From an uncultured Verrucomicrobiota bacterium (GTDB lineage Bacteria > Verrucomicrobiota > Verrucomicrobiia > Limisphaerales > UBA8199): DNA of 52,149 nucleotides. Below are positions 1-52,149 of the stretch, piece by piece (position 1 is the stretch's first letter; every line of letters begins with the position of its first letter). The DNA lies in contig CAIQQM010000025.1 of NCBI GenBank assembly GCA_903873945.1, forward strand, positions 1 through 52,149. Direction: 5' to 3'. Under the pieces are notes generated by a model. That model was not told the origin of the DNA. It ran no database searches and worked only from the letters and a program-made list of their open reading frames with translations. A program made the translations under genes and the position numbers.

Positions 1-319
1 ATGTGTGCGGGCTGTGGCCGAACCATTGATTAACAGGATGTTCTGACCTGATGATGCCATATTGGGGGTGTTTCAGGTCAAAAGGTCTGACGGTGTTATC
101 AGAACCCAACTCATTGGCGCGAGATTATGAGGTTTGATTTTGGCTGTCAACGGTATGAACCCGAGGTGCTGATGCGTAGGCGTTGGCCGCCCGCTCTCTA
201 CCCGAGGAGGCAGAGCAGCCAAGGCAGAAAGATGAGAGCGCCGAAAACACACAGGACGCGCAACTCCTGGAACGCTGGACGCACATGATGGGCATTGGGT
301 GTTCGCGCGATTTCAGCCG

Positions 320-390
320 GGCGGCAGGGATGCCGCCGGCTACGGCAGGCTGGAAGCCCGCCGCTACAGGCACAGAGTCGAAGTTCGACT
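320..390. repeat. Run of three small hairpins
   Basis: Three inverted repeats follow one another. The first is a perfect 7-bp stem (ggcggca / tgccgcc) with a 4-base loop at 320-337. The second is gcaggct / agcccgc with one mismatch at 345-361. The third is agtcgaa / ttcgact with a one-base loop at 376-390. No T-run follows, so they do not look like a terminator. They resemble REP/BIME-style intergenic palindromes. Confidence 0.55.
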
Positions 391-604
391 TCCCATGGCA
401 GCCACGGATTGAAGCCGAAGGTCAGCCTCCCGACGGATTAAACACGGATTTTTTCACACTTCAAACGGAAATCTCTCGCAAAGGCGCAGACCGCAAAGAT
501 GTGAAAGACGGACAGAATGGCCACAGATGGGGAATGGGAGTTGAGCCACGGATTTTTCACAGGGAGGGGCGAGCGCCGAACGGGAAACAGACATGGAACC
601 TTTG

Positions 605-660
605 CCACAGGCCGAACATCGGCCTCGCATAAACACAGATTTCACAGACGGGGAACGAAG
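605..660. repeat. Dispersed intergenic repeat, copy A
   Basis: About 56 bases containing 'ggcctcgcataaacac' match 19225-19280 closely, by my count at roughly 85 percent identity with a two-base length difference. The unit has a 6-bp hairpin (ggccga / tcggcc). Its three-base loop differs between copies (aca here, gcg in copy B) while the stem is unchanged. Confidence 0.7.
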
Positions 661-913
661 CAGCCATGGATTAAACCTGGCGAAAGCGGCAGCCGCCGTC
701 ACGCCGTAGCGGCGCTTTGGCGCGCCGCGAAGGTGGAAAGACTGCCGCAGTCCAAAAGCTGGCGCATGTTCCGGCAGCCCTGGTGACATGCTGCGATGTA
801 CATGCTGCCTCAGCCGCTCCCTGCTTTTACACACAACTCTTGACGTATCCTGACGCAAGCGGATTAGACACTTTCCTCAATTCCAGTAAACTTGAAGGCA
901 AAACCATTGATTG

Positions 914-3265
914 ATGTCAACTGAACGGACCATCGAATCAAAGCCGCCGCAGCAGAACGGACGCGGAGGCGTGACTGAGCTGTCGGTGACTGGCATGACG
1001 TGCGGGAATTGCGCGCGGCATGTGACTGATGCCATCCAGAGCGTTGACGGGGTGCATAGCGCCACGGTGGAACTGGAAAATAGCCGGGCATTCGTGCGCT
1101 GGCAGGCCGACGCCGGCCAGGATGTGGCGGCGGTTATCAAAGCGGTAAAGAAGGAGGGATATGGCGCGAAGACGGCAGAACGCCAAGCGCACAACCAGGA
1201 TGAGCAAAAGGCGGCGGGCTGGGAACTCAACCTATGGATCGGAGCGCTCGGCACCGTGCCGCTCATGCTGGGCGAATGGGTCTTCGGGTTTGGCATGGCG
1301 GATTGGTACCGCTGGGTTTCATTCGTATTGGCGGGTGTAGTGCAGGTTTTTGCAGGGGCCCGGTTTTACCGCGGCGCATGGGCCCAAATCAAAGCCGGCA
1401 AGTCGAACATGGACACGCTGGTTGCGTTGGGCTCAACGACAGCGTTCGCCTATAGCCTGTGGGCACTGTTCCGAGGTCATGGAGGCCACCTTTATTTCAT
1501 GGAGGCCGCCGCGATCATTACGCTCATCAGCATCGGGCATTGGATGGAGTCCCGCGTAAGCGCACGCGCCTCGAGCGCTTTGCGCAAGTTGTTGAGCCTC
1601 GCCCCGGCCCTGGCGCTCCGCCGCAATCCCGACGGCAGCGAAATTGAACTGCCCGCAGCGGAGTTACTGCCAAACGACCTTGCGGTCCTGCGCCCCGGCG
1701 ACCGTGTGCCGACGGACGGACAGGTTATCGAAGGCGACTCGGCAGTGAACGAGTCCATGCTTACAGGCGAATCCTTGCCGGTGGATAAGACCACCGGCAG
1801 CCAACTCTACGCAGGCACGGTTAACTTGAGCGGGCGTTTGTTGATGCGTGTCACCGCCATCGGGGAAGAAACTTCTCTGGCGCATGTTATCGCGGCAGTG
1901 CGGCGCGCCCAAACCAGCCGGGCAAACATTCAGCGCCTTGGAGACCGGGTCAGCAACGTGTTCGTCCCTATTGTCGTCGCCATCGCTCTCGCGGCCGCGC
2001 TTTTCTGGGGATTGGCCCCGGATTCGGCCGGGCGGGTTCATGCCGTGGCCGCTCGATTTCTTTGGCCTGCCCAGCCACCGGGCAACCCACTGGAAGCGGC
2101 TTTTATCATCGCCGCCGCGGTGCTGATTATCGCCTGTCCTTGCGCCATGGGTTTGGCCACGCCAACGGCGATCATGGCCGGCTCAAACGCCGCGGCACAG
2201 CGCGGCATTTTGATTCGAGACGGAATAGCGCTGGAGAAGGCCGGAAAAATCAGCGCAGTGGTTTTTGACAAAACGGGAACCCTGACACCAAGCAAGCCCA
2301 CCGTAGCGGAGGCATGGGAGCAGGAGAAAGGCGGGACGCCCGTCCGGCAATTGGCGGCGGCGCTCGCGCGGCATTCCGCGCATCCCATCAGCCAGGCACT
2401 GGCAAAGCTTTCAACGAACGGATTTCCGCTCACTGGCTGGCTGGAGGTTCGAGGCGCGGGCGTACAGGGCGAGATCAGGCGCCCGGACCCGGAAGGGGGA
2501 AATCCGGATGAATGGCCAGTGACGGCGCGGCTGGGATCGCTGCGGTGGCTGCGCGAGTCCGGCGTGGACCTGTCGCAAAGCAAGGCTTTCGTTGAGGAAT
2601 GGTCGGCCAAGGGTGCAACAATCATCGGCCTTGCCGAGGATGGAATGCTGCGCGGATTATTCGCGGTCAAGGACGCGCTGAAGCCGGGCGCGGCAAGGGT
2701 CGTCAAGCAACTGCGTCGACAGGGTTTGAAGATTTACCTGGTCACGGGCGACAACCCGCTTACGGCCGCGAGCATCGCCAGAGAGGCCGGCATCCAAGCT
2801 GAAAATGTGTTTGCCGAAGTCCGTCCCGAGGAAAAAGCCGCGTTTGTGCAGAAGCTGCAGGCGCAGGGCGAGCGCGTCGCATTTGTGGGGGATGGCATCA
2901 ACGACGCGCCAGCGCTTGAGCGCGCGGACCTGGGAATTGCCGTGAGCCGCGCGAGCGACATCGCGCGCGAAGCAGCGGATATCATCCTTCTAAATTCAGA
3001 AATTGAAGCGGTGCCGGAAAGTCTCGGGCTCGCGAGGGCAACATTGCGAACGATCAAACAGAATCTCTTCTGGGCCTTTTTTTACAACGCCACAGGCATC
3101 CCGCTTGCCGCCCTCGGCTTCATGAGCCCAATTCTGTGCGCGGCGGCAATGGGCCTGTCCGATTTGGTGGTAATTGGGAATGCGTTGCGCCTGAGGGGAT
3201 GGCGTTTGCGCCAAGAGCCAGTCCAGAGCAGCGTTTATTCCGGCGGTCCATCTTCGGATGGCTGA
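914..3265 (+). CDS. copA: Copper-type heavy-metal P1B ATPase
   Basis: Inner-membrane ATP-driven exporter, most likely of Cu(I). An N-terminal metal-binding domain carries GMTCGNC at about residue 29. TGES (actuator) is near residue 285, the metal-site motif ACPCAMG near 408, the phosphorylation motif DKTGTLT near 452, SAHPIS in the nucleotide-binding domain, and GDGINDAP near 660. At about 780 residues it is a typical CopA length. The penultimate membrane segment has the FYN seen in copper pumps. The last has MGLSD where many CopA proteins have MxxSS, so metal specificity is a family inference. The ORF track starts at a TTG at 911; I prefer the ATG at 914. The 3' end overlaps the convergent metal-sensor gene by 31 bases, which suggests a shared metal-stress theme. 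Confidence 0.93.
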   Translation: MSTERTIESKPPQQNGRGGVTELSVTGMTCGNCARHVTDAIQSVDGVHSATVELENSRAFVRWQADAGQDVAAVIKAVKKEGYGAKTAERQAHNQDEQKAAGWELNLWIGALGTVPLMLGEWVFGFGMADWYRWVSFVLAGVVQVFAGARFYRGAWAQIKAGKSNMDTLVALGSTTAFAYSLWALFRGHGGHLYFMEAAAIITLISIGHWMESRVSARASSALRKLLSLAPALALRRNPDGSEIELPAAELLPNDLAVLRPGDRVPTDGQVIEGDSAVNESMLTGESLPVDKTTGSQLYAGTVNLSGRLLMRVTAIGEETSLAHVIAAVRRAQTSRANIQRLGDRVSNVFVPIVVAIALAAALFWGLAPDSAGRVHAVAARFLWPAQPPGNPLEAAFIIAAAVLIIACPCAMGLATPTAIMAGSNAAAQRGILIRDGIALEKAGKISAVVFDKTGTLTPSKPTVAEAWEQEKGGTPVRQLAAALARHSAHPISQALAKLSTNGFPLTGWLEVRGAGVQGEIRRPDPEGGNPDEWPVTARLGSLRWLRESGVDLSQSKAFVEEWSAKGATIIGLAEDGMLRGLFAVKDALKPGAARVVKQLRRQGLKIYLVTGDNPLTAASIAREAGIQAENVFAEVRPEEKAAFVQKLQAQGERVAFVGDGINDAPALERADLGIAVSRASDIAREAADIILLNSEIEAVPESLGLARATLRTIKQNLFWAFFYNATGIPLAALGFMSPILCAAAMGLSDLVVIGNALRLRGWRLRQEPVQSSVYSGGPSSDG

Positions 3266-3702
3266 TCGGACGGGGGCGGGGGCTGACGCTGGTCCCGCGA
3301 ACGCTGTTGCTGCTTTTGCTGTTTCTTTAGCAGCTCATCAAAGCGAACGCGCTGTTCGGGGGTCAGCACTTCGCGAAATTCCTCCCTGGTCCTCTGCACT
3401 TCTTCACGGATCTTCGGATTAACGGGTTCCATGAGTTTTTTAACACGCTCCTGGCTCTCCTTCATGATCGCATCGATCCGTTCGCGCTGGCCGGAGGTCA
3501 GGCTTAAATCCCGTTCCAAGCGACGAAGAAACTCCAAGCGCATCCCGCCAGCCGAGAGAGGTTGGGCTGGACGACCAGCCACAGCGAAGCGCGGCTGATG
3601 GCGACTTCCAATACCTTCGGAATATCGAACCAATAAGCCACCGGTAACGACACCGGCGCCAAAGATCACCATGGTTGCGAGGATGACTTTCCAGCTATTC
3701 AC
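3235..3702 (-). CDS. Spy/CpxP/CnrX-like membrane-anchored protein
   Basis: 155 residues. An N-terminal hydrophobic segment (about 7-25) could be a signal anchor. A strongly helical, charged periplasmic part follows with two LTxxQ-type motifs, LTSGQRERID near 70 and LTPEQRVRF near 118. That arrangement is typical of the Spy/CpxP and heavy-metal-resistance (CnrX/ZraP) superfamily of periplasmic metal sensors and chaperones. The C-terminus is Gln/Arg/Pro-rich. Its start overlaps the stop of the upstream small membrane gene in an ATGA arrangement, and an ECF sigma gene precedes that. By analogy with CnrYXH this would be the periplasmic sensor of the sigma/anti-sigma pair. It could instead be a simple Spy-like chaperone. 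Confidence 0.8.
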   Translation of the reverse strand: MNSWKVILATMVIFGAGVVTGGLLVRYSEGIGSRHQPRFAVAGRPAQPLSAGGMRLEFLRRLERDLSLTSGQRERIDAIMKESQERVKKLMEPVNPKIREEVQRTREEFREVLTPEQRVRFDELLKKQQKQQQRSRDQRQPPPPSDQPSEDGPPE

Positions 3703-4013
3703 TCGACAGTTTCGGTTGGGGGTTCCTGGTCCACCGCAGCCAGCACGATATTCTCAAATTGCTGGGACAAATCGCCCGAGGATGTGCTGCCGGCCGAAGC
3801 GAAGAACGACCAGGAACCGAGCAGCAGCATAACGGCCACACACGGCGCGGCAGCACACCAAAGCGCGCGCGCCCACAGGGCCACACTATCCGGGATGGGA
3901 TGGGCGGCAATGTGCGCCAGAATCCGCTTTTCAAAGGCATAAGGCACGCTCTCGCCCGGGGCGGCGGCCCGGGCGCTAGCGATTAATTTCCGTTCCAATT
4001 CGGCAAGATTCAT
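3699..4013 (-). CDS. Small membrane protein, candidate anti-sigma factor
   Basis: 104 residues: a helical N-terminal cytoplasmic part of about 45 residues (LAELERKLIASARAA), one clear membrane segment at about 48-72 (CAAAPCVAVMLLLGSW), and a short acidic outer part. It is a single-pass protein directly downstream of an ECF sigma gene, about 40 bases away, and its stop overlaps the next gene by 4 bases. That position and topology are those of a membrane anti-sigma factor such as CnrY or a short RsbW-independent ASF. I see no HxxxCxxC zinc motif, so the assignment rests on context. Confidence 0.7.
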   Translation of the reverse strand: MNLAELERKLIASARAAAPGESVPYAFEKRILAHIAAHPIPDSVALWARALWCAAAPCVAVMLLLGSWSFFASAGSTSSGDLSQQFENIVLAAVDQEPPTETVE

Positions 4014-4053
4014 ACAGCCTTCAAATATTCAGACGGTCATAAACGCGGAGCGG

Positions 4054-4629
4054 TTACAGATACTTGTCTTTGGCAATTCGCGCCAAAATCCTCCGCATTT
4101 CAGCCCGCGCCCGAAAAGCGCGCACCTTAACCAGCGGCATGGACCAACCGGTCAGGACTGAGATTTCTTTCACAGAGCGGTCTTCAATTTCCAACAGGGT
4201 GATGACCAGCCGCGCCGGCGCTGAGAGCTGTTCGAGGACTCGCTGAACCAACAGACGCGCGGCGTCCGCGCTTTCCCCAGCCGCCTCCGTCCCGCCAACA
4301 AAGTGCTCCAGCCAGTCAGTTTCCGGCTCGGTCAGCTCAGAAAAAGCGCTCTCCCGGTTGCGCTGATGGCCCCGGAGGAAATCATAGCAGGTCCGGACCG
4401 CGAGGCGCATCAACCAATGCTCGAAGGGCGCTTCAGAGCGAAAGCTTTTCAGTTTTTGAAATGCCTTGAGCCAAATCTCCTGAGCGATGTCCTCGACCTC
4501 GCTTTCGCGCCGTGAATAACGACGCACAGTTGAAAAAATGCGCGGGGAATACTTCCGGACCAACGGTTCGAAGCTTGAGGCATCGCCGTTCAGAACTGCG
4601 GCTATCAGATCCGCTTCGGTTGGTTCCAT
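4054..4629 (-). CDS. ECF-family RNA polymerase sigma factor
   Basis: 191 residues. Region 2 runs from about residue 20 to 90 (FEPLVRKYSPRIFSTVRRY, then VEDIAQEIWLKAFQKL, the -10 recognition part). Region 4 runs from about 130 to 185 (LSAPARLVITLLEIEDRSV, then a helix-turn-helix LTGWSMPLVKVRAFRAR). It lacks regions 1 and 3, which defines the ECF class. It is the first gene of a three-gene same-strand cassette with a membrane protein and a Spy/CnrX-like sensor. It probably redirects RNA polymerase to envelope or metal-stress genes when the sensor releases it, and copA next door is the obvious candidate target. Confidence 0.92.
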   Translation of the reverse strand: MEPTEADLIAAVLNGDASSFEPLVRKYSPRIFSTVRRYSRRESEVEDIAQEIWLKAFQKLKSFRSEAPFEHWLMRLAVRTCYDFLRGHQRNRESAFSELTEPETDWLEHFVGGTEAAGESADAARLLVQRVLEQLSAPARLVITLLEIEDRSVKEISVLTGWSMPLVKVRAFRARAEMRRILARIAKDKYL

Positions 4630-4636
4630 CGGGAAG

Positions 4637-4666
4637 AGTATGCCTAACTGAGGCTTTTAAAGTCAA
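4637..4666 (-). promoter_or_regulatory. Possible sigma-70-type promoter of the sigma operon
   Basis: On the minus strand TTGACT and CATACT are separated by 18 bases, with the -10 ending 7 bases before the sigma-factor ATG. If used, the transcript would be leaderless or nearly so. I see no good GGAAC/GTC-type ECF autoregulatory promoter in the same interval. Confidence 0.3.
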
Positions 4667-4703
4667 AAACGCGACCCGCCACAGGTCCTATGCTTGAACT
4701 CCC

Positions 4704-4761
4704 CCAGAAGCCATCTCATAAATACCTGCAGCGGCGTTGCAAGGAAAAGCATGACTTCTAG
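4704..4761. repeat. Short derivative of the CTAGAAG inverted-repeat element
   Basis: The left part, 'agaagccatctcataaata' followed by 'gcagcggcgttgc', matches the left end of the 353-bp element at 16775 almost base for base. The right end 'atgacttctag' matches that element's right terminus. Nearly all of the interior is missing, leaving 58 bases. The right-hand CTAG supplies the TAG stop codon of the minus-strand gene at 4758. It looks like an internally deleted, non-autonomous copy. Confidence 0.75.
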
Positions 4762-5012
4762 TGCCGGGTAATGCCAAGCGCATGTTCGAAATCCGCGGAA
4801 AATTTACTGATAGTCTCGGTAATTTTGGGAGGCTGTTCAATAAGGGTGGCCATCATACGCTCAGCCATTTGCGGTTTAAAGCGGGCCAACTCCACGGCGG
4901 CCATAATCAGAGACAGGTGGTTATTGATATCGTGCCGCATGGTGGACAGCTTGCGGTTAAGTTCTTCCACCTGTGCGGCGGTCAGGGTCACTGGCTGGCT
5001 AGGCAATCCCAT
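4758..5012 (-). CDS. Small histidine-kinase DHp-like protein
   Basis: 84 residues, almost entirely helical. Residues about 12-50 read LNRKLSTMRHDINNHLSLIM, an H-box of the RHDxxNHL type seen in the dimerisation/phosphotransfer helices of sensor kinases and Spo0B-like proteins. No ATP-binding (HATPase) domain follows, because the protein stops after about 35 more residues. It could be a stand-alone phosphotransfer or kinase-dimerisation module or a regulator that heterodimerises with a full kinase. The start at 5012 is the first ATG of the frame. The TAG stop lies inside the terminus of a repeat element, so the natural C-terminus may once have been different. No partner gene is adjacent. Confidence 0.7.
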   Translation of the reverse strand: MGLPSQPVTLTAAQVEELNRKLSTMRHDINNHLSLIMAAVELARFKPQMAERMMATLIEQPPKITETISKFSADFEHALGITRH

Positions 5013-5066
5013 CCCTCAAAATGAGCCCAAAGTCCGCAGAAACGCAAGCAGCAATGATTTTGCGGG

Positions 5067-5094
5067 TTGACAACCATCCGGGACAAAATATGCT
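5067..5094 (+). promoter_or_regulatory. Promoter of rpsU
   Basis: A perfect TTGACA is followed after 16 bases by TATGCT, about 78 bases before the rpsU start. The spacing, the perfect -35 and the position in the divergent intergenic region make this a good sigma-70-type promoter. It would give a 5' leader of about 70 bases. Confidence 0.6.
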
Positions 5095-5171
5095 TTCCGG
5101 CCGACCAAAGAGGAGCGCCGGCCATGATGGCCGCGCGCGTCCCAAGGTCTCTGGAGAGGAAGTGAAGAGTT

Positions 5172-5369
5172 TTGACCGAAATTAAACTTAAGAAAGGCGA
5201 ATCTGTTGAGAAGGCGCTGCGGCGATTGAAGAAGAAAATCGATCGCGAAGGCACGTTAAAGACCGTGCGCAATCATCGGCATTTTGAGAAGCCGAGCGAG
5301 CGACGCCGCCGAAAGGAGAAGGCCGCCCGTTTCTCCGCCATGCTCACCGCGCGCTACGCAGACCTATAA
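5172..5369 (+). CDS. rpsU: 30S ribosomal protein bS21
   Basis: 65 residues matching the bS21 pattern: MTEIKLKKGESVEKALRRLK at the N-terminus, then a basic helical body with KPSERRRRKEKAA. bS21 sits on the small-subunit platform near the anti-Shine-Dalgarno end of 16S rRNA and helps initiation. The frame has no ATG. The conserved N-terminus begins exactly at a TTG, so TTG is the start codon. A purine-rich stretch (gagaggaagtgaagag) lies upstream. The gene is monocistronic, with its own promoter and a strong terminator. Confidence 0.93.
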   Translation: MTEIKLKKGESVEKALRRLKKKIDREGTLKTVRNHRHFEKPSERRRRKEKAARFSAMLTARYADL

Positions 5370-5385
5370 GCGCGGCAATTTGCGG

Positions 5386-5421
5386 CCGGGCGCGGTTCAT
5401 GACCGCGCCCGGTCTATTTTT
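5386..5421 (+). terminator. Rho-independent terminator after rpsU
   Basis: A perfect 11-bp stem, ccgggcgcggt / accgcgcccgg, with a 5-base loop (tcatg) is followed by tctattttta. It begins 16 bases after the rpsU stop codon. Confidence 0.88.
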
Positions 5422-5562
5422 AGGCCGAGGCAAATCAGTTACACGGGCTGAATGAGCGGCACCTGTGCCCCAGCGTCCTGTTTTCATTTGTTCCTTGCGA
5501 ACCATGTGATCCGTGATTCCCGACACTCGACTCCATTTCCCTGACGCTTAATCCGGGGTTTT

Positions 5563-6477
5563 ATGTATTCCTTGTCCACCTGTTGGAACACCCATCGCCA
5601 CACGGATGGGCGCGCCATGCTGCTTGAGATCCGCGGATTGGGCTTTGAATACGCCGAGTTGAGCCACGGCACCCGCGTCAGCCTGCTGCCCGGCATTCTC
5701 GAAGCGGTTGACGCCGGCGAAATCAGGATATCCAGCCTTCACAACTTCTGCCCGCTCCCCATGGGCGTTTCCACCCCCGCACCGAACCTCCATCAATTTT
5801 CCGCCGAGAAACCACGGGAACGAGAGCTCGCAGAACGCCATACCCGCAAGACGATCGAATTCGCCGCCCGCGTTCGCGCCCCGGTGGTCGTGCTGCATCT
5901 CGGCAGCATCGACATGAAAGATTACACCGACAAGCTGCTGGAAATGGCGGGGCGCGGGGAGGCAAAAACGAAGAAATACCAAAGCCTTTGCGCGGACCTG
6001 GCCAAAAGCCGCGAGGCCCGGAAGGGACCCTTCTTCGAACGGACAAAGGACTTGTTAAAGAAGCTGCTGCCGGAAGCCGAGTCGCGCGGCATCAAACTAG
6101 GGATAGAAAACCGCCAGGCCCTTGAGGAACTGCCGCTCGAAGACGATTTCCGGCTCTTGTTCCGAGAACTTGCCAGCCCGAGCATGGTCTATTGGCACGA
6201 CACCGGCCATGCGCAGATCAAGGAAAACCTTGGCTTCATTCATCATGCGACTTTCCTGGAATCGCTTCGGGATTTTCTCTTTGGCTTTCATGTCCACGAC
6301 GTGCAATTCCCGGGACGCGACCACTGCTCCCCCGGTTCCGGCGGCATCGATTTCGCCCTGCTCAAACCGCTTGTCACACCGAAGCATATCAAGGTGTTTG
6401 AGTTCGCCCCGACGCTGACCGTCGAGGAGGCAAAGCGAGGCGCCGACCATGTGAAGCGAATCTGGGGGGCGGACTAA
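5563..6477 (+). CDS. Sugar phosphate isomerase/epimerase-like TIM-barrel protein
   Basis: 304 residues, the usual size of the xylose isomerase-like TIM-barrel (AP endonuclease family 2) superfamily. Visible signatures are GFEYAELSHGTR near residue 27, VVVLHLGSID near 105 (strand ending in a ligand-binding His), KLGIENRQALEELP near 172 with a metal-binding Glu, WHDTGHAQI near 208 and FHVHDVQFPGRDH near 242. These Glu/Asp/His residues are the usual divalent-metal ligands. The specific substrate cannot be read from sequence; relatives isomerise or epimerise sugars or inositol derivatives. The next gene starts 25 bases downstream, so the two are probably co-transcribed. Confidence 0.85.
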   Translation: MYSLSTCWNTHRHTDGRAMLLEIRGLGFEYAELSHGTRVSLLPGILEAVDAGEIRISSLHNFCPLPMGVSTPAPNLHQFSAEKPRERELAERHTRKTIEFAARVRAPVVVLHLGSIDMKDYTDKLLEMAGRGEAKTKKYQSLCADLAKSREARKGPFFERTKDLLKKLLPEAESRGIKLGIENRQALEELPLEDDFRLLFRELASPSMVYWHDTGHAQIKENLGFIHHATFLESLRDFLFGFHVHDVQFPGRDHCSPGSGGIDFALLKPLVTPKHIKVFEFAPTLTVEEAKRGADHVKRIWGAD

Positions 6478-6502
6478 AGTTAAACCACGGCCGGCAGGCA
6501 AC

Positions 6503-7861
6503 ATGATTACGCATCGCGCCAAGCGTCTTCGATCGGCCGCCACCGAGATCGTCCGAAGGCTTCAACGCGCCGGATTTTCGGCGTTTTGGGTCGGTGGTTG
6601 CGTACGTGATTTCCTGCTTGGCCGGGAGCCTGAAGATTACGATATCGCAACCAGCGCCCTGCCGGAGCAAATCGAGAAGCTCTTCAAACGCACCATTCCT
6701 GTAGGACGCAAATTTGGCGTCATGGTTGTGCTCGAAAACGCCCACCAGTTCCAAGTTGCGACTTTCCGCGCGGAAGCCGACTACCAAGACGGGCGGCACC
6801 CGGAACAGGTTACGTTCGGCGATGCGATGGCCGATGCGCGCCGTCGCGATTTCACAGTCAATGGCTTATTTTACGATCCCGCATCGAAAAAGCTCCACGA
6901 TTGGGTCGGCGGCCGTTCCGATCTCCTCGCCAAAACCATCCGCACGATCGGCTCACCGGCGGAACGGTTCGCCGAGGACCATTTGCGCCTGCTGCGCGCG
7001 ATCCGTTTTGCCGCGCAACTCGGTTTTGAAATCGAAGCCGACACTTTTGCCGCCTTGAGGGCAAACGCGCCGAAGATCGGCACGATCAGCGCCGAGCGCG
7101 TCCGCGACGAATTGGTCAAGTTATTGCGTCCGCCACACGCGGCGCCGGGGCTCGTCCTGCTGCATGAAAGCGGTTTGCTGACGAAAGTATTGCCGGAGAT
7201 CGAGGCCACTGTCCGCTGCGAGCAATCACCCGACTATCATCCCGAAGGCAGCGTTTTCGAACATCTGCTGCTCATGTTGAAACACCTGCCGCCGCGAGCG
7301 TCCAGTTCCCTGCCCTGGGCAGTGTTGCTGCATGATGTTGCGAAGCCGGTCACGGCTTCACGCGACCCGGCAACCGGCGCAATTCATTTCTACGCCCACG
7401 AAAAAACCGGGGCGGACATGGCGAAAAGCATTTTGGAACGGTTGCGCTTTCCGAGAAGGCAAATTGAAGACATTGCCAACGCCGTGCGCTATCACATGCA
7501 GTTCAAGGATGCGCCGAAGATGCGCAAATCGACTTTGCGCCGCTTACTGATGCGCCCGACCTTCGAGCTTGAACTTGAACTGCACCGTCTCGACTGCCTG
7601 GGTTCTCATGGCGACCTAGAAGTGCATCACTTTCTCCTTGAGCAAGCCAAAGAACTGGAGCGCCAGCCAATGATTCGGCCGCCGTTGCTCAGCGGGAATG
7701 CCCTGATCGCGCTGGGCATGAAACCCGGCCCGGCCATAGGCGCGCTGCTTGCGGAAATCCGCGAAAAACAGCTTCAGGATGAGTTGGAAACACCTGCCGA
7801 GGCACAAAAATGGGCAAAGAAAAGGATCAAGGGACCGGGCCGGCCGAAGAGAAATTCATGA
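6503..7861 (+). CDS. CCA tRNA nucleotidyltransferase / poly(A) polymerase family
   Basis: 452 residues. A class II nucleotidyltransferase head carries GGCVRDFLLGREPEDYDIAT at about residues 31-50, where DYD supplies the metal-binding Asp pair, and RRDFTVNGLFYDP near 113. RNA-binding helices follow (EDHLRLLRAIRFAAQLGFEI near 153-172), then an HD domain with LLHDVAKPVTA near 275 and YHMQF near 331. The HD domain is common in CCA-adding enzymes. Nucleotidyltransferases of this family either repair or build tRNA 3'-CCA ends or polyadenylate RNA, and the two cannot be separated by reading alone. CCA addition is the more likely role. Confidence 0.88.
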   Translation: MITHRAKRLRSAATEIVRRLQRAGFSAFWVGGCVRDFLLGREPEDYDIATSALPEQIEKLFKRTIPVGRKFGVMVVLENAHQFQVATFRAEADYQDGRHPEQVTFGDAMADARRRDFTVNGLFYDPASKKLHDWVGGRSDLLAKTIRTIGSPAERFAEDHLRLLRAIRFAAQLGFEIEADTFAALRANAPKIGTISAERVRDELVKLLRPPHAAPGLVLLHESGLLTKVLPEIEATVRCEQSPDYHPEGSVFEHLLLMLKHLPPRASSSLPWAVLLHDVAKPVTASRDPATGAIHFYAHEKTGADMAKSILERLRFPRRQIEDIANAVRYHMQFKDAPKMRKSTLRRLLMRPTFELELELHRLDCLGSHGDLEVHHFLLEQAKELERQPMIRPPLLSGNALIALGMKPGPAIGALLAEIREKQLQDELETPAEAQKWAKKRIKGPGRPKRNS

Positions 7862-7910
7862 GCAAGCTGCCGTTCGTCGATGATGAAGCGGGCATGGGGA
7901 ATTCAACATC

Positions 7911-7972
7911 AAGCAACTGGAGACTCGCCGGCAAGCAGACCGGCAATGTTTCCCGTGCCAGTTGCTTTTTCC
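7911..7972 (+). terminator. Branched hairpin with T-run between cca and the GT2 gene
   Basis: A perfect 10-bp outer stem (aagcaactgg / ccagttgctt) encloses a second small stem (gccgg / ccggc) and is followed by tttcccc. It lies 50 bases after the nucleotidyltransferase stop and 14 bases before the next gene. It may terminate the upstream operon or act as a leader structure for the glycosyltransferase. Confidence 0.5.
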
Positions 7973-7986
7973 CCGGCCTTTGATAT

Positions 7987-8817
7987 TTGATAAGAGTGAC
8001 TGAGCCCAGCTTGCTACTCCTGATCCCCGCCTATAACGAAGAAGGCCGCATTGGACCCGTGCTGCGTGACTACGCCAGTCATTTTAAAGCACAGTACCGG
8101 GGCAAGTTCCAATTGGTGGTGGTCCTTAACGGCTGCACGGATGACACTATTGGCGTCGTGCGGCGTGTGGCATCCGAATATCCCTTTGTGAGCGCCCTGG
8201 AATTTCCGGGGGCAATCGGCAAAGGCGGAGCCCTGATTGAAGGGCTGAAACTGGCCCCGCTAGCGGACTTGATCGGCTACGTGGACGCGGACGGGGCCAC
8301 CCCGCCCCGGGCCTTCCTGGACCTGGTGCGGCACATGGACAAGGCAGACTGTGTCATTGGCTCGCGCTGGCTGCCCGAATCAGTGCTGCACGTCGAGCAG
8401 ACGAACCGGCGCCAGTTTGCCAGCCGTGTTTTTCATCGCATCGTGCAACTGCTCTTTCGCATGAACATTCGCGACACGCAATGCGGTGCCAAGATCATCC
8501 GGCGGCAGGCAGTGGAAAAAATCCATTCCAGCCTGCGCATCGCAGACATGGCATTTGACATCAACCTCCTCTACTCCCTCAAACATGCCGGCTACCACAT
8601 CCTCGAGGTGCCGACGGAATGGACGGACAAAATCGGTTCGAAGGTTACGTTGTTCGGCACTTCACTGGTGATGTTTCTTTCCGCGGTCCGGGTTCGACTG
8701 ATTTATTCGCCATTTTACAAATGGCTCCGCCCCTTACGCCCCCTGGAGGCCTGGGTTTACAAGAAACTGAGCGCGCCGCCCCCGCGACCGGGGCCGCCGC
8801 ACAGAGCCGGACGGTAA
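7987..8817 (+). CDS. Family 2 glycosyltransferase, dolichyl-phosphate sugar synthase type
   Basis: 276 residues. The GT-A fold opens with LLLIPAYNEEGRIGPVLRDY near residues 8-27. The nucleotide-sugar and metal site is YVDADGATPP near 99, followed by ADCVIGSRWLP near 120 and NIRDTQCGAKIIRR near 160. This is the pattern of DPM1/ALG5-like enzymes that move a hexose from UDP or GDP to a polyprenyl phosphate on the cytoplasmic membrane face. There is no multi-pass C-terminal domain, so it is the short soluble form. The track starts it at TTG 7987; GTG 7996 is the alternative. A convergent flippase gene follows, which suggests cell-envelope glycan work. Confidence 0.85.
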   Translation: MIRVTEPSLLLLIPAYNEEGRIGPVLRDYASHFKAQYRGKFQLVVVLNGCTDDTIGVVRRVASEYPFVSALEFPGAIGKGGALIEGLKLAPLADLIGYVDADGATPPRAFLDLVRHMDKADCVIGSRWLPESVLHVEQTNRRQFASRVFHRIVQLLFRMNIRDTQCGAKIIRRQAVEKIHSSLRIADMAFDINLLYSLKHAGYHILEVPTEWTDKIGSKVTLFGTSLVMFLSAVRVRLIYSPFYKWLRPLRPLEAWVYKKLSAPPPRPGPPHRAGR

Positions 8818-8848
8818 ACAGTGGAAAACGGAAGCTGGCCGGCCCGCG

Positions 8849-10132
8849 CTAAGCGCCGGGCTGTTCGGCGGCTTTTGTTTTTCCACCCCAGGTAAACAAG
8901 GCGCAGGTTGCCAGCAGAATCAGGTTAAACACACCCATTGTTTTGAGCACCATCACGAGAGTGCCGTGAAAATGCGTCAGGGCGAAAGCATAGGCGACCG
9001 CCAGCACGCAGAGCACCGGCACAATTTTAAATGAGGAACGGGCAAGCAGGTTGTTAATGAGGACATTGGCAAGAGCCAGCGGTATCATTGCTCCCGCGTA
9101 CCAGGGCAGCACCGCGGCAGCAACCTGGACGTAACTCTGATTATACACGAGCCTGACGACCCAGGGACCCAGCAGGGACAAAACCACCGCCCCGCCAATG
9201 GCCATTATGGCGGTCCCGCCCAACACCAACCCCATCAAGTCGGTCTTCTCCGCTTTTGCCGCACTGTGAACAATGCGCGGAAACATCACCGCAGCGAGGG
9301 GGCCAACCAACCACATGAGAGCGCGGGACATGGTTCCGGCACTCACATAAAACCCGGTTTCATCCGCAGTGAAGTAGGCCCTTACGAACATCGTATCCGC
9401 AGTGAACAGGAATTGAAAAGCGCCGAACCCAAGCATCAAGGGAACCACCTGGCGGAGCAGACTGGACCAGTCAAAGGACTTTGGGGGGGCGAGCCACAAC
9501 GACCGCGTCTGCCAGATGGCAATTACCGCGGCAACCACCAGGCCAAGCAGCACACCGGTCATCATGCCCGTTGAATAAGCCCCCAACAGCAGGACAAAGC
9601 AGGCGGCCACGAAAATCCGGCCAACGCCATTGAGCATCATGCTCCAGCCCAGCCAAAAGAAGTTCTGCGCACCCTGCAACACTCCCTGGAATAACGGCGC
9701 CCACAACGAAAACAGCACCACCAACAACGTGATCCACAGCGCCATCGGGTTACTGATCTCCCAGCGTTGCAAAATCACACCTTGAAAAACCAGGACCACA
9801 ACTGCGCCGGTAAGCCATAGGAAGGAAACCCCAAGCCAGATTGACCGGATCATGCCGGCGAGTTCGCCTTCCCGGTTGGTAGCCAACGCCCTGGCGGTCT
9901 GCTGGGTCATTACCATCTGCAAAGGCATGGTCGGGATGCACATCGCCACCGCCAGCAGCGTTCCGAACAGGCCATATTCCCGTGCCGGGATGGCTTTTGC
10001 CAAAAAATGCACCACCCACATGAACAAACCGCCGGAGATGCTGGCAATCATCAGCCAGCCGCTCTGGCGGAAAAATGCGGCGCGATGGGTAGCGGCTGTC
10101 ATCGGCGGTTTTGTAACTTCGTCAACAGGCAT
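8849..10132 (-). CDS. Polysaccharide flippase (MOP/Wzx-like)
   Basis: 427 residues with about 12 predicted membrane segments spread along the whole length and an N-terminal RQSGWLMIASISGGLFMWVV, where Wzx/MVF proteins begin their first helix. The pattern of paired hydrophobic helices, AREYGLFGTLLAV after TM1-2, is that of the polysaccharide biosynthesis protein family (MOP superfamily). That family moves lipid-linked sugars or other amphipathic cargo across the inner membrane. The convergent neighbour is a polyprenyl-phosphate glycosyltransferase, which fits a lipid-linked glycan route. The first ATG of the frame is used. The upstream M20 peptidase gene on the same strand ends 31 bases before it. 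Confidence 0.8.
   Translation of the reverse strand: MPVDEVTKPPMTAATHRAAFFRQSGWLMIASISGGLFMWVVHFLAKAIPAREYGLFGTLLAVAMCIPTMPLQMVMTQQTARALATNREGELAGMIRSIWLGVSFLWLTGAVVVLVFQGVILQRWEISNPMALWITLLVVLFSLWAPLFQGVLQGAQNFFWLGWSMMLNGVGRIFVAACFVLLLGAYSTGMMTGVLLGLVVAAVIAIWQTRSLWLAPPKSFDWSSLLRQVVPLMLGFGAFQFLFTADTMFVRAYFTADETGFYVSAGTMSRALMWLVGPLAAVMFPRIVHSAAKAEKTDLMGLVLGGTAIMAIGGAVVLSLLGPWVVRLVYNQSYVQVAAAVLPWYAGAMIPLALANVLINNLLARSSFKIVPVLCVLAVAYAFALTHFHGTLVMVLKTMGVFNLILLATCALFTWGGKTKAAEQPGA
8854..8882 (+). terminator. Possible terminator after the GT2 gene
   Basis: A 5-bp GC stem (cgccg / cggcg) with a 7-base loop is followed by gcttttgttttt. It lies inside the 3' end of the convergent flippase gene and would stop plus-strand transcription. 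The stem is short. Confidence 0.45.
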
Positions 10133-10163
10133 AGGGTTTGGATAGAATGAAGATTATTTTAAT

Positions 10164-11291
10164 TCAAGGGAGCGATCTGAAAAAGTCGAGCAATAGGTTT
10201 TTGCCCCGCTCCAGCGAGTCCAGGGAAATCCATTCATCCGCTGTATGCGCCTGAGCGATGTCGCCCGGACCAAATACGACGCTGGGAATCCCCCCCTGCG
10301 CCAGCACCGACGCGTCGCAGAAGTAATCCGCCCCCGCCGGCCTGATTTGGCCGACACAACTCAGGAATTGCGCCACCAGTGGCAGCCCGGGTTTGGTCTC
10401 GAGCGGCAAGCAGGGAGCAGGCTGGTCCGTCGCCAGCGTGGCTTTCAGATGTTTATTGCGCAGCAGCGTTCTGACTTCCCGGATTACGCCGGCTTCGGTC
10501 TCACCCGGAAGCGTGCGCCGGTCCACCAGAACCCGGCAGTAGTCCGGCACGATATTCACCTGCGTACCGCCGGAAATGGTACCAACGTTTACCGTCGGCG
10601 ACCCGAGCAAAGGATGCTGCCGCTGGCGCAATTTCTCCGCGTATTCGCCCTGGAACAGATCAACGATCTTCGCCATAGCATAAACAGCGTTGCTTCCCAG
10701 CTCCGGTCGGGCGGCATGCGCGGACTTGCCCCTGGTTTCCAACCGCAGCCACAGGCTCCCTTTGTGGGCGGTGACGACTCGCAGGCGCGTGGGTTCGCCC
10801 ACGATGGCCAGGTCCCCGCGAAGCCCACCCGCAACTAGCGCGCGCGCACCGGCCTGGCCGTTTTCTTCGTCCACCAAACCCGCGAAAACGATTTCCGTCT
10901 TCCGGGGTCGCCTTTTGCCCCGGGCCAGTTCGCATAGCGCAATGAACATGGCGGCCACTGAGCCTTTCGTGTCACACGCCCCCCGACCATACATCCTTCC
11001 CTTCGTTATCCGCGGAACGAACTGGCGCTTATCCGCAACCACGGTGTCAAGGTGGGGCGCGAGCAGAACCCGGCTTCGCAATTTTCCTGCAGGCGCGAGA
11101 CGGGCCAGCAAATTGGAACGGCCGGGTGACACGCGTTGAAATTCCACCGTCAGGCCGGCTTGCGCAGCCGTCGCCGCCAGGAATTCCGCCACTTTTTGCT
11201 CACCGGAAAACGGGTCTCCTCCCGGCAGGAACGCCGGGTTGACGCTGGGCAATGCGATCAGCTCGCTTAACAGTTTCTCGGTCCTGGTCAT
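10164..11291 (-). CDS. M20 family peptidase (ArgE/DapE-like)
   Basis: About 375 residues from the start chosen here. Zinc and catalytic motifs of the M20 clan are visible: LLAPHLDTVV (first His/Asp), YGRGACDTKGSVAAM (bridging Asp), LVDEENGQAGA (catalytic Glu and Glu ligand), IVGEPT, and a late QAHTADEWI His. A dimerisation domain follows KGSLWLRLETRGKSAHAARP. Acetylornithine deacetylase or a related amidohydrolase is the likely activity, but the substrate is not fixed by these motifs. The ORF track extends to 11390. I prefer the ATG at 11291 because conserved sequence begins there (MTRTEKLLSELIALPS) and a GGAG lies 6-7 bases upstream; the extra 33 residues look non-homologous. Confidence 0.85.
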   Translation of the reverse strand: MTRTEKLLSELIALPSVNPAFLPGGDPFSGEQKVAEFLAATAAQAGLTVEFQRVSPGRSNLLARLAPAGKLRSRVLLAPHLDTVVADKRQFVPRITKGRMYGRGACDTKGSVAAMFIALCELARGKRRPRKTEIVFAGLVDEENGQAGARALVAGGLRGDLAIVGEPTRLRVVTAHKGSLWLRLETRGKSAHAARPELGSNAVYAMAKIVDLFQGEYAEKLRQRQHPLLGSPTVNVGTISGGTQVNIVPDYCRVLVDRRTLPGETEAGVIREVRTLLRNKHLKATLATDQPAPCLPLETKPGLPLVAQFLSCVGQIRPAGADYFCDASVLAQGGIPSVVFGPGDIAQAHTADEWISLDSLERGKNLLLDFFRSLP

Positions 11292-11625
11292 GCCGACTCC
11301 AACGATTGGAATGGGGGCAAAGCCTACGAATTGAACCAGCCAGTGTCGAGCGCCGAAGAGAAAGGAACAGGCATCTGATGTCAGAACCATCTCCTAATGG
11401 GACTTATACTACTTTCCCGGTGCTGCCCGAAAAAGAACACCGAAACACTCAGAAAATACCTGTAAAATAAGGGCGTTGTGCCTGCAGCGAGGTTTCTCCC
11501 CGGTCCATTTTGGTTTCAACCGCCTGATGACATGGGCACGTATCTTTCGCGCATCTGTAATTCATCAAACACTTGCTGAATGGCCGGTATGCCTGGTTAT
11601 TGAACGGGGCTAACCGGCTGGCGGT
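11292..11625. other. Intergenic, nothing recognised
   Basis: If the peptidase starts at 11291, this 334-base interval has no gene I can support. The left 100 bases are the optional N-terminal extension of the peptidase ORF. The remainder has no hairpin with a T-run, no tRNA and no repeat that I could match elsewhere in the window. Confidence 0.5.
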
Positions 11626-11973
11626 TCAATTGAGCAGCAGCAGACCGATGAGATAAGAGCTGGCATTCATGGCAAATGACAGGAAGCCGGCCCGGGCCAG
11701 CCGCAGTCGGAGAGCGTAAGCCAGGAGGAATCCTTCCGTCAGGAACACGGCGAGTTCGATGGCGAGTAAGAGCGGCAGATGGATCGGCATGAGCCTGAAA
11801 TAGAAAATCCCCAGCAGGAGAAAGTGTATGGTGGGATGCGTCACCACGTTGACCAGGAATACCGCCAGCAATGATCGCCGATCCCAGTACCCCAGCAACA
11901 AGGCTACACCGAGTTCGATGGCGATCGTGCTGCAGAATGCCGGCAGGTAACTATGGAGGAGGTAGCAAGCCAT
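11626..11973 (-). CDS. Four-helix membrane protein of unknown function
   Basis: 115 residues, almost all hydrophobic, with about four membrane helices (LPAFCSTIAIELGVALLLGY, LLAVFLVNVVTHPTIHFLLL, a third after HLPLLLAIELAVFLTEGFLL, and a C-terminal SYLIGLLLLN). Possible functional polar residues inside the membrane are Glu in IELGV and IELAV and the NVVTHPTIH segment. It is the last gene of a four-gene operon and overlaps the preceding small ORF by 23 bases, which suggests coupled translation. I do not recognise the family. Confidence 0.7.
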   Translation of the reverse strand: MACYLLHSYLPAFCSTIAIELGVALLLGYWDRRSLLAVFLVNVVTHPTIHFLLLGIFYFRLMPIHLPLLLAIELAVFLTEGFLLAYALRLRLARAGFLSFAMNASSYLIGLLLLN

Positions 11974-12166
11974 GGGAACGGCGGATCAGGTGCAGACCGA
12001 TCAGGCTGGCCGCCAGCAGGACCAACCAGACGATCCCGATAATGCCCAAGGGGACCAGTTCCCGGGGATCGCCGGGAACCAGACTGTCAGCGCGGCATGT
12101 TTGGACAAGCCCAAAAACTCCGAGGAGCAACAATCGCCCGCGTTTGCTGTGGCTGGCGGTTTTCAT
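11951..12166 (-). CDS. Small signal-peptide/membrane protein
   Basis: 71 residues from the ATG at 12166. An N-terminal signal-like segment (RGRLLLLGVFGLVQTCRA), a short outer loop with PGDPRELVPLG, and one membrane helix (IIGIVWLVLLAASLIGLHL) end in RRSHGLLPPP. The track starts the frame at 12268, but the first 34 residues lack any coherent feature. The ATG at 12166 overlaps the TGA of the MFS gene in an ATGA, the same coupling used by its neighbours, so I chose it. Function unknown. Confidence 0.65.
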   Translation of the reverse strand: MKTASHSKRGRLLLLGVFGLVQTCRADSLVPGDPRELVPLGIIGIVWLVLLAASLIGLHLIRRSHGLLPPP

Positions 12167-13263
12167 GGATGTACCCGGGCAAAGCGAAGGGGCAGGCGCC
12201 GAAACGCCATCTGCAAGCCGAGATAGAGGATGACGGCCGAAGCAAAGACGATCGCAAACACGATCCATTCATTGCTGAATTCGCGATTGCTCCCGGGTGG
12301 CAGCATTATGGGCCACGTCCCCGCTTCCAGCGCCAGGCAGGTCAGGCCAAAAGCAAACGCGGGCCGGCCGGGCAGTAGATTGGCCGTGGCCACGAGTGTG
12401 ACCGGCATAGGGAGGTTGAAGAGAAACATGCCGGCAATGGCGGCAGTTGGCGCACCAGCCCCGAAGGCCAGCAGTGGAGCCGCCACTGCCAGCGCGCCGA
12501 CAGCCACCCGGCCCCAGCCAAGCCGGTCCGCCAGGACCCCGCCCAGTCCTTTGCCTAACACAACAAAAACCATCAGGGCAACGGACAAGGCCATTGCCGA
12601 TTTCCAGGGAAACTCCATGCCTGTCCCCACCATGGAACGCATTCCGATGCAAACTAACAGCAACAACAACACCGTCAGAAACCAGCGCGAAGGGCCCGGC
12701 GCTTGTTCGCGACGGTAGTCAATCAAGGGTGTCGGCAGGACCAGCATGACGCCGCAGAGAATCGCCAACAACAGGATGAACGGCCAACTTTCAAATGTTC
12801 CGTTTTGCCCCAAGTAAGTTCCCAGAAATAAACCAGCCGCTCCGGGAGCCACGAAAATCCCCGACGCAGCCGCGCGGCCCGCTGTCAGGTTCAGGCAAAT
12901 GCTACCTGCGCCCAGGTGAAACAAGGCGTTGCCCAAACCGACCAGGACAATGCTGAGGAGCGGTCGTTGCGTAAACCCGATCGTGGCCAACACCATGAGC
13001 AAACACCCGGCCATGGCGCCACCGCGCGATCGTTGCATCCGATCCATTACGAGGCCAAGAACCGGCTGCGTCCCAAAGGCGAGCAGGTTGTAGAACAGAA
13101 AGCAAAATCCGGTTTCCGTCACGCTCAGAACCTTTAGATGCCAGAGCGTGAACAGCATGCCGGCGGAGATTGCGTCCACCAATGCATGGGCGAGGCCGTA
13201 TACCGCCAAGTTGGCACTGATTCGTCGCAGCGACAACAAGGAGCCGTCCACGGCAGCACTCAT
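12163..13263 (-). CDS. Major facilitator superfamily transporter
   Basis: 366 residues with about 10-12 membrane helices. The loop GLVMDRMQRSRGG near residues 70-82 is the MFS motif A between helices 2 and 3, and GKGLGGVLADRLGWGR near 240 is its copy in the second half. It is slightly shorter than typical 400-residue MFS carriers. Substrate unknown. Its ATG overlaps the TGA of the secreted-protein gene upstream (ATGA at 13260-13263), and its own TGA overlaps the next start. Transport is therefore coupled to the production of three small envelope proteins. Confidence 0.8.
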   Translation of the reverse strand: MSAAVDGSLLSLRRISANLAVYGLAHALVDAISAGMLFTLWHLKVLSVTETGFCFLFYNLLAFGTQPVLGLVMDRMQRSRGGAMAGCLLMVLATIGFTQRPLLSIVLVGLGNALFHLGAGSICLNLTAGRAAASGIFVAPGAAGLFLGTYLGQNGTFESWPFILLLAILCGVMLVLPTPLIDYRREQAPGPSRWFLTVLLLLLVCIGMRSMVGTGMEFPWKSAMALSVALMVFVVLGKGLGGVLADRLGWGRVAVGALAVAAPLLAFGAGAPTAAIAGMFLFNLPMPVTLVATANLLPGRPAFAFGLTCLALEAGTWPIMLPPGSNREFSNEWIVFAIVFASAVILYLGLQMAFRRLPLRFARVHP

Positions 13264-13679
13264 GACCCGGCTGGTTTTTTGGCTTCCTTAATACTGATGA
13301 TTTTCTCAACCGAGATTACCGGTGTGCCCGGATGGCTCCACCGGGCCAAAACCGTCACTTTGACCCGCTTCCCGATGTATTTATCCGGATCAATCGTTTC
13401 GTTGGGTTTGGCCGCCTTGATTTGACCCGCCATTCCCAGGGCGACTATCTCACCGTTATCCTCCGTCAACAGAAGCCGCCCCTTCTTTTCCGTGCCATCG
13501 GGCAGCTTCTGGAGTTCCCAAGAGAGTTTGCCATTGAGCGCCACTTCTTGCGGCAGATCGGCGTCTGGCGGCGGCAATATCTTACGGTGAGGGCCCGGCG
13601 GTTCCAGAAGGTCCGCCCGGCTGACGGTGCCTGCCATAAACAGACTGCAAATTGTTACTAGTATAAACCACTTTTGCAT
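13260..13679 (-). CDS. Secreted protein with an OB-like domain
   Basis: 139 residues. A clear signal peptide (FILVTICSLFMAGTVSRA, cleavage about residue 22) is followed by a small beta-rich domain with DADLPQEVALNGKLSWEL, KGRLLLTEDNGEIVAL and YIGKRVKVTVLARWS. The last segment has the look of an OB-fold. It is first in the four-gene operon, preceded by AGGAGA at 13688-13693 and a promoter-like pair further up. It may be a periplasmic binding or accessory protein for the MFS carrier. I do not recognise a named family. Confidence 0.75.
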   Translation of the reverse strand: MQKWFILVTICSLFMAGTVSRADLLEPPGPHRKILPPPDADLPQEVALNGKLSWELQKLPDGTEKKGRLLLTEDNGEIVALGMAGQIKAAKPNETIDPDKYIGKRVKVTVLARWSHPGTPVISVEKIISIKEAKKPAGS

Positions 13680-13767
13680 AACTTTGTTCTCCTGTTATTA
13701 AGGGACATTTCCCATATGACTTGCACCAAAAAGCAATCGTTAACGATTCAGCCAGACTTTCCCCCAT

Positions 13768-13796
13768 ATAATATAACTTCAGGACAATGCCGACAA
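13768..13796 (-). promoter_or_regulatory. Promoter of the four-gene MFS operon
   Basis: On the minus strand TTGTCG and TATTAT are separated by exactly 17 bases, about 90 bases upstream of the first ATG of the operon. This matches 4 of 6 and 5 of 6 consensus positions at ideal spacing. Confidence 0.5.
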
Positions 13797-13908
13797 GCCG
13801 ATGTGAGCCGCCGTCTCTGTAACGGCACCGGCATGACTGCCGATTTGATGCTTCGGGCAATTCAATGACCATCATCACGTTCGACAAGTGCGCGCGGTCA
13901 CCTCTAAC

Positions 13909-14043
13909 AACCCTTATCAGGCGCTCAATGAATCTTTGAATGACCCCCTGGCGGCAAAATGCGATGAACTCCACCACCAAGGGCTTCCAGCCATACCCGG
14001 TGAAGTGCGTTGCGCCCTTCCTCTTGACTAAGTCCATTCCCAT
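13909..14043 (-). pseudogene. Possible decayed small gene beginning MGMDL
   Basis: Within the 13680-14112 intergenic region a minus-strand frame begins MGMDLVKRKGATHFTGYGW. It recalls small phage/bacterial hypothetical proteins that start MGMD and continue into a Trp/Asn-rich segment. After about 45 residues the likeness ends, and the frame runs on through the neighbouring operon's promoter and first gene. A good Shine-Dalgarno (AAGGAGA) lies upstream, but it faces a different ATG (14072) that opens only a 14-codon frame. I read this as a relic or a chance likeness. The rest of 13680-14112 holds the operon promoter and nothing else I can name. Confidence 0.2.
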
Positions 14044-14112
14044 AGCCAGCGCGGACTTGCGGACTTTTCCATTTGTCTCTCCTTCTTCGAGACCTGCGAA
14101 CCGACGGCGTGA

Positions 14113-14694
14113 TCACCCCTTCCCGAGGAGCCGCCACCAGACATGGAAAAGCTTCAACGCATACCGCTCATAGGTTGAAAGCGCGCGTCCATGGGCCAGA
14201 ATTTCGTGGACGGTTCTGAGCGTCATGCAAAAGTCGAGGTCATGCAGCGAGCGGTTTTTCAGGATGCGCCGTTTCCATCGTTCCGCGTCTGTAATCTCCC
14301 GGATCTCCTCCCGGGCTCCCGGCCGGAATGAGATTAGCCAGTCATCGCGCCGGATGAAACCATCCGCCTCGCGCCTGGCCTCGAACCAATCGTCGCAGAG
14401 CAGGCAACAGACTGACCTATCTTGAAAGGAGCCGAGGCGATAGAAGACCAACCGGCTGTCAAAGCCCGAGAAATAGTCATAGGCGATTTGCTCCGCGCCG
14501 GGCGGGGGCGGCGTGAACTTGAGCTGAAACCCCGGCTGAACACTGGCAGAGCCGGCTGAGTCTTTTTCGAAACAAAGATTCTCGTCAAAAAGCCAGATCA
14601 ACCCGGTGGGCAACCCTTGCCGGCCAAGAAACGTTTTCCATGCGCTCAACGCCTCGTCGAACGCCGGCCGTTTGAATTTGGGAGCAATGTTCAT
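14113..14694 (-). CDS. Conserved-looking hypothetical protein
   Basis: 193 residues, soluble, without signal peptide or membrane helix. It opens with MNIAPKFKRPAFDEALSAWK, has aromatic- and Cys-rich stretches (CCLLCDDWFEARREADGF), and a C-terminal basic helix with YERYALKLFHVWWRLLGKG. No known domain is apparent to me. It starts 6 bases after the stop of the epimerase gene on the same strand and is almost certainly in its operon, which hints at a sugar or envelope setting but does not prove it. Confidence 0.65.
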   Translation of the reverse strand: MNIAPKFKRPAFDEALSAWKTFLGRQGLPTGLIWLFDENLCFEKDSAGSASVQPGFQLKFTPPPPGAEQIAYDYFSGFDSRLVFYRLGSFQDRSVCCLLCDDWFEARREADGFIRRDDWLISFRPGAREEIREITDAERWKRRILKNRSLHDLDFCMTLRTVHEILAHGRALSTYERYALKLFHVWWRLLGKG

Positions 14695-14700
14695 ATTGTT

Positions 14701-15654
14701 CTAGGGCGCGACTCGATTAAACCAATCCACGAACCGGGGAATGCCCTGCTCGATTTTGACGCGCGGGTTGTACCCAAGATTTGCCCGCGCCTTGGAGATA
14801 TCGGCGCAGGTCAGCGGGACGTCGCCCGGCTGCAACGGCTGCCAATTGATACGGGCTTTCTTACCCAGCGCAGCTTCCAGCAACTCGATGAGACGGTTAA
14901 GTTTCACAGCCTGCGATTCGCCAAGGTTGAAGATTTCATAACCAAATTTCTTCTCCGTGCAAGCCATTATGCCATCGAGGATGTCGTCGATGTGCGTGTA
15001 ATCCCGCGCCGTCGATCCGTCGCCAAAGACAGGAATGGGCAGGCCGGCATGGATCAGCGCCGCGAACTTATGGATCGCAAGGTCCGGCCGCTGGCGCGCG
15101 CCATAAACCGTGAAGAACCGCAGCACAACGATATCCAGACCGTAAACGTGGTGGTAAACATGACCAAGGGCTTCGCAGGCCAGCTTGCTCGCGGCATAAG
15201 GCGAAATTGCGGAAAAAATCGGGTCCCCTTCGGAAAAAGGGACCTTGGAATTCACCCCGTAGACCGAGGAGGAAGAAGCCATGATGATTTTGCCCGCACC
15301 GTTGAGCCGCGCCGCCTCCAGAAGATTGACCGTTCCCTCCACATTCACCCGCACACAATCGGCCGGCTCGGCGAGGCTCGGCTGGACACCCGCCCGCGCC
15401 GCGAGGTGAACAACCTGGTCAAACCTGACCCGGCCCATCAACTCCCCGAGCAGCTTGCGGTCATTCAGATCGCCCTGCACGAATTCAAAAGGTTTTCCCA
15501 AGCACTGAACCTCGCGAAGGTTGCGCCGCTTGAGTTGCGGGTCGTAGAAATTGTCCAGGTTGTCGAGGGCCCAAACCGCGTGTCCGCAACGGAGCAGCCT
15601 CTCGCACACGTGCGAGCCAATGAAGCCCGCGCCGCCGGTGACAAGGAAATTCAC
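14701..15654 (-). CDS. NAD-dependent nucleotide-sugar epimerase
   Basis: 317 residues of the extended SDR family. The NAD site is VTGGAGFIGSHVCERLL at the N-terminus, the catalytic pair YxxxK is YAASKLACE near residue 150, and the Ser/Thr partner is MASSSSVYG near 125. The segments AARAGVQPSLAEP and FGDGSTARDYTHIDDI are typical of UDP-glucuronate or UDP-glucose 4-epimerases. It probably makes a UDP-sugar for surface polysaccharide. A hypothetical gene follows 6 bases downstream, and xerC is divergent about 200 bases away. Confidence 0.88.
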   Translation of the reverse strand: MNFLVTGGAGFIGSHVCERLLRCGHAVWALDNLDNFYDPQLKRRNLREVQCLGKPFEFVQGDLNDRKLLGELMGRVRFDQVVHLAARAGVQPSLAEPADCVRVNVEGTVNLLEAARLNGAGKIIMASSSSVYGVNSKVPFSEGDPIFSAISPYAASKLACEALGHVYHHVYGLDIVVLRFFTVYGARQRPDLAIHKFAALIHAGLPIPVFGDGSTARDYTHIDDILDGIMACTEKKFGYEIFNLGESQAVKLNRLIELLEAALGKKARINWQPLQPGDVPLTCADISKARANLGYNPRVKIEQGIPRFVDWFNRVAP

Positions 15655-15857
15655 GCGGAAACGCTACCAAACCATTGCAACCTCTGTCGAGTGTCCGGTG
15701 GAGATCCGTTCCGCGCTTCCGAGATCCTCAGTTCCCCCGGCCATGACGTTTGGATCACATCAACCGGCGATTTAAACTTTGAAGACAGCCGTTCAAATCT
15801 CATACTCCAATGAATGGCGAAGGAAACTGGCGACCGATTAAGCGGCAAGATGCTCCG

Positions 15858-16778
15858 ATGAACCAACTCGTTGAGGACTTTCTCCAATACATCCGCCATG
15901 AGCGCGGCCAAGCGGAGCACACACAACGAACCTATGCGGCTCTATTGAACAAGTTCATCGCGTGGGCGGAAAAGCAAGGCCTCTCGGCCTGGAAATCGGT
16001 GGAGCTGAGCCATTTGATGTCCTTCCTGCAAGCCGAGCGTGCCCGGGCCCTGGCCAATCAGCCCAAAGATTCGCCGCGCCGGCTTAGCGGGGAGAGTGTT
16101 TATCTGGAGATCGCCGCTTTGCGCGCGTTCTACCGCTTTGCGGAGAGCGAAAGGCTACTGCCAACGAACATCGCGGAGAACCTGTCCCTGCCGCGCCGCT
16201 GGAAGCGCCTGCCAAAATCGCTCACCGACCGGGAGATCGAAAAACTGCTCACGCCGGAGACACCCGAAACACCCCGCAGCCTTTGCGACCAGGCGGCGCT
16301 GGAACTGGCTTATGCCTCGGGCTTGCGCCTAGCCGAACTACGCAACGTGCGCCTGGAACAGCTGCATCTCGAAGCCGGCTTCATCAATGTCATTGGCAAA
16401 GGCAACAAAGAACGCGTGGTGCCCCTGGGCCGCAAAGCTGCAGCAGCGATGGAACGCTATCTCTCGACCGGCCGGCCGAAGCTGGTGAACCCGAAGTCGC
16501 CGGCCACCGTCTTCCTCACCAAACGCGGGAAACCTTTCCACCCGGTAACACTGTGGCTGCACATCAAGCAGCGCGCCCGCCACGCGGGCATTTCCCGCAA
16601 CGTCACTCCCCACATGCTTCGGCACAGCTTCGCCACCCACCTGCTCGAACACGGCGCCGACCTGCGCGTCATCCAAGAACTACTTGGCCACGCCAATATC
16701 AGCACGACCGAAGTTTATACCCATGTGGCCGGCAGCCGGCTGCGTGAAGTGCACCGGAAATATCATCCGCGAGCCTAG
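15858..16778 (+). CDS. xerC: Tyrosine recombinase XerC
   Basis: About 306 residues. The N-terminal SAM-like core-binding domain (FLQYIRHERGQAEHTQRTY) is followed by the catalytic domain with the classical residues: Arg in SGLRLAELRNV, Lys in GKGNKERVVPLG, HxLRH in THMLRHSFATH-like sequence, GHANISTTEVY with the second His, and the nucleophilic Tyr in TEVYTHV. It resolves chromosome dimers at dif together with XerD. The track starts at 15810; the ATG at 15858 fits the family N-terminus better (MNQLVEDFLQYIRHERG). The TAG stop is the TAG of the CTAG at the left end of the repeat element at 16775. Confidence 0.9.
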   Translation: MNQLVEDFLQYIRHERGQAEHTQRTYAALLNKFIAWAEKQGLSAWKSVELSHLMSFLQAERARALANQPKDSPRRLSGESVYLEIAALRAFYRFAESERLLPTNIAENLSLPRRWKRLPKSLTDREIEKLLTPETPETPRSLCDQAALELAYASGLRLAELRNVRLEQLHLEAGFINVIGKGNKERVVPLGRKAAAAMERYLSTGRPKLVNPKSPATVFLTKRGKPFHPVTLWLHIKQRARHAGISRNVTPHMLRHSFATHLLEHGADLRVIQELLGHANISTTEVYTHVAGSRLREVHRKYHPRA

Positions 16779-17127
16779 AAGCCATCTCACAAATATCCGC
16801 AGCGGCGTTGCGAAGAGAAACATGCATTACATCCCGGCTTAAAATGGGAAGATGGAAGGCGAACGGAGCGGCCGATCTTTGGGCCGACCGCGTTGTTGTT
16901 CGTCGCTTTGGCTTCCCAAGCCCTGCAAGTTAGGCGCCCAGAAAGGACGTGCACTTCGCGCATAGCAGTCAGCCCGCAGAGGGGATGCGCGCTGCCTCAC
17001 GCGTTGGCTTCCCAAGCCCGCCACGAGTCAGTCGCCCAAAAGAAGACGATCGCTGTCGCGATTTGTGGTGCCGCCGGCCCAAATCTCTGACCGCGCCATC
17101 TGCTGCTATTTATGAGATGACTTCTAG
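16775..17127. mobile_element. 353-bp MITE-like element with 21-bp inverted repeats
   Basis: The left end CTAGAAGCCATCTCACAAATA (16775-16795) and the reverse complement of the right end (17107-17127) agree at 19 of 21 bases. A looser match continues inward (gcagcggcg against gcagatggcg). Both ends are bounded by CTAG, which could be a target duplication of the YTAR type or part of the repeat. The interior has no transposase. It has a 16-bp direct repeat (ttggcttcccaagccc) at 16908 and 17004. The ORFs the track shows here overlap each other on both strands and look spurious. A 58-bp derivative lies at 4704-4761. I interpret it as a non-autonomous, transposase-mobilised element. Bases 17128-17325 beyond it hold only the AAGGTGAG ribosome binding site of the Lrp gene. 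Confidence 0.75.
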
Positions 17128-17325
17128 CCGCCAAAACCCAGCGCGGAGGCGGAATCTGTATCATATCCCGCCTACCCGCTTGCCCGTCATGGTTTCGGGC
17201 CAAGAACAGGACGGGAGATTCGGACATCGGCGAAGCATAGCATTGGTGGACCAGAGGCTGATTTTGCTCGACCCGCCGCAGCCCTGGCCGATATGTTGCG
17301 GTCACACATTGCCTTAAGGTGAGCT

Positions 17326-17805
17326 ATGGATGAACTGTTGAAAATCTTGCAACTGAACGCGCTGGAATCGCGCGAGAACATCGCCCGGATGCTGAATCTG
17401 CCTGCGGCGGAAGTGGGGCAACGGATTGCTGATTATGAAAAAAAAGGCGTCATCAGGGGATATCAGGCGATATTGAATGAAGACCGGCTTGATTTGGAGA
17501 AAGTCACCGCCGTCATCGAGGTGAAGGTGACCCCGCAGCGCGAAGGCGGTTTCGACGTCATCGCGGAGCGGATCAGCCGGTTTCCGGAGGTGCGTTCTTT
17601 GTATCTCATGAGCGGGACGTACGATCTGCTGCTGTTTGTGGAGGGGCGCACCCTCCGCGAAGTGGCAGGATTTGTCAGCGAGCGGCTTTCGCCCCTTGCA
17701 GGCGTGCTTTCAACCTCCACCCATTTTATGCTCAAGACGTACAAGCGTTTTGGAGTATTGATGCAGCAGGAGACTTCCGATGAGCGACTCACCGTCTCTC
17801 CGTAA
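17326..17805 (+). CDS. Lrp/AsnC family transcriptional regulator
   Basis: 159 residues. An N-terminal winged helix-turn-helix (residues about 5-50: LESRENIARMLNLPAAEVGQ, then YEKKGVIRGYQAIL) is followed by the RAM effector-binding domain (VTAVIEVKVTPQREGGFDVI, VRSLYLMSGTYDLLLFVEG). This is the standard Lrp layout and length. AAGGTGAG sits 5 bases before the ATG. The gene overlaps the aminotransferase start by 26 bases, so it almost certainly controls that gene and itself, probably in response to the amino acid the enzyme handles. Confidence 0.9.
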   Translation: MDELLKILQLNALESRENIARMLNLPAAEVGQRIADYEKKGVIRGYQAILNEDRLDLEKVTAVIEVKVTPQREGGFDVIAERISRFPEVRSLYLMSGTYDLLLFVEGRTLREVAGFVSERLSPLAGVLSTSTHFMLKTYKRFGVLMQQETSDERLTVSP

Positions 17806-18958
17806 CCGGCTCAACGCGACCGTGCGCGACATCCCGCGCTCCGGGATCCGCGATTTTTTCGACATCGTCACGACGATGAAGGATGTGATCAGCCTCGGCA
17901 TCGGCGAGCCGGACTTCGACACTCCCTGGCATGTGCGCGAGTCCACCGTTTTCGCCCTAGAACGCGGCGCGACACATTACACGAGCAATCTTGGGTACAT
18001 CGAACTCCGCCGGGCGATCGCCGGATATGTCGGCAATACCTTTGGAGCGGAGTACAACCCGGACAACGAAGTGCTGATCACGGTGGGCGTGAGCGAAGCG
18101 CTGGACCTGGCGCTGCGGGCGCTGCTCAACCCGGGCGACGAGGTGCTCTACCATGAACCGTGCTATGTGTCCTACCGGCCCACGATCCTGTTCGCCCACG
18201 GTGTCCCATTGACCGTCGAAACTCGCGCTGAGAACGGGTTCCGCCTCACACGGGCAATGCTGGAGGCGAAAGTGACTCCACGCACGAAGGTGCTGATGCT
18301 GAATTTCCCGAACAACCCGAGCGGCGCTGTCATGAGCCGGGAAGATTTGGAAGACATCGCCGCCTTCGCCTGCGAGCGTGACCTGATCGTCATCACCGAC
18401 GAAATCTACGGGGAATTAACTTACGACACGCCTCATACAAGCATCGTTAGCCTGCCGGGGCTACGAAAGCGCACGGTTTTTCTCCATGGTTTTTCGAAAG
18501 CGTGGGCAATGACGGGTTTCCGCCTCGGATACGCCTGCGGTCCGGCCGAACTCATCGAGGCGATGATGAAGATTCATCAATATACGATGCTTTGCGCTTC
18601 ATCCCTGAGCCAGAAGGCGGCGATTGAAGCGCTGGCCCGCCCACAATCCGACATCGGCCAGATGGTGGATGAGTACCGACGACGACGGAATTACGTTGCC
18701 GGCGCCTTCGCGGAGATGGGCTTGGAGTGTTCCCGGCCGCTGGGAGCCTTTTATGCGTTTCCGAACGTGGCAAAGTTTGGACTTACTTCCCGCGACTTCG
18801 CCTTACAGTTGCTGCGCGAGGAAAAAGTGGCGGTCGTTCCCGGAAGCGCGTTCGGCGCCTGTGGCGAAGGCTTTGTCCGTTGCGCTTATGCCACGAGCAT
18901 GGAGAACATCAAGGAAGCCATGACGCGCCTGAAAAGGTTCATTGGCAAGCGCGGATAA
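17780..18958 (+). CDS. PLP-dependent class I/II aminotransferase
   Basis: 392 residues of fold type I. LGIGEPDFDTPWHVRE near 40 and TSNLGYIELRRAIAGY near 68 are the substrate-binding start of the AspC/PatA group. NFPNNPSGAVMS near 175 and ITDEIYGELTY near 208 carry the Asn and Asp that hold PLP. GFSKAWAMTGFRLGY near 237 has the Schiff-base Lys and the phosphate Arg. The amino donor cannot be fixed; aspartate, aromatic or branched-chain substrates are all possible. Its start lies inside the upstream Lrp gene, giving a tight two-gene operon. Confidence 0.9.
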   Translation: MSDSPSLRNRLNATVRDIPRSGIRDFFDIVTTMKDVISLGIGEPDFDTPWHVRESTVFALERGATHYTSNLGYIELRRAIAGYVGNTFGAEYNPDNEVLITVGVSEALDLALRALLNPGDEVLYHEPCYVSYRPTILFAHGVPLTVETRAENGFRLTRAMLEAKVTPRTKVLMLNFPNNPSGAVMSREDLEDIAAFACERDLIVITDEIYGELTYDTPHTSIVSLPGLRKRTVFLHGFSKAWAMTGFRLGYACGPAELIEAMMKIHQYTMLCASSLSQKAAIEALARPQSDIGQMVDEYRRRRNYVAGAFAEMGLECSRPLGAFYAFPNVAKFGLTSRDFALQLLREEKVAVVPGSAFGACGEGFVRCAYATSMENIKEAMTRLKRFIGKRG

Positions 18959-19408
18959 GGGAGGCTCCGAAGGGGATTTGCTTCTCAAAACCCTTCTCGC
19001 CCGCCAAGTTCAAGCTGGACATGCCAAGAGGCGCAAAGGCGCTAGAAGAAACGCCACGGATTGCGGAAGGGATTTAGCCACAGATTGCACAGATGGCACG
19101 GATTTCCGGGGTCGGAATTTAACGCTAAGACGCAAAGGCGCAAAGAACGCTAGAAGAAAAGCAGGCCACGGATTCAGGAACGAAAAAATAGGGGGCGAAA
19201 ACGGAATTCCAGCCACGGAGTAAACACAGGCCGAGCGTCGGCCTCGCATAAACACGGATTTTTCACAGGAGGGAAACAAACCTCGAACAGGAATTTAACG
19301 CAAAGGGGGTCCAAGCTGGACGCGGCAAGATTTTGTTTGCAAGGTGAAGAGATCAGTATTGAATTTACGGTGACAGGCGGTTATTTATCATTCGTGCGCG
19401 GAGCATTA
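18959..19408. repeat. Intergenic repeat mosaic
   Basis: No gene is supportable. Two related units, gcgcaaaggcgctagaagaaa...ccacggatt at 19031-19062 and gcgcaaagaacgctagaagaaaa...ccacggatt at 19139-19174, lie 108 bases apart. 'ggaatttaacg' recurs at 19114 and 19290, and 'caagctggac' at 19011 and 19312. Phrases such as 'taagacgcaaaggcgcaaag' are of a kind widespread in bacterial intergenic DNA, and they generate spurious ORFs. GGAG just before 19409 is the ribosome binding site of the next gene. Confidence 0.7.
19225..19280. repeat. Dispersed intergenic repeat, copy B
   Basis: Partner of the copy at 605-660. It shares 'ggcctcgcataaacac' and the 6-bp hairpin ggccga / tcggcc with a different three-base loop (gcg). 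Confidence 0.7.
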
Positions 19409-19858
19409 ATGTGGTTGCTATTGGTTTGCTGTCTTGCGGCAACGCTGACGGCACAGGCAGCAACGGGACGAGTGATCAAGGTGCTTCCCGAGTACCTGGA
19501 CCTCAAAGGGCGCAACATGACTTATCCCACGCTCTACGACCGCGATGCCTACCAGGTGACGCTGCGGCGGCACCCGGAGCAACGATCCGGACTCCGGTTT
19601 TACGTACAATGGAAGACCAAGGGAACCGTGGCGGGGCCGATCAAGATCCGGATCGAATTGAAGGGCATCATGCAAGGAAACCAGCCGAAGCAACTCGTGC
19701 TCGAAAGCGCGGGCTCCCCGGGCGGATGGTTCAGCCATTGGACGGATTTCACGCTCAGCGGCAATGATTACAAGAACTTCGGCGAGGTGACGGCGTGGCG
19801 GGCGACGTTATGGGAGGGCAACCAACTTCTGGGGGAACAGAAATCGTTTCTATGGTGA
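19409..19858 (+). CDS. Secreted protein of unknown function
   Basis: About 149 residues from the ATG at 19409. A good signal peptide (MWLLLVCCLAATLTAQA) precedes a beta-rich domain with VIKVLPEYLDLKGRNMTYPT, then a segment of alternating hydrophobic residues (GLRFYVQWKTKG, IKIRIELKGI) that looks like an immunoglobulin-like or jelly-roll sandwich. The track starts 24 residues earlier at 19337. I prefer 19409 because GGAG lies at the right distance and the signal peptide then starts at the N-terminus. Its stop overlaps the start of the next gene, which points to joint function. Confidence 0.75.
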   Translation: MWLLLVCCLAATLTAQAATGRVIKVLPEYLDLKGRNMTYPTLYDRDAYQVTLRRHPEQRSGLRFYVQWKTKGTVAGPIKIRIELKGIMQGNQPKQLVLESAGSPGGWFSHWTDFTLSGNDYKNFGEVTAWRATLWEGNQLLGEQKSFLW

Positions 19859-20910
19859 ACCTTGGGGTGAACCGGGTTTTTGCCGCGCTGGCTTCCGCCG
19901 TTCTCATTTCGCTTACGGGTCTTTCCCAACCGACAACTTCGAACTTTACCGCGACCGGCCACTTGACGTCCGAGGCCAGCCAACTCATTGGCGAGACCAA
20001 TGCCATCGTCGGCAAAGTCGCAGAGGTCGCCTACAGGCCAGCCGTTACTTTCCTTAACCTGGACAAGCTATATCCCAACACGCCGTTTCGCGGTGTGATC
20101 TTTGCGGAGAAGACAAACCAATTCGGCGATTTGGGGAAATTGAGGGGCCGGACAGTCTTAATCAGCGGCAAGATTAATTTATTCCATGGCAAGCCAGAGG
20201 TTGTGCTCGACAACACGAATCAGTTGGAGGTTTTGGACGACGCGAGCACGCCGGTTGGAACTGATAGCGCCCGCCTGAAGGAGCCACCCGGCTCCGCCAC
20301 CGCCGGGAGGACCGCCACGCCAGTCCAGCCAACCCCGAGCGCCGGGCAAACTGACGCATCCGCTCACGCGCGAGATAACAGTTGGGGCGCGGCGAGCTGG
20401 TGGATCGCCGGCGCGCTGGTCAGCATCGCCATTTTGTTGGGGTGGCTGGTGGTCAGTTTCCAACGCAGCGTGCTGGCAGCGCCGCGAGCACTTATGCCCG
20501 CGTCTATGCTCAGCCTGCCGCCGGGAACCGAAACCGATCCGGGCAACACCTTGCGCGCGCTCGCCGCCAGCGCTTTGAGCGAGCCGGGGGCGGAAGCGCT
20601 CCGCGAAAAAATAGCGTCGGACCTCACGGCGTTTGCGAAGCAGAGGCTGGTGCAGGGACTTTACTCGCAACGGAAGGAGCTCGCCGACACGCAACAAAAG
20701 GCGGCAGCGGAGATGAGTGAATTGGAGGAGCGGCTGGAGAGGATTCACGCACCGCTGCAGGATCGTTTGCAGGCATACGAAGCGCGGATCAACGAACTTG
20801 AAAAGGAATTGGCGCGGAAAGGCGAGGAAAACCGCGAACTGATCAAGGCGAAAATACAGGTGACGCAAAAGCAGATGGCGGCGGTCAAAGGCAGAATGGA
20901 TCTGAATTAG
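19852..20910 (+). CDS. Single-pass envelope protein with OB-like and coiled-coil parts
   Basis: About 352 residues from the ATG at 19852, which overlaps the previous stop. In order: a signal peptide (VFAALASAVLISLTGLSQ), an OB-like domain (TNAIVGKVAEVAYRPAVTFL, LRGRTVLISGKINLFHGKPE), a Pro/Thr/Ala-rich linker, one membrane helix (WWIAGALVSIAILLGWLVV) and a long cytoplasmic coiled coil (KQRLVQGLYSQRKELADTQQ and onward). An outside sensor or binding domain is thus connected to a cytoplasmic coiled coil. Family not recognised. The 19 extra N-terminal residues in the track are unlikely. The gene converges on a TPR/coiled-coil gene 9 bases away. Confidence 0.7.
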   Translation: MVNLGVNRVFAALASAVLISLTGLSQPTTSNFTATGHLTSEASQLIGETNAIVGKVAEVAYRPAVTFLNLDKLYPNTPFRGVIFAEKTNQFGDLGKLRGRTVLISGKINLFHGKPEVVLDNTNQLEVLDDASTPVGTDSARLKEPPGSATAGRTATPVQPTPSAGQTDASAHARDNSWGAASWWIAGALVSIAILLGWLVVSFQRSVLAAPRALMPASMLSLPPGTETDPGNTLRALAASALSEPGAEALREKIASDLTAFAKQRLVQGLYSQRKELADTQQKAAAEMSELEERLERIHAPLQDRLQAYEARINELEKELARKGEENRELIKAKIQVTQKQMAAVKGRMDLN

Positions 20911-20919
20911 AGCCTGAGT

Positions 20920-21981
20920 TCAGGCGCGCCGCTTTTCCTGGGTACGGAGGGCTTGTTCGTAACATTGCAGGGCTTCGTCAAAACGTTCCATGCGATTACA
21001 CAACCCGCCTTTATAAAGGTAGGCAATGGTCAAGGAGTTATCAGCGGCGATCGCGCGATCGTAGCATACAAGCGCCTCGTCCAACTTCCGTAACCGTTCG
21101 AGCGCGGCTCCTTTTTTCACCAGCGCTTCCGGATGGCTGGCGTCGATGGCCAGAAGCTCGTCGAAACATGCCAGGGCAGCTTCGGTCTGGTCAAGATTGA
21201 GCAGGGACTGGCCCTTGCCCAGGAGCACGGTGATACGGGCCGAGCCCGTGGGAGCAGCGGAATCCTCCGGGACGGGGGAAGTTGCCTCGCCATTGGGTTG
21301 GGTCGGCACGACGACATCGGGTTCGGTTCCGGCCGAGAGGCGTTCGTTCAAAGTGGGCCTGGCGGCGTGTTCGAGTTCAAAGATACGTTTTTCGAGGCGC
21401 TCGAGGGCGCCCCGCAACCTCAAATTCGATTGCTCCGCCGACCGCACGGAGACCAAGTGCGGCTCCCCGGGGCCGAGAGCAGCGATAGCGGGTCCAAAGC
21501 CAAGCGCATGAGCGGCAGGCAATGACGCTGAAACTTCCGCCAGCCGGCCGACCGTCCGCCACTGGAACCAGGCCATGAGTAACATCGCCAGGAAGCCAAT
21601 TGCGGCGAAGGAGCCGGCAACGAGGAGCATCACGCGATTGGAGCTTTGGAGCACCTCGAGTTCCCTAGCGCGCTGAGAGGCGAGCGATTGGTCGATGGTT
21701 TGCAAGCGAACGGCAAAGGTCTCAGCATTTCGCGCGGCAGCGGCATTGGCCTCTTCACGATTGCGCTCGATGGCGAGCCGGGCGGCATGAAGCTGTTCCT
21801 GGATCTGGAGGAAAGAACGCAGCATGTCCTGCGAGTTTGTTTCCTCGACTTTTGACGGAGGCAGCACGGGGGGACTGGTTTCCGCCCCCCATGTGGTCGA
21901 GGGCAAGGAGGCAAGGAAGACAAGCGAAACGACGAAACAGCGAGCGAAGAGGGTTAGGCAGTTCATAGTGCGAAGCGGCAT
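20920..21981 (-). CDS. Membrane-anchored coiled-coil TPR protein
   Basis: 353 residues. An N-terminal signal-like segment (LFARCFVVSLVFLASLPS) precedes a periplasmic coiled coil (LRSFLQIQEQLHAARLAIER...). A membrane helix follows (VMLLVAGSFAAIGFLAMLLM at about 117-137), then a cytoplasmic linker, and at least two and a half TPR units (ARITVLLGKGQSLLNLDQTEA, HPEALVKKGAALERLRKLDE, SLTIAYLYKGGLCNRMERFD). TPRs bind partner proteins. The mirror-image topology relative to the convergent gene is noted among the findings. Function not recognised. Confidence 0.75.
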   Translation of the reverse strand: MPLRTMNCLTLFARCFVVSLVFLASLPSTTWGAETSPPVLPPSKVEETNSQDMLRSFLQIQEQLHAARLAIERNREEANAAAARNAETFAVRLQTIDQSLASQRARELEVLQSSNRVMLLVAGSFAAIGFLAMLLMAWFQWRTVGRLAEVSASLPAAHALGFGPAIAALGPGEPHLVSVRSAEQSNLRLRGALERLEKRIFELEHAARPTLNERLSAGTEPDVVVPTQPNGEATSPVPEDSAAPTGSARITVLLGKGQSLLNLDQTEAALACFDELLAIDASHPEALVKKGAALERLRKLDEALVCYDRAIAADNSLTIAYLYKGGLCNRMERFDEALQCYEQALRTQEKRRA

Positions 21982-22193
21982 GAAAAAGGAAAAGCGCCGG
22001 TGAGCACATTCAGAGTCAAAGGTGGTGGTTTGTTCATGTCGAGCTTAGTTTTGAGAGTGTGGATGAGGGCGACGGATGTCAAGCAAAGTGACCGGCAAGC
22101 AAGCCCGGGACTTGCGGCAGTGCCGCCAGAGCGCCAGCGCCACGGCTGACTCATTCGTTGACGCCGGGCATGGGGACGATTAGCTTGCGGCGC

Positions 22194-23465
22194 ATGTCCC
22201 GGTTGCCCTTTGAACTGCTGCTGGCGTTGAGGTATCTGCGGCCCAAGAGGACGTTCGTTTCGGTCATCACCTTGATTTCCGTACTGGGCGTCACGCTGGG
22301 AGTTGCGGTGCTGATTATTGTCATCAGCGTCATGAGCGGGTTCGACCAGCAGTTAAGGGAAAAAATCCTCGGCTTCAACCCGCATCTCAAAGTATTCGAG
22401 CGGAACCGGAGCATGAAGGATTACGCGCGGGTTCTGGGAGTGGTGGTATCGAACCGGCAGGTCAAAGCGGTTGCGCCCTATGTCATGGAGCAGGTGCTGG
22501 TGGAGACCGAGCCGGCAAGCGGGCAATCGCAAGTCGGCGCCCCCTGGGTGCGAGGCCTCACGCCCCGGCTGGAGACCAACATCAGCATTTTGCCGCAGAG
22601 CATCGTGGAAGGGAGTTTTGAAGTTAAAGGGCGGGGGTTGCTGATCGGGACCGAATTTGCCCGCAACATGAATTTAACGGTGGGGGACCGGGTCATGATT
22701 TATTCCCCAAGCGACCTGCGAAAATGGAGGGAAAGCGCCGGCAAGGAAGGGGGGAAAGTCCCCGTGCCGCCCGAGTACGACGTGCGGGGGATTTTCGATG
22801 TTGGCTACTACGAATACAACCTGTCATTCATCGTAACGTCGCTGCGGGACGCCCAGGAGCTGTATGACCTGGATGACAGCGTGCATGGGTTGATGGTGAT
22901 GCTGCGCGACCCGTACCAGGCACCGGCGGTGCAGCGGGAACTGGCACTTGCGCTCGGGCCGGAATACCGAACAACCACCTGGATGCAGGAGAACGCGAAC
23001 CTGTTGAGCGCTTTGATGGTGGAGAAGAACGTGATGTTCTACCTGCTGTTCTTCATCATGATTGTGGCGGCGTTATGCATTTTGAGCGCCCTAATCACGT
23101 TCGTGGTGCAGAAGACGCGCGAAATCGGAATGCTCAAGGCGCTAGGAGCGACGGACCTCCAGGTAGCGGGGCTTTTCCTCAGCCAAGGGGCGTTTGTCGG
23201 CATAGTGGGCGTGGTAGCAGGATTTGGATTAGGCATGCTGGCGCTGGGATACCGGAACGAGTTTCTGCACCTGATGGATCGCCTGACGGGTTTTGAGCTA
23301 TTTCCGGCTTCGATTTACGGTTTCACCGAATTGCCGGCATTGATTGTGCCACGGGATATTATGCTGATCTGCGGCAGCGCCCTGGTGGTATGCCTCCTGG
23401 GCGGAGTGATTCCCGCCTGGCGCGCGGGGCGGCTGAAACCCGTGGAGGCGCTGCGCTATGAATGA
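22194..23465 (+). CDS. lolC: LolC/LolE-type ABC transporter permease
   Basis: About 423 residues. One N-terminal membrane helix (TFVSVITLISVLGVTLGVAVL), a large periplasmic MacB-like domain, and three C-terminal helices (FYLLFFIMIVAALCILSALI; ALGATDLQVAGLFLSQGAFV; LICGSALVVCLLGGVIPAWR) give the FtsX/MacB permease topology. N-terminal FELLLALRYLRPKRTF and C-terminal [16 protein letters not shown] are typical of LolC/E, which release lipoproteins from the inner membrane towards LolA. The track begins at a TTG (22158); the ATG at 22194 fits the family N-terminus. It overlaps the ATPase gene by 8 bases. Only one permease is present, so the complex may be a homodimer as in LolF-type systems. Confidence 0.88.
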   Translation: MSRLPFELLLALRYLRPKRTFVSVITLISVLGVTLGVAVLIIVISVMSGFDQQLREKILGFNPHLKVFERNRSMKDYARVLGVVVSNRQVKAVAPYVMEQVLVETEPASGQSQVGAPWVRGLTPRLETNISILPQSIVEGSFEVKGRGLLIGTEFARNMNLTVGDRVMIYSPSDLRKWRESAGKEGGKVPVPPEYDVRGIFDVGYYEYNLSFIVTSLRDAQELYDLDDSVHGLMVMLRDPYQAPAVQRELALALGPEYRTTTWMQENANLLSALMVEKNVMFYLLFFIMIVAALCILSALITFVVQKTREIGMLKALGATDLQVAGLFLSQGAFVGIVGVVAGFGLGMLALGYRNEFLHLMDRLTGFELFPASIYGFTELPALIVPRDIMLICGSALVVCLLGGVIPAWRAGRLKPVEALRYE

Positions 23466-24135
23466 ACCGCTGCTAACAGCGAAAGGCATTCACAAGACCT
23501 ATGTGCTGGGCCAGCGGTCGCTGGAAGTCTTGCGGGGAGTGGACGTGGAAATAAGGCGGGGCGATTTTCTAGCGCTGCGCGGGGCGTCAGGCGCCGGCAA
23601 GAGCACGCTGCTCCACCTGTTGGGAGGCCTGGATTCACCCACGGAAGGCGGGGTCTGGCTGGCGGGGCGGAACCTGGCCACGCTTTCGCGGTTGGAATTG
23701 GCGCGATTGCGCAATAAGGACGTGGGGTTCATTTTTCAAGCCTATTATCTGCTACCGGAACTGGACGCGCTGGAGAATGTTTGTTTGCCAGCGCGCATGG
23801 CTCGCACGGCGCCGGCTGAGGCAGAAGCCCGCGGCCGGGAGTTGCTGGCGCGGGTTGGCCTGAAAGACCGGCTGGAACACAAGCCTTACGAACTTTCTGG
23901 CGGCGAACAGCAACGCGTCGCCATTGCGCGGGCACTGATTAACGAGCCGGATTTGATCCTGGCGGATGAACCGACCGGCAACCTGGATTCGCACACCGGG
24001 GACGAGATTCTCGAACTGCTCTACGCCCTGCGAACGGAAAGGCAAGCCACACTGGTGATGGCCACACACGACGCCAAAGTGGCGGCGAGGGCCCCGAAGG
24101 TGGTGGAACTCGTGGACGGACAGATCCAGCATTGA
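23458..24135 (+). CDS. lolD: LolD-type ABC transporter ATP-binding protein
   Basis: 225 residues, the standard size of LolD/MacB-type ATPases. Walker A is GASGAGKST near residue 40, the Q-loop [18 protein letters not shown] near 95, the signature [15 protein letters not shown] near 143, Walker [13 protein letters not shown] near 165 and the H-loop MATHD near 200. It powers the permease encoded immediately upstream, with which it overlaps by 8 bases. Confidence 0.92.
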
Positions 24136-24201
24136 GCGGAAACCAAGGGGAGTCAAAAGCCCGTTGAAAATTCATTTCGCCACGGCTACGTTCACGACGG
24201 C

Positions 24202-25080
24202 ATGCTAGAAGACCGGCAGTATATGCGGCAGACGCCGCCTGGATTCCAACTGACAGCGACGATGGCGCTGCTGATAGCGAATGCTGCCGCCTATATTCTC
24301 CAACTCAGCCTGGAAAGATTTTCAAGTTTGCCGGTTGACGGTTATTTTGCCTTGAGCCTACCCGGCCTCCGGCATGGTTACGTGTGGCAGTTGCTGACGT
24401 ACCAGTTCATGCACGGAGGCTGGCTGCACCTGCTGGTCAACTGCTGGGCCATTTACGTTTTCGGACGAGAAGTTGAAGAGACGTTTGGCCGCGCCAAATT
24501 TCTCACGCTCTATTTTTCCAGCGGTGTGATCGGGGGATTGGTCCAGGCCCTGGCGGGCGTGTTACTGGGCGGCCGGTTCGCCGCGCCGGTCGTGGGGGCT
24601 TCAGCCGGCGCTTTCGGGCTCATCGCCGCATATGCCGTGCTTTACCCGGAGAGGCCGCTGATGCTGCTGTTGTTTTTCATCATCCCGGTGAGCCTGCGCG
24701 CCAAATACCTGCTTTTGTTCAGCGGCCTGTTCGCGTTGTTCGGGATGGTATTTCCGATGGACAATATTGCCAACGCAGCCCACCTGGGAGGGATGCTGAC
24801 CGGGATTGCCTTTGTGCGGTATTTCCACCTCTGGCACTGGCCGCAGTTCGGCACCAGCCGGACGCCACAACCGAGGCGATTGGTCAAGGTCACCACACTA
24901 AGTTTGGGCATCCCGGGACGGAACACGCATCGGGAGGATGAAGATTCGCCGGCGGAGAAATTTTTGAGCGAAGAAGTCGATCCGATCCTGGACAAGATTT
25001 CCGCGCACGGGATACAGAGCCTGACCGAGCGCGAGCGCAACATCCTGGAGGCGGCCCGGACAAGGATGGCGAAGCGCTGA
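24202..25080 (+). CDS. Rhomboid-family intramembrane serine protease
   Basis: 292 residues with six membrane helices. TYQFMHGGWLHLLVNCWAIY near residue 70 is the conserved helix-2 HxxxxHxxxN region, GASAGAFG near 133 holds the catalytic Ser, and NAAHLGGMLTG near 193 the catalytic His. It cleaves substrates within the inner membrane. A cytoplasmic C-terminal tail (EEVDPILDKISAHGIQSLTE, then RERNILEAARTRM) resembles a helical tail seen on other bacterial rhomboids. It lies 66 bases after lolD, and its TGA directly abuts the ATG of the next gene. Confidence 0.9.
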   Translation: MLEDRQYMRQTPPGFQLTATMALLIANAAAYILQLSLERFSSLPVDGYFALSLPGLRHGYVWQLLTYQFMHGGWLHLLVNCWAIYVFGREVEETFGRAKFLTLYFSSGVIGGLVQALAGVLLGGRFAAPVVGASAGAFGLIAAYAVLYPERPLMLLLFFIIPVSLRAKYLLLFSGLFALFGMVFPMDNIANAAHLGGMLTGIAFVRYFHLWHWPQFGTSRTPQPRRLVKVTTLSLGIPGRNTHREDEDSPAEKFLSEEVDPILDKISAHGIQSLTERERNILEAARTRMAKR

Positions 25081-25836
25081 ATGGAACTGAAACGCACCGC
25101 ACAACCCGGGGAACCCGCCAGGCGACACCTGCGGCTTTTGATTATGGCGCGCTGCGTCATTTGCGCAGCGGTTTGTCTCGCACGATTTTCCGCGAACAGC
25201 GCGGAGCCGTGGCAAAGCGCGCTGGAAGGAATGCCGCTCGGGACCAAGGTGGCAGAATTGAACCGCACAAACTGTGTCGGCATCATGCTGACGGCCTTCC
25301 AATCGAACGCGGTGGTCAAAGCCTTGATTTTCATGCCCGGCGCGACCGATGAGTTTTACATGTTCCGGCGAGCAAGGGCGAACCTGACCAACCCATCCCC
25401 CACCCTGCTCGATGCAGTCAGCGCGCTAACGAACCAAACGTTCATCCGGGCGACATTTCTTCCCCCGCTGCTTTTGCTGCACACGGACGAAGATCCGATC
25501 GATCCACTGATAGCAGTGGAACATCAACCGACGGCGAGCAAACTGAAACAAGCGCGGTTTTTGCCGCACGCGATCTATAACGATCGGGATTGGGACGCGG
25601 TTCAGCCGAACTTGAAAAAGACGCTCAAGATCGACATCCGTCCGTGGCGGTATTCGCAGGACTCATGGCACTTCTACCGGCACAGCTTTGCCGAGTGGGG
25701 TTTGAGCGGCTGGGAAGCGTTGGAAGCGGCGGCATTTGCCGGGAAAACGAGTTTCACCATCCAGCGAAAGAGAGCGGTATTCCGCGTCGATGGGCGGGTG
25801 CGTTCCGTTCCGAAACTGGATGCGTTTCCGTACTGA
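25081..25836 (+). CDS. Putative secreted protein, function unknown
   Basis: 251 residues. A basic N-terminus and a hydrophobic stretch (ARCVICAAVCLARFSANSA) form a probable signal peptide after an 18-residue lead. The mature part begins EPWQSALEGMPLGTKVAELN and has FMPGATDEFYMFRRARANL, FIRATFLPPLLLLHTDEDP and WHFYRHSFAEWGLSGWEALE, compact and aromatic-rich. It starts directly at the rhomboid stop codon (TGAATG), so translation is coupled and a functional link with the protease is possible. I do not recognise the family. Confidence 0.75.
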   Translation: MELKRTAQPGEPARRHLRLLIMARCVICAAVCLARFSANSAEPWQSALEGMPLGTKVAELNRTNCVGIMLTAFQSNAVVKALIFMPGATDEFYMFRRARANLTNPSPTLLDAVSALTNQTFIRATFLPPLLLLHTDEDPIDPLIAVEHQPTASKLKQARFLPHAIYNDRDWDAVQPNLKKTLKIDIRPWRYSQDSWHFYRHSFAEWGLSGWEALEAAAFAGKTSFTIQRKRAVFRVDGRVRSVPKLDAFPY

Positions 25837-25896
25837 CGCGGGGGCGCGAACAGCCCCTCCCTGCCCCATCCCGCCAGCAACCTCCAGGCAGCCCGT

Positions 25897-28110
<2,214 letters not shown>

Positions 28111-28127
28111 GGCCGGGAGAATCTAAA

Positions 28128-28724
28128 TCAGGAGCCAGAAGCAAGCAACTTAAGGATTCGGTCCAATTGCGCGGCATGCACCTCGAAGCCGGCTTCATTC
28201 CAAATGACATAATCCGCCGAGGCCAATTTTCTTTCGACCGGCCATTGGGCCTGAATGCGCTGGTCAATTTGAGCGGGCGGCCAACCGCGGGCCAGCAGGC
28301 GCTGGCGCTGGGTCGAAGCCGAACAGGCAACGCAAATGGTCGCGTCGAGTTCAGCTTGAGCATTGGTTTCGAAAAGGAGCGGGATCACGACAACGGCAAG
28401 CGGCCGGCCTTCGGCCCGCCATTCATCCATTTTGGCCCGCCAACGTTCACGGATGAGAGGGTGGAGGATACCTTCGAGCTGTTTGCGGGCGGAAGGGTCG
28501 GCAAACACGCGCCGGGCGAGTTCGCCCCGACGAAGGCGGCCATCAGAGCCAATCACGGCATTGCCAAAGGTCTGCCGGACTTCGGCCAGGGCAGGCTGGC
28601 CCGGCTCAACCAGTTCACGGGCAAGGAGGTCGGTATCAACGACAGGCACGCCCCGCTGACGAAGCAATTGATCCGAAGTGGATTTGCCCATGCCGACACC
28701 ACCTGTTAATCCGAGAATTTTCAT
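28128..28724 (-). CDS. coaE: Dephospho-CoA kinase
   Basis: About 198 residues. The P-loop ILGLTGGVGMGKST at the N-terminus, VVDTDLLARELVEPG near 28 with the substrate-binding Asp, a helical lid (RRRGELARRVFAD), and LLFETNAQAELD near 122 are all CoaE features. It phosphorylates the ribose 3'-OH of dephospho-CoA, the last step of CoA synthesis. The track extends to 28760, but family members begin at MKILGLTGG, so I use the ATG at 28724. First gene of a coaE-glgB pair. Confidence 0.93.
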   Translation of the reverse strand: MKILGLTGGVGMGKSTSDQLLRQRGVPVVDTDLLARELVEPGQPALAEVRQTFGNAVIGSDGRLRRGELARRVFADPSARKQLEGILHPLIRERWRAKMDEWRAEGRPLAVVVIPLLFETNAQAELDATICVACSASTQRQRLLARGWPPAQIDQRIQAQWPVERKLASADYVIWNEAGFEVHAAQLDRILKLLASGS

Positions 28725-28802
28725 CGCTCTATCGCAAGTGGATTCCCACCCGCTTTTCAAGCAATCGGGTTATCGTCCGGGTGGATCGTCCGCACCTCTA
28801 AA

Positions 28803-28901
28803 AAACTTTACCGAAACTTTACCAAAAAAAATACTTCTCCGGTGCGGCCAAATCGTAAGACATTAACTGATAACGACTTGTCAAAAATGTAAAACTTTAC
28901 C
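28803..28901 (-). promoter_or_regulatory. GGTAAAGTTT boxes upstream of coaE
   Basis: Three identical decamers (GGTAAAGTTT on the minus strand) lie 80-180 bases before coaE. Two of them are exactly 11 bases apart (28803-28812 and 28814-28823); the third is at 28892-28901. An 11-base direct repeat is the usual geometry for OmpR/PhoB-type response regulators. Similar boxes precede the gene at 50427. The rest of 28725-29034 is AT-rich compared with the window and otherwise empty. Confidence 0.45.
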
Positions 28902-29034
28902 ATCTATCCGCCGGTTAAATTTCAAAGCGCGACAAAAGTTAGCCGAGACAGGGATTCGGAGGAGTCCGCCGGCGCCGAAACGACTAAAAGCCTGCGAACG
29001 TTAAGCATCATCGCCTTCTTCACTACGTGATTTC

Positions 29035-32010
29035 TCACGGGATATAACTTACACGATAGAAACGGCAAGGGCCGCCTGCCGCAGGAGCATTGGCATCCCA
29101 AACGGTAACGGCCTGGTTGGTGGCCGTATTGTTGGTGTAATTCAACAGCGGTTGCCAGCTATTCAGGGACAGATCGGTCGAAAACAGGACCTGATAGATA
29201 GTGTATGGAGCGGCGCTCCACGAAAGCGCGAGAGCGGTGGACGGCGGCGGATCCACCGGCACGACCGAAGCCGCCAGTTTCAGGGAGAAAGGCGCGGAAT
29301 CGTAAAAGTTGTGGATGCCGTCGCCATTTGAATCAATGATTTTGCTGAAACGCAGGGCTTTATTCACCTGAACAGTCACGCCATTGACAACAACGCTGGT
29401 GGAACTGTTCGGGCCGGCAAAGCTGCCAACCCACCGCAGATGGCCGCCGAACTGGCCGTCGAGGTATTCCTCAGGTTCTTGAGCGATACCGCTGGAGTTG
29501 TTTGGCGGTGTGAAGCCGATTTTGGCGGCGGCGTAATAAATCACCAAGCTGGGATCGATGCCAAAGCGGGCGAACAACAGGTTGGAGGTAGAGCTTATAT
29601 TGCTGAGGTCGAGGAGGTCCACATACAGGCCATTGTGCGCCGAACTATTCGTACCTTCAAAGTACAGCTGCGGACTCCCAGACCCCCCTACTGGCCCCAA
29701 AACAAGCTTACCAATGGCGACATTGTTTGTGTAGCCAGCGGCAATTGGTCCACGGTCATCACCGGCCCAGTAATGCTTCACCTGGACGTAATTCGGCGCC
29801 ATAGACTGGAAGGTGGTGCCCAGCAAATCTCCCGTCGGCGGCTTCACCCACAAGTTGAAGCCATTTGACATGGTCAATGTGCTGCCAAAACCAGTGACAG
29901 CGCCGGCATCGAAAAGCGCATTAGTAACGGTAAAATTTACGCCCTTGCCCGAGTTCAACGTATGGCTGCTAAACTTGAGTGTGCCACACACAAAATCAGC
30001 ATCACCCACTGAAGAACTCTGCCCATTTACAAGTTTACCCGAAACCCCTTGCATGGTTAGCGGACCGGGGTTGGCAAAGATCGCTCCGCTATTCTCGAAA
30101 TAAGCGCTGTTAAGAGCGAGGCTACCCGCGCGGATAATTCCGGGGTTGATAAAGGTGGAATAAGGGCCCGGGGGATTGGCCCGGTCATCTCCGAAATGAG
30201 CTTCGCCGGGAACGGTGAGGGTTCCGTTGTTTGTGAAATAGAGAAGACAGGGCGCGTTGGTATAAACCCAATTGTTAAGCGCGACGGCAATGCCCGAGCC
30301 GTACGAGAAGCTGGAGAAAGTAATGCCGCCGTTCAGGGTAAAGCTCCGGCCATCAGTATAAAACGACTGGACCAGCTTCATGGTATCGCTCACAACGACG
30401 TTGGTGCTGTGGGTAACGAGGTCAAAAACATTCACCGGCACCACCTGGGTCAGAAACGCAGAGGCGTCCAGCATCAAAGTGTGAAAGCCGAGATTGACGA
30501 TGTTTGTGAGTGGGCCGTTGGTGTTGCCAGGATCAGGCTGAATTATCATGATCAGGGAATTGGTCCAAAGGGCACTCCAGGCGACGGGTTTCCCTTTCAA
30601 GCGGGCGACGCTGGATTTAGCCAGGTTCATTACATTCAAAGGCCCATTGGTCTCGTTGATTTTGCCGAGGTTAAAGCTTAAATTTTCACAATCAACGATA
30701 GCGTTGGAACTGCTGATAAGGTCTCTGGTCTGAATGACGATCTCGCCTTCGCCACGCACGCGCGCCAACGTCATGTCCAAGCTGTCCGCATAGATCTGGA
30801 CTCTACCGGGGAAGTTAGTGATAGAAACGCCAAGCACAGAAGGCGGCGTGGAAACGATATTGGTAACCCCGGCGCTATAGGCCGCATAATCTCCCGAGAC
30901 AATGCTATTGCTGAAGGTGCTGTCATAAAAAAAGGCGGAATTGGGCACGGTCGTGGTCGTGAAACCCACGCCTTGGGAAAGGCGAGAGAGAGTATAATTA
31001 GCCGGCCGGTAAGTGTCCAGGGTAGCGATATTTTGCAAGATGCCACGGTTAGTTTCAGCGGCAAGAGTGTCGTAGAAATAAAGATCGGTGTACGTCTCGG
31101 GAAGACCCGTCACCGCATTTGACAACCCGCCGTTGACGGATAAGTGGACGGCAACGGTCTTGAAAAGATTGGTGGGTATCGAACTGGGAATATATGAGAT
31201 CTGTGCCATCATATTGCCGGCTCCGAGGCCGACAAAAACGGCCTGTTTGATAATGTTCGTGGGAGCCGGCGGGTACCCATTGGTGTACATAAGGTTCGTG
31301 TAGCAATAGGAGCTCGTGAGAGGACCGTCCAAAGAGAGCTGCCTCCTCCCCGACAAGAGCCCGAGCGCCGCCACAGCATAAGACGGTGTCGAGGCAGTCG
31401 AACCATCCCACAATGCCGAGCTGTCGAAAGTCATGTTGGTCTGCGCCCAATAATTATCAGTGATCCCGAAATCGGAGTAAAAGTTCGTTGTGCCATTAGA
31501 GCTGCCGATTGGCACAATCGCCGCCGCTTCCACACCGCTGCGGCTCAGGCTGACATTAGTGCCGACAAGTTTAAGCCAGCCATTCACGTCCACTTCCAGC
31601 ACCCCATTATCATTGATGATATTGGTGGCTGAAACCCATAGTTTGCTGGAAAAGAGGCCCTCAATGAACCCGTATTGGTTATCGAAGTTAGCCGCGGAAA
31701 GACTCTGACCGCCACTGGAGGGCTCACAATCAAAGATCCACCCCGCCGACTCAATCATGGTGCCGGAGTTCGTAAAATTGAGCGTGTCGGAGGTCGTAAA
31801 CGGCCGGGAGGTGGAAAAATTCATGGTGCCGGAATTAACAACATTCGTAGCGTCAATTTGAGGTGGGGTAGTGAGCGGGCCGGAATTGATCCAGGTTGCG
31901 AGAGGTTGAGTTACCCCAGAAAAGGGAACCAGAACCAACGCGAGGAGCAGGAATGGCAAGGGCCACCTGCCGCCAAGCCGAACAACTGATATAAAGCAGC
32001 GCAAATTCAT
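29035..32010 (-). CDS. Very large secreted Asn/Ser/Thr-rich protein
   Basis: 991 residues. A signal peptide (WPLPFLLLALVLVPFSGVTQ, after a basic start) precedes a long beta-rich body with many short Asn/Thr/Ser strands (SGTMNFSTSRPFTTSDTLNF, NAVTGLPETYTDLYFYD), suggesting a beta-helix or repeated beta-sandwich. Near the C-terminus NGDGIHNFYDSAP looks like a small calcium-binding loop. It ends with a module reading IYQVLFSTDLSLNSWQPLLN and finishing CRFYRVSYIP, shared with other secreted proteins here. No catalytic motif, PEP-CTERM or LPXTG is seen. It is the last gene of the pilus-complex operon, 8 bases after its neighbour, and is probably exported cargo or a surface layer component. Confidence 0.8.
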   Translation of the reverse strand: MNLRCFISVVRLGGRWPLPFLLLALVLVPFSGVTQPLATWINSGPLTTPPQIDATNVVNSGTMNFSTSRPFTTSDTLNFTNSGTMIESAGWIFDCEPSSGGQSLSAANFDNQYGFIEGLFSSKLWVSATNIINDNGVLEVDVNGWLKLVGTNVSLSRSGVEAAAIVPIGSSNGTTNFYSDFGITDNYWAQTNMTFDSSALWDGSTASTPSYAVAALGLLSGRRQLSLDGPLTSSYCYTNLMYTNGYPPAPTNIIKQAVFVGLGAGNMMAQISYIPSSIPTNLFKTVAVHLSVNGGLSNAVTGLPETYTDLYFYDTLAAETNRGILQNIATLDTYRPANYTLSRLSQGVGFTTTTVPNSAFFYDSTFSNSIVSGDYAAYSAGVTNIVSTPPSVLGVSITNFPGRVQIYADSLDMTLARVRGEGEIVIQTRDLISSSNAIVDCENLSFNLGKINETNGPLNVMNLAKSSVARLKGKPVAWSALWTNSLIMIIQPDPGNTNGPLTNIVNLGFHTLMLDASAFLTQVVPVNVFDLVTHSTNVVVSDTMKLVQSFYTDGRSFTLNGGITFSSFSYGSGIAVALNNWVYTNAPCLLYFTNNGTLTVPGEAHFGDDRANPPGPYSTFINPGIIRAGSLALNSAYFENSGAIFANPGPLTMQGVSGKLVNGQSSSVGDADFVCGTLKFSSHTLNSGKGVNFTVTNALFDAGAVTGFGSTLTMSNGFNLWVKPPTGDLLGTTFQSMAPNYVQVKHYWAGDDRGPIAAGYTNNVAIGKLVLGPVGGSGSPQLYFEGTNSSAHNGLYVDLLDLSNISSTSNLLFARFGIDPSLVIYYAAAKIGFTPPNNSSGIAQEPEEYLDGQFGGHLRWVGSFAGPNSSTSVVVNGVTVQVNKALRFSKIIDSNGDGIHNFYDSAPFSLKLAASVVPVDPPPSTALALSWSAAPYTIYQVLFSTDLSLNSWQPLLNYTNNTATNQAVTVWDANAPAAGGPCRFYRVSYIP

Positions 32011-32018
32011 CGAAAGGG

Positions 32019-34367
32019 TTACGGGTTATTAATAATGATCGCGTAGTCAAGGTCCACAGAGCGCCCGCCGGCATCGGTCATCTGCACGGTAAAATCAAAC
32101 GTGCCGGTCTGGGTGGGTGTGCCCGAAACCAAGCCGCTGGGAGGAATCTGCCAGCATGCGCAGGATGAGGTGTAGGTTCCCAAGCTGGGCGGCAAGGAAG
32201 CGGAACCAGATGCCAGGGACCAGGTGTAGGGCGGAGTTCCGCCCGAGGCCTGGAACTTAAAGCTGAAGGACACATTGTTAGTGATAGTGAACACATTGCC
32301 GGTAAACACACTGGTTGGAAGCGGGTTACCGTTGGTGTCGGTTACGGAGATCTGCATCAGGACCTGGTTCTCGAGGTTCTGGATGCTGGTGCCGTCGGGA
32401 TAGACAACCGGGGCGTTGGTAGTGCCATCGAAGGAGCCATAAATAAACCCGGGAATTTGGTCCAATTCAGGGGCACTCAGAAAATTGGGGCTTGACGACG
32501 CATTCAAATAGATGAGGCCGACTTTTTCGAAAGCGACGGTTGTGGGGGTTTCGATCGTTCCGGGTCCAGCCAGACCGGCGCCGATGTTGGACATGTTAAA
32601 GTTTACGTTGCGACTGTAAACGTTCACGGTAGGGGTGCCGGAAGGGCCGTTGGCCATATCCGTCGCGCTGAAAAGAATATCCGGGGCGGTAACAGTGCGC
32701 TGGATCGTTTGCGGAAGAAGGGTGTTATTGGTGATGGAATTCAGGACGTAGGTGTTGGTGATGGGGTTGAAATAACGGCCAAGGAGGGAATCATAATCAC
32801 GCCTCACGAATGTGACTTTTTCGATACCCTGGAACAGGCCCTGGACCGAGCCCTGAACGATGTTCGTAGTAGCACAAACGTTTGGCACCATTTCAAAGAC
32901 GTGATTGGTTGAGTAAGTAACGATGCTCTCGGAAAACGCCTGAAACGAACTGTTGCCGGTAAGGGTATTGTTAGCCTGCTGAATCAGGTTAGTGGTGGCC
33001 ACGACGTTAGTCTGCCAAGTTTTGATGATGGTAAAGCCGCAGGCGTTGGTGGGAATGATGTAGTAGTCACCCATCAGAATATTCGTGGAAACGGTAACGG
33101 TTGTGGTGTTGGTGCAGATCGAGCCCGCGGGGTACCAACCGATACAGGAGCCGGAGCCAATCGTGGTTTGCTGAATGGTGACAACGCCGTTGGTAAAATA
33201 GCTGTTGGTCACCACATTGGCGAAAGTGTGCTGGTAGTATGTGGCCATGCTAGAGGTCACAGTGGTCGCATAAGCCAACGATGCAGGCGAGCCGCCTGAG
33301 GACCATGGGTAATTGGTATAGTAGGCGGTCACGTTGGTCACCGTGACAGATGCATAGAAGACGGTCGCCGTCGTAACCAGCCCGGGATAGAGAGCCTCCA
33401 GTGTAGGCGCGTCATTCGTGAGGGCCTGAGCGGCGAGCACGGTCAGATTTGAAGTGTAGAGCAATTGGTGCGTGTTATTGGTAGTAAAGGTCACGGTCGA
33501 GGTCGAGGTTCCCGGGCCGGCGCTTTCAAAGTTAACGTTGTTCGTCCGCAAAAGATATCTCAACCCGCCAACATCGTCGCGAGTCAGGCCGGTATAAAAC
33601 ATTCCGTAAGAAAGGCCACTGACGAGTGAACCGGCTACGGCTGTGCCTGTGAAGGCAAGGGGGTCAACCGGAAACGGCAAGGCGACGGCCTCGGGTTCAG
33701 GATCGGTCTTGCAAGTTTCGATAATGACATAGCTATAGAGCGTGCCATTGACGTAGCCGGAAGGCAGGTACTGGCTAAGGGGCGTAACAGTGGGGTCGAA
33801 ATTCCTCTTAACCACCAAGTACTCCATGCCGGCCGGGCAAGTAGTGTTTGGAAGCTGATACCGGTCATGCAACCCCCAAACGTAGCGTTCCGGATCAGTC
33901 AACCCCAACTGTTCGAGCATCAAATGAAGAGTCCACGACTTGAGATCGTAAATAAACAAAGCCTCGGCCGCATAGTTTTCCCTGATGGTTGAAAGCGGAA
34001 ATTCCGACAGGTCGCCACTGTATTGAGAGACATTCATCAGGCTGTTCAGGATGCTCATGGCCTGGTCAACGGCGAAAGTCCCGTTCGAACCGAAATAGTC
34101 GAGAAAGTTAGCGTCGTAGGTATAATAAAGAACCGGCGTGTTGCGGCGGTATTCTTCGCCGATGTTCTTTGGCCCTATCAGCAAAGGGTCGAGGTACAAC
34201 CAAGTGGGGTTCATCAGGTTGTAGCCCAAGCCAGGGACCTGCCATGGGTCCAAGGCACTGGCGCCGGGATATGCCGGGTTTGGTCCGATCAGAGAGAAGC
34301 CCCAGGATGACTGGATGCCCAAGGCCAAGAGGCCCACCCAAGAAAATCTCTTTAATAATTGCAACAT
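32019..34367 (-). CDS. Large secreted protein with C-terminal putative-Ig domain
   Basis: About 782 residues from the ATG at 34367. A signal peptide (LLKRFSWVGLLALGIQSSWG) is followed by an N-terminal region of about 280 residues that includes TPVLYYTYDANFLDYFGSNG, LMLEQLGLTDPERYVWGLHD and GLTRDDVGGLRYLL. The last resembles the final helix of matrixin-type proteases, but no HExxHxxGxxH is present. The middle is rich in Thr/Asn repeats (TNTTTVTVSTNILMG). The end has a He_PIG-like Ig domain (FKFQASGGTPPYTWSLASGS, then SGTPTQTGTFDFTVQ). The extra 29 residues in the track lack a signal-peptide shape, so I dropped them. It lies between two other large secreted genes with gaps of 8 and 10 bases. 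Confidence 0.78.
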   Translation of the reverse strand: MLQLLKRFSWVGLLALGIQSSWGFSLIGPNPAYPGASALDPWQVPGLGYNLMNPTWLYLDPLLIGPKNIGEEYRRNTPVLYYTYDANFLDYFGSNGTFAVDQAMSILNSLMNVSQYSGDLSEFPLSTIRENYAAEALFIYDLKSWTLHLMLEQLGLTDPERYVWGLHDRYQLPNTTCPAGMEYLVVKRNFDPTVTPLSQYLPSGYVNGTLYSYVIIETCKTDPEPEAVALPFPVDPLAFTGTAVAGSLVSGLSYGMFYTGLTRDDVGGLRYLLRTNNVNFESAGPGTSTSTVTFTTNNTHQLLYTSNLTVLAAQALTNDAPTLEALYPGLVTTATVFYASVTVTNVTAYYTNYPWSSGGSPASLAYATTVTSSMATYYQHTFANVVTNSYFTNGVVTIQQTTIGSGSCIGWYPAGSICTNTTTVTVSTNILMGDYYIIPTNACGFTIIKTWQTNVVATTNLIQQANNTLTGNSSFQAFSESIVTYSTNHVFEMVPNVCATTNIVQGSVQGLFQGIEKVTFVRRDYDSLLGRYFNPITNTYVLNSITNNTLLPQTIQRTVTAPDILFSATDMANGPSGTPTVNVYSRNVNFNMSNIGAGLAGPGTIETPTTVAFEKVGLIYLNASSSPNFLSAPELDQIPGFIYGSFDGTTNAPVVYPDGTSIQNLENQVLMQISVTDTNGNPLPTSVFTGNVFTITNNVSFSFKFQASGGTPPYTWSLASGSASLPPSLGTYTSSCACWQIPPSGLVSGTPTQTGTFDFTVQMTDAGGRSVDLDYAIIINNP

Positions 34368-34377
34368 AGGAACTGAT

Positions 34378-36327
34378 TTAACGCAGCAGAAGGACGCGGT
34401 AATAGCCGACATTGCTGCCGCCAATAGGAACTGAATCGGTAGTTCCCGCAGCAAACCGCGGGGCGCCGAAATTCGCCCAAGAGGTCAGATTCGTTGACAT
34501 TTGCACCTGATAGATCAGGCCGGCTTGGGGGTTCCAAGTCAGGTAGTACAGGCCATCGGATTCTTTAGCCACACTTGTCTGGAGCCAAGTGGAGGGGTCC
34601 AATGGATTAGCGCCGCTCAGGAAAGCCTGAAGGACGGTTGGTCCACTTGGAGCCAACAGCGAATTAGCGCCAGGCCACGTTGACGTGTCGGTGCCAAAAT
34701 ACTGGGCCATCCATTCAAAGGGAAGGCCACCCCAGCTAAAGCCGCTCCAAGTTGTTCCGCTGGCAGAGGGTGAGAGAGGCGACCGCCGCCCATCCGTGGT
34801 GACGTAAAGCACCTGAAAGCTGTGCGTACTGCTTTTTGCAATGCCGGCCAGGACCCAGATGTTAGTGGTCACCGAGGCGGCATTCGTAGCCGCGCCGTCC
34901 ACATAGACTTCATAGTGGTCAATGGAGAACCCGGCCTGGGCAGGCCAGGACACCTTCAACTGAGGCTGATAGACCGAATTACTGAGCACAAACGGGGCGA
35001 AGACAAACGGGGCGTTCATGGCAACCAGCGGCTGGGCGGTATTGACGTAACGCTGGGCGAACAAGTCAAAACCATACCCGACACCGGTGAAACCGGTCCA
35101 GACCGCCAGAAACCGTCCATTACCGTCCGCAGCAACGGCGGGGTGCATTTGTTTGCTAATGGTGGTGGTGTTGACGCGGAACTCACCACCGGACGGGGAG
35201 CCGTCGCTGTGCAGGAACTGGCCGTAAACGCCTTCCATGGAACCGTCCTGCCCGAGGCTGGTCCACGTCATCAAGTAATCGGCGCCAATAACGGCCAGTT
35301 GGGGGGCATACTGATCGCCGTATAGAAAAGTATTTTCGCGCAGCGCTGTGCCGCCGGTTCCCGCACTGGAGAAGGGGCGGGCAAAAACGTCCCAACTATT
35401 GTTGGGCACCAGGGTATCCTTCTGGCTCCAAGCCACCATAAAGCTCCCGTCGGAAGCGGCAGCCACATTGGGATTGGCACAGACATTGAAGCTGGTGTTG
35501 ACCAGGAATTCACTGCCGACCGGCGAGCCGCCGGCGGCATACAGGCGAGCATAAATATCAACACTGGGGACAGGAGCCTGGCTGGCTCCGTAGTAAATAT
35601 TGGTCGCGGGGTTAGCGATCAGCCGTTCCTGCTCAGATACCCAGGCCACGACGAAGCCGCCGCCGCCCAGCGCCGCCACGGATGGAGTTCTCTGGTTGTA
35701 GGTGGTGAACTGGTTGACGAGGAACTCGCCGCCTATCTTTACGCCGGCCGGGGTTAAAAGCTGGGCATAAACGTCAAACATGCTGTTGGAGCTTTGCTGG
35801 TTAAAACTGCTCCACACGACGGCGACGTTTCCGTTGGTCAAGACAGCCACGGCGGGATTGATCTGGAAGCTGTTGGTGAAAGTGTTTACGAGCACGTCGT
35901 TGGTGGAGAGCCAAGTGTTGGTGGGCGAAAGAAACCGCGCGTAGATATGCTGAAACCCCTGAAGACCGCCCTGCCAGACAAAAACCGCGCCGCCACCGTT
36001 CAGGAGGGCGACCTGAGGCCGTTCCTGGTCCCCGGCACCGATCTGATTCACACGGAAAGAGGAGAAGACCTCGGAAAAACTGCTGTCAAGCTGCAGGGCG
36101 CTGATCCCCTGACCGTTGCCATCCGTAATATTGTCTTCCCAGACCAGATAACCGCCGGAAGACTTAAGGCTGACCTGGGGATGGACCTGATCTCCCAAGA
36201 GTGAACCGGCGATAGCATATTCGCCGCCTTGCGGCGCATAACTGGACTGACCCAAAAGGAGAGCGGGAGCGGTGACCGCCAAACACCAGCAAAAGAGCGT
36301 TTTGGAGACTAACGGCGACGGTAACAT
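34378..36327 (-). CDS. Secreted seven-repeat beta-propeller-like protein with FN3
   Basis: About 649 residues. After a signal peptide (TLFCWCLAVTAPALLLG) seven repeats of about 50-75 residues follow, each with a pattern like 'QxxPxVAxxxxGxFvVxWxS ... DvYAqxxxxxGxxxGxEFxVN'. Examples are TPSVAALGGGGFVVAWVSEQ and HPAVAADGNGRFLAVWTGF. Seven such units fit a seven-bladed propeller. A fibronectin-III-like domain follows (LKVSWPAQAGFSIDHYEVYV), then a C-terminal module (LIYQVQMSTNLTSWANFG... ending GYYRVLLLR). The track uses TTG 36333; the ATG at 36327 is the natural start. It begins about 28 bases after the secretin stop and is probably co-transcribed. Confidence 0.8.
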   Translation of the reverse strand: MLPSPLVSKTLFCWCLAVTAPALLLGQSSYAPQGGEYAIAGSLLGDQVHPQVSLKSSGGYLVWEDNITDGNGQGISALQLDSSFSEVFSSFRVNQIGAGDQERPQVALLNGGGAVFVWQGGLQGFQHIYARFLSPTNTWLSTNDVLVNTFTNSFQINPAVAVLTNGNVAVVWSSFNQQSSNSMFDVYAQLLTPAGVKIGGEFLVNQFTTYNQRTPSVAALGGGGFVVAWVSEQERLIANPATNIYYGASQAPVPSVDIYARLYAAGGSPVGSEFLVNTSFNVCANPNVAAASDGSFMVAWSQKDTLVPNNSWDVFARPFSSAGTGGTALRENTFLYGDQYAPQLAVIGADYLMTWTSLGQDGSMEGVYGQFLHSDGSPSGGEFRVNTTTISKQMHPAVAADGNGRFLAVWTGFTGVGYGFDLFAQRYVNTAQPLVAMNAPFVFAPFVLSNSVYQPQLKVSWPAQAGFSIDHYEVYVDGAATNAASVTTNIWVLAGIAKSSTHSFQVLYVTTDGRRSPLSPSASGTTWSGFSWGGLPFEWMAQYFGTDTSTWPGANSLLAPSGPTVLQAFLSGANPLDPSTWLQTSVAKESDGLYYLTWNPQAGLIYQVQMSTNLTSWANFGAPRFAAGTTDSVPIGGSNVGYYRVLLLR

Positions 36328-36354
36328 AAGCAAATTCTTGTCTTTTCTTACCTT

Positions 36355-39093
36355 TTATTGCGCCGCCGGGAGGATGGCCCGCTGCGCCGGAATAGCATTT
36401 TGCGCAAAGGGCATCTCGTCCTCAGAATGAAAGCGGTTGCCAGCGGGATCGATAATTGTGGGCGTGACAAAGATTATGAGGTTTTTTCTCTGGGTAGAGC
36501 TGGATTCGCTTCGAAACAGGACGCCGACGAGCGGCAAATCACCCAGCACGGGGACTTTGTCCTTAAGCTTGGTGACATTTTCGGTGATCAACCCGCCCAG
36601 CACAACGGTTTGGCCGTCCCAAACGATAGCACTGGTCGTGACCTGACGCAGGCGGAAATGCGGGAGCGGCAGGGTGGCAGTGAGCGGAATGGCCACGTTG
36701 CCAGCACCCACGGACTGCGCCTGAGGGACGAACTGGCCCGGATTATCGTAACCGAGGAATTCGGTGATCGTGGGGATAATCGTCATCTGCACCGTGAAAC
36801 CATCGGCGGAGACGTACGGGATGACATCCAAGGTGGGGCCAAAAGGAAGGGTGGAAACCGGGTAACTAACGGTGGAACCAACCACGCCAGAGCCAGTGGA
36901 ACTGGTGGTAGTGGTGCTGGAGGAGGAAGCGGTTTGGTTCAGGGAAGTGCCGGTGACAATGGTCTGCAAATCGACGACCTGGATTTCGGTTTGCCGTCCG
37001 CTGAGGGTGGTAACGGAGGCTTCATTGAGGAGATCGACCCCATCCCGCTGGTCAAGCGCATTGAGGACAACCCGGAATTGCGGGTCAGTGAGAATGCCGC
37101 TCAAAGTGAAGACGGCTGGAGCAGCCGGAATATTATTAACCGTGGAACGGAGACCGCTGGTGAGCAACCCATCCGAGGTTGCCGGGGCGATGGTTGTGCC
37201 AGCGAGAGAATTGCCCGGGAAACTTCCCGCCGGGTTGGCGACGGTAGGCTGGCCGGAATAAGAGGGAGCAGTGCCACCGGAAAGGCCCATTGTGCCGTTG
37301 TTCATGAGGGTATTCCCCAAATACCAGTCGAAGCCAAGCGCTTTAGTGTCATTTTGCGACACTTCAACGAACTTGGTTTTGATATTCACCTGCGGAGGCG
37401 CGATGTTCAAAACCTGAACGGCGGTTTCAATGACGTCCAAATCCTGAAGGGTGGCCCGAACCACGAGAGAACCTTCGCGGTCATTGAAGAAAATGTTCTT
37501 GGGCGGGGAAAGGTCCACGCCCATGGCGACGAAGAACTGGCGCACAGCGGCCTGGACAGCTTCCATATGGTTGGTGCGAGTGACCGAAGAGATCCCGCCG
37601 CCGGAGCTTCCACCACCACTACTCCCGCCTCCACCGGAGGAAGTTCCGCCAGAGACGTTCACACGAGCGACGGTAAGAATACCCCCGCCCTGACTACTGC
37701 TAGAGGACCCGCTGCTGCTGCTCCCGCTGGAGCCGCCGCTACTGCCGCCGGAGGAAGCCTGCGCGAGCGAGCCGAAATCGAAACCGATCACACTTTCCAA
37801 TCCTTGCTCGAAAGTGTTCGGGTCCACTTTGATAATGCGAACGAACAGAGGGGCGGCCTCCCGTCCCTTCATCGAGAACACAACCGCGTAACTCTCGATA
37901 GAATATTTGATAGGCTTGTCGGCCACCTTGACAATGGCGTCAAGGACATCGGCCAAACGGACATCGGAGAGAGGAGGGTTGATTTTGACGGAAATCGCGC
38001 TTATATCAACGGCCTCGGCCACAGCGCCAGCCGCTTGCGGCAGGCCAGTGGCAGGGTCTACAGCACCCGCGGCAGGGGCAGAAGCGGCAGCCATGCTGTC
38101 AGAATTTGGATTGATAATGAAGTTTATGCCGCGCTTCTCCGGGTCGCGGCGCTTGGCCTCGTCGCTGAGGTTCTTGACAACCTCACTCAACGGCAAACCA
38201 TCCCATCCGATGCTGTCCAAGTGGATATGGTCGAGCTTGTAAAGGATGGCCTGGCGCCCTTTGCTGGTGAAAACGAGATTGGTGCGGGCGTACAGGTTCG
38301 GGACAGGCAAGGCCTCTCGACTGGGCGGAGTCGCCCAAGCCTCTTCGACTTCAACCAAGCCTTGCCTGGAGGTCACATCCCGTTTGTTGAGGGCTTCCTT
38401 GAAACGGGCATCTTTAACGAGGTTCAAATAATAATACGCGGCCTGATTTTGCGGGTCCTCCTTGAGGGCCAGCTTCAACTTGGCCTCAGCTTCATCGAGT
38501 TTGTTCATTTCGAAGAAAAGTCTGCCATCTTGCACGAACGTGCTGGCTTTGACCTTCTCGTCCACGATGGCTGGAACGCGGCTTTCGGCGGACTGGCTGG
38601 GCATTTTCCCCTTTTGATCGGCCAGCAATTTGTCATTGGCGGCCTTGAAAGCAATGGCCTGGGCATTCCCAGGATCCACCCGGAGAACGTCATCAACCTG
38701 AGTCGCAGCCTCGCGCAGGCTGCCATGGTGCTGGGCCGCACGCGCCAGCTCGAGACGCACGGCGGCCAAGCCGGCACCGGTCTGGGCGGCTTCGGCATCC
38801 ACGCCGGAGCCGATTTTCTGGACCAGCACCCAAGCGTCGTCGTACAACTTGGCGGCGGCGCTAAAATCTCCGCGGGCCTGCACCGCACGCGCGTCCGCCA
38901 ATTTCTGGCGGAGGTTAATGCGATTTGCCTGGCGATAAACCGCCTCGTTGACAGCGGTTTCCTCGGCAGGCATTTGCGGATAAGCCGCGGGCACGACCGC
39001 GAGCAAAAGGGTTAGACCGAGTAGAAGAGTGGCTGCTTTAATCATGGGTTCGCTTGCGTTCAGTGATGGGGCAACGCGGTTTGTGGCCGGCAT
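36355..39093 (-). CDS. Secretin, Amuc_1098-like outer-membrane pore of a type IV pilus-like system
   Basis: 912 residues. Signal peptide (AATLLLGLTLLLAVVPAAYP), then a helical TPR-like region at about 45-260 (GDFSAAAKLYDDAWVLVQKI; AEAKLKLALKEDPQNQAAYY). Two secretin N-type domains follow (IHLDSIGWDGLPLSEVVKNL near 290; VRLADVLDAIVKVADKPIKY near 380), a Gly/Ser-rich stretch near 450-510, an N3-like domain (PPKNIFFNDREGSLVVRATL near 535), and the secretin barrel ending in VPVLGDLPLVGVLFRSE and RKNLIIFVTPTII. N-terminal TPRs on a secretin and the gene order match the Amuc_1098 family of Akkermansia. The ATG at 39093 forms TAATG with the upstream stop; 39045 is an alternative start next to the signal peptide. 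Confidence 0.9.
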   Translation of the reverse strand: MPATNRVAPSLNASEPMIKAATLLLGLTLLLAVVPAAYPQMPAEETAVNEAVYRQANRINLRQKLADARAVQARGDFSAAAKLYDDAWVLVQKIGSGVDAEAAQTGAGLAAVRLELARAAQHHGSLREAATQVDDVLRVDPGNAQAIAFKAANDKLLADQKGKMPSQSAESRVPAIVDEKVKASTFVQDGRLFFEMNKLDEAEAKLKLALKEDPQNQAAYYYLNLVKDARFKEALNKRDVTSRQGLVEVEEAWATPPSREALPVPNLYARTNLVFTSKGRQAILYKLDHIHLDSIGWDGLPLSEVVKNLSDEAKRRDPEKRGINFIINPNSDSMAAASAPAAGAVDPATGLPQAAGAVAEAVDISAISVKINPPLSDVRLADVLDAIVKVADKPIKYSIESYAVVFSMKGREAAPLFVRIIKVDPNTFEQGLESVIGFDFGSLAQASSGGSSGGSSGSSSSGSSSSSQGGGILTVARVNVSGGTSSGGGGSSGGGSSGGGISSVTRTNHMEAVQAAVRQFFVAMGVDLSPPKNIFFNDREGSLVVRATLQDLDVIETAVQVLNIAPPQVNIKTKFVEVSQNDTKALGFDWYLGNTLMNNGTMGLSGGTAPSYSGQPTVANPAGSFPGNSLAGTTIAPATSDGLLTSGLRSTVNNIPAAPAVFTLSGILTDPQFRVVLNALDQRDGVDLLNEASVTTLSGRQTEIQVVDLQTIVTGTSLNQTASSSSTTTTSSTGSGVVGSTVSYPVSTLPFGPTLDVIPYVSADGFTVQMTIIPTITEFLGYDNPGQFVPQAQSVGAGNVAIPLTATLPLPHFRLRQVTTSAIVWDGQTVVLGGLITENVTKLKDKVPVLGDLPLVGVLFRSESSSTQRKNLIIFVTPTIIDPAGNRFHSEDEMPFAQNAIPAQRAILPAAQ

Positions 39094-39881
39094 TAGTCAG
39101 AGTACTTGATGGTCCATTTCTTTTGATTCGATTTGGCCAACAATACAACTTCGTTTTGTCTGATATCAACAATATTGTAGTCCTCGCCATTAAAGGAGAG
39201 CGCGGCGCCGACGCGACGGTTGGGCCAGACTTTTTTTTCCGGCTCGTACTTCACATCCGCCATGTATCCATCGACGCGCTTAAAGGGCTGCTCCCGGGAA
39301 ACCACGATCCGTTCCCTCCGGTCATTCAATTCGAGGATCACGCTGGATGGGTTGTCGGGCGGGCCCTTGACCTCGCTCAGAATGAAAGGGTCGTTTTTAT
39401 TCTTAATATTAAGCGAGCAATAGGTTTGCTTTTTATTCCGGTCCCGGGGGGTCGAAGCGGCTTCATTCTCGATGCCGATGACATAACGCGGCCCGGAATC
39501 GGAAATAGTGACGGAATCAAGTGTGAGTTTGAGATAGAGCGGCGTGATGTTGGTCACGGTTGCGGCGGAAGCGCCAACTCTGTTTCCCGGAATGAGCTGA
39601 CCCGTAGCCGTTCGTTGCCAGGGCATGGGATTGAACAGCCGGTTCGTAGTGGAGAAATCGATCGCCGGGGGAGCGGCCATGCGTTTAAGGGCGGCTTCCG
39701 GCAAACTCAGGTCCAAACCGGCCAGGGGTTTGACAGATCTCGGAATGAGGTTGATGCGCTTTGTCTCGAGGGTTTCCTTGTCGCTGGAGATCTTGAACGG
39801 GAGAAACGCCACCGCCACCGCCAACCCGAGCAGCACAACGCCAAGAAGAACCTTTTCGTAATGTTTTTTGAGAAAATCCAT
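39093..39881 (-). CDS. Amuc_1099-like inner-membrane pilus-complex protein
   Basis: 262 residues. A short cytoplasmic lead (MDFLKKHYEK) and one membrane helix (VLLGVVLLGLAVAVAFLPF) are followed by a periplasmic part with a low-complexity linker and a beta-rich C-terminal domain (LYLKLTLDSVTISDSGPRYV; RRVGAALSFNGEDYNIVDIR; WTIKYSD). Topology and position between a PilO-like gene and the secretin are those of PilP/GspC connectors. I call it Amuc_1099-like from gene order and topology, not from alignment. It starts 1 base after the previous stop, and its stop overlaps the secretin start. Confidence 0.75.
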   Translation of the reverse strand: MDFLKKHYEKVLLGVVLLGLAVAVAFLPFKISSDKETLETKRINLIPRSVKPLAGLDLSLPEAALKRMAAPPAIDFSTTNRLFNPMPWQRTATGQLIPGNRVGASAATVTNITPLYLKLTLDSVTISDSGPRYVIGIENEAASTPRDRNKKQTYCSLNIKNKNDPFILSEVKGPPDNPSSVILELNDRRERIVVSREQPFKRVDGYMADVKYEPEKKVWPNRRVGAALSFNGEDYNIVDIRQNEVVLLAKSNQKKWTIKYSD

Positions 39882-39882
39882 C

Positions 39883-40812
39883 TTACTTCGGAGCGACCAT
39901 TTTCACGACATCGAGTGTCAGGGTAACCCGCAAAAGCCGTTCGTCGAGCACAGTCGGAAGACCACCCCGGCCGGCGGCGGCTGGTAGAACGCCGGAAGCG
40001 GGCGGGGGGGAGGCAGCCCCGGGTTGCTGACCTGATGCGAGCGCCAATGCGCCCGACTCAGTGCCATTCAGGGCAGGAGCCGGCTCAACATTGATCGTTT
40101 TGACCAACAGGCCGGAAGACGAACTGGCAAAACCGCCAAGCGCTGCGGCGAGCTCCGGACTGAAACAGCGGAAGGTCACCTCGTAGGGCGAAAGGATCGC
40201 CAGTTCATTGGTCACAGACTTTTGATCGAGGTAGTCGGTTTGCGGACCGTCCTTATCGTCAGCGGAAACGCGCTCCCGCCGAAGATTGTCGAGCGAGTTA
40301 ATCCTCGCCTGGAAGAGCGCATCACAGATAGTCTTAACCTCGCCCAGCTGCACGGAGAGCGGCTCAAGACTGCCCGAAGCGAAAGAGAGCCCTTGCCTTT
40401 GAGCTTCGAAAGAAAAGTTATACTTCGGCGGCAAGGTCACGCTGTTGTTGGCAGCATCATGCTGCAACTGATCAATAACGCGGCTTAATGAACTGGAAAA
40501 TTCCTGGCTATTAACCTTGTGTGAATCCGGAATAGGCGGGATGCGTTGAAAATACTCGCGCGATTTGCGGATGAAAGCGCGCAATTGCTGTTGCTGATCT
40601 TTGGCGGCCTGGATGTTATGGACTTTGTCGTTGCCGGGGTGGGGATTCTGCTTATTAAGAGTATCCAGTTTGGCGTACTGTTCATTAAGTTTGTCGAGTT
40701 TTTCGTTGTTAAGCTGGAGTTTGGAGTAAAAGTACCAACCGGCCAGCCCCAACAGCACCAACGCCACCACGCCGCCGATTACAAAGGACAAATTGCGTTT
40801 TATCCAATCCAT
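39883..40812 (-). CDS. Amuc_1100-like (PilO-like) pilus-complex protein
   Basis: 309 residues. One N-terminal membrane helix (LSFVIGGVVALVLLGLAGWY) is followed by a coiled coil (NNEKLDKLNEQYAKLDTLNK; KDQQQQLRAFIRKSREYFQR) and two alpha/beta ferredoxin-like repeats (LEPLSVQLGEVKTICDALFQ; LAILSPYEVTFRCFSPELAA). An Ala/Pro-rich linker leads to a last strand RLLRVTLTLDVVKMVAPK. Amuc_1100 of Akkermansia has the same order of parts and a similar final strand-rich tail. In PilO-type complexes this protein links the inner-membrane ring to the secretin. It lies 1 base after the PilM-like gene. Confidence 0.8.
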   Translation of the reverse strand: MDWIKRNLSFVIGGVVALVLLGLAGWYFYSKLQLNNEKLDKLNEQYAKLDTLNKQNPHPGNDKVHNIQAAKDQQQQLRAFIRKSREYFQRIPPIPDSHKVNSQEFSSSLSRVIDQLQHDAANNSVTLPPKYNFSFEAQRQGLSFASGSLEPLSVQLGEVKTICDALFQARINSLDNLRRERVSADDKDGPQTDYLDQKSVTNELAILSPYEVTFRCFSPELAAALGGFASSSSGLLVKTINVEPAPALNGTESGALALASGQQPGAASPPPASGVLPAAAGRGGLPTVLDERLLRVTLTLDVVKMVAPK

Positions 40813-40813
40813 A

Positions 40814-42673
40814 CTAGAGCTTCAGCGGCCGCTTCAGTTTAATGTTAATCGCGAAGGTAAACGTGCCCGGCGGCTCGACATCCCCAATGCCAATGCCACC
40901 AGGGAACTTCGTTTCCGGCCCATCAAACATGGGGTTGCTCTTCAGTTCATTAAGAAGGGCATAAGCCGTTTCCTTATTGGCATCAGGCGAAACAGAGGTC
41001 TGACTTATGGCTCGAAAAGTGACCTGGATGTTAGCGATTTCATCAGTTGAAGCTTTGGCCTTCGTGGGGACCGACGCGCCTTCTCCGGCAACCCCCGGTT
41101 CGGCTGGGGCAGGTTGGGCAGGCTCGGGTGTCTGGGAACGATTGACGTCCGCTCCTTCGCCAGTCCCCGGCTCGGCCATCGGTGCAGAGCCAGACGCTTC
41201 GCTCTTGGGCGGGTTGGCGGACAATTGTTCGATCCACACGCCGGGATCGGTCCGCAGCTTCGCCTTAGTGATGTCCTCAACGCGAACCAGTGCGCGGCGC
41301 AGTTCGCTCAGCACGTCGGCCCAGTAATACCGGTCATTCATCCAGGCGACGACCCGGCTGGCTTCCTGCTGGGTTTTTTTCAGCTCAGTGAAAGTCTTCT
41401 GGAATTGTTTTCCGCGAGCCTCCTGCGGCTCAACCTCGGCGCGAATTTTGTCCAGTTCGACGTTTTTGACCCCCGCGAGCTTATCGAACAACAGCCCCAT
41501 AGCCGCAACGACGGCAACCAAACTAAAAATGGTGGCCATGAAGTAGGGTTTTTTCTGATTAAAACTCTGCCATTTGAGGGTACTGGCCGGCATGAGGTTC
41601 AATTCGACCGGGCAATGGGCTAAATTGCGCAGGCCCAAGCCGACAATTTCACCCAGCGAATGAGCGACCCGAGCCAGTTCCTCGAGATTGATAGCGGGGT
41701 CGATTTGGACGTTTCGAAGCGGGTTGAAGTATTCGACGGGGACATTCAGTTTTTCCGCGAAGAATTGCGCCGTATAAGGCATGACGGAAGCCCCCCCGGA
41801 GAGGAACAGGCGAGCCGGCGCCGAGCCGCCCTGTTGCCCGCGGTAAAACTGCATCGTCTGGTTCACCTGGATGTGCAAGCGGGTCATGAACTGGCGGGCG
41901 ATCTTGGAAATGGCCGCCTGATGAGGATTTTCCGGCTCCTCGTAAGCGCCCCCAAGGCTGACAAAGCCTTCTTCGATCTTGATTTTCTCCGCCACGTCAA
42001 ATTTGAGCTTGGCTTCGTTGGCGAAGTCCTGCGTAATGGAGTTGGCGCCGAGATTGATGCTGCGGGAGAAAACCTTACCCTTTTCAAAGAACAAAAGGTT
42101 GCTGGTCTTGGCCCCGATATCAAGGAGCATCGTGCAGTCTTCCAAGTCTCCGTAGTTGTAGCGGAACGAGTTGCACAAGGCCGCAGGCGAAGCATCAGCC
42201 AACTGCAGATGCAACCCCGCACTTTCGGTGACGCGAAAGAGGCCTTCGACAATATCAGCCTTGATAGCGACGAGCAGCACTTCCAATTCACCACCAGGGG
42301 TCGAGCCCAGAATCTGGTATGCCCAAACGACTTCTTCGAGCGGGAAGGGGACGTTTTGCTGGGCTTCGTACTGAATGATTTGGGTAACTTTCCCGGCATC
42401 GACTGGAGGCAGTTTGACGAATTTGGAGAAGACATGGAAGCCCGGCGCGCAGACATTGACGTTTTTTGACTTAACGGACTTTTCGGCCAGCAACTCCTGC
42501 AGGGCTTTGAGGACAACGGCTTCACGAGTTGTTTCCTGCGCACCCTCAGCGCCGAGAGGTTTGAGCGCGTATTGTTTCAAGCGCAGCCCGCCCGCTTCGT
42601 TTACTTCAAACTCAGCCAGCTTGAGGCTGCCTGCCCCAAAATCAACCGTCAGAAATGACTTTACGTTCAACAT
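40814..42673 (-). CDS. pilM: PilM-like ATPase fused to a PilN-like membrane half
   Basis: About 619 residues. The first about 345 residues are an actin-like PilM domain: FLTVDFGAGSLKLAEFEV (phosphate-1), VTQIIQYEAQQNVPFPLEEV, TMLLDIGAKTSNLLFFEKG (phosphate-2) and RLFLSGGASVMPYTAQFFAE (adenosine). The second part reads like PilN: a cytoplasmic motif ELNLMPASTLKWQSFNQKKP, one membrane helix (YFMATIFSLVAVVAAMGLLF), a coiled coil, a Pro/Ala/Glu-rich linker, and a final alpha/beta domain (IQVTFRAISQTSVSPDANKE; TFTFAINIKLKRPLKL). PilM and PilN are normally separate partners. It is the first gene of the operon. The start is the ATG at 42673, three codons inside the track ORF. Confidence 0.85.
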   Translation of the reverse strand: MLNVKSFLTVDFGAGSLKLAEFEVNEAGGLRLKQYALKPLGAEGAQETTREAVVLKALQELLAEKSVKSKNVNVCAPGFHVFSKFVKLPPVDAGKVTQIIQYEAQQNVPFPLEEVVWAYQILGSTPGGELEVLLVAIKADIVEGLFRVTESAGLHLQLADASPAALCNSFRYNYGDLEDCTMLLDIGAKTSNLLFFEKGKVFSRSINLGANSITQDFANEAKLKFDVAEKIKIEEGFVSLGGAYEEPENPHQAAISKIARQFMTRLHIQVNQTMQFYRGQQGGSAPARLFLSGGASVMPYTAQFFAEKLNVPVEYFNPLRNVQIDPAINLEELARVAHSLGEIVGLGLRNLAHCPVELNLMPASTLKWQSFNQKKPYFMATIFSLVAVVAAMGLLFDKLAGVKNVELDKIRAEVEPQEARGKQFQKTFTELKKTQQEASRVVAWMNDRYYWADVLSELRRALVRVEDITKAKLRTDPGVWIEQLSANPPKSEASGSAPMAEPGTGEGADVNRSQTPEPAQPAPAEPGVAGEGASVPTKAKASTDEIANIQVTFRAISQTSVSPDANKETAYALLNELKSNPMFDGPETKFPGGIGIGDVEPPGTFTFAINIKLKRPLKL

Positions 42674-42886
42674 TACCGGCACACCGCAGGACCAACAAGC
42701 TTCCGCCGCCTTTACGCGGCCAACAAAGAAACGACTGATGGTGGGTATCTAAAATACGCAAGCGGGTCAAATAGAAAAACAAAAACCGGCCTAAGAAAAC
42801 CCCACAGCGTGAATTCGGATCCCGGCAGAAAGTTGCCGCAGCCGAGACAGAATATGGCGGGCCGCTCCGCGCCATCCGGTTGCGCA

Positions 42887-43870
42887 TTATGCGGATGTTT
42901 TGCGACGGAAGTATTCGATGGTCCTGGCCAATCCTTCCGCCAGCGCAACTTTGGGTTCCCAATGAAGCAATTTTCTCGCCCGCGAAATGTCCGGCCGGCG
43001 CTGCCGAGGGTCATCCTGCGGCAGCGGTTTGAAGGCAATCTTGCTCCGCGAACCCGTGGCGCGAATGATCTCTTTGGCAAATTCCAGCACGGTCATTTCG
43101 GCCGGGTTACCGATGTTCACAGGCTGCTCGCAGGAACTCATCATCAGCCGATAAATGCCTTCGATAAGGTCGGACACATAACAGAAGCTGCGGGTCTGCC
43201 GGCCGCGGCCGAACACGGTCAGGGGTTTTTGTTTGAGCGCCTGGCTAATAAAAGCGGGCACCACCCGTCCGTCGTGCAACCGCATTCGCGGACCGTATGT
43301 GTTAAAGATGCGGACGATGCGCGTTTCGACCCCATGTTGCCGGCGGTAAGCCATCGCCATTGCTTCACCGAAGCGCTTGGCTTCGTCATAACATCCACGC
43401 GGGCCAATCGAATTAACGTTGCCCCAGTAATCCTCGGTCTGCGGATGGACCAGAGGATCGCCATAGATTTCCGAAGTGGACGCGAGGAGCAGACGCGCGT
43501 TCTTGTTCTTGGCCAACCCGAGCGCTTTATGGGTCCCAAGCGAGCCGACCTTCAATGTCTGGATGGGCAGTTCGAGGTAATCGACCGGACTCGCAGGCGA
43601 AGCGAAGTGCCAAACGTAGTTCACCGGCACATCAAGGAAAATGAACTCGGTTATGTCCTGCTGGATGAACTTGAAGTTCGGGTTTCCGCCCAAGTGCGCG
43701 ATATTATCGACTGAACCGGTAACAAAATTGTCGATGCCAATGACTTTATGGCCGCGCGCGAGCAAGGCATCGGTCAGGTGTGACCCGAGGAACCCCGCCG
43801 CCCCTGTTACTACGGAAGTTGCACCCCGGGAGATTGGTCTCATTTTCGTCCGCGCTGATTTTTTACTCAT
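42887..43870 (-). CDS. UDP-glucuronate decarboxylase-like SDR enzyme
   Basis: About 327 residues of the extended SDR family. NAD site [20 protein letters not shown], acidic strand [18 protein letters not shown], catalytic [20 protein letters not shown] and [14 protein letters not shown] (YxxxK). Segments such as [20 protein letters not shown] and [12 protein letters not shown] are typical of UDP-xylose synthase, which turns UDP-glucuronate into UDP-xylose. The track ORF starts at 43948 and overlaps the upstream gene; the ATG at 43870 (MSKKSARTK) is more sensible. It is downstream of the glycosylphosphotransferase gene in the same polysaccharide operon. Confidence 0.88.
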
Positions 43871-43928
43871 AGATTTCTTGCTTTTGTCAATGCCGGCTTT
43901 CGGAACCCGCCATTGCCCACAATCACTT

Positions 43929-45323
43929 TTACTTGGCCCCGGTTCCAAGCACGACTACAGGAATTGTGCGGCAGAGGATCTTGAGGTCCAGCCACAAAGA
44001 CCAGTTGTCAATATATTCCAGATCAAGCCGCACCCACTCCTTGAAATCGGAGACCTCATTGCGGCCGCTGATTTGCCAGAGGCAGGTCAAACCCGGCTTT
44101 ACGCTCAGACGGCGTCGATGGGCAAAATCATCGAAGCGCCTGACTTCGTCGACCGGGAGGGGGCGCGGTCCAACCAGGCTCATCTCGCCGCGCAGCACAT
44201 TAAGGAGCTGCGGGAATTCATCGAGGCTGAATTTGCGGAGAATTCTGCCGATCGGCGTAACCCGCGGGTCATGGGTCAGTTTGAAGACAGGGCCGGTCAT
44301 TTCATTCATGGCCGCCAGCTCGTGCTTGAGCTGTTCAGCATTGGTGACCATGGTGCGAAATTTGTACAGAATAAAGGGACGGCCATTAACCCCGGCGCGT
44401 TGCTGGGAAAACAACACGGGCCCGGACGAGGAAAGCTTGATGAGCAGGGCGACCAGGGCGAGGGGCAAAGCCATCACGATGAACAGTGCCAGGGCGCCGA
44501 AGAAATCCATCAACTGTTTTATAACCCCCTGCCAGGAAGCTTCCGGAGCGCTGCGAAAAATCAGCACCGGCTGGCCATGGAATTCATCCAGGCTGGTGCG
44601 CGAAATCTGGGTTTTGAAGAAGTCCGCCACCAGCCATGTTTCGACGCCCTCCAATTCGCAGGCACGGATGGCGGCCTCAATTTGCTCAAAATATGATTGT
44701 TTGGCGCTAAGGATGACGCAATTGACCGAGTGTTCGTGCAACATTGTCACGAGGCTCTGCACGGGAGACTGGTTCAGGTTGAGTTCCGCAAGTATTTCAA
44801 CCCCCTCTTCCGGCTTGGCCCCCAGTTCCGCCCGCAGCCGGGCCGTTTCTTCGCCAGTACCGACCAGAATAAACCGCCGCCGGAATTGCGCCTGAATCAA
44901 CCGGCTTTTGACAGCGGCGCGGATCAACTCTTCCTTGGCGAACACGAGCCCAAAGCTGATGAACCCGAACCAGATGATGATCGAGCGGCCGATATAAAGC
45001 CGGAAGAAAAACAGCACCAACGTAAGCCCCAGCGTGATTAATATGCAGCCTTTAAACAATGGCCAAAGCGTCGTCCGCCGGGGACAAAACAGCGGGCGGT
45101 TGTAAAAACCTTGCGCTTCCAATGTCAACGGAGCCGCCGGGATCAGGATCAGATTCAGCCAGACGACCGCTCCAAACGGCATGAGGATGGGGTTGAGGTG
45201 AAAAAACTCCGAAATGTCCGGATCGGTGCGCAACACATAGGCCAGCCAGAAACTGAAGGCAAAAATGCACGCGTCCATCAACTGATGGATCTGCATCCGA
45301 ATCTGACGGTGACGGCTAAGCAT
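43929..45323 (-). CDS. Polyprenyl glycosylphosphotransferase (initiating sugar transferase)
   Basis: 464 residues. Four N-terminal membrane helices ([71 protein letters not shown]) are followed by a CoA-binding-like domain ([20 protein letters not shown]) and a C-terminal bacterial sugar transferase domain. That domain has [50 protein letters not shown] and [13 protein letters not shown]. It transfers a sugar phosphate to undecaprenyl phosphate and so starts exopolysaccharide repeat units. In exosortase loci this enzyme is the usual neighbour, as here. Confidence 0.93.
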
Positions 45324-45431
45324 GTTCCATGCAAATCCTGGTAAGAAGGCTCGTCAACAGTCGCACCCGCGCCACGCAACGACATTGCCGCGGCAACAGG
45401 ACCGGCCCTGGCCGGTTTTGTCCAAGTGAGT

Positions 45432-46172
45432 TCATTGGCGCGCGGCGTCTGCCGTTCCGGCCGGCCGCGGTATGAGTTGAAATTCGGGCACCGAGGCCGC
45501 AATGAGCTTTTTCATCCGTTCAAAAGTGGCATCCTCCTGGCCTGGCGCACAGACGGCAAAGTAAGTGACATAGGCCCAACGCTCCAACACGCCGGTGCGC
45601 ACAAGTTCCTCAGCCATCCACAACATGCGCTGCCAATGTTGCGCCGTGTACTCGTGTCCCGACACGAACCAGTAAACATAAACACCCCGGGCAGCGACTG
45701 TCCGGTCATTGAGAGCAACACTCTTCGTCGCAACCAGCTTCATGACGGGCAGATCGTAGGAGACCGGGCGGTCCAAGTGAATCCTAGTCTCCTCAGAGGC
45801 CGCGTTATCAATGTGCCACCCTTGCGCTTCCAAACAGAACTGCGGCTTATGCAGGCTGGTGCGATCACCGCCCATGAGCACAACATTCACCGCTGTCTGA
45901 AATCCATCCGGCGCCTTGTAAAGCCGCTGGCCGTAGCTCGTATCGGCCGGCAGGTAATGGAGCACCACTTGCTCGACTTCCCGCCGCTCTGAGCCGAAAT
46001 CCAACACACGTTCCGGCAGGTCAACCTGAAGCTGGTTGGACCCGGGTATCCGGCTGGTTCTGACACCAGGAGTGCCTAGTCTTTGGTTGGCGCGCAACTT
46101 GGTCAGCAACCCCGCCGCGCCAGCCATGCAGATGAGCGCCATGACGAGGACTGCCCATTTTTTGGAGTTCAT
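45432..46172 (-). CDS. epsI: Exosortase-associated EpsI-family protein
   Basis: 246 residues. One N-terminal membrane helix (WAVLVMALICMAGAAGLLTK), then a periplasmic domain with VVLMGGDRTSLHKPQFCLEA (a GDRTSLHKPxxCLxxQG pattern), GWHIDNAASEETRIHLD, GVYVYWFVSGHEYTAQHWQR and a C-terminal helix. The 'HxPxxCLxxxGW' element is the hallmark of the EpsI (DUF3485) family that accompanies exosortases. Its ATG overlaps the exosortase TGA (ATGA at 46169-46172), so the two are translationally coupled. In some bacteria EpsI is fused to the exosortase. Confidence 0.88.
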   Translation of the reverse strand: MNSKKWAVLVMALICMAGAAGLLTKLRANQRLGTPGVRTSRIPGSNQLQVDLPERVLDFGSERREVEQVVLHYLPADTSYGQRLYKAPDGFQTAVNVVLMGGDRTSLHKPQFCLEAQGWHIDNAASEETRIHLDRPVSYDLPVMKLVATKSVALNDRTVAARGVYVYWFVSGHEYTAQHWQRMLWMAEELVRTGVLERWAYVTYFAVCAPGQEDATFERMKKLIAASVPEFQLIPRPAGTADAARQ

Positions 46173-47149
46173 GTCGTTCTTGCCTCCGGTTGCCCACCTG
46201 CCCGAGGCCTATCCTCGCGGAGCCAATGCTCCAACAATAACACACACGCAATCGCGATGGCGAAGGTCACGAACCCAAATTTTTGTTCCACCCACTTGCC
46301 CGCGTCCTGGCCAAAGGCTTCCGCCACAACCACCGTAAAAGTAATACGGACGACGTTCCCAATCACCGCCAAGGGAAACGCGACCAGCACCATGAGCGCG
46401 CGTTTCCATCCGGTTTTGAACGAGATGAATCCAAATATAGTGGTCAACGCCAGCAACGAAACCAAGCTCCGGATGCCGCTGCAGGCGGGCGCGATGTCAT
46501 AGTGAAACGAATTCTGAGCATCGAAAAGCTGCGTGCCTTCACGGACGAGGTCCGGCGCCAATCCCAAGTGTGAAATTGCCGCAACGACGGTGGCCACCAG
46601 ATGCCGCATGGGGGTGGTGATAATCTGACCCTGCGAGCCGAGCGGAACGCAGAACGCGAACAGGAAAAACGGGAAGAAACTTGCCCGGAGCCAATCCCGC
46701 CCCCAGGCCAGACCCATCAATCCGTAAACGCCGGCAAAAAAAGCGATGAGCGAGAGCTTCGGCTGCTGGATCATGTAAGCTGCGATATGCAAGAGCAGGG
46801 CCAAACCGAACAGCAGAAACCCCGGCCACCAGAGATTGAGAGGCAACGCCATCAACTCTTTGCGCTTCCACCAGAAGAGCGCCAGCACGACGAACGGAAT
46901 AATAACGCCATGGCCGTCGTCGGATGAGAAATAGTCTCCTATTGGGCTATAGGCGTTGAGGGTCCAGGACAACAACGACGGTGAATGGATGTATCCCAGC
47001 GTTGAGTTTCCCAGAAACTGGAACAGGGCCAGCCACGCCGCCAGCAGACACAGAAAGAACGCCTTGTTAGGCAGCTTCTGCCAGCACTCCCGAAGATCAA
47101 AACGGAGCTCTGCCAGAACCCCGTTGACAGGTTGTTCATCCATACACAC
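46169..47149 (-). CDS. Exosortase/archaeosortase family protein
   Basis: 326 residues with about eight membrane helices. Catalytic signatures seen are APACSGIRSLVSLLAL near 222 with the nucleophile Cys, and AVIGNVVRITFTVV near 262 with the catalytic Arg. The expected third residue, a His about 20 residues later, is not evident; the segment reads GKWVEQKFGFVTF. The enzyme would cleave PEP-CTERM-type C-terminal signals at the outer face of the inner membrane and pass the protein on. It is coupled to epsI by a 4-base overlap and flanked by polysaccharide genes, as usual for exosortase loci. Confidence 0.88.
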   Translation of the reverse strand: MCMDEQPVNGVLAELRFDLRECWQKLPNKAFFLCLLAAWLALFQFLGNSTLGYIHSPSLLSWTLNAYSPIGDYFSSDDGHGVIIPFVVLALFWWKRKELMALPLNLWWPGFLLFGLALLLHIAAYMIQQPKLSLIAFFAGVYGLMGLAWGRDWLRASFFPFFLFAFCVPLGSQGQIITTPMRHLVATVVAAISHLGLAPDLVREGTQLFDAQNSFHYDIAPACSGIRSLVSLLALTTIFGFISFKTGWKRALMVLVAFPLAVIGNVVRITFTVVVAEAFGQDAGKWVEQKFGFVTFAIAIACVLLLEHWLREDRPRAGGQPEARTT

Positions 47150-47235
47150 GCAAATTCAAACGTATTGGATACACAGATTGCCGATCCCGCTCAATGAAAT
47201 TCCACACCCGCCCTGAGGAGCACCCATCACGGGAG

Positions 47236-48024
47236 TTATTCAAGCCTGTAGCTTCTGAGCCGCGTCAACTGGCCCAGGGCGCGCAGGATAAACAGAGGGT
47301 TGTTTTTCAAGTACCGTTTCCACAGCCGACGCGGCTCACAGCCGAAACGGAAAAGCCACTCAAACCCGCAGCGTTGCACCCAACGAGGCGCCTGCCGGAC
47401 CCGCCCGGCATGGAAATCGAAGGCGGCACCCACGCCAAAGAACAGCGTTGCCTCCAATCTTTGCCAATATTGCGCCATGAACTTTTCCTGCTTCGGCGTG
47501 CTAAGTCCCACCCAAAAAATGTCAGGCTTCGCCGCGGCAACCTGGCGCAACAGATCATCTTCCTCACGGCTTGTCAGTGGCCGAAATGGCGGCGTGAAAG
47601 TGCCTGCAATTTTCACGCCCGGCAGCCGCTGCTCCAAACGACGCTGAAGTTCTTGGGCAACTCCCGGCGCCCCGCCATAGAGAAAATGACTGAAGCCACG
47701 CGAGAGAGTGCATTCGCACACCCGCAGCATCAGGTCTGGTCCGTAAACTCGCCCCATGTGTCGGAAGCCCTGTAACTGCCCCATCCAGACCATGGGCATT
47801 CCATCCGGCGTGTTAAGGAAGGCGTGGTTGAGAATCGCCCGAAACTCGGGGTCTCGCTGAGCCTCGCTCACTCCATGCACGCCTGTCACGCAAACATAAC
47901 CCTTGGTCTTCTGTTCAAGCGCCTGCCTCACGACGGCCTCCGCCAGGTCCAGATTGATGGCGCTAAGACCCACGCCCAGAACGTTGGCGCGTGAAGGGTG
48001 TTCCAGTTTTGGCTTGTCTATCAT
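47236..48024 (-). CDS. WecG/TagA/CpsF family glycosyltransferase
   Basis: About 262 residues. NVLGVGLSAINLDLAEAVVR opens the domain, VCVTGVHGVSEAQRDPEFRA near 45 and NTPDGMPMVWMGQLQGF near 74 are the donor and acceptor part, SHFLYGGAPGVAQELQRRLE near 115 follows, and DIFWVGLSTPKQEKFMAQYW near 165 is the family signature (GxPxQE-like). GAAFDFHAGRVRQAPRWVQR near 200 completes it. These enzymes add the second sugar (often N-acetylmannosamine type) to an undecaprenyl-PP-linked acceptor. The track starts at TTG 48078; ATGs at 48072, 48054 and 48024 are possible, and I took the one nearest to the conserved core. Confidence 0.87.
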   Translation of the reverse strand: MIDKPKLEHPSRANVLGVGLSAINLDLAEAVVRQALEQKTKGYVCVTGVHGVSEAQRDPEFRAILNHAFLNTPDGMPMVWMGQLQGFRHMGRVYGPDLMLRVCECTLSRGFSHFLYGGAPGVAQELQRRLEQRLPGVKIAGTFTPPFRPLTSREEDDLLRQVAAAKPDIFWVGLSTPKQEKFMAQYWQRLEATLFFGVGAAFDFHAGRVRQAPRWVQRCGFEWLFRFGCEPRRLWKRYLKNNPLFILRALGQLTRLRSYRLE

Positions 48025-48128
48025 GGGCAACGCATTACAAATATGTTGTATCATGGTTAAATTCGGGCGCATGATCAACCGCGCAAACGAGCACGCTGAA
48101 TTCGCGCCGTTCGAATGCGCCTGAGCCT

Positions 48129-49442
48129 ATGAAATTGCTCGTCTTTGCCCACACACCTCCGCCGCACCATGGTCAAAGTTATATGGTGCAAATCATGCTG
48201 GCTGGCTTTGGGGGCGACCACCGCAAAGCAAGCACACGCCCAAATGAGGCCTCTCGCGACAGGGTTGCCGGCAAGGACACGCCTTTTGGCATAGACTGCT
48301 TTCACGTCAACGCGCGCCTGTCTCAGAAGCTGGAGGACATCGGTGATTTCCGTATCGGGAAGTTCATGCTGTTGATTGGCTATTGCCTTCAGGCGATTTG
48401 GTGCCGGTTCCGCTATGGTGTGACGAATTTCTACTATATTCCGGCCCCGGGCAAACGTTCCGCGTTATACCGGGACTGGGTGGTAATGCTGCTCTGCCGT
48501 CCCTTCTTTAAGAAGGTCATTCTGCACTGGCACGCAGCGGGGTTGGCCAAATGGCTGGAGACCGTCGTTCAGATTCGCTCGCGTTCCATCACTTACCGGC
48601 TGATGAAGCGCGTGGACTTGAGCATCGTGCTGTCCGGATACAACCGGGCGGATGCCGAAAAACTTTTTTCTCAGGAAATAAAAATCGTGAGCAACGGCAT
48701 CCCCGATCCGTGCCCTGATTTTGTGGGCGAAGTGCTGCCTCGACGCCGCGCGCGGTTTGCCGCCCGGTGCAAACTGTTGTCCGGCCAGACTCTAAGCCCG
48801 GAGGAACTGCGCAACGCTGGCGGCGACCCCAACATCTTGAGGGTCCTTTACCTCGCGCATTGCACGCGCGAGAAAGGCCTATTCGACTGCCTGACGGCAG
48901 TAATGCTGGCCAACAAGAAACTGAAAGCGAGCGCTTCCCCCATCTCCCTGCGATTGCAGGTGACGGGGAATTTTGTCAATGCTCTGGAACGGACGGAATT
49001 CAACCGGATGCTCGCGCAACCGGGCACCGCCGATGTTGTTCAGTATCTCGGGTTTGTCGCCGGCGACCAGAAAAATGAGTTGTTGAGGGACTCCGACCTG
49101 TTTTGTTTCCCCACCTATTATCAGAACGAGAACCAGCCGGTTAATTTGATCGAGGCGATGGCTTTCGGTTTGCCGATTCTAACCACCCGCTGGCGCTCGA
49201 TTCCAGAGTTGTTTCCGGCGAATTATCCGGGGCTGGTGGCCAGCCGCGCTCCCGAGCGGGTTGCGGACGGCTTGCTCGCTTTGATACCCAGCGAAAGCGG
49301 GGAGGGCTTCCGCGACATTTTTCTCCGCACCTTCACTCTGGACCATCACCTGGCCTGTCTGGCCGAAGCTATCCATAGAGTCGAACGAGGGGATCAGACA
49401 GCACCAGCCCAAACCCCGGTGCGGGCGATGCCCGCCGGTTAA
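48129..49442 (+). CDS. GT4-type (group 1) glycosyltransferase
   Basis: 437 residues. The N-terminal Rossmann half begins [20 protein letters not shown]. The C-terminal half has [20 protein letters not shown] near 240, [20 protein letters not shown] near 305, and the nucleotide-sugar site [20 protein letters not shown] near 325 with the conserved Glu, then [18 protein letters not shown]. This is the GT-B retaining layout of GT4 enzymes. It is transcribed divergently from the wecG-like gene, with about 100 bases between them, and belongs to the polysaccharide locus. Donor sugar not deducible. Confidence 0.9.
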
Positions 49443-49515
49443 TCCGCAAGCATTTTGGAAATATTTACGCGATACTTGGATTTGGAACCCGACCGTATTA
49501 ACATCCCATCCTGTT

Positions 49516-50082
49516 ATGAAAAACTCTCTCGGAGCCAGAACTCTCGTGTACCCGACGCCCGTTTTTGTCGTAGGGACTTATGACAAGATGGGCAAGCCAA
49601 ACGTAGCGACCGCCTCATGGGGAGGCATCTGTTGCTCGGAGCCGCCCTGCGTAGCGGTTTCCCTGCGCAAAGTGACTTCCACTTACACCAATATCCTTGA
49701 AAGAAAAGCCTTCACCATCAGCATCCCGTCGGCAACACACCTCAAACAGGTCGATTACTTCGGCTTGGTTTCCGGACGAAACACGAACAAGTTTGCCGCG
49801 ACGAAACTGACTCCCAAGAAAAGCGATCTTGTGGACGCGCCTTACGTGAAGGAATTTCCTGTGGTCCTTGAATGCAAGTTGCTGCACGTGCTCGAACTCG
49901 GCCTTCATACTCAATTTGTGGGCGAGGTGCTGGATGCAAAGGTCGAGGAGGATGTGATGGGCTCCGGCGCGTCTGTTGAAATCAAAAAAGTCAACCCGAT
50001 CATCTTTGTGCCAGACACACAGGATTACTACAGCATCGGCGAGGTCATCGGTAAGGTTTTCTCGGCAGGCAAGGACATCTGA
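49516..50082 (+). CDS. Flavin reductase-like FMN-binding split-barrel protein
   Basis: 188 residues. [25 protein letters not shown] at about 14-38 and [20 protein letters not shown] near 44 are the FMN-contacting opening of the flavin reductase-like domain. [20 protein letters not shown] and [20 protein letters not shown] complete the split barrel. Members reduce flavin with NAD(P)H or bind FMN as small oxidoreductases; the partner oxygenase, if any, is not in this window. It lies 73 bases after the glycosyltransferase gene and appears to be a separate unit. Confidence 0.87.
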
Positions 50083-50380
50083 TGTTTTATCGAACCGTCG
50101 AACGCTGCGCCCAGGAACCGAAAAACCGGAGCCGAAGACTGCGGGTTCTGGGTGATTCAGCACTGCGACGGACGCAAAATGAGTTGAATCCGAACTCGCT
50201 TCCTTCTAATGTTTAAGCCTTAAAGCTCCTTGCCGACCTCGAGCTGCATCCGGGAGAGGGAAGTAATCTATGGCTGGCAGCGTTGGTGTGGCGCGGGACC
50301 CGGGTGTATGGGACTGTCAGTTCGGGGGAACAAGTTGCTGAAACTTCAGCGGTTCCCGTGGACAAACACATCGGTGAGGC
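50083..50380. other. Intergenic, no gene seen
   Basis: The ORF track shows only the start of an antisense shadow of the flavin reductase gene here. I see no terminator with a convincing T-run and no promoter I would defend. Confidence 0.5.
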
Positions 50381-50424
50381 GGTAAAGGTTGGGCAAGGGT
50401 TCGGTAAAAGTTAGGTGAAAAAGA
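50381..50424 (+). promoter_or_regulatory. Four 11-bp periodic repeats before the outer-membrane protein gene
   Basis: Units GGTAAAGGTTG, GGCAAGGGTTC, GGTAAAAGTTA and GGTGAAAAAGA follow each other with an exact 11-base period. They are of the same orientation relative to the gene as the boxes before coaE (GGTAAAGTTT). The last unit contains AGGTG, which also serves as a plausible Shine-Dalgarno for the ATG at 50427. A regulator bound here would therefore cover the ribosome binding site unless translation starts later. Confidence 0.45.
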
Positions 50425-50426
50425 TT

Positions 50427-51443
50427 ATGGTTAAAAATCGGAAAATGTCCTGTGGAATCTGGTTAAGTGCCTTAGCAACAATGCATTGTGCTCGCTTATT
50501 TGTTGTGGCAGCTGGTTGTTTTCTGACCGTGGCAGCGGCTTTCACCACGCTAGCTTCGGAAAACGTGCCACACCGCCCTTATGCCATGTGGGCCGACCTG
50601 CCCGACCCGGGTCAATTCATCTTTGGGATGGTTTACCAGGAGTCGGAAGCTTACAAAATTTGGGCAAACCGCAACCCCTACAACATCACCTACCATACGG
50701 GCGGCGAGAGCTATGGCATCGATATCAACCAAGGCTACCTTGCCTTCCAGTACGGGATCGACGAAAGGTGGGCGGCGGACCTTAACATCGGTGCCACTAC
50801 GGCTGGCTGGCGCACCTTTGACAATGGGACGATTCAATCCACTACCGGGTTAATGGACTGGTCTTTCGGTATCCGGTACCAGATTTACAATGAAGCGCGC
50901 CAAACGAATTGGCCGTGGATGCCGACCTTGACTTTTCGCGCCGGCGCCGTAATGCCCGGCACGTATAACGAGAACTTCCAGTTTGCCCCGGGCACGCGTT
51001 CCGCCGCCATTGAGCCAGAATTTCTCATGCGCAAACATTTCGGCTGGCCCGGCCTGGGCGCTTACGGTGACGCCCTCTATCGCTGGAATCGCACGACGGG
51101 GAATGACCAGTACGAGACTGCCATAGGCTTGTTCCAGCAAATCAAGGGTTGGGAACTGGACGCCGGCTACCGTCATATGCAGACTATCTCCGGCCAAGAC
51201 ATCACCTATCCCGTGAATCCCAGCGGCAACGGCGGTTTCAATATCATCTACCCGCGCGAGGTGCGGGAAATCACCGACTCGATCCAAGCGGGCTTCAGCT
51301 ACACGACGGTCAAGCGCCACATCCGCTACGGTTTCCAGACCACAACGGTGTTCGACGGCAGCAACACGGATCGCAAATTCTGGATTGGCGGCTCCCTCGA
51401 TATCCCCTTCGACACTCCCTTCAGCAAAAAACACGAGAAGTGA
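50427..51443 (+). CDS. Putative outer-membrane beta-barrel protein
   Basis: About 338 residues. A signal peptide (ARLFVVAAGCFLTVAAAFTT) is followed by strands with alternating hydrophobic residues: GQFIFGMVYQESEAYKIW, GYLAFQYGIDERWAADLNIG, LTFRAGAVMPGTYNENFQFA, WELDAGYRHMQTISGQ, DSIQAGFSYTTVKRHIRYGF, KFWIGGSLDIPF. This pattern of periodic amphipathic strands and turn residues is that of a transmembrane barrel of roughly 12-14 strands. Substrate and role are unknown. The track uses a GTG at 50415; I prefer the ATG at 50427 with AGGTG nine bases upstream. A start at 50445 (MSCGIW) is also possible. Confidence 0.72.
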   Translation: MVKNRKMSCGIWLSALATMHCARLFVVAAGCFLTVAAAFTTLASENVPHRPYAMWADLPDPGQFIFGMVYQESEAYKIWANRNPYNITYHTGGESYGIDINQGYLAFQYGIDERWAADLNIGATTAGWRTFDNGTIQSTTGLMDWSFGIRYQIYNEARQTNWPWMPTLTFRAGAVMPGTYNENFQFAPGTRSAAIEPEFLMRKHFGWPGLGAYGDALYRWNRTTGNDQYETAIGLFQQIKGWELDAGYRHMQTISGQDITYPVNPSGNGGFNIIYPREVREITDSIQAGFSYTTVKRHIRYGFQTTTVFDGSNTDRKFWIGGSLDIPFDTPFSKKHEK

Positions 51444-51578
51444 TCGTTCGGACGGTTGGTTAAGGATCGCAGGGGATGAGAAAAGGTCACCCCGACCTAA
51501 CGGGGAAATCGCTTTCTGGAAGCCCGTTGCCGCACAATCGCGGCGCGGCGGCAACCCCGGCCAACGACCAGTGAGAAA

Positions 51579-52009
51579 TCACGGCACGGAGCGGATACGC
51601 CAGAAATTGTTGGTGGTTGTGTCCAGCGTGTTCGTGAACACCAGCACCCCACTTGCGTCGGTGGAATTGGTCACCTGCGGCGACCAGTTGGTCGGGACCA
51701 AGCTGAAGGAACGGTCCAGCGCGTAATTCGCTCCGACGTTGCCGAAAAAGGACAGCCCTACGTTGCCACCACTCAAAAGCTGGATAGAGATTTGATTATA
51801 GAGTGGGTTCACGACAATCTGCTCAGGGCAGTTAGTACTGTTGTAGGTGCCGTCGCCCAATTGGCCAACATAGTTGTAGCCCATAGCCCACAGGCTGCCG
51901 TCGCTCTTGAGGAAGAGGCTGTGGACGCTTCCTGCGGCAATCGCCGTGACCCCGCTGGTCACAATCTGCTCAGGTTGGTTGGTGTTGTTGTAAGTGCCGT
52001 CGCCCAACT
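51579..52009 (-). pseudogene. C-terminal remnant of an RCC1-repeat secreted protein
   Basis: The frame reads two RCC1-type repeats with a 49-residue period (LGDGTYNNTNQPEQIV; AMGYNYVGQLGDGTYNSTN...CPEQIV), then a C-terminal module, ANYALDRSFSLVPTNW... ending NNFWRIRSVP. RCC1 proteins usually have at least seven repeats. Here the coding sequence breaks off in the middle of a repeat at 52010, where DNA with an insertion-sequence terminus begins. The ORF track continues to 52061 only by running into that terminus (LTGWFSLTADK is read from it). The 5' part is presumably beyond the insertion or lost. Confidence 0.75.
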
Positions 52010-52149
52010 TGTCAGCGGTCAGTGAAAACCAGCCAGTAAGGGTCGAATGAAAACCAGCCACTTGAGGTGATTATTGCGTCGGATGCGGCGAAGGCCGCAG
52101 ATAGGCGCGATGAACATTCTCAATGTGAGCCTGCAACATTCAATTTTAA
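52010..52149 (+). mobile_element. Left end of an IS21-like insertion sequence
   Basis: The junction starts with TGTCAGCGGTCAGTG and contains two tandem terminal repeats, gtgaaaaccagcca at 52022 and atgaaaaccagcca at 52047, 25 bases apart. IS21-family ends typically begin with TG and carry several such copies as transposase binding sites. A transposase-like start follows at 52110. The element runs off the window, so its right end, target duplication and istB are not visible. Confidence 0.6.
52110..52149 (+). CDS. istA: IstA-like transposase, N-terminus only
   Basis: From the ATG at 52110 the frame reads MNILNVSLQHSIL and stays open to the window edge. This opening, a Gln/His-containing helix before the helix-turn-helix, is like that of IS21-family IstA proteins. 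Only 13 codons are available, so the call depends on the terminal repeats just upstream. The gene lies below the length the ORF track reports. Confidence 0.45.
   Translation, partial: MNILNVSLQHSIL

Follow-up and report, generated by a model that had tools for sequence, protein, structure and literature searches.

Two copies of a small repeated element, one of 353 bp and one of 58 bp, lie in the window (the whole stretch of 52,149 nucleotides analysed here), and each coincides with the TAG stop codon of a neighboring gene. This raises the question of whether the element provides these genes with their stops, is drawn to stop codons, or leaves intact stops that were already present.

Stop codons at the borders of the two copies

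The coincidence had been noted in a sequence-only reading and was confirmed by the coordinates (Table 1). The 353-bp element is bordered by CTAG at 16775-16778 and 17124-17127. The stop of the Xer gene falls within the left one and is composed of the TA of the host target and the first G of the element. In the 58-bp copy the right border is CTAG and overlaps the stop of a minus-strand gene for a small DHp-like protein; the left border reads CCAG instead of CTAG, its TA having decayed to CA. There is a clear relationship between the copies, which match at 84% over 51 bp (E=4e-11).

Both neighboring genes are real. The Xer product matched Pfam Phage_integrase (2e-48) and passed an NCBIfam 'tyrosine recombinase' subfamily model, while the XerC and XerD models both scored below their cut-offs. 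The name xerC given to this gene earlier is a loose one. The DHp-like protein had only a sub-threshold match to SPOB_a (3.8e-5); its orthologue was present in 13 of 13 genomes of the host family.

Table 1. Positions of the element copies and of the adjoining genes in the window.
Feature	Position	Strand	Remarks
58-bp copy of the putative MITE, internally deleted, with borders	4704-4761	+	body 4707-4758; left TA is CA at 4705-4706 (decayed); right TA 4759-4760
Right CTAG of the 58-bp copy	4758-4761	.	the DHp-like gene stops here, with TAG on the minus strand at 4758-4760
DHp/SPOB_a-like protein gene, 84 aa	4758-5012	-	C-terminus ...GITRH-stop, as in element-free relatives
Sigma-70-family (ECF-type) sigma factor gene	4054-4629	-	Sigma70_r2, Sigma70_r4_2; downstream of the 58-bp copy
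XerC/D-type tyrosine recombinase gene	15810-16778	+	TAG stop 16776-16778
353-bp copy of the putative MITE with borders	16775-17127	+	body 16778-17124; TA duplications 16776-16777 and 17125-17126
Left terminal inverted repeat, GAAGCCATCTCACAAATA	16778-16795	+	353-bp copy
Right terminal inverted repeat, minus-strand reading GAAGTCATCTCATAAATA	17107-17124	-	353-bp copy
Lrp/AsnC regulator gene	17326-17805	+	profile match; downstream of the 353-bp copy

Insertion sites and gene ends

The host assembly (3.48 Mb in 312 contigs, 90% complete) contained seven copies of the element: the two in the window and those on contigs C233, C23, C108, C169 (truncated on the right) and C156/C297. The two parts, one closing C156 and one opening C297, agree in sequence where they overlap. 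In relatives, the C156 flank GGCCAGAATTCAT is matched immediately upstream of the gene adjoining the C297 part, a gene which we take from its sequence to be DUF167-like; the two parts are probably one split insertion. Terminal repeats GAAGYYATCTCATAAATA and a TA border are common to the copies, and the interiors are shortened to varying degrees. The terminal inverted repeats are approximately 15-20 bp long in full-length copies; the 58-bp copy retains one end, and of the second end the final 11 bases. The repeats occur in many phyla, in at least 117 stretches, and a copy of the same family is present in a Pedosphaera MAG (L129). In a search of 388 genomes of the phylum the exact terminal-repeat pattern was found in the host genome only.

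The target duplication is the 2-bp TA. Among the matches listed, TA was present in the host-side flanks of 116 ends, with 85 CTA and 18 TTA and with A favored at position -4. The earlier proposal that the element targets CTAG is thus supported by the flanks, which show a broader preference for YTAR.

Two of the other insertions lie at gene starts. The C108 copy (G000:C108:3439-3664; L034:1438-1667) sits within codons 6-7 of recQ, the joined flanks of which read MQAGTLNLLPLLKQYFGF. With the element in place, an in-frame start to MTSNLLPLLKQYFGF (MTSNLLPLL...) is offered by an ATG in the right terminal repeat, and this putative start would replace the first six recQ codons. From the old start a 78-codon frame now runs through the element, and its end overlaps the new start in ATGA. 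RecQ proteins of relatives have variable, element-free N-termini before LLPLLKQYFGF. At the start of the DUF167-like gene (C297:267/C156:53949 of G000; L035, L032) the ATG is kept in the right border TATG, and a further in-frame ATG upstream of it comes from the element.

The host genome also carries a second, unrelated IS5-like IS, with ends reading TA followed by GAGCCTGTCATGCAC (TA followed by GAGCCTGTCATGCACTTTTAGC); 20 exact ends were found on 19 contigs (L259-L278). The inspected ends lie at contig ends and the copies are near-identical, which suggests recent activity. This IS enters YTA, with C at 17 and T at three of the 20 ends.

To judge the coincidence with stop codons, the frequency of CTAG itself has to be considered. 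CTAG is about 7-fold under-represented in the host genome (253 occurrences in 452 kb, 1695 being expected from base composition), and a deficit of about 7-fold was likewise found in the window (positions 1-52149; 25 against 195). When the three CTAGs of element copies were set aside, 197 of those in the 452 kb were in genes, 36 were intergenic and 17 were gene-ending TAGs; this count was made with a hexamer coding score, a longest-ORF caller having misassigned some genes, including the one with its stop at 14701. Outside gene interiors there are 53 unoccupied CTAGs, 17 of them gene-ending TAGs; an element limited to harmless CTAGs would therefore meet a stop about one third of the time. Two of the seven copies in the host genome, and two of the three located at a CTAG, are on TAG stops. 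The latter proportion is unremarkable (binomial P of about 0.24 at 32%, calculated by hand from 17/53). The window has CTAG at two further gene stops (14701 and 40814), neither of which carries an element.

In the cross-phylum survey, which used home-made gene calls and had several ends contributed by a single genome or element, gene-ending TAGs accounted for 9 of 82 occupied CTA ends and 45 of 1045 free CTAGs among the matches listed (p=0.013, one-sided classification). With another gene criterion the figures for the matches listed were 12 of 82 and 62 of 1092 (p=0.004). An outgoing gene was cut by three of the 82 occupied ends (4%), against 268 of the 1045 free sites (26%), again among the matches listed, so that insertions within genes are in deficit.

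The excess at gene-ending TAGs (odds ratio 2.7-3.2 among the matches listed) could be explained by transposition machinery that is drawn to stop codons or their surroundings and favors gene-ending TAGs over other CTAGs. It was not significant, however, when CTAGs within genes were left out: the ratio of TAG stops to intergenic sites was 9:56 for occupied and 45:422 for free sites (odds ratio 1.5, p=0.28), and the stricter of the two gene-length cut-offs gave an odds ratio of 2.0 (p=0.085), both for the matches listed. Moreover, five of the seven host-genome copies are off TAG stops, the one on C233 lying 8 nt past a TGA, and the resident high-copy IS has two of its 20 ends on TAG stops, with six in outgoing genes, which would fit a younger and less purged element. 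We therefore consider an attraction to gene ends very unlikely. The preference for TAG stops implied in the sequence-only reading was not seen in the other copies, and beyond CTAG targeting and absence from gene interiors nothing significant was left in the survey. The pattern is what an element that targets CTAG would leave once harmful insertions had been lost, although a mild true preference may exist, as stops are enriched against all free CTAGs taken together. It is also quite unlikely that CTAG-targeting elements beginning with G and ending with C form a stop-preserving class, in which the rebuilding of CTAG would be a selected safe-haven trait combined with a mild TAG-stop preference.

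Identity and origin of the element

Among the matches listed, most sequences with these terminal repeats were non-coding and short, about 76-220 bp in length. The same ends also bound elements of 784-859 bp in five other genomes (L077, L084, L086, L091 and L098, among the matches listed). Transposases of three of these (L084, L091 of Rhodocytophaga aerolata and L098) scored above the NCBIfam cut-off for the IS5 family (NF033580), and that of L098 also matched Pfam DDE_Tnp_1. The sequences thus point to a MITE of IS5 type, probably IS427-like; the IS427 group is a candidate assignment made from length, TA duplication and split frames. IS427-group insertion sequences of the IS5 family, such as IS1248 and ISPpa2, are 832-865 bp long with mostly 2-bp duplications, and some have two overlapping transposase frames (PMC3281130). 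The full-length elements with the ends of the MITE resemble them in size, in TA duplication and in encoding IS5-family DDE transposases. The element of the window differs in having no transposase, and the likeness is one of length, duplication and frames.

A MITE of IS630/Tc1 type would have the same CTAG target and TA duplication; in IS630 the TA inside CTAG is duplicated on insertion (Tenzen and Ohtsubo 1991, as cited in PMC6811581). The ends and the transposase family differ, however: the full-length elements with these terminal repeats encode transposases of the IS5 family, no IS630 model was among the profile matches, and no IS630-type gene was seen in the five full-length elements listed. 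An IS630/Tc1 origin is therefore highly improbable.

No transposase gene with the ends of the element was found in the host genome, the assembly of which is fragmented and 90% complete. Only weak matches were obtained, and eight of these traced to another IS. An autonomous partner is usual, not required, and may have been lost or left unassembled here. The element had no match in Rfam at E values up to 1 that would indicate a structured RNA, and no tRNA was found in the window. The MITE family is new and its type already known; titles and abstracts on insertion sequences at TAG stops or on MITEs of Verrucomicrobia held nothing on point. In one Bacteroidetes MAG (UBA4416) these terminal repeats bound a MITE of 161 bp at two sites (L115:7040-7200 and L072:4194-4354); as these copies show, ends of the GAAGYYATCTCATAAATA type have been amplified in other phyla too. 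The interior unit of the MITE (TTGGCTTCCCAAGCCC...) resembles repeats at 7666-7997 and 10852-10915 of L279 (G009:C12), an 18-kb contig of another genus with 10 tRNA genes.

In its initial portion the 58-bp copy matches the C23/C108 type, after which it reads TAG. C108 carries an internal ATGACTTC at this breakpoint, and the same eight bases precede its right border. The short copy could have arisen by deletion between the two ATGACTTC direct repeats; alternatively, the internal ATGACTTC may have served as a false end during transposition.

Age of the stops and mode of insertion

The joined flanks of the 353-bp element read GCC TAG CCG at the end of the Xer gene. For the DHp-like gene the empty site would read CAC TAG GGG on the minus strand, on the assumption that the CA derives from TA. 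A TAG was in place at the empty site, since the TA belongs to the host target and a G follows in the opposite flank as well. The C-termini were compared at 25 loci of the same family, four of which had no readable C-terminus. In element-free relatives the Xer protein ends in KYHPRS followed by TAG (G012) or in KYHPRP (several others), and the DHp-like protein in GITRH followed by TAG (G007) or in GITRP (G001 and G003); longer tails were seen in a few. Both proteins thus stop at the same residue with and without the element, and the suggestions that the element supplies a stop, or that it trims or extends C-termini, were not upheld. Since CTAG is re-created at each border, and since element-free relatives share the end residue, the stops are older than the insertions. 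The idea that the element created them, by truncating longer genes or by entering stop-less sites so that reading ends inside it, can be given almost no credence: the G at 16778 that completes the Xer stop is formally element sequence, but the same base follows the TA in the other flank, and the protein ends in the relatives are the same.

We think it very probable that the element is a passive MITE whose insertion rebuilds the target CTAG and keeps pre-existing TAG stops, so that the two insertions were neutral. A non-autonomous MITE would depend on an IS5-family (IS427-like) transposase acting in trans, which would insert it at TA, preferentially in C^TA^G, and duplicate the TA. As the TA is duplicated and the element begins with G and ends with C, CTAG would be re-formed on both sides; it follows that any TAG stop overlapping the target would survive, whichever strand carries it. 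Since the Xer and DHp-like genes had ended in TAG beforehand, these insertions were neutral and retained, and loss of gene-breaking insertions would have produced the observed pattern of sites. The part of the earlier proposal by which the element can settle on a gene stop without harm agrees with this, since insertion leaves a TAG at the border. Preservation of the stop has an ordinary cause and is a by-product of the target and the end sequence of the element.

Comparable small elements are known. MITEPsy1 of Pseudomonas syringae is small and non-coding, has IS5-like ends and enters CTAG or YTAA, and its movement was demonstrated; it differs in its length of 100 bp, its 4-bp duplication and its terminal repeats, and the passages of PMC3189936 describing it make no link to stop codons. 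Enterobacterial RU-1/RU-2 MITEs share the TA duplication and the location at gene ends (PMC2759123). In one such case the natural stop was removed by the element and the protein ECA3499 was lengthened (PMC2759123), whereas the stop is preserved by the element of the window.

Duplication of TA inside CTAG, combined with an initial G that rebuilds the target, offers a simple and checkable reason why small elements can reside at gene ends without harm. CTAG is rare inside genes, and gene-ending TAGs are a fair share of the harmless sites of the element. For annotation, a stop codon found in the border of an element need not derive from that element.
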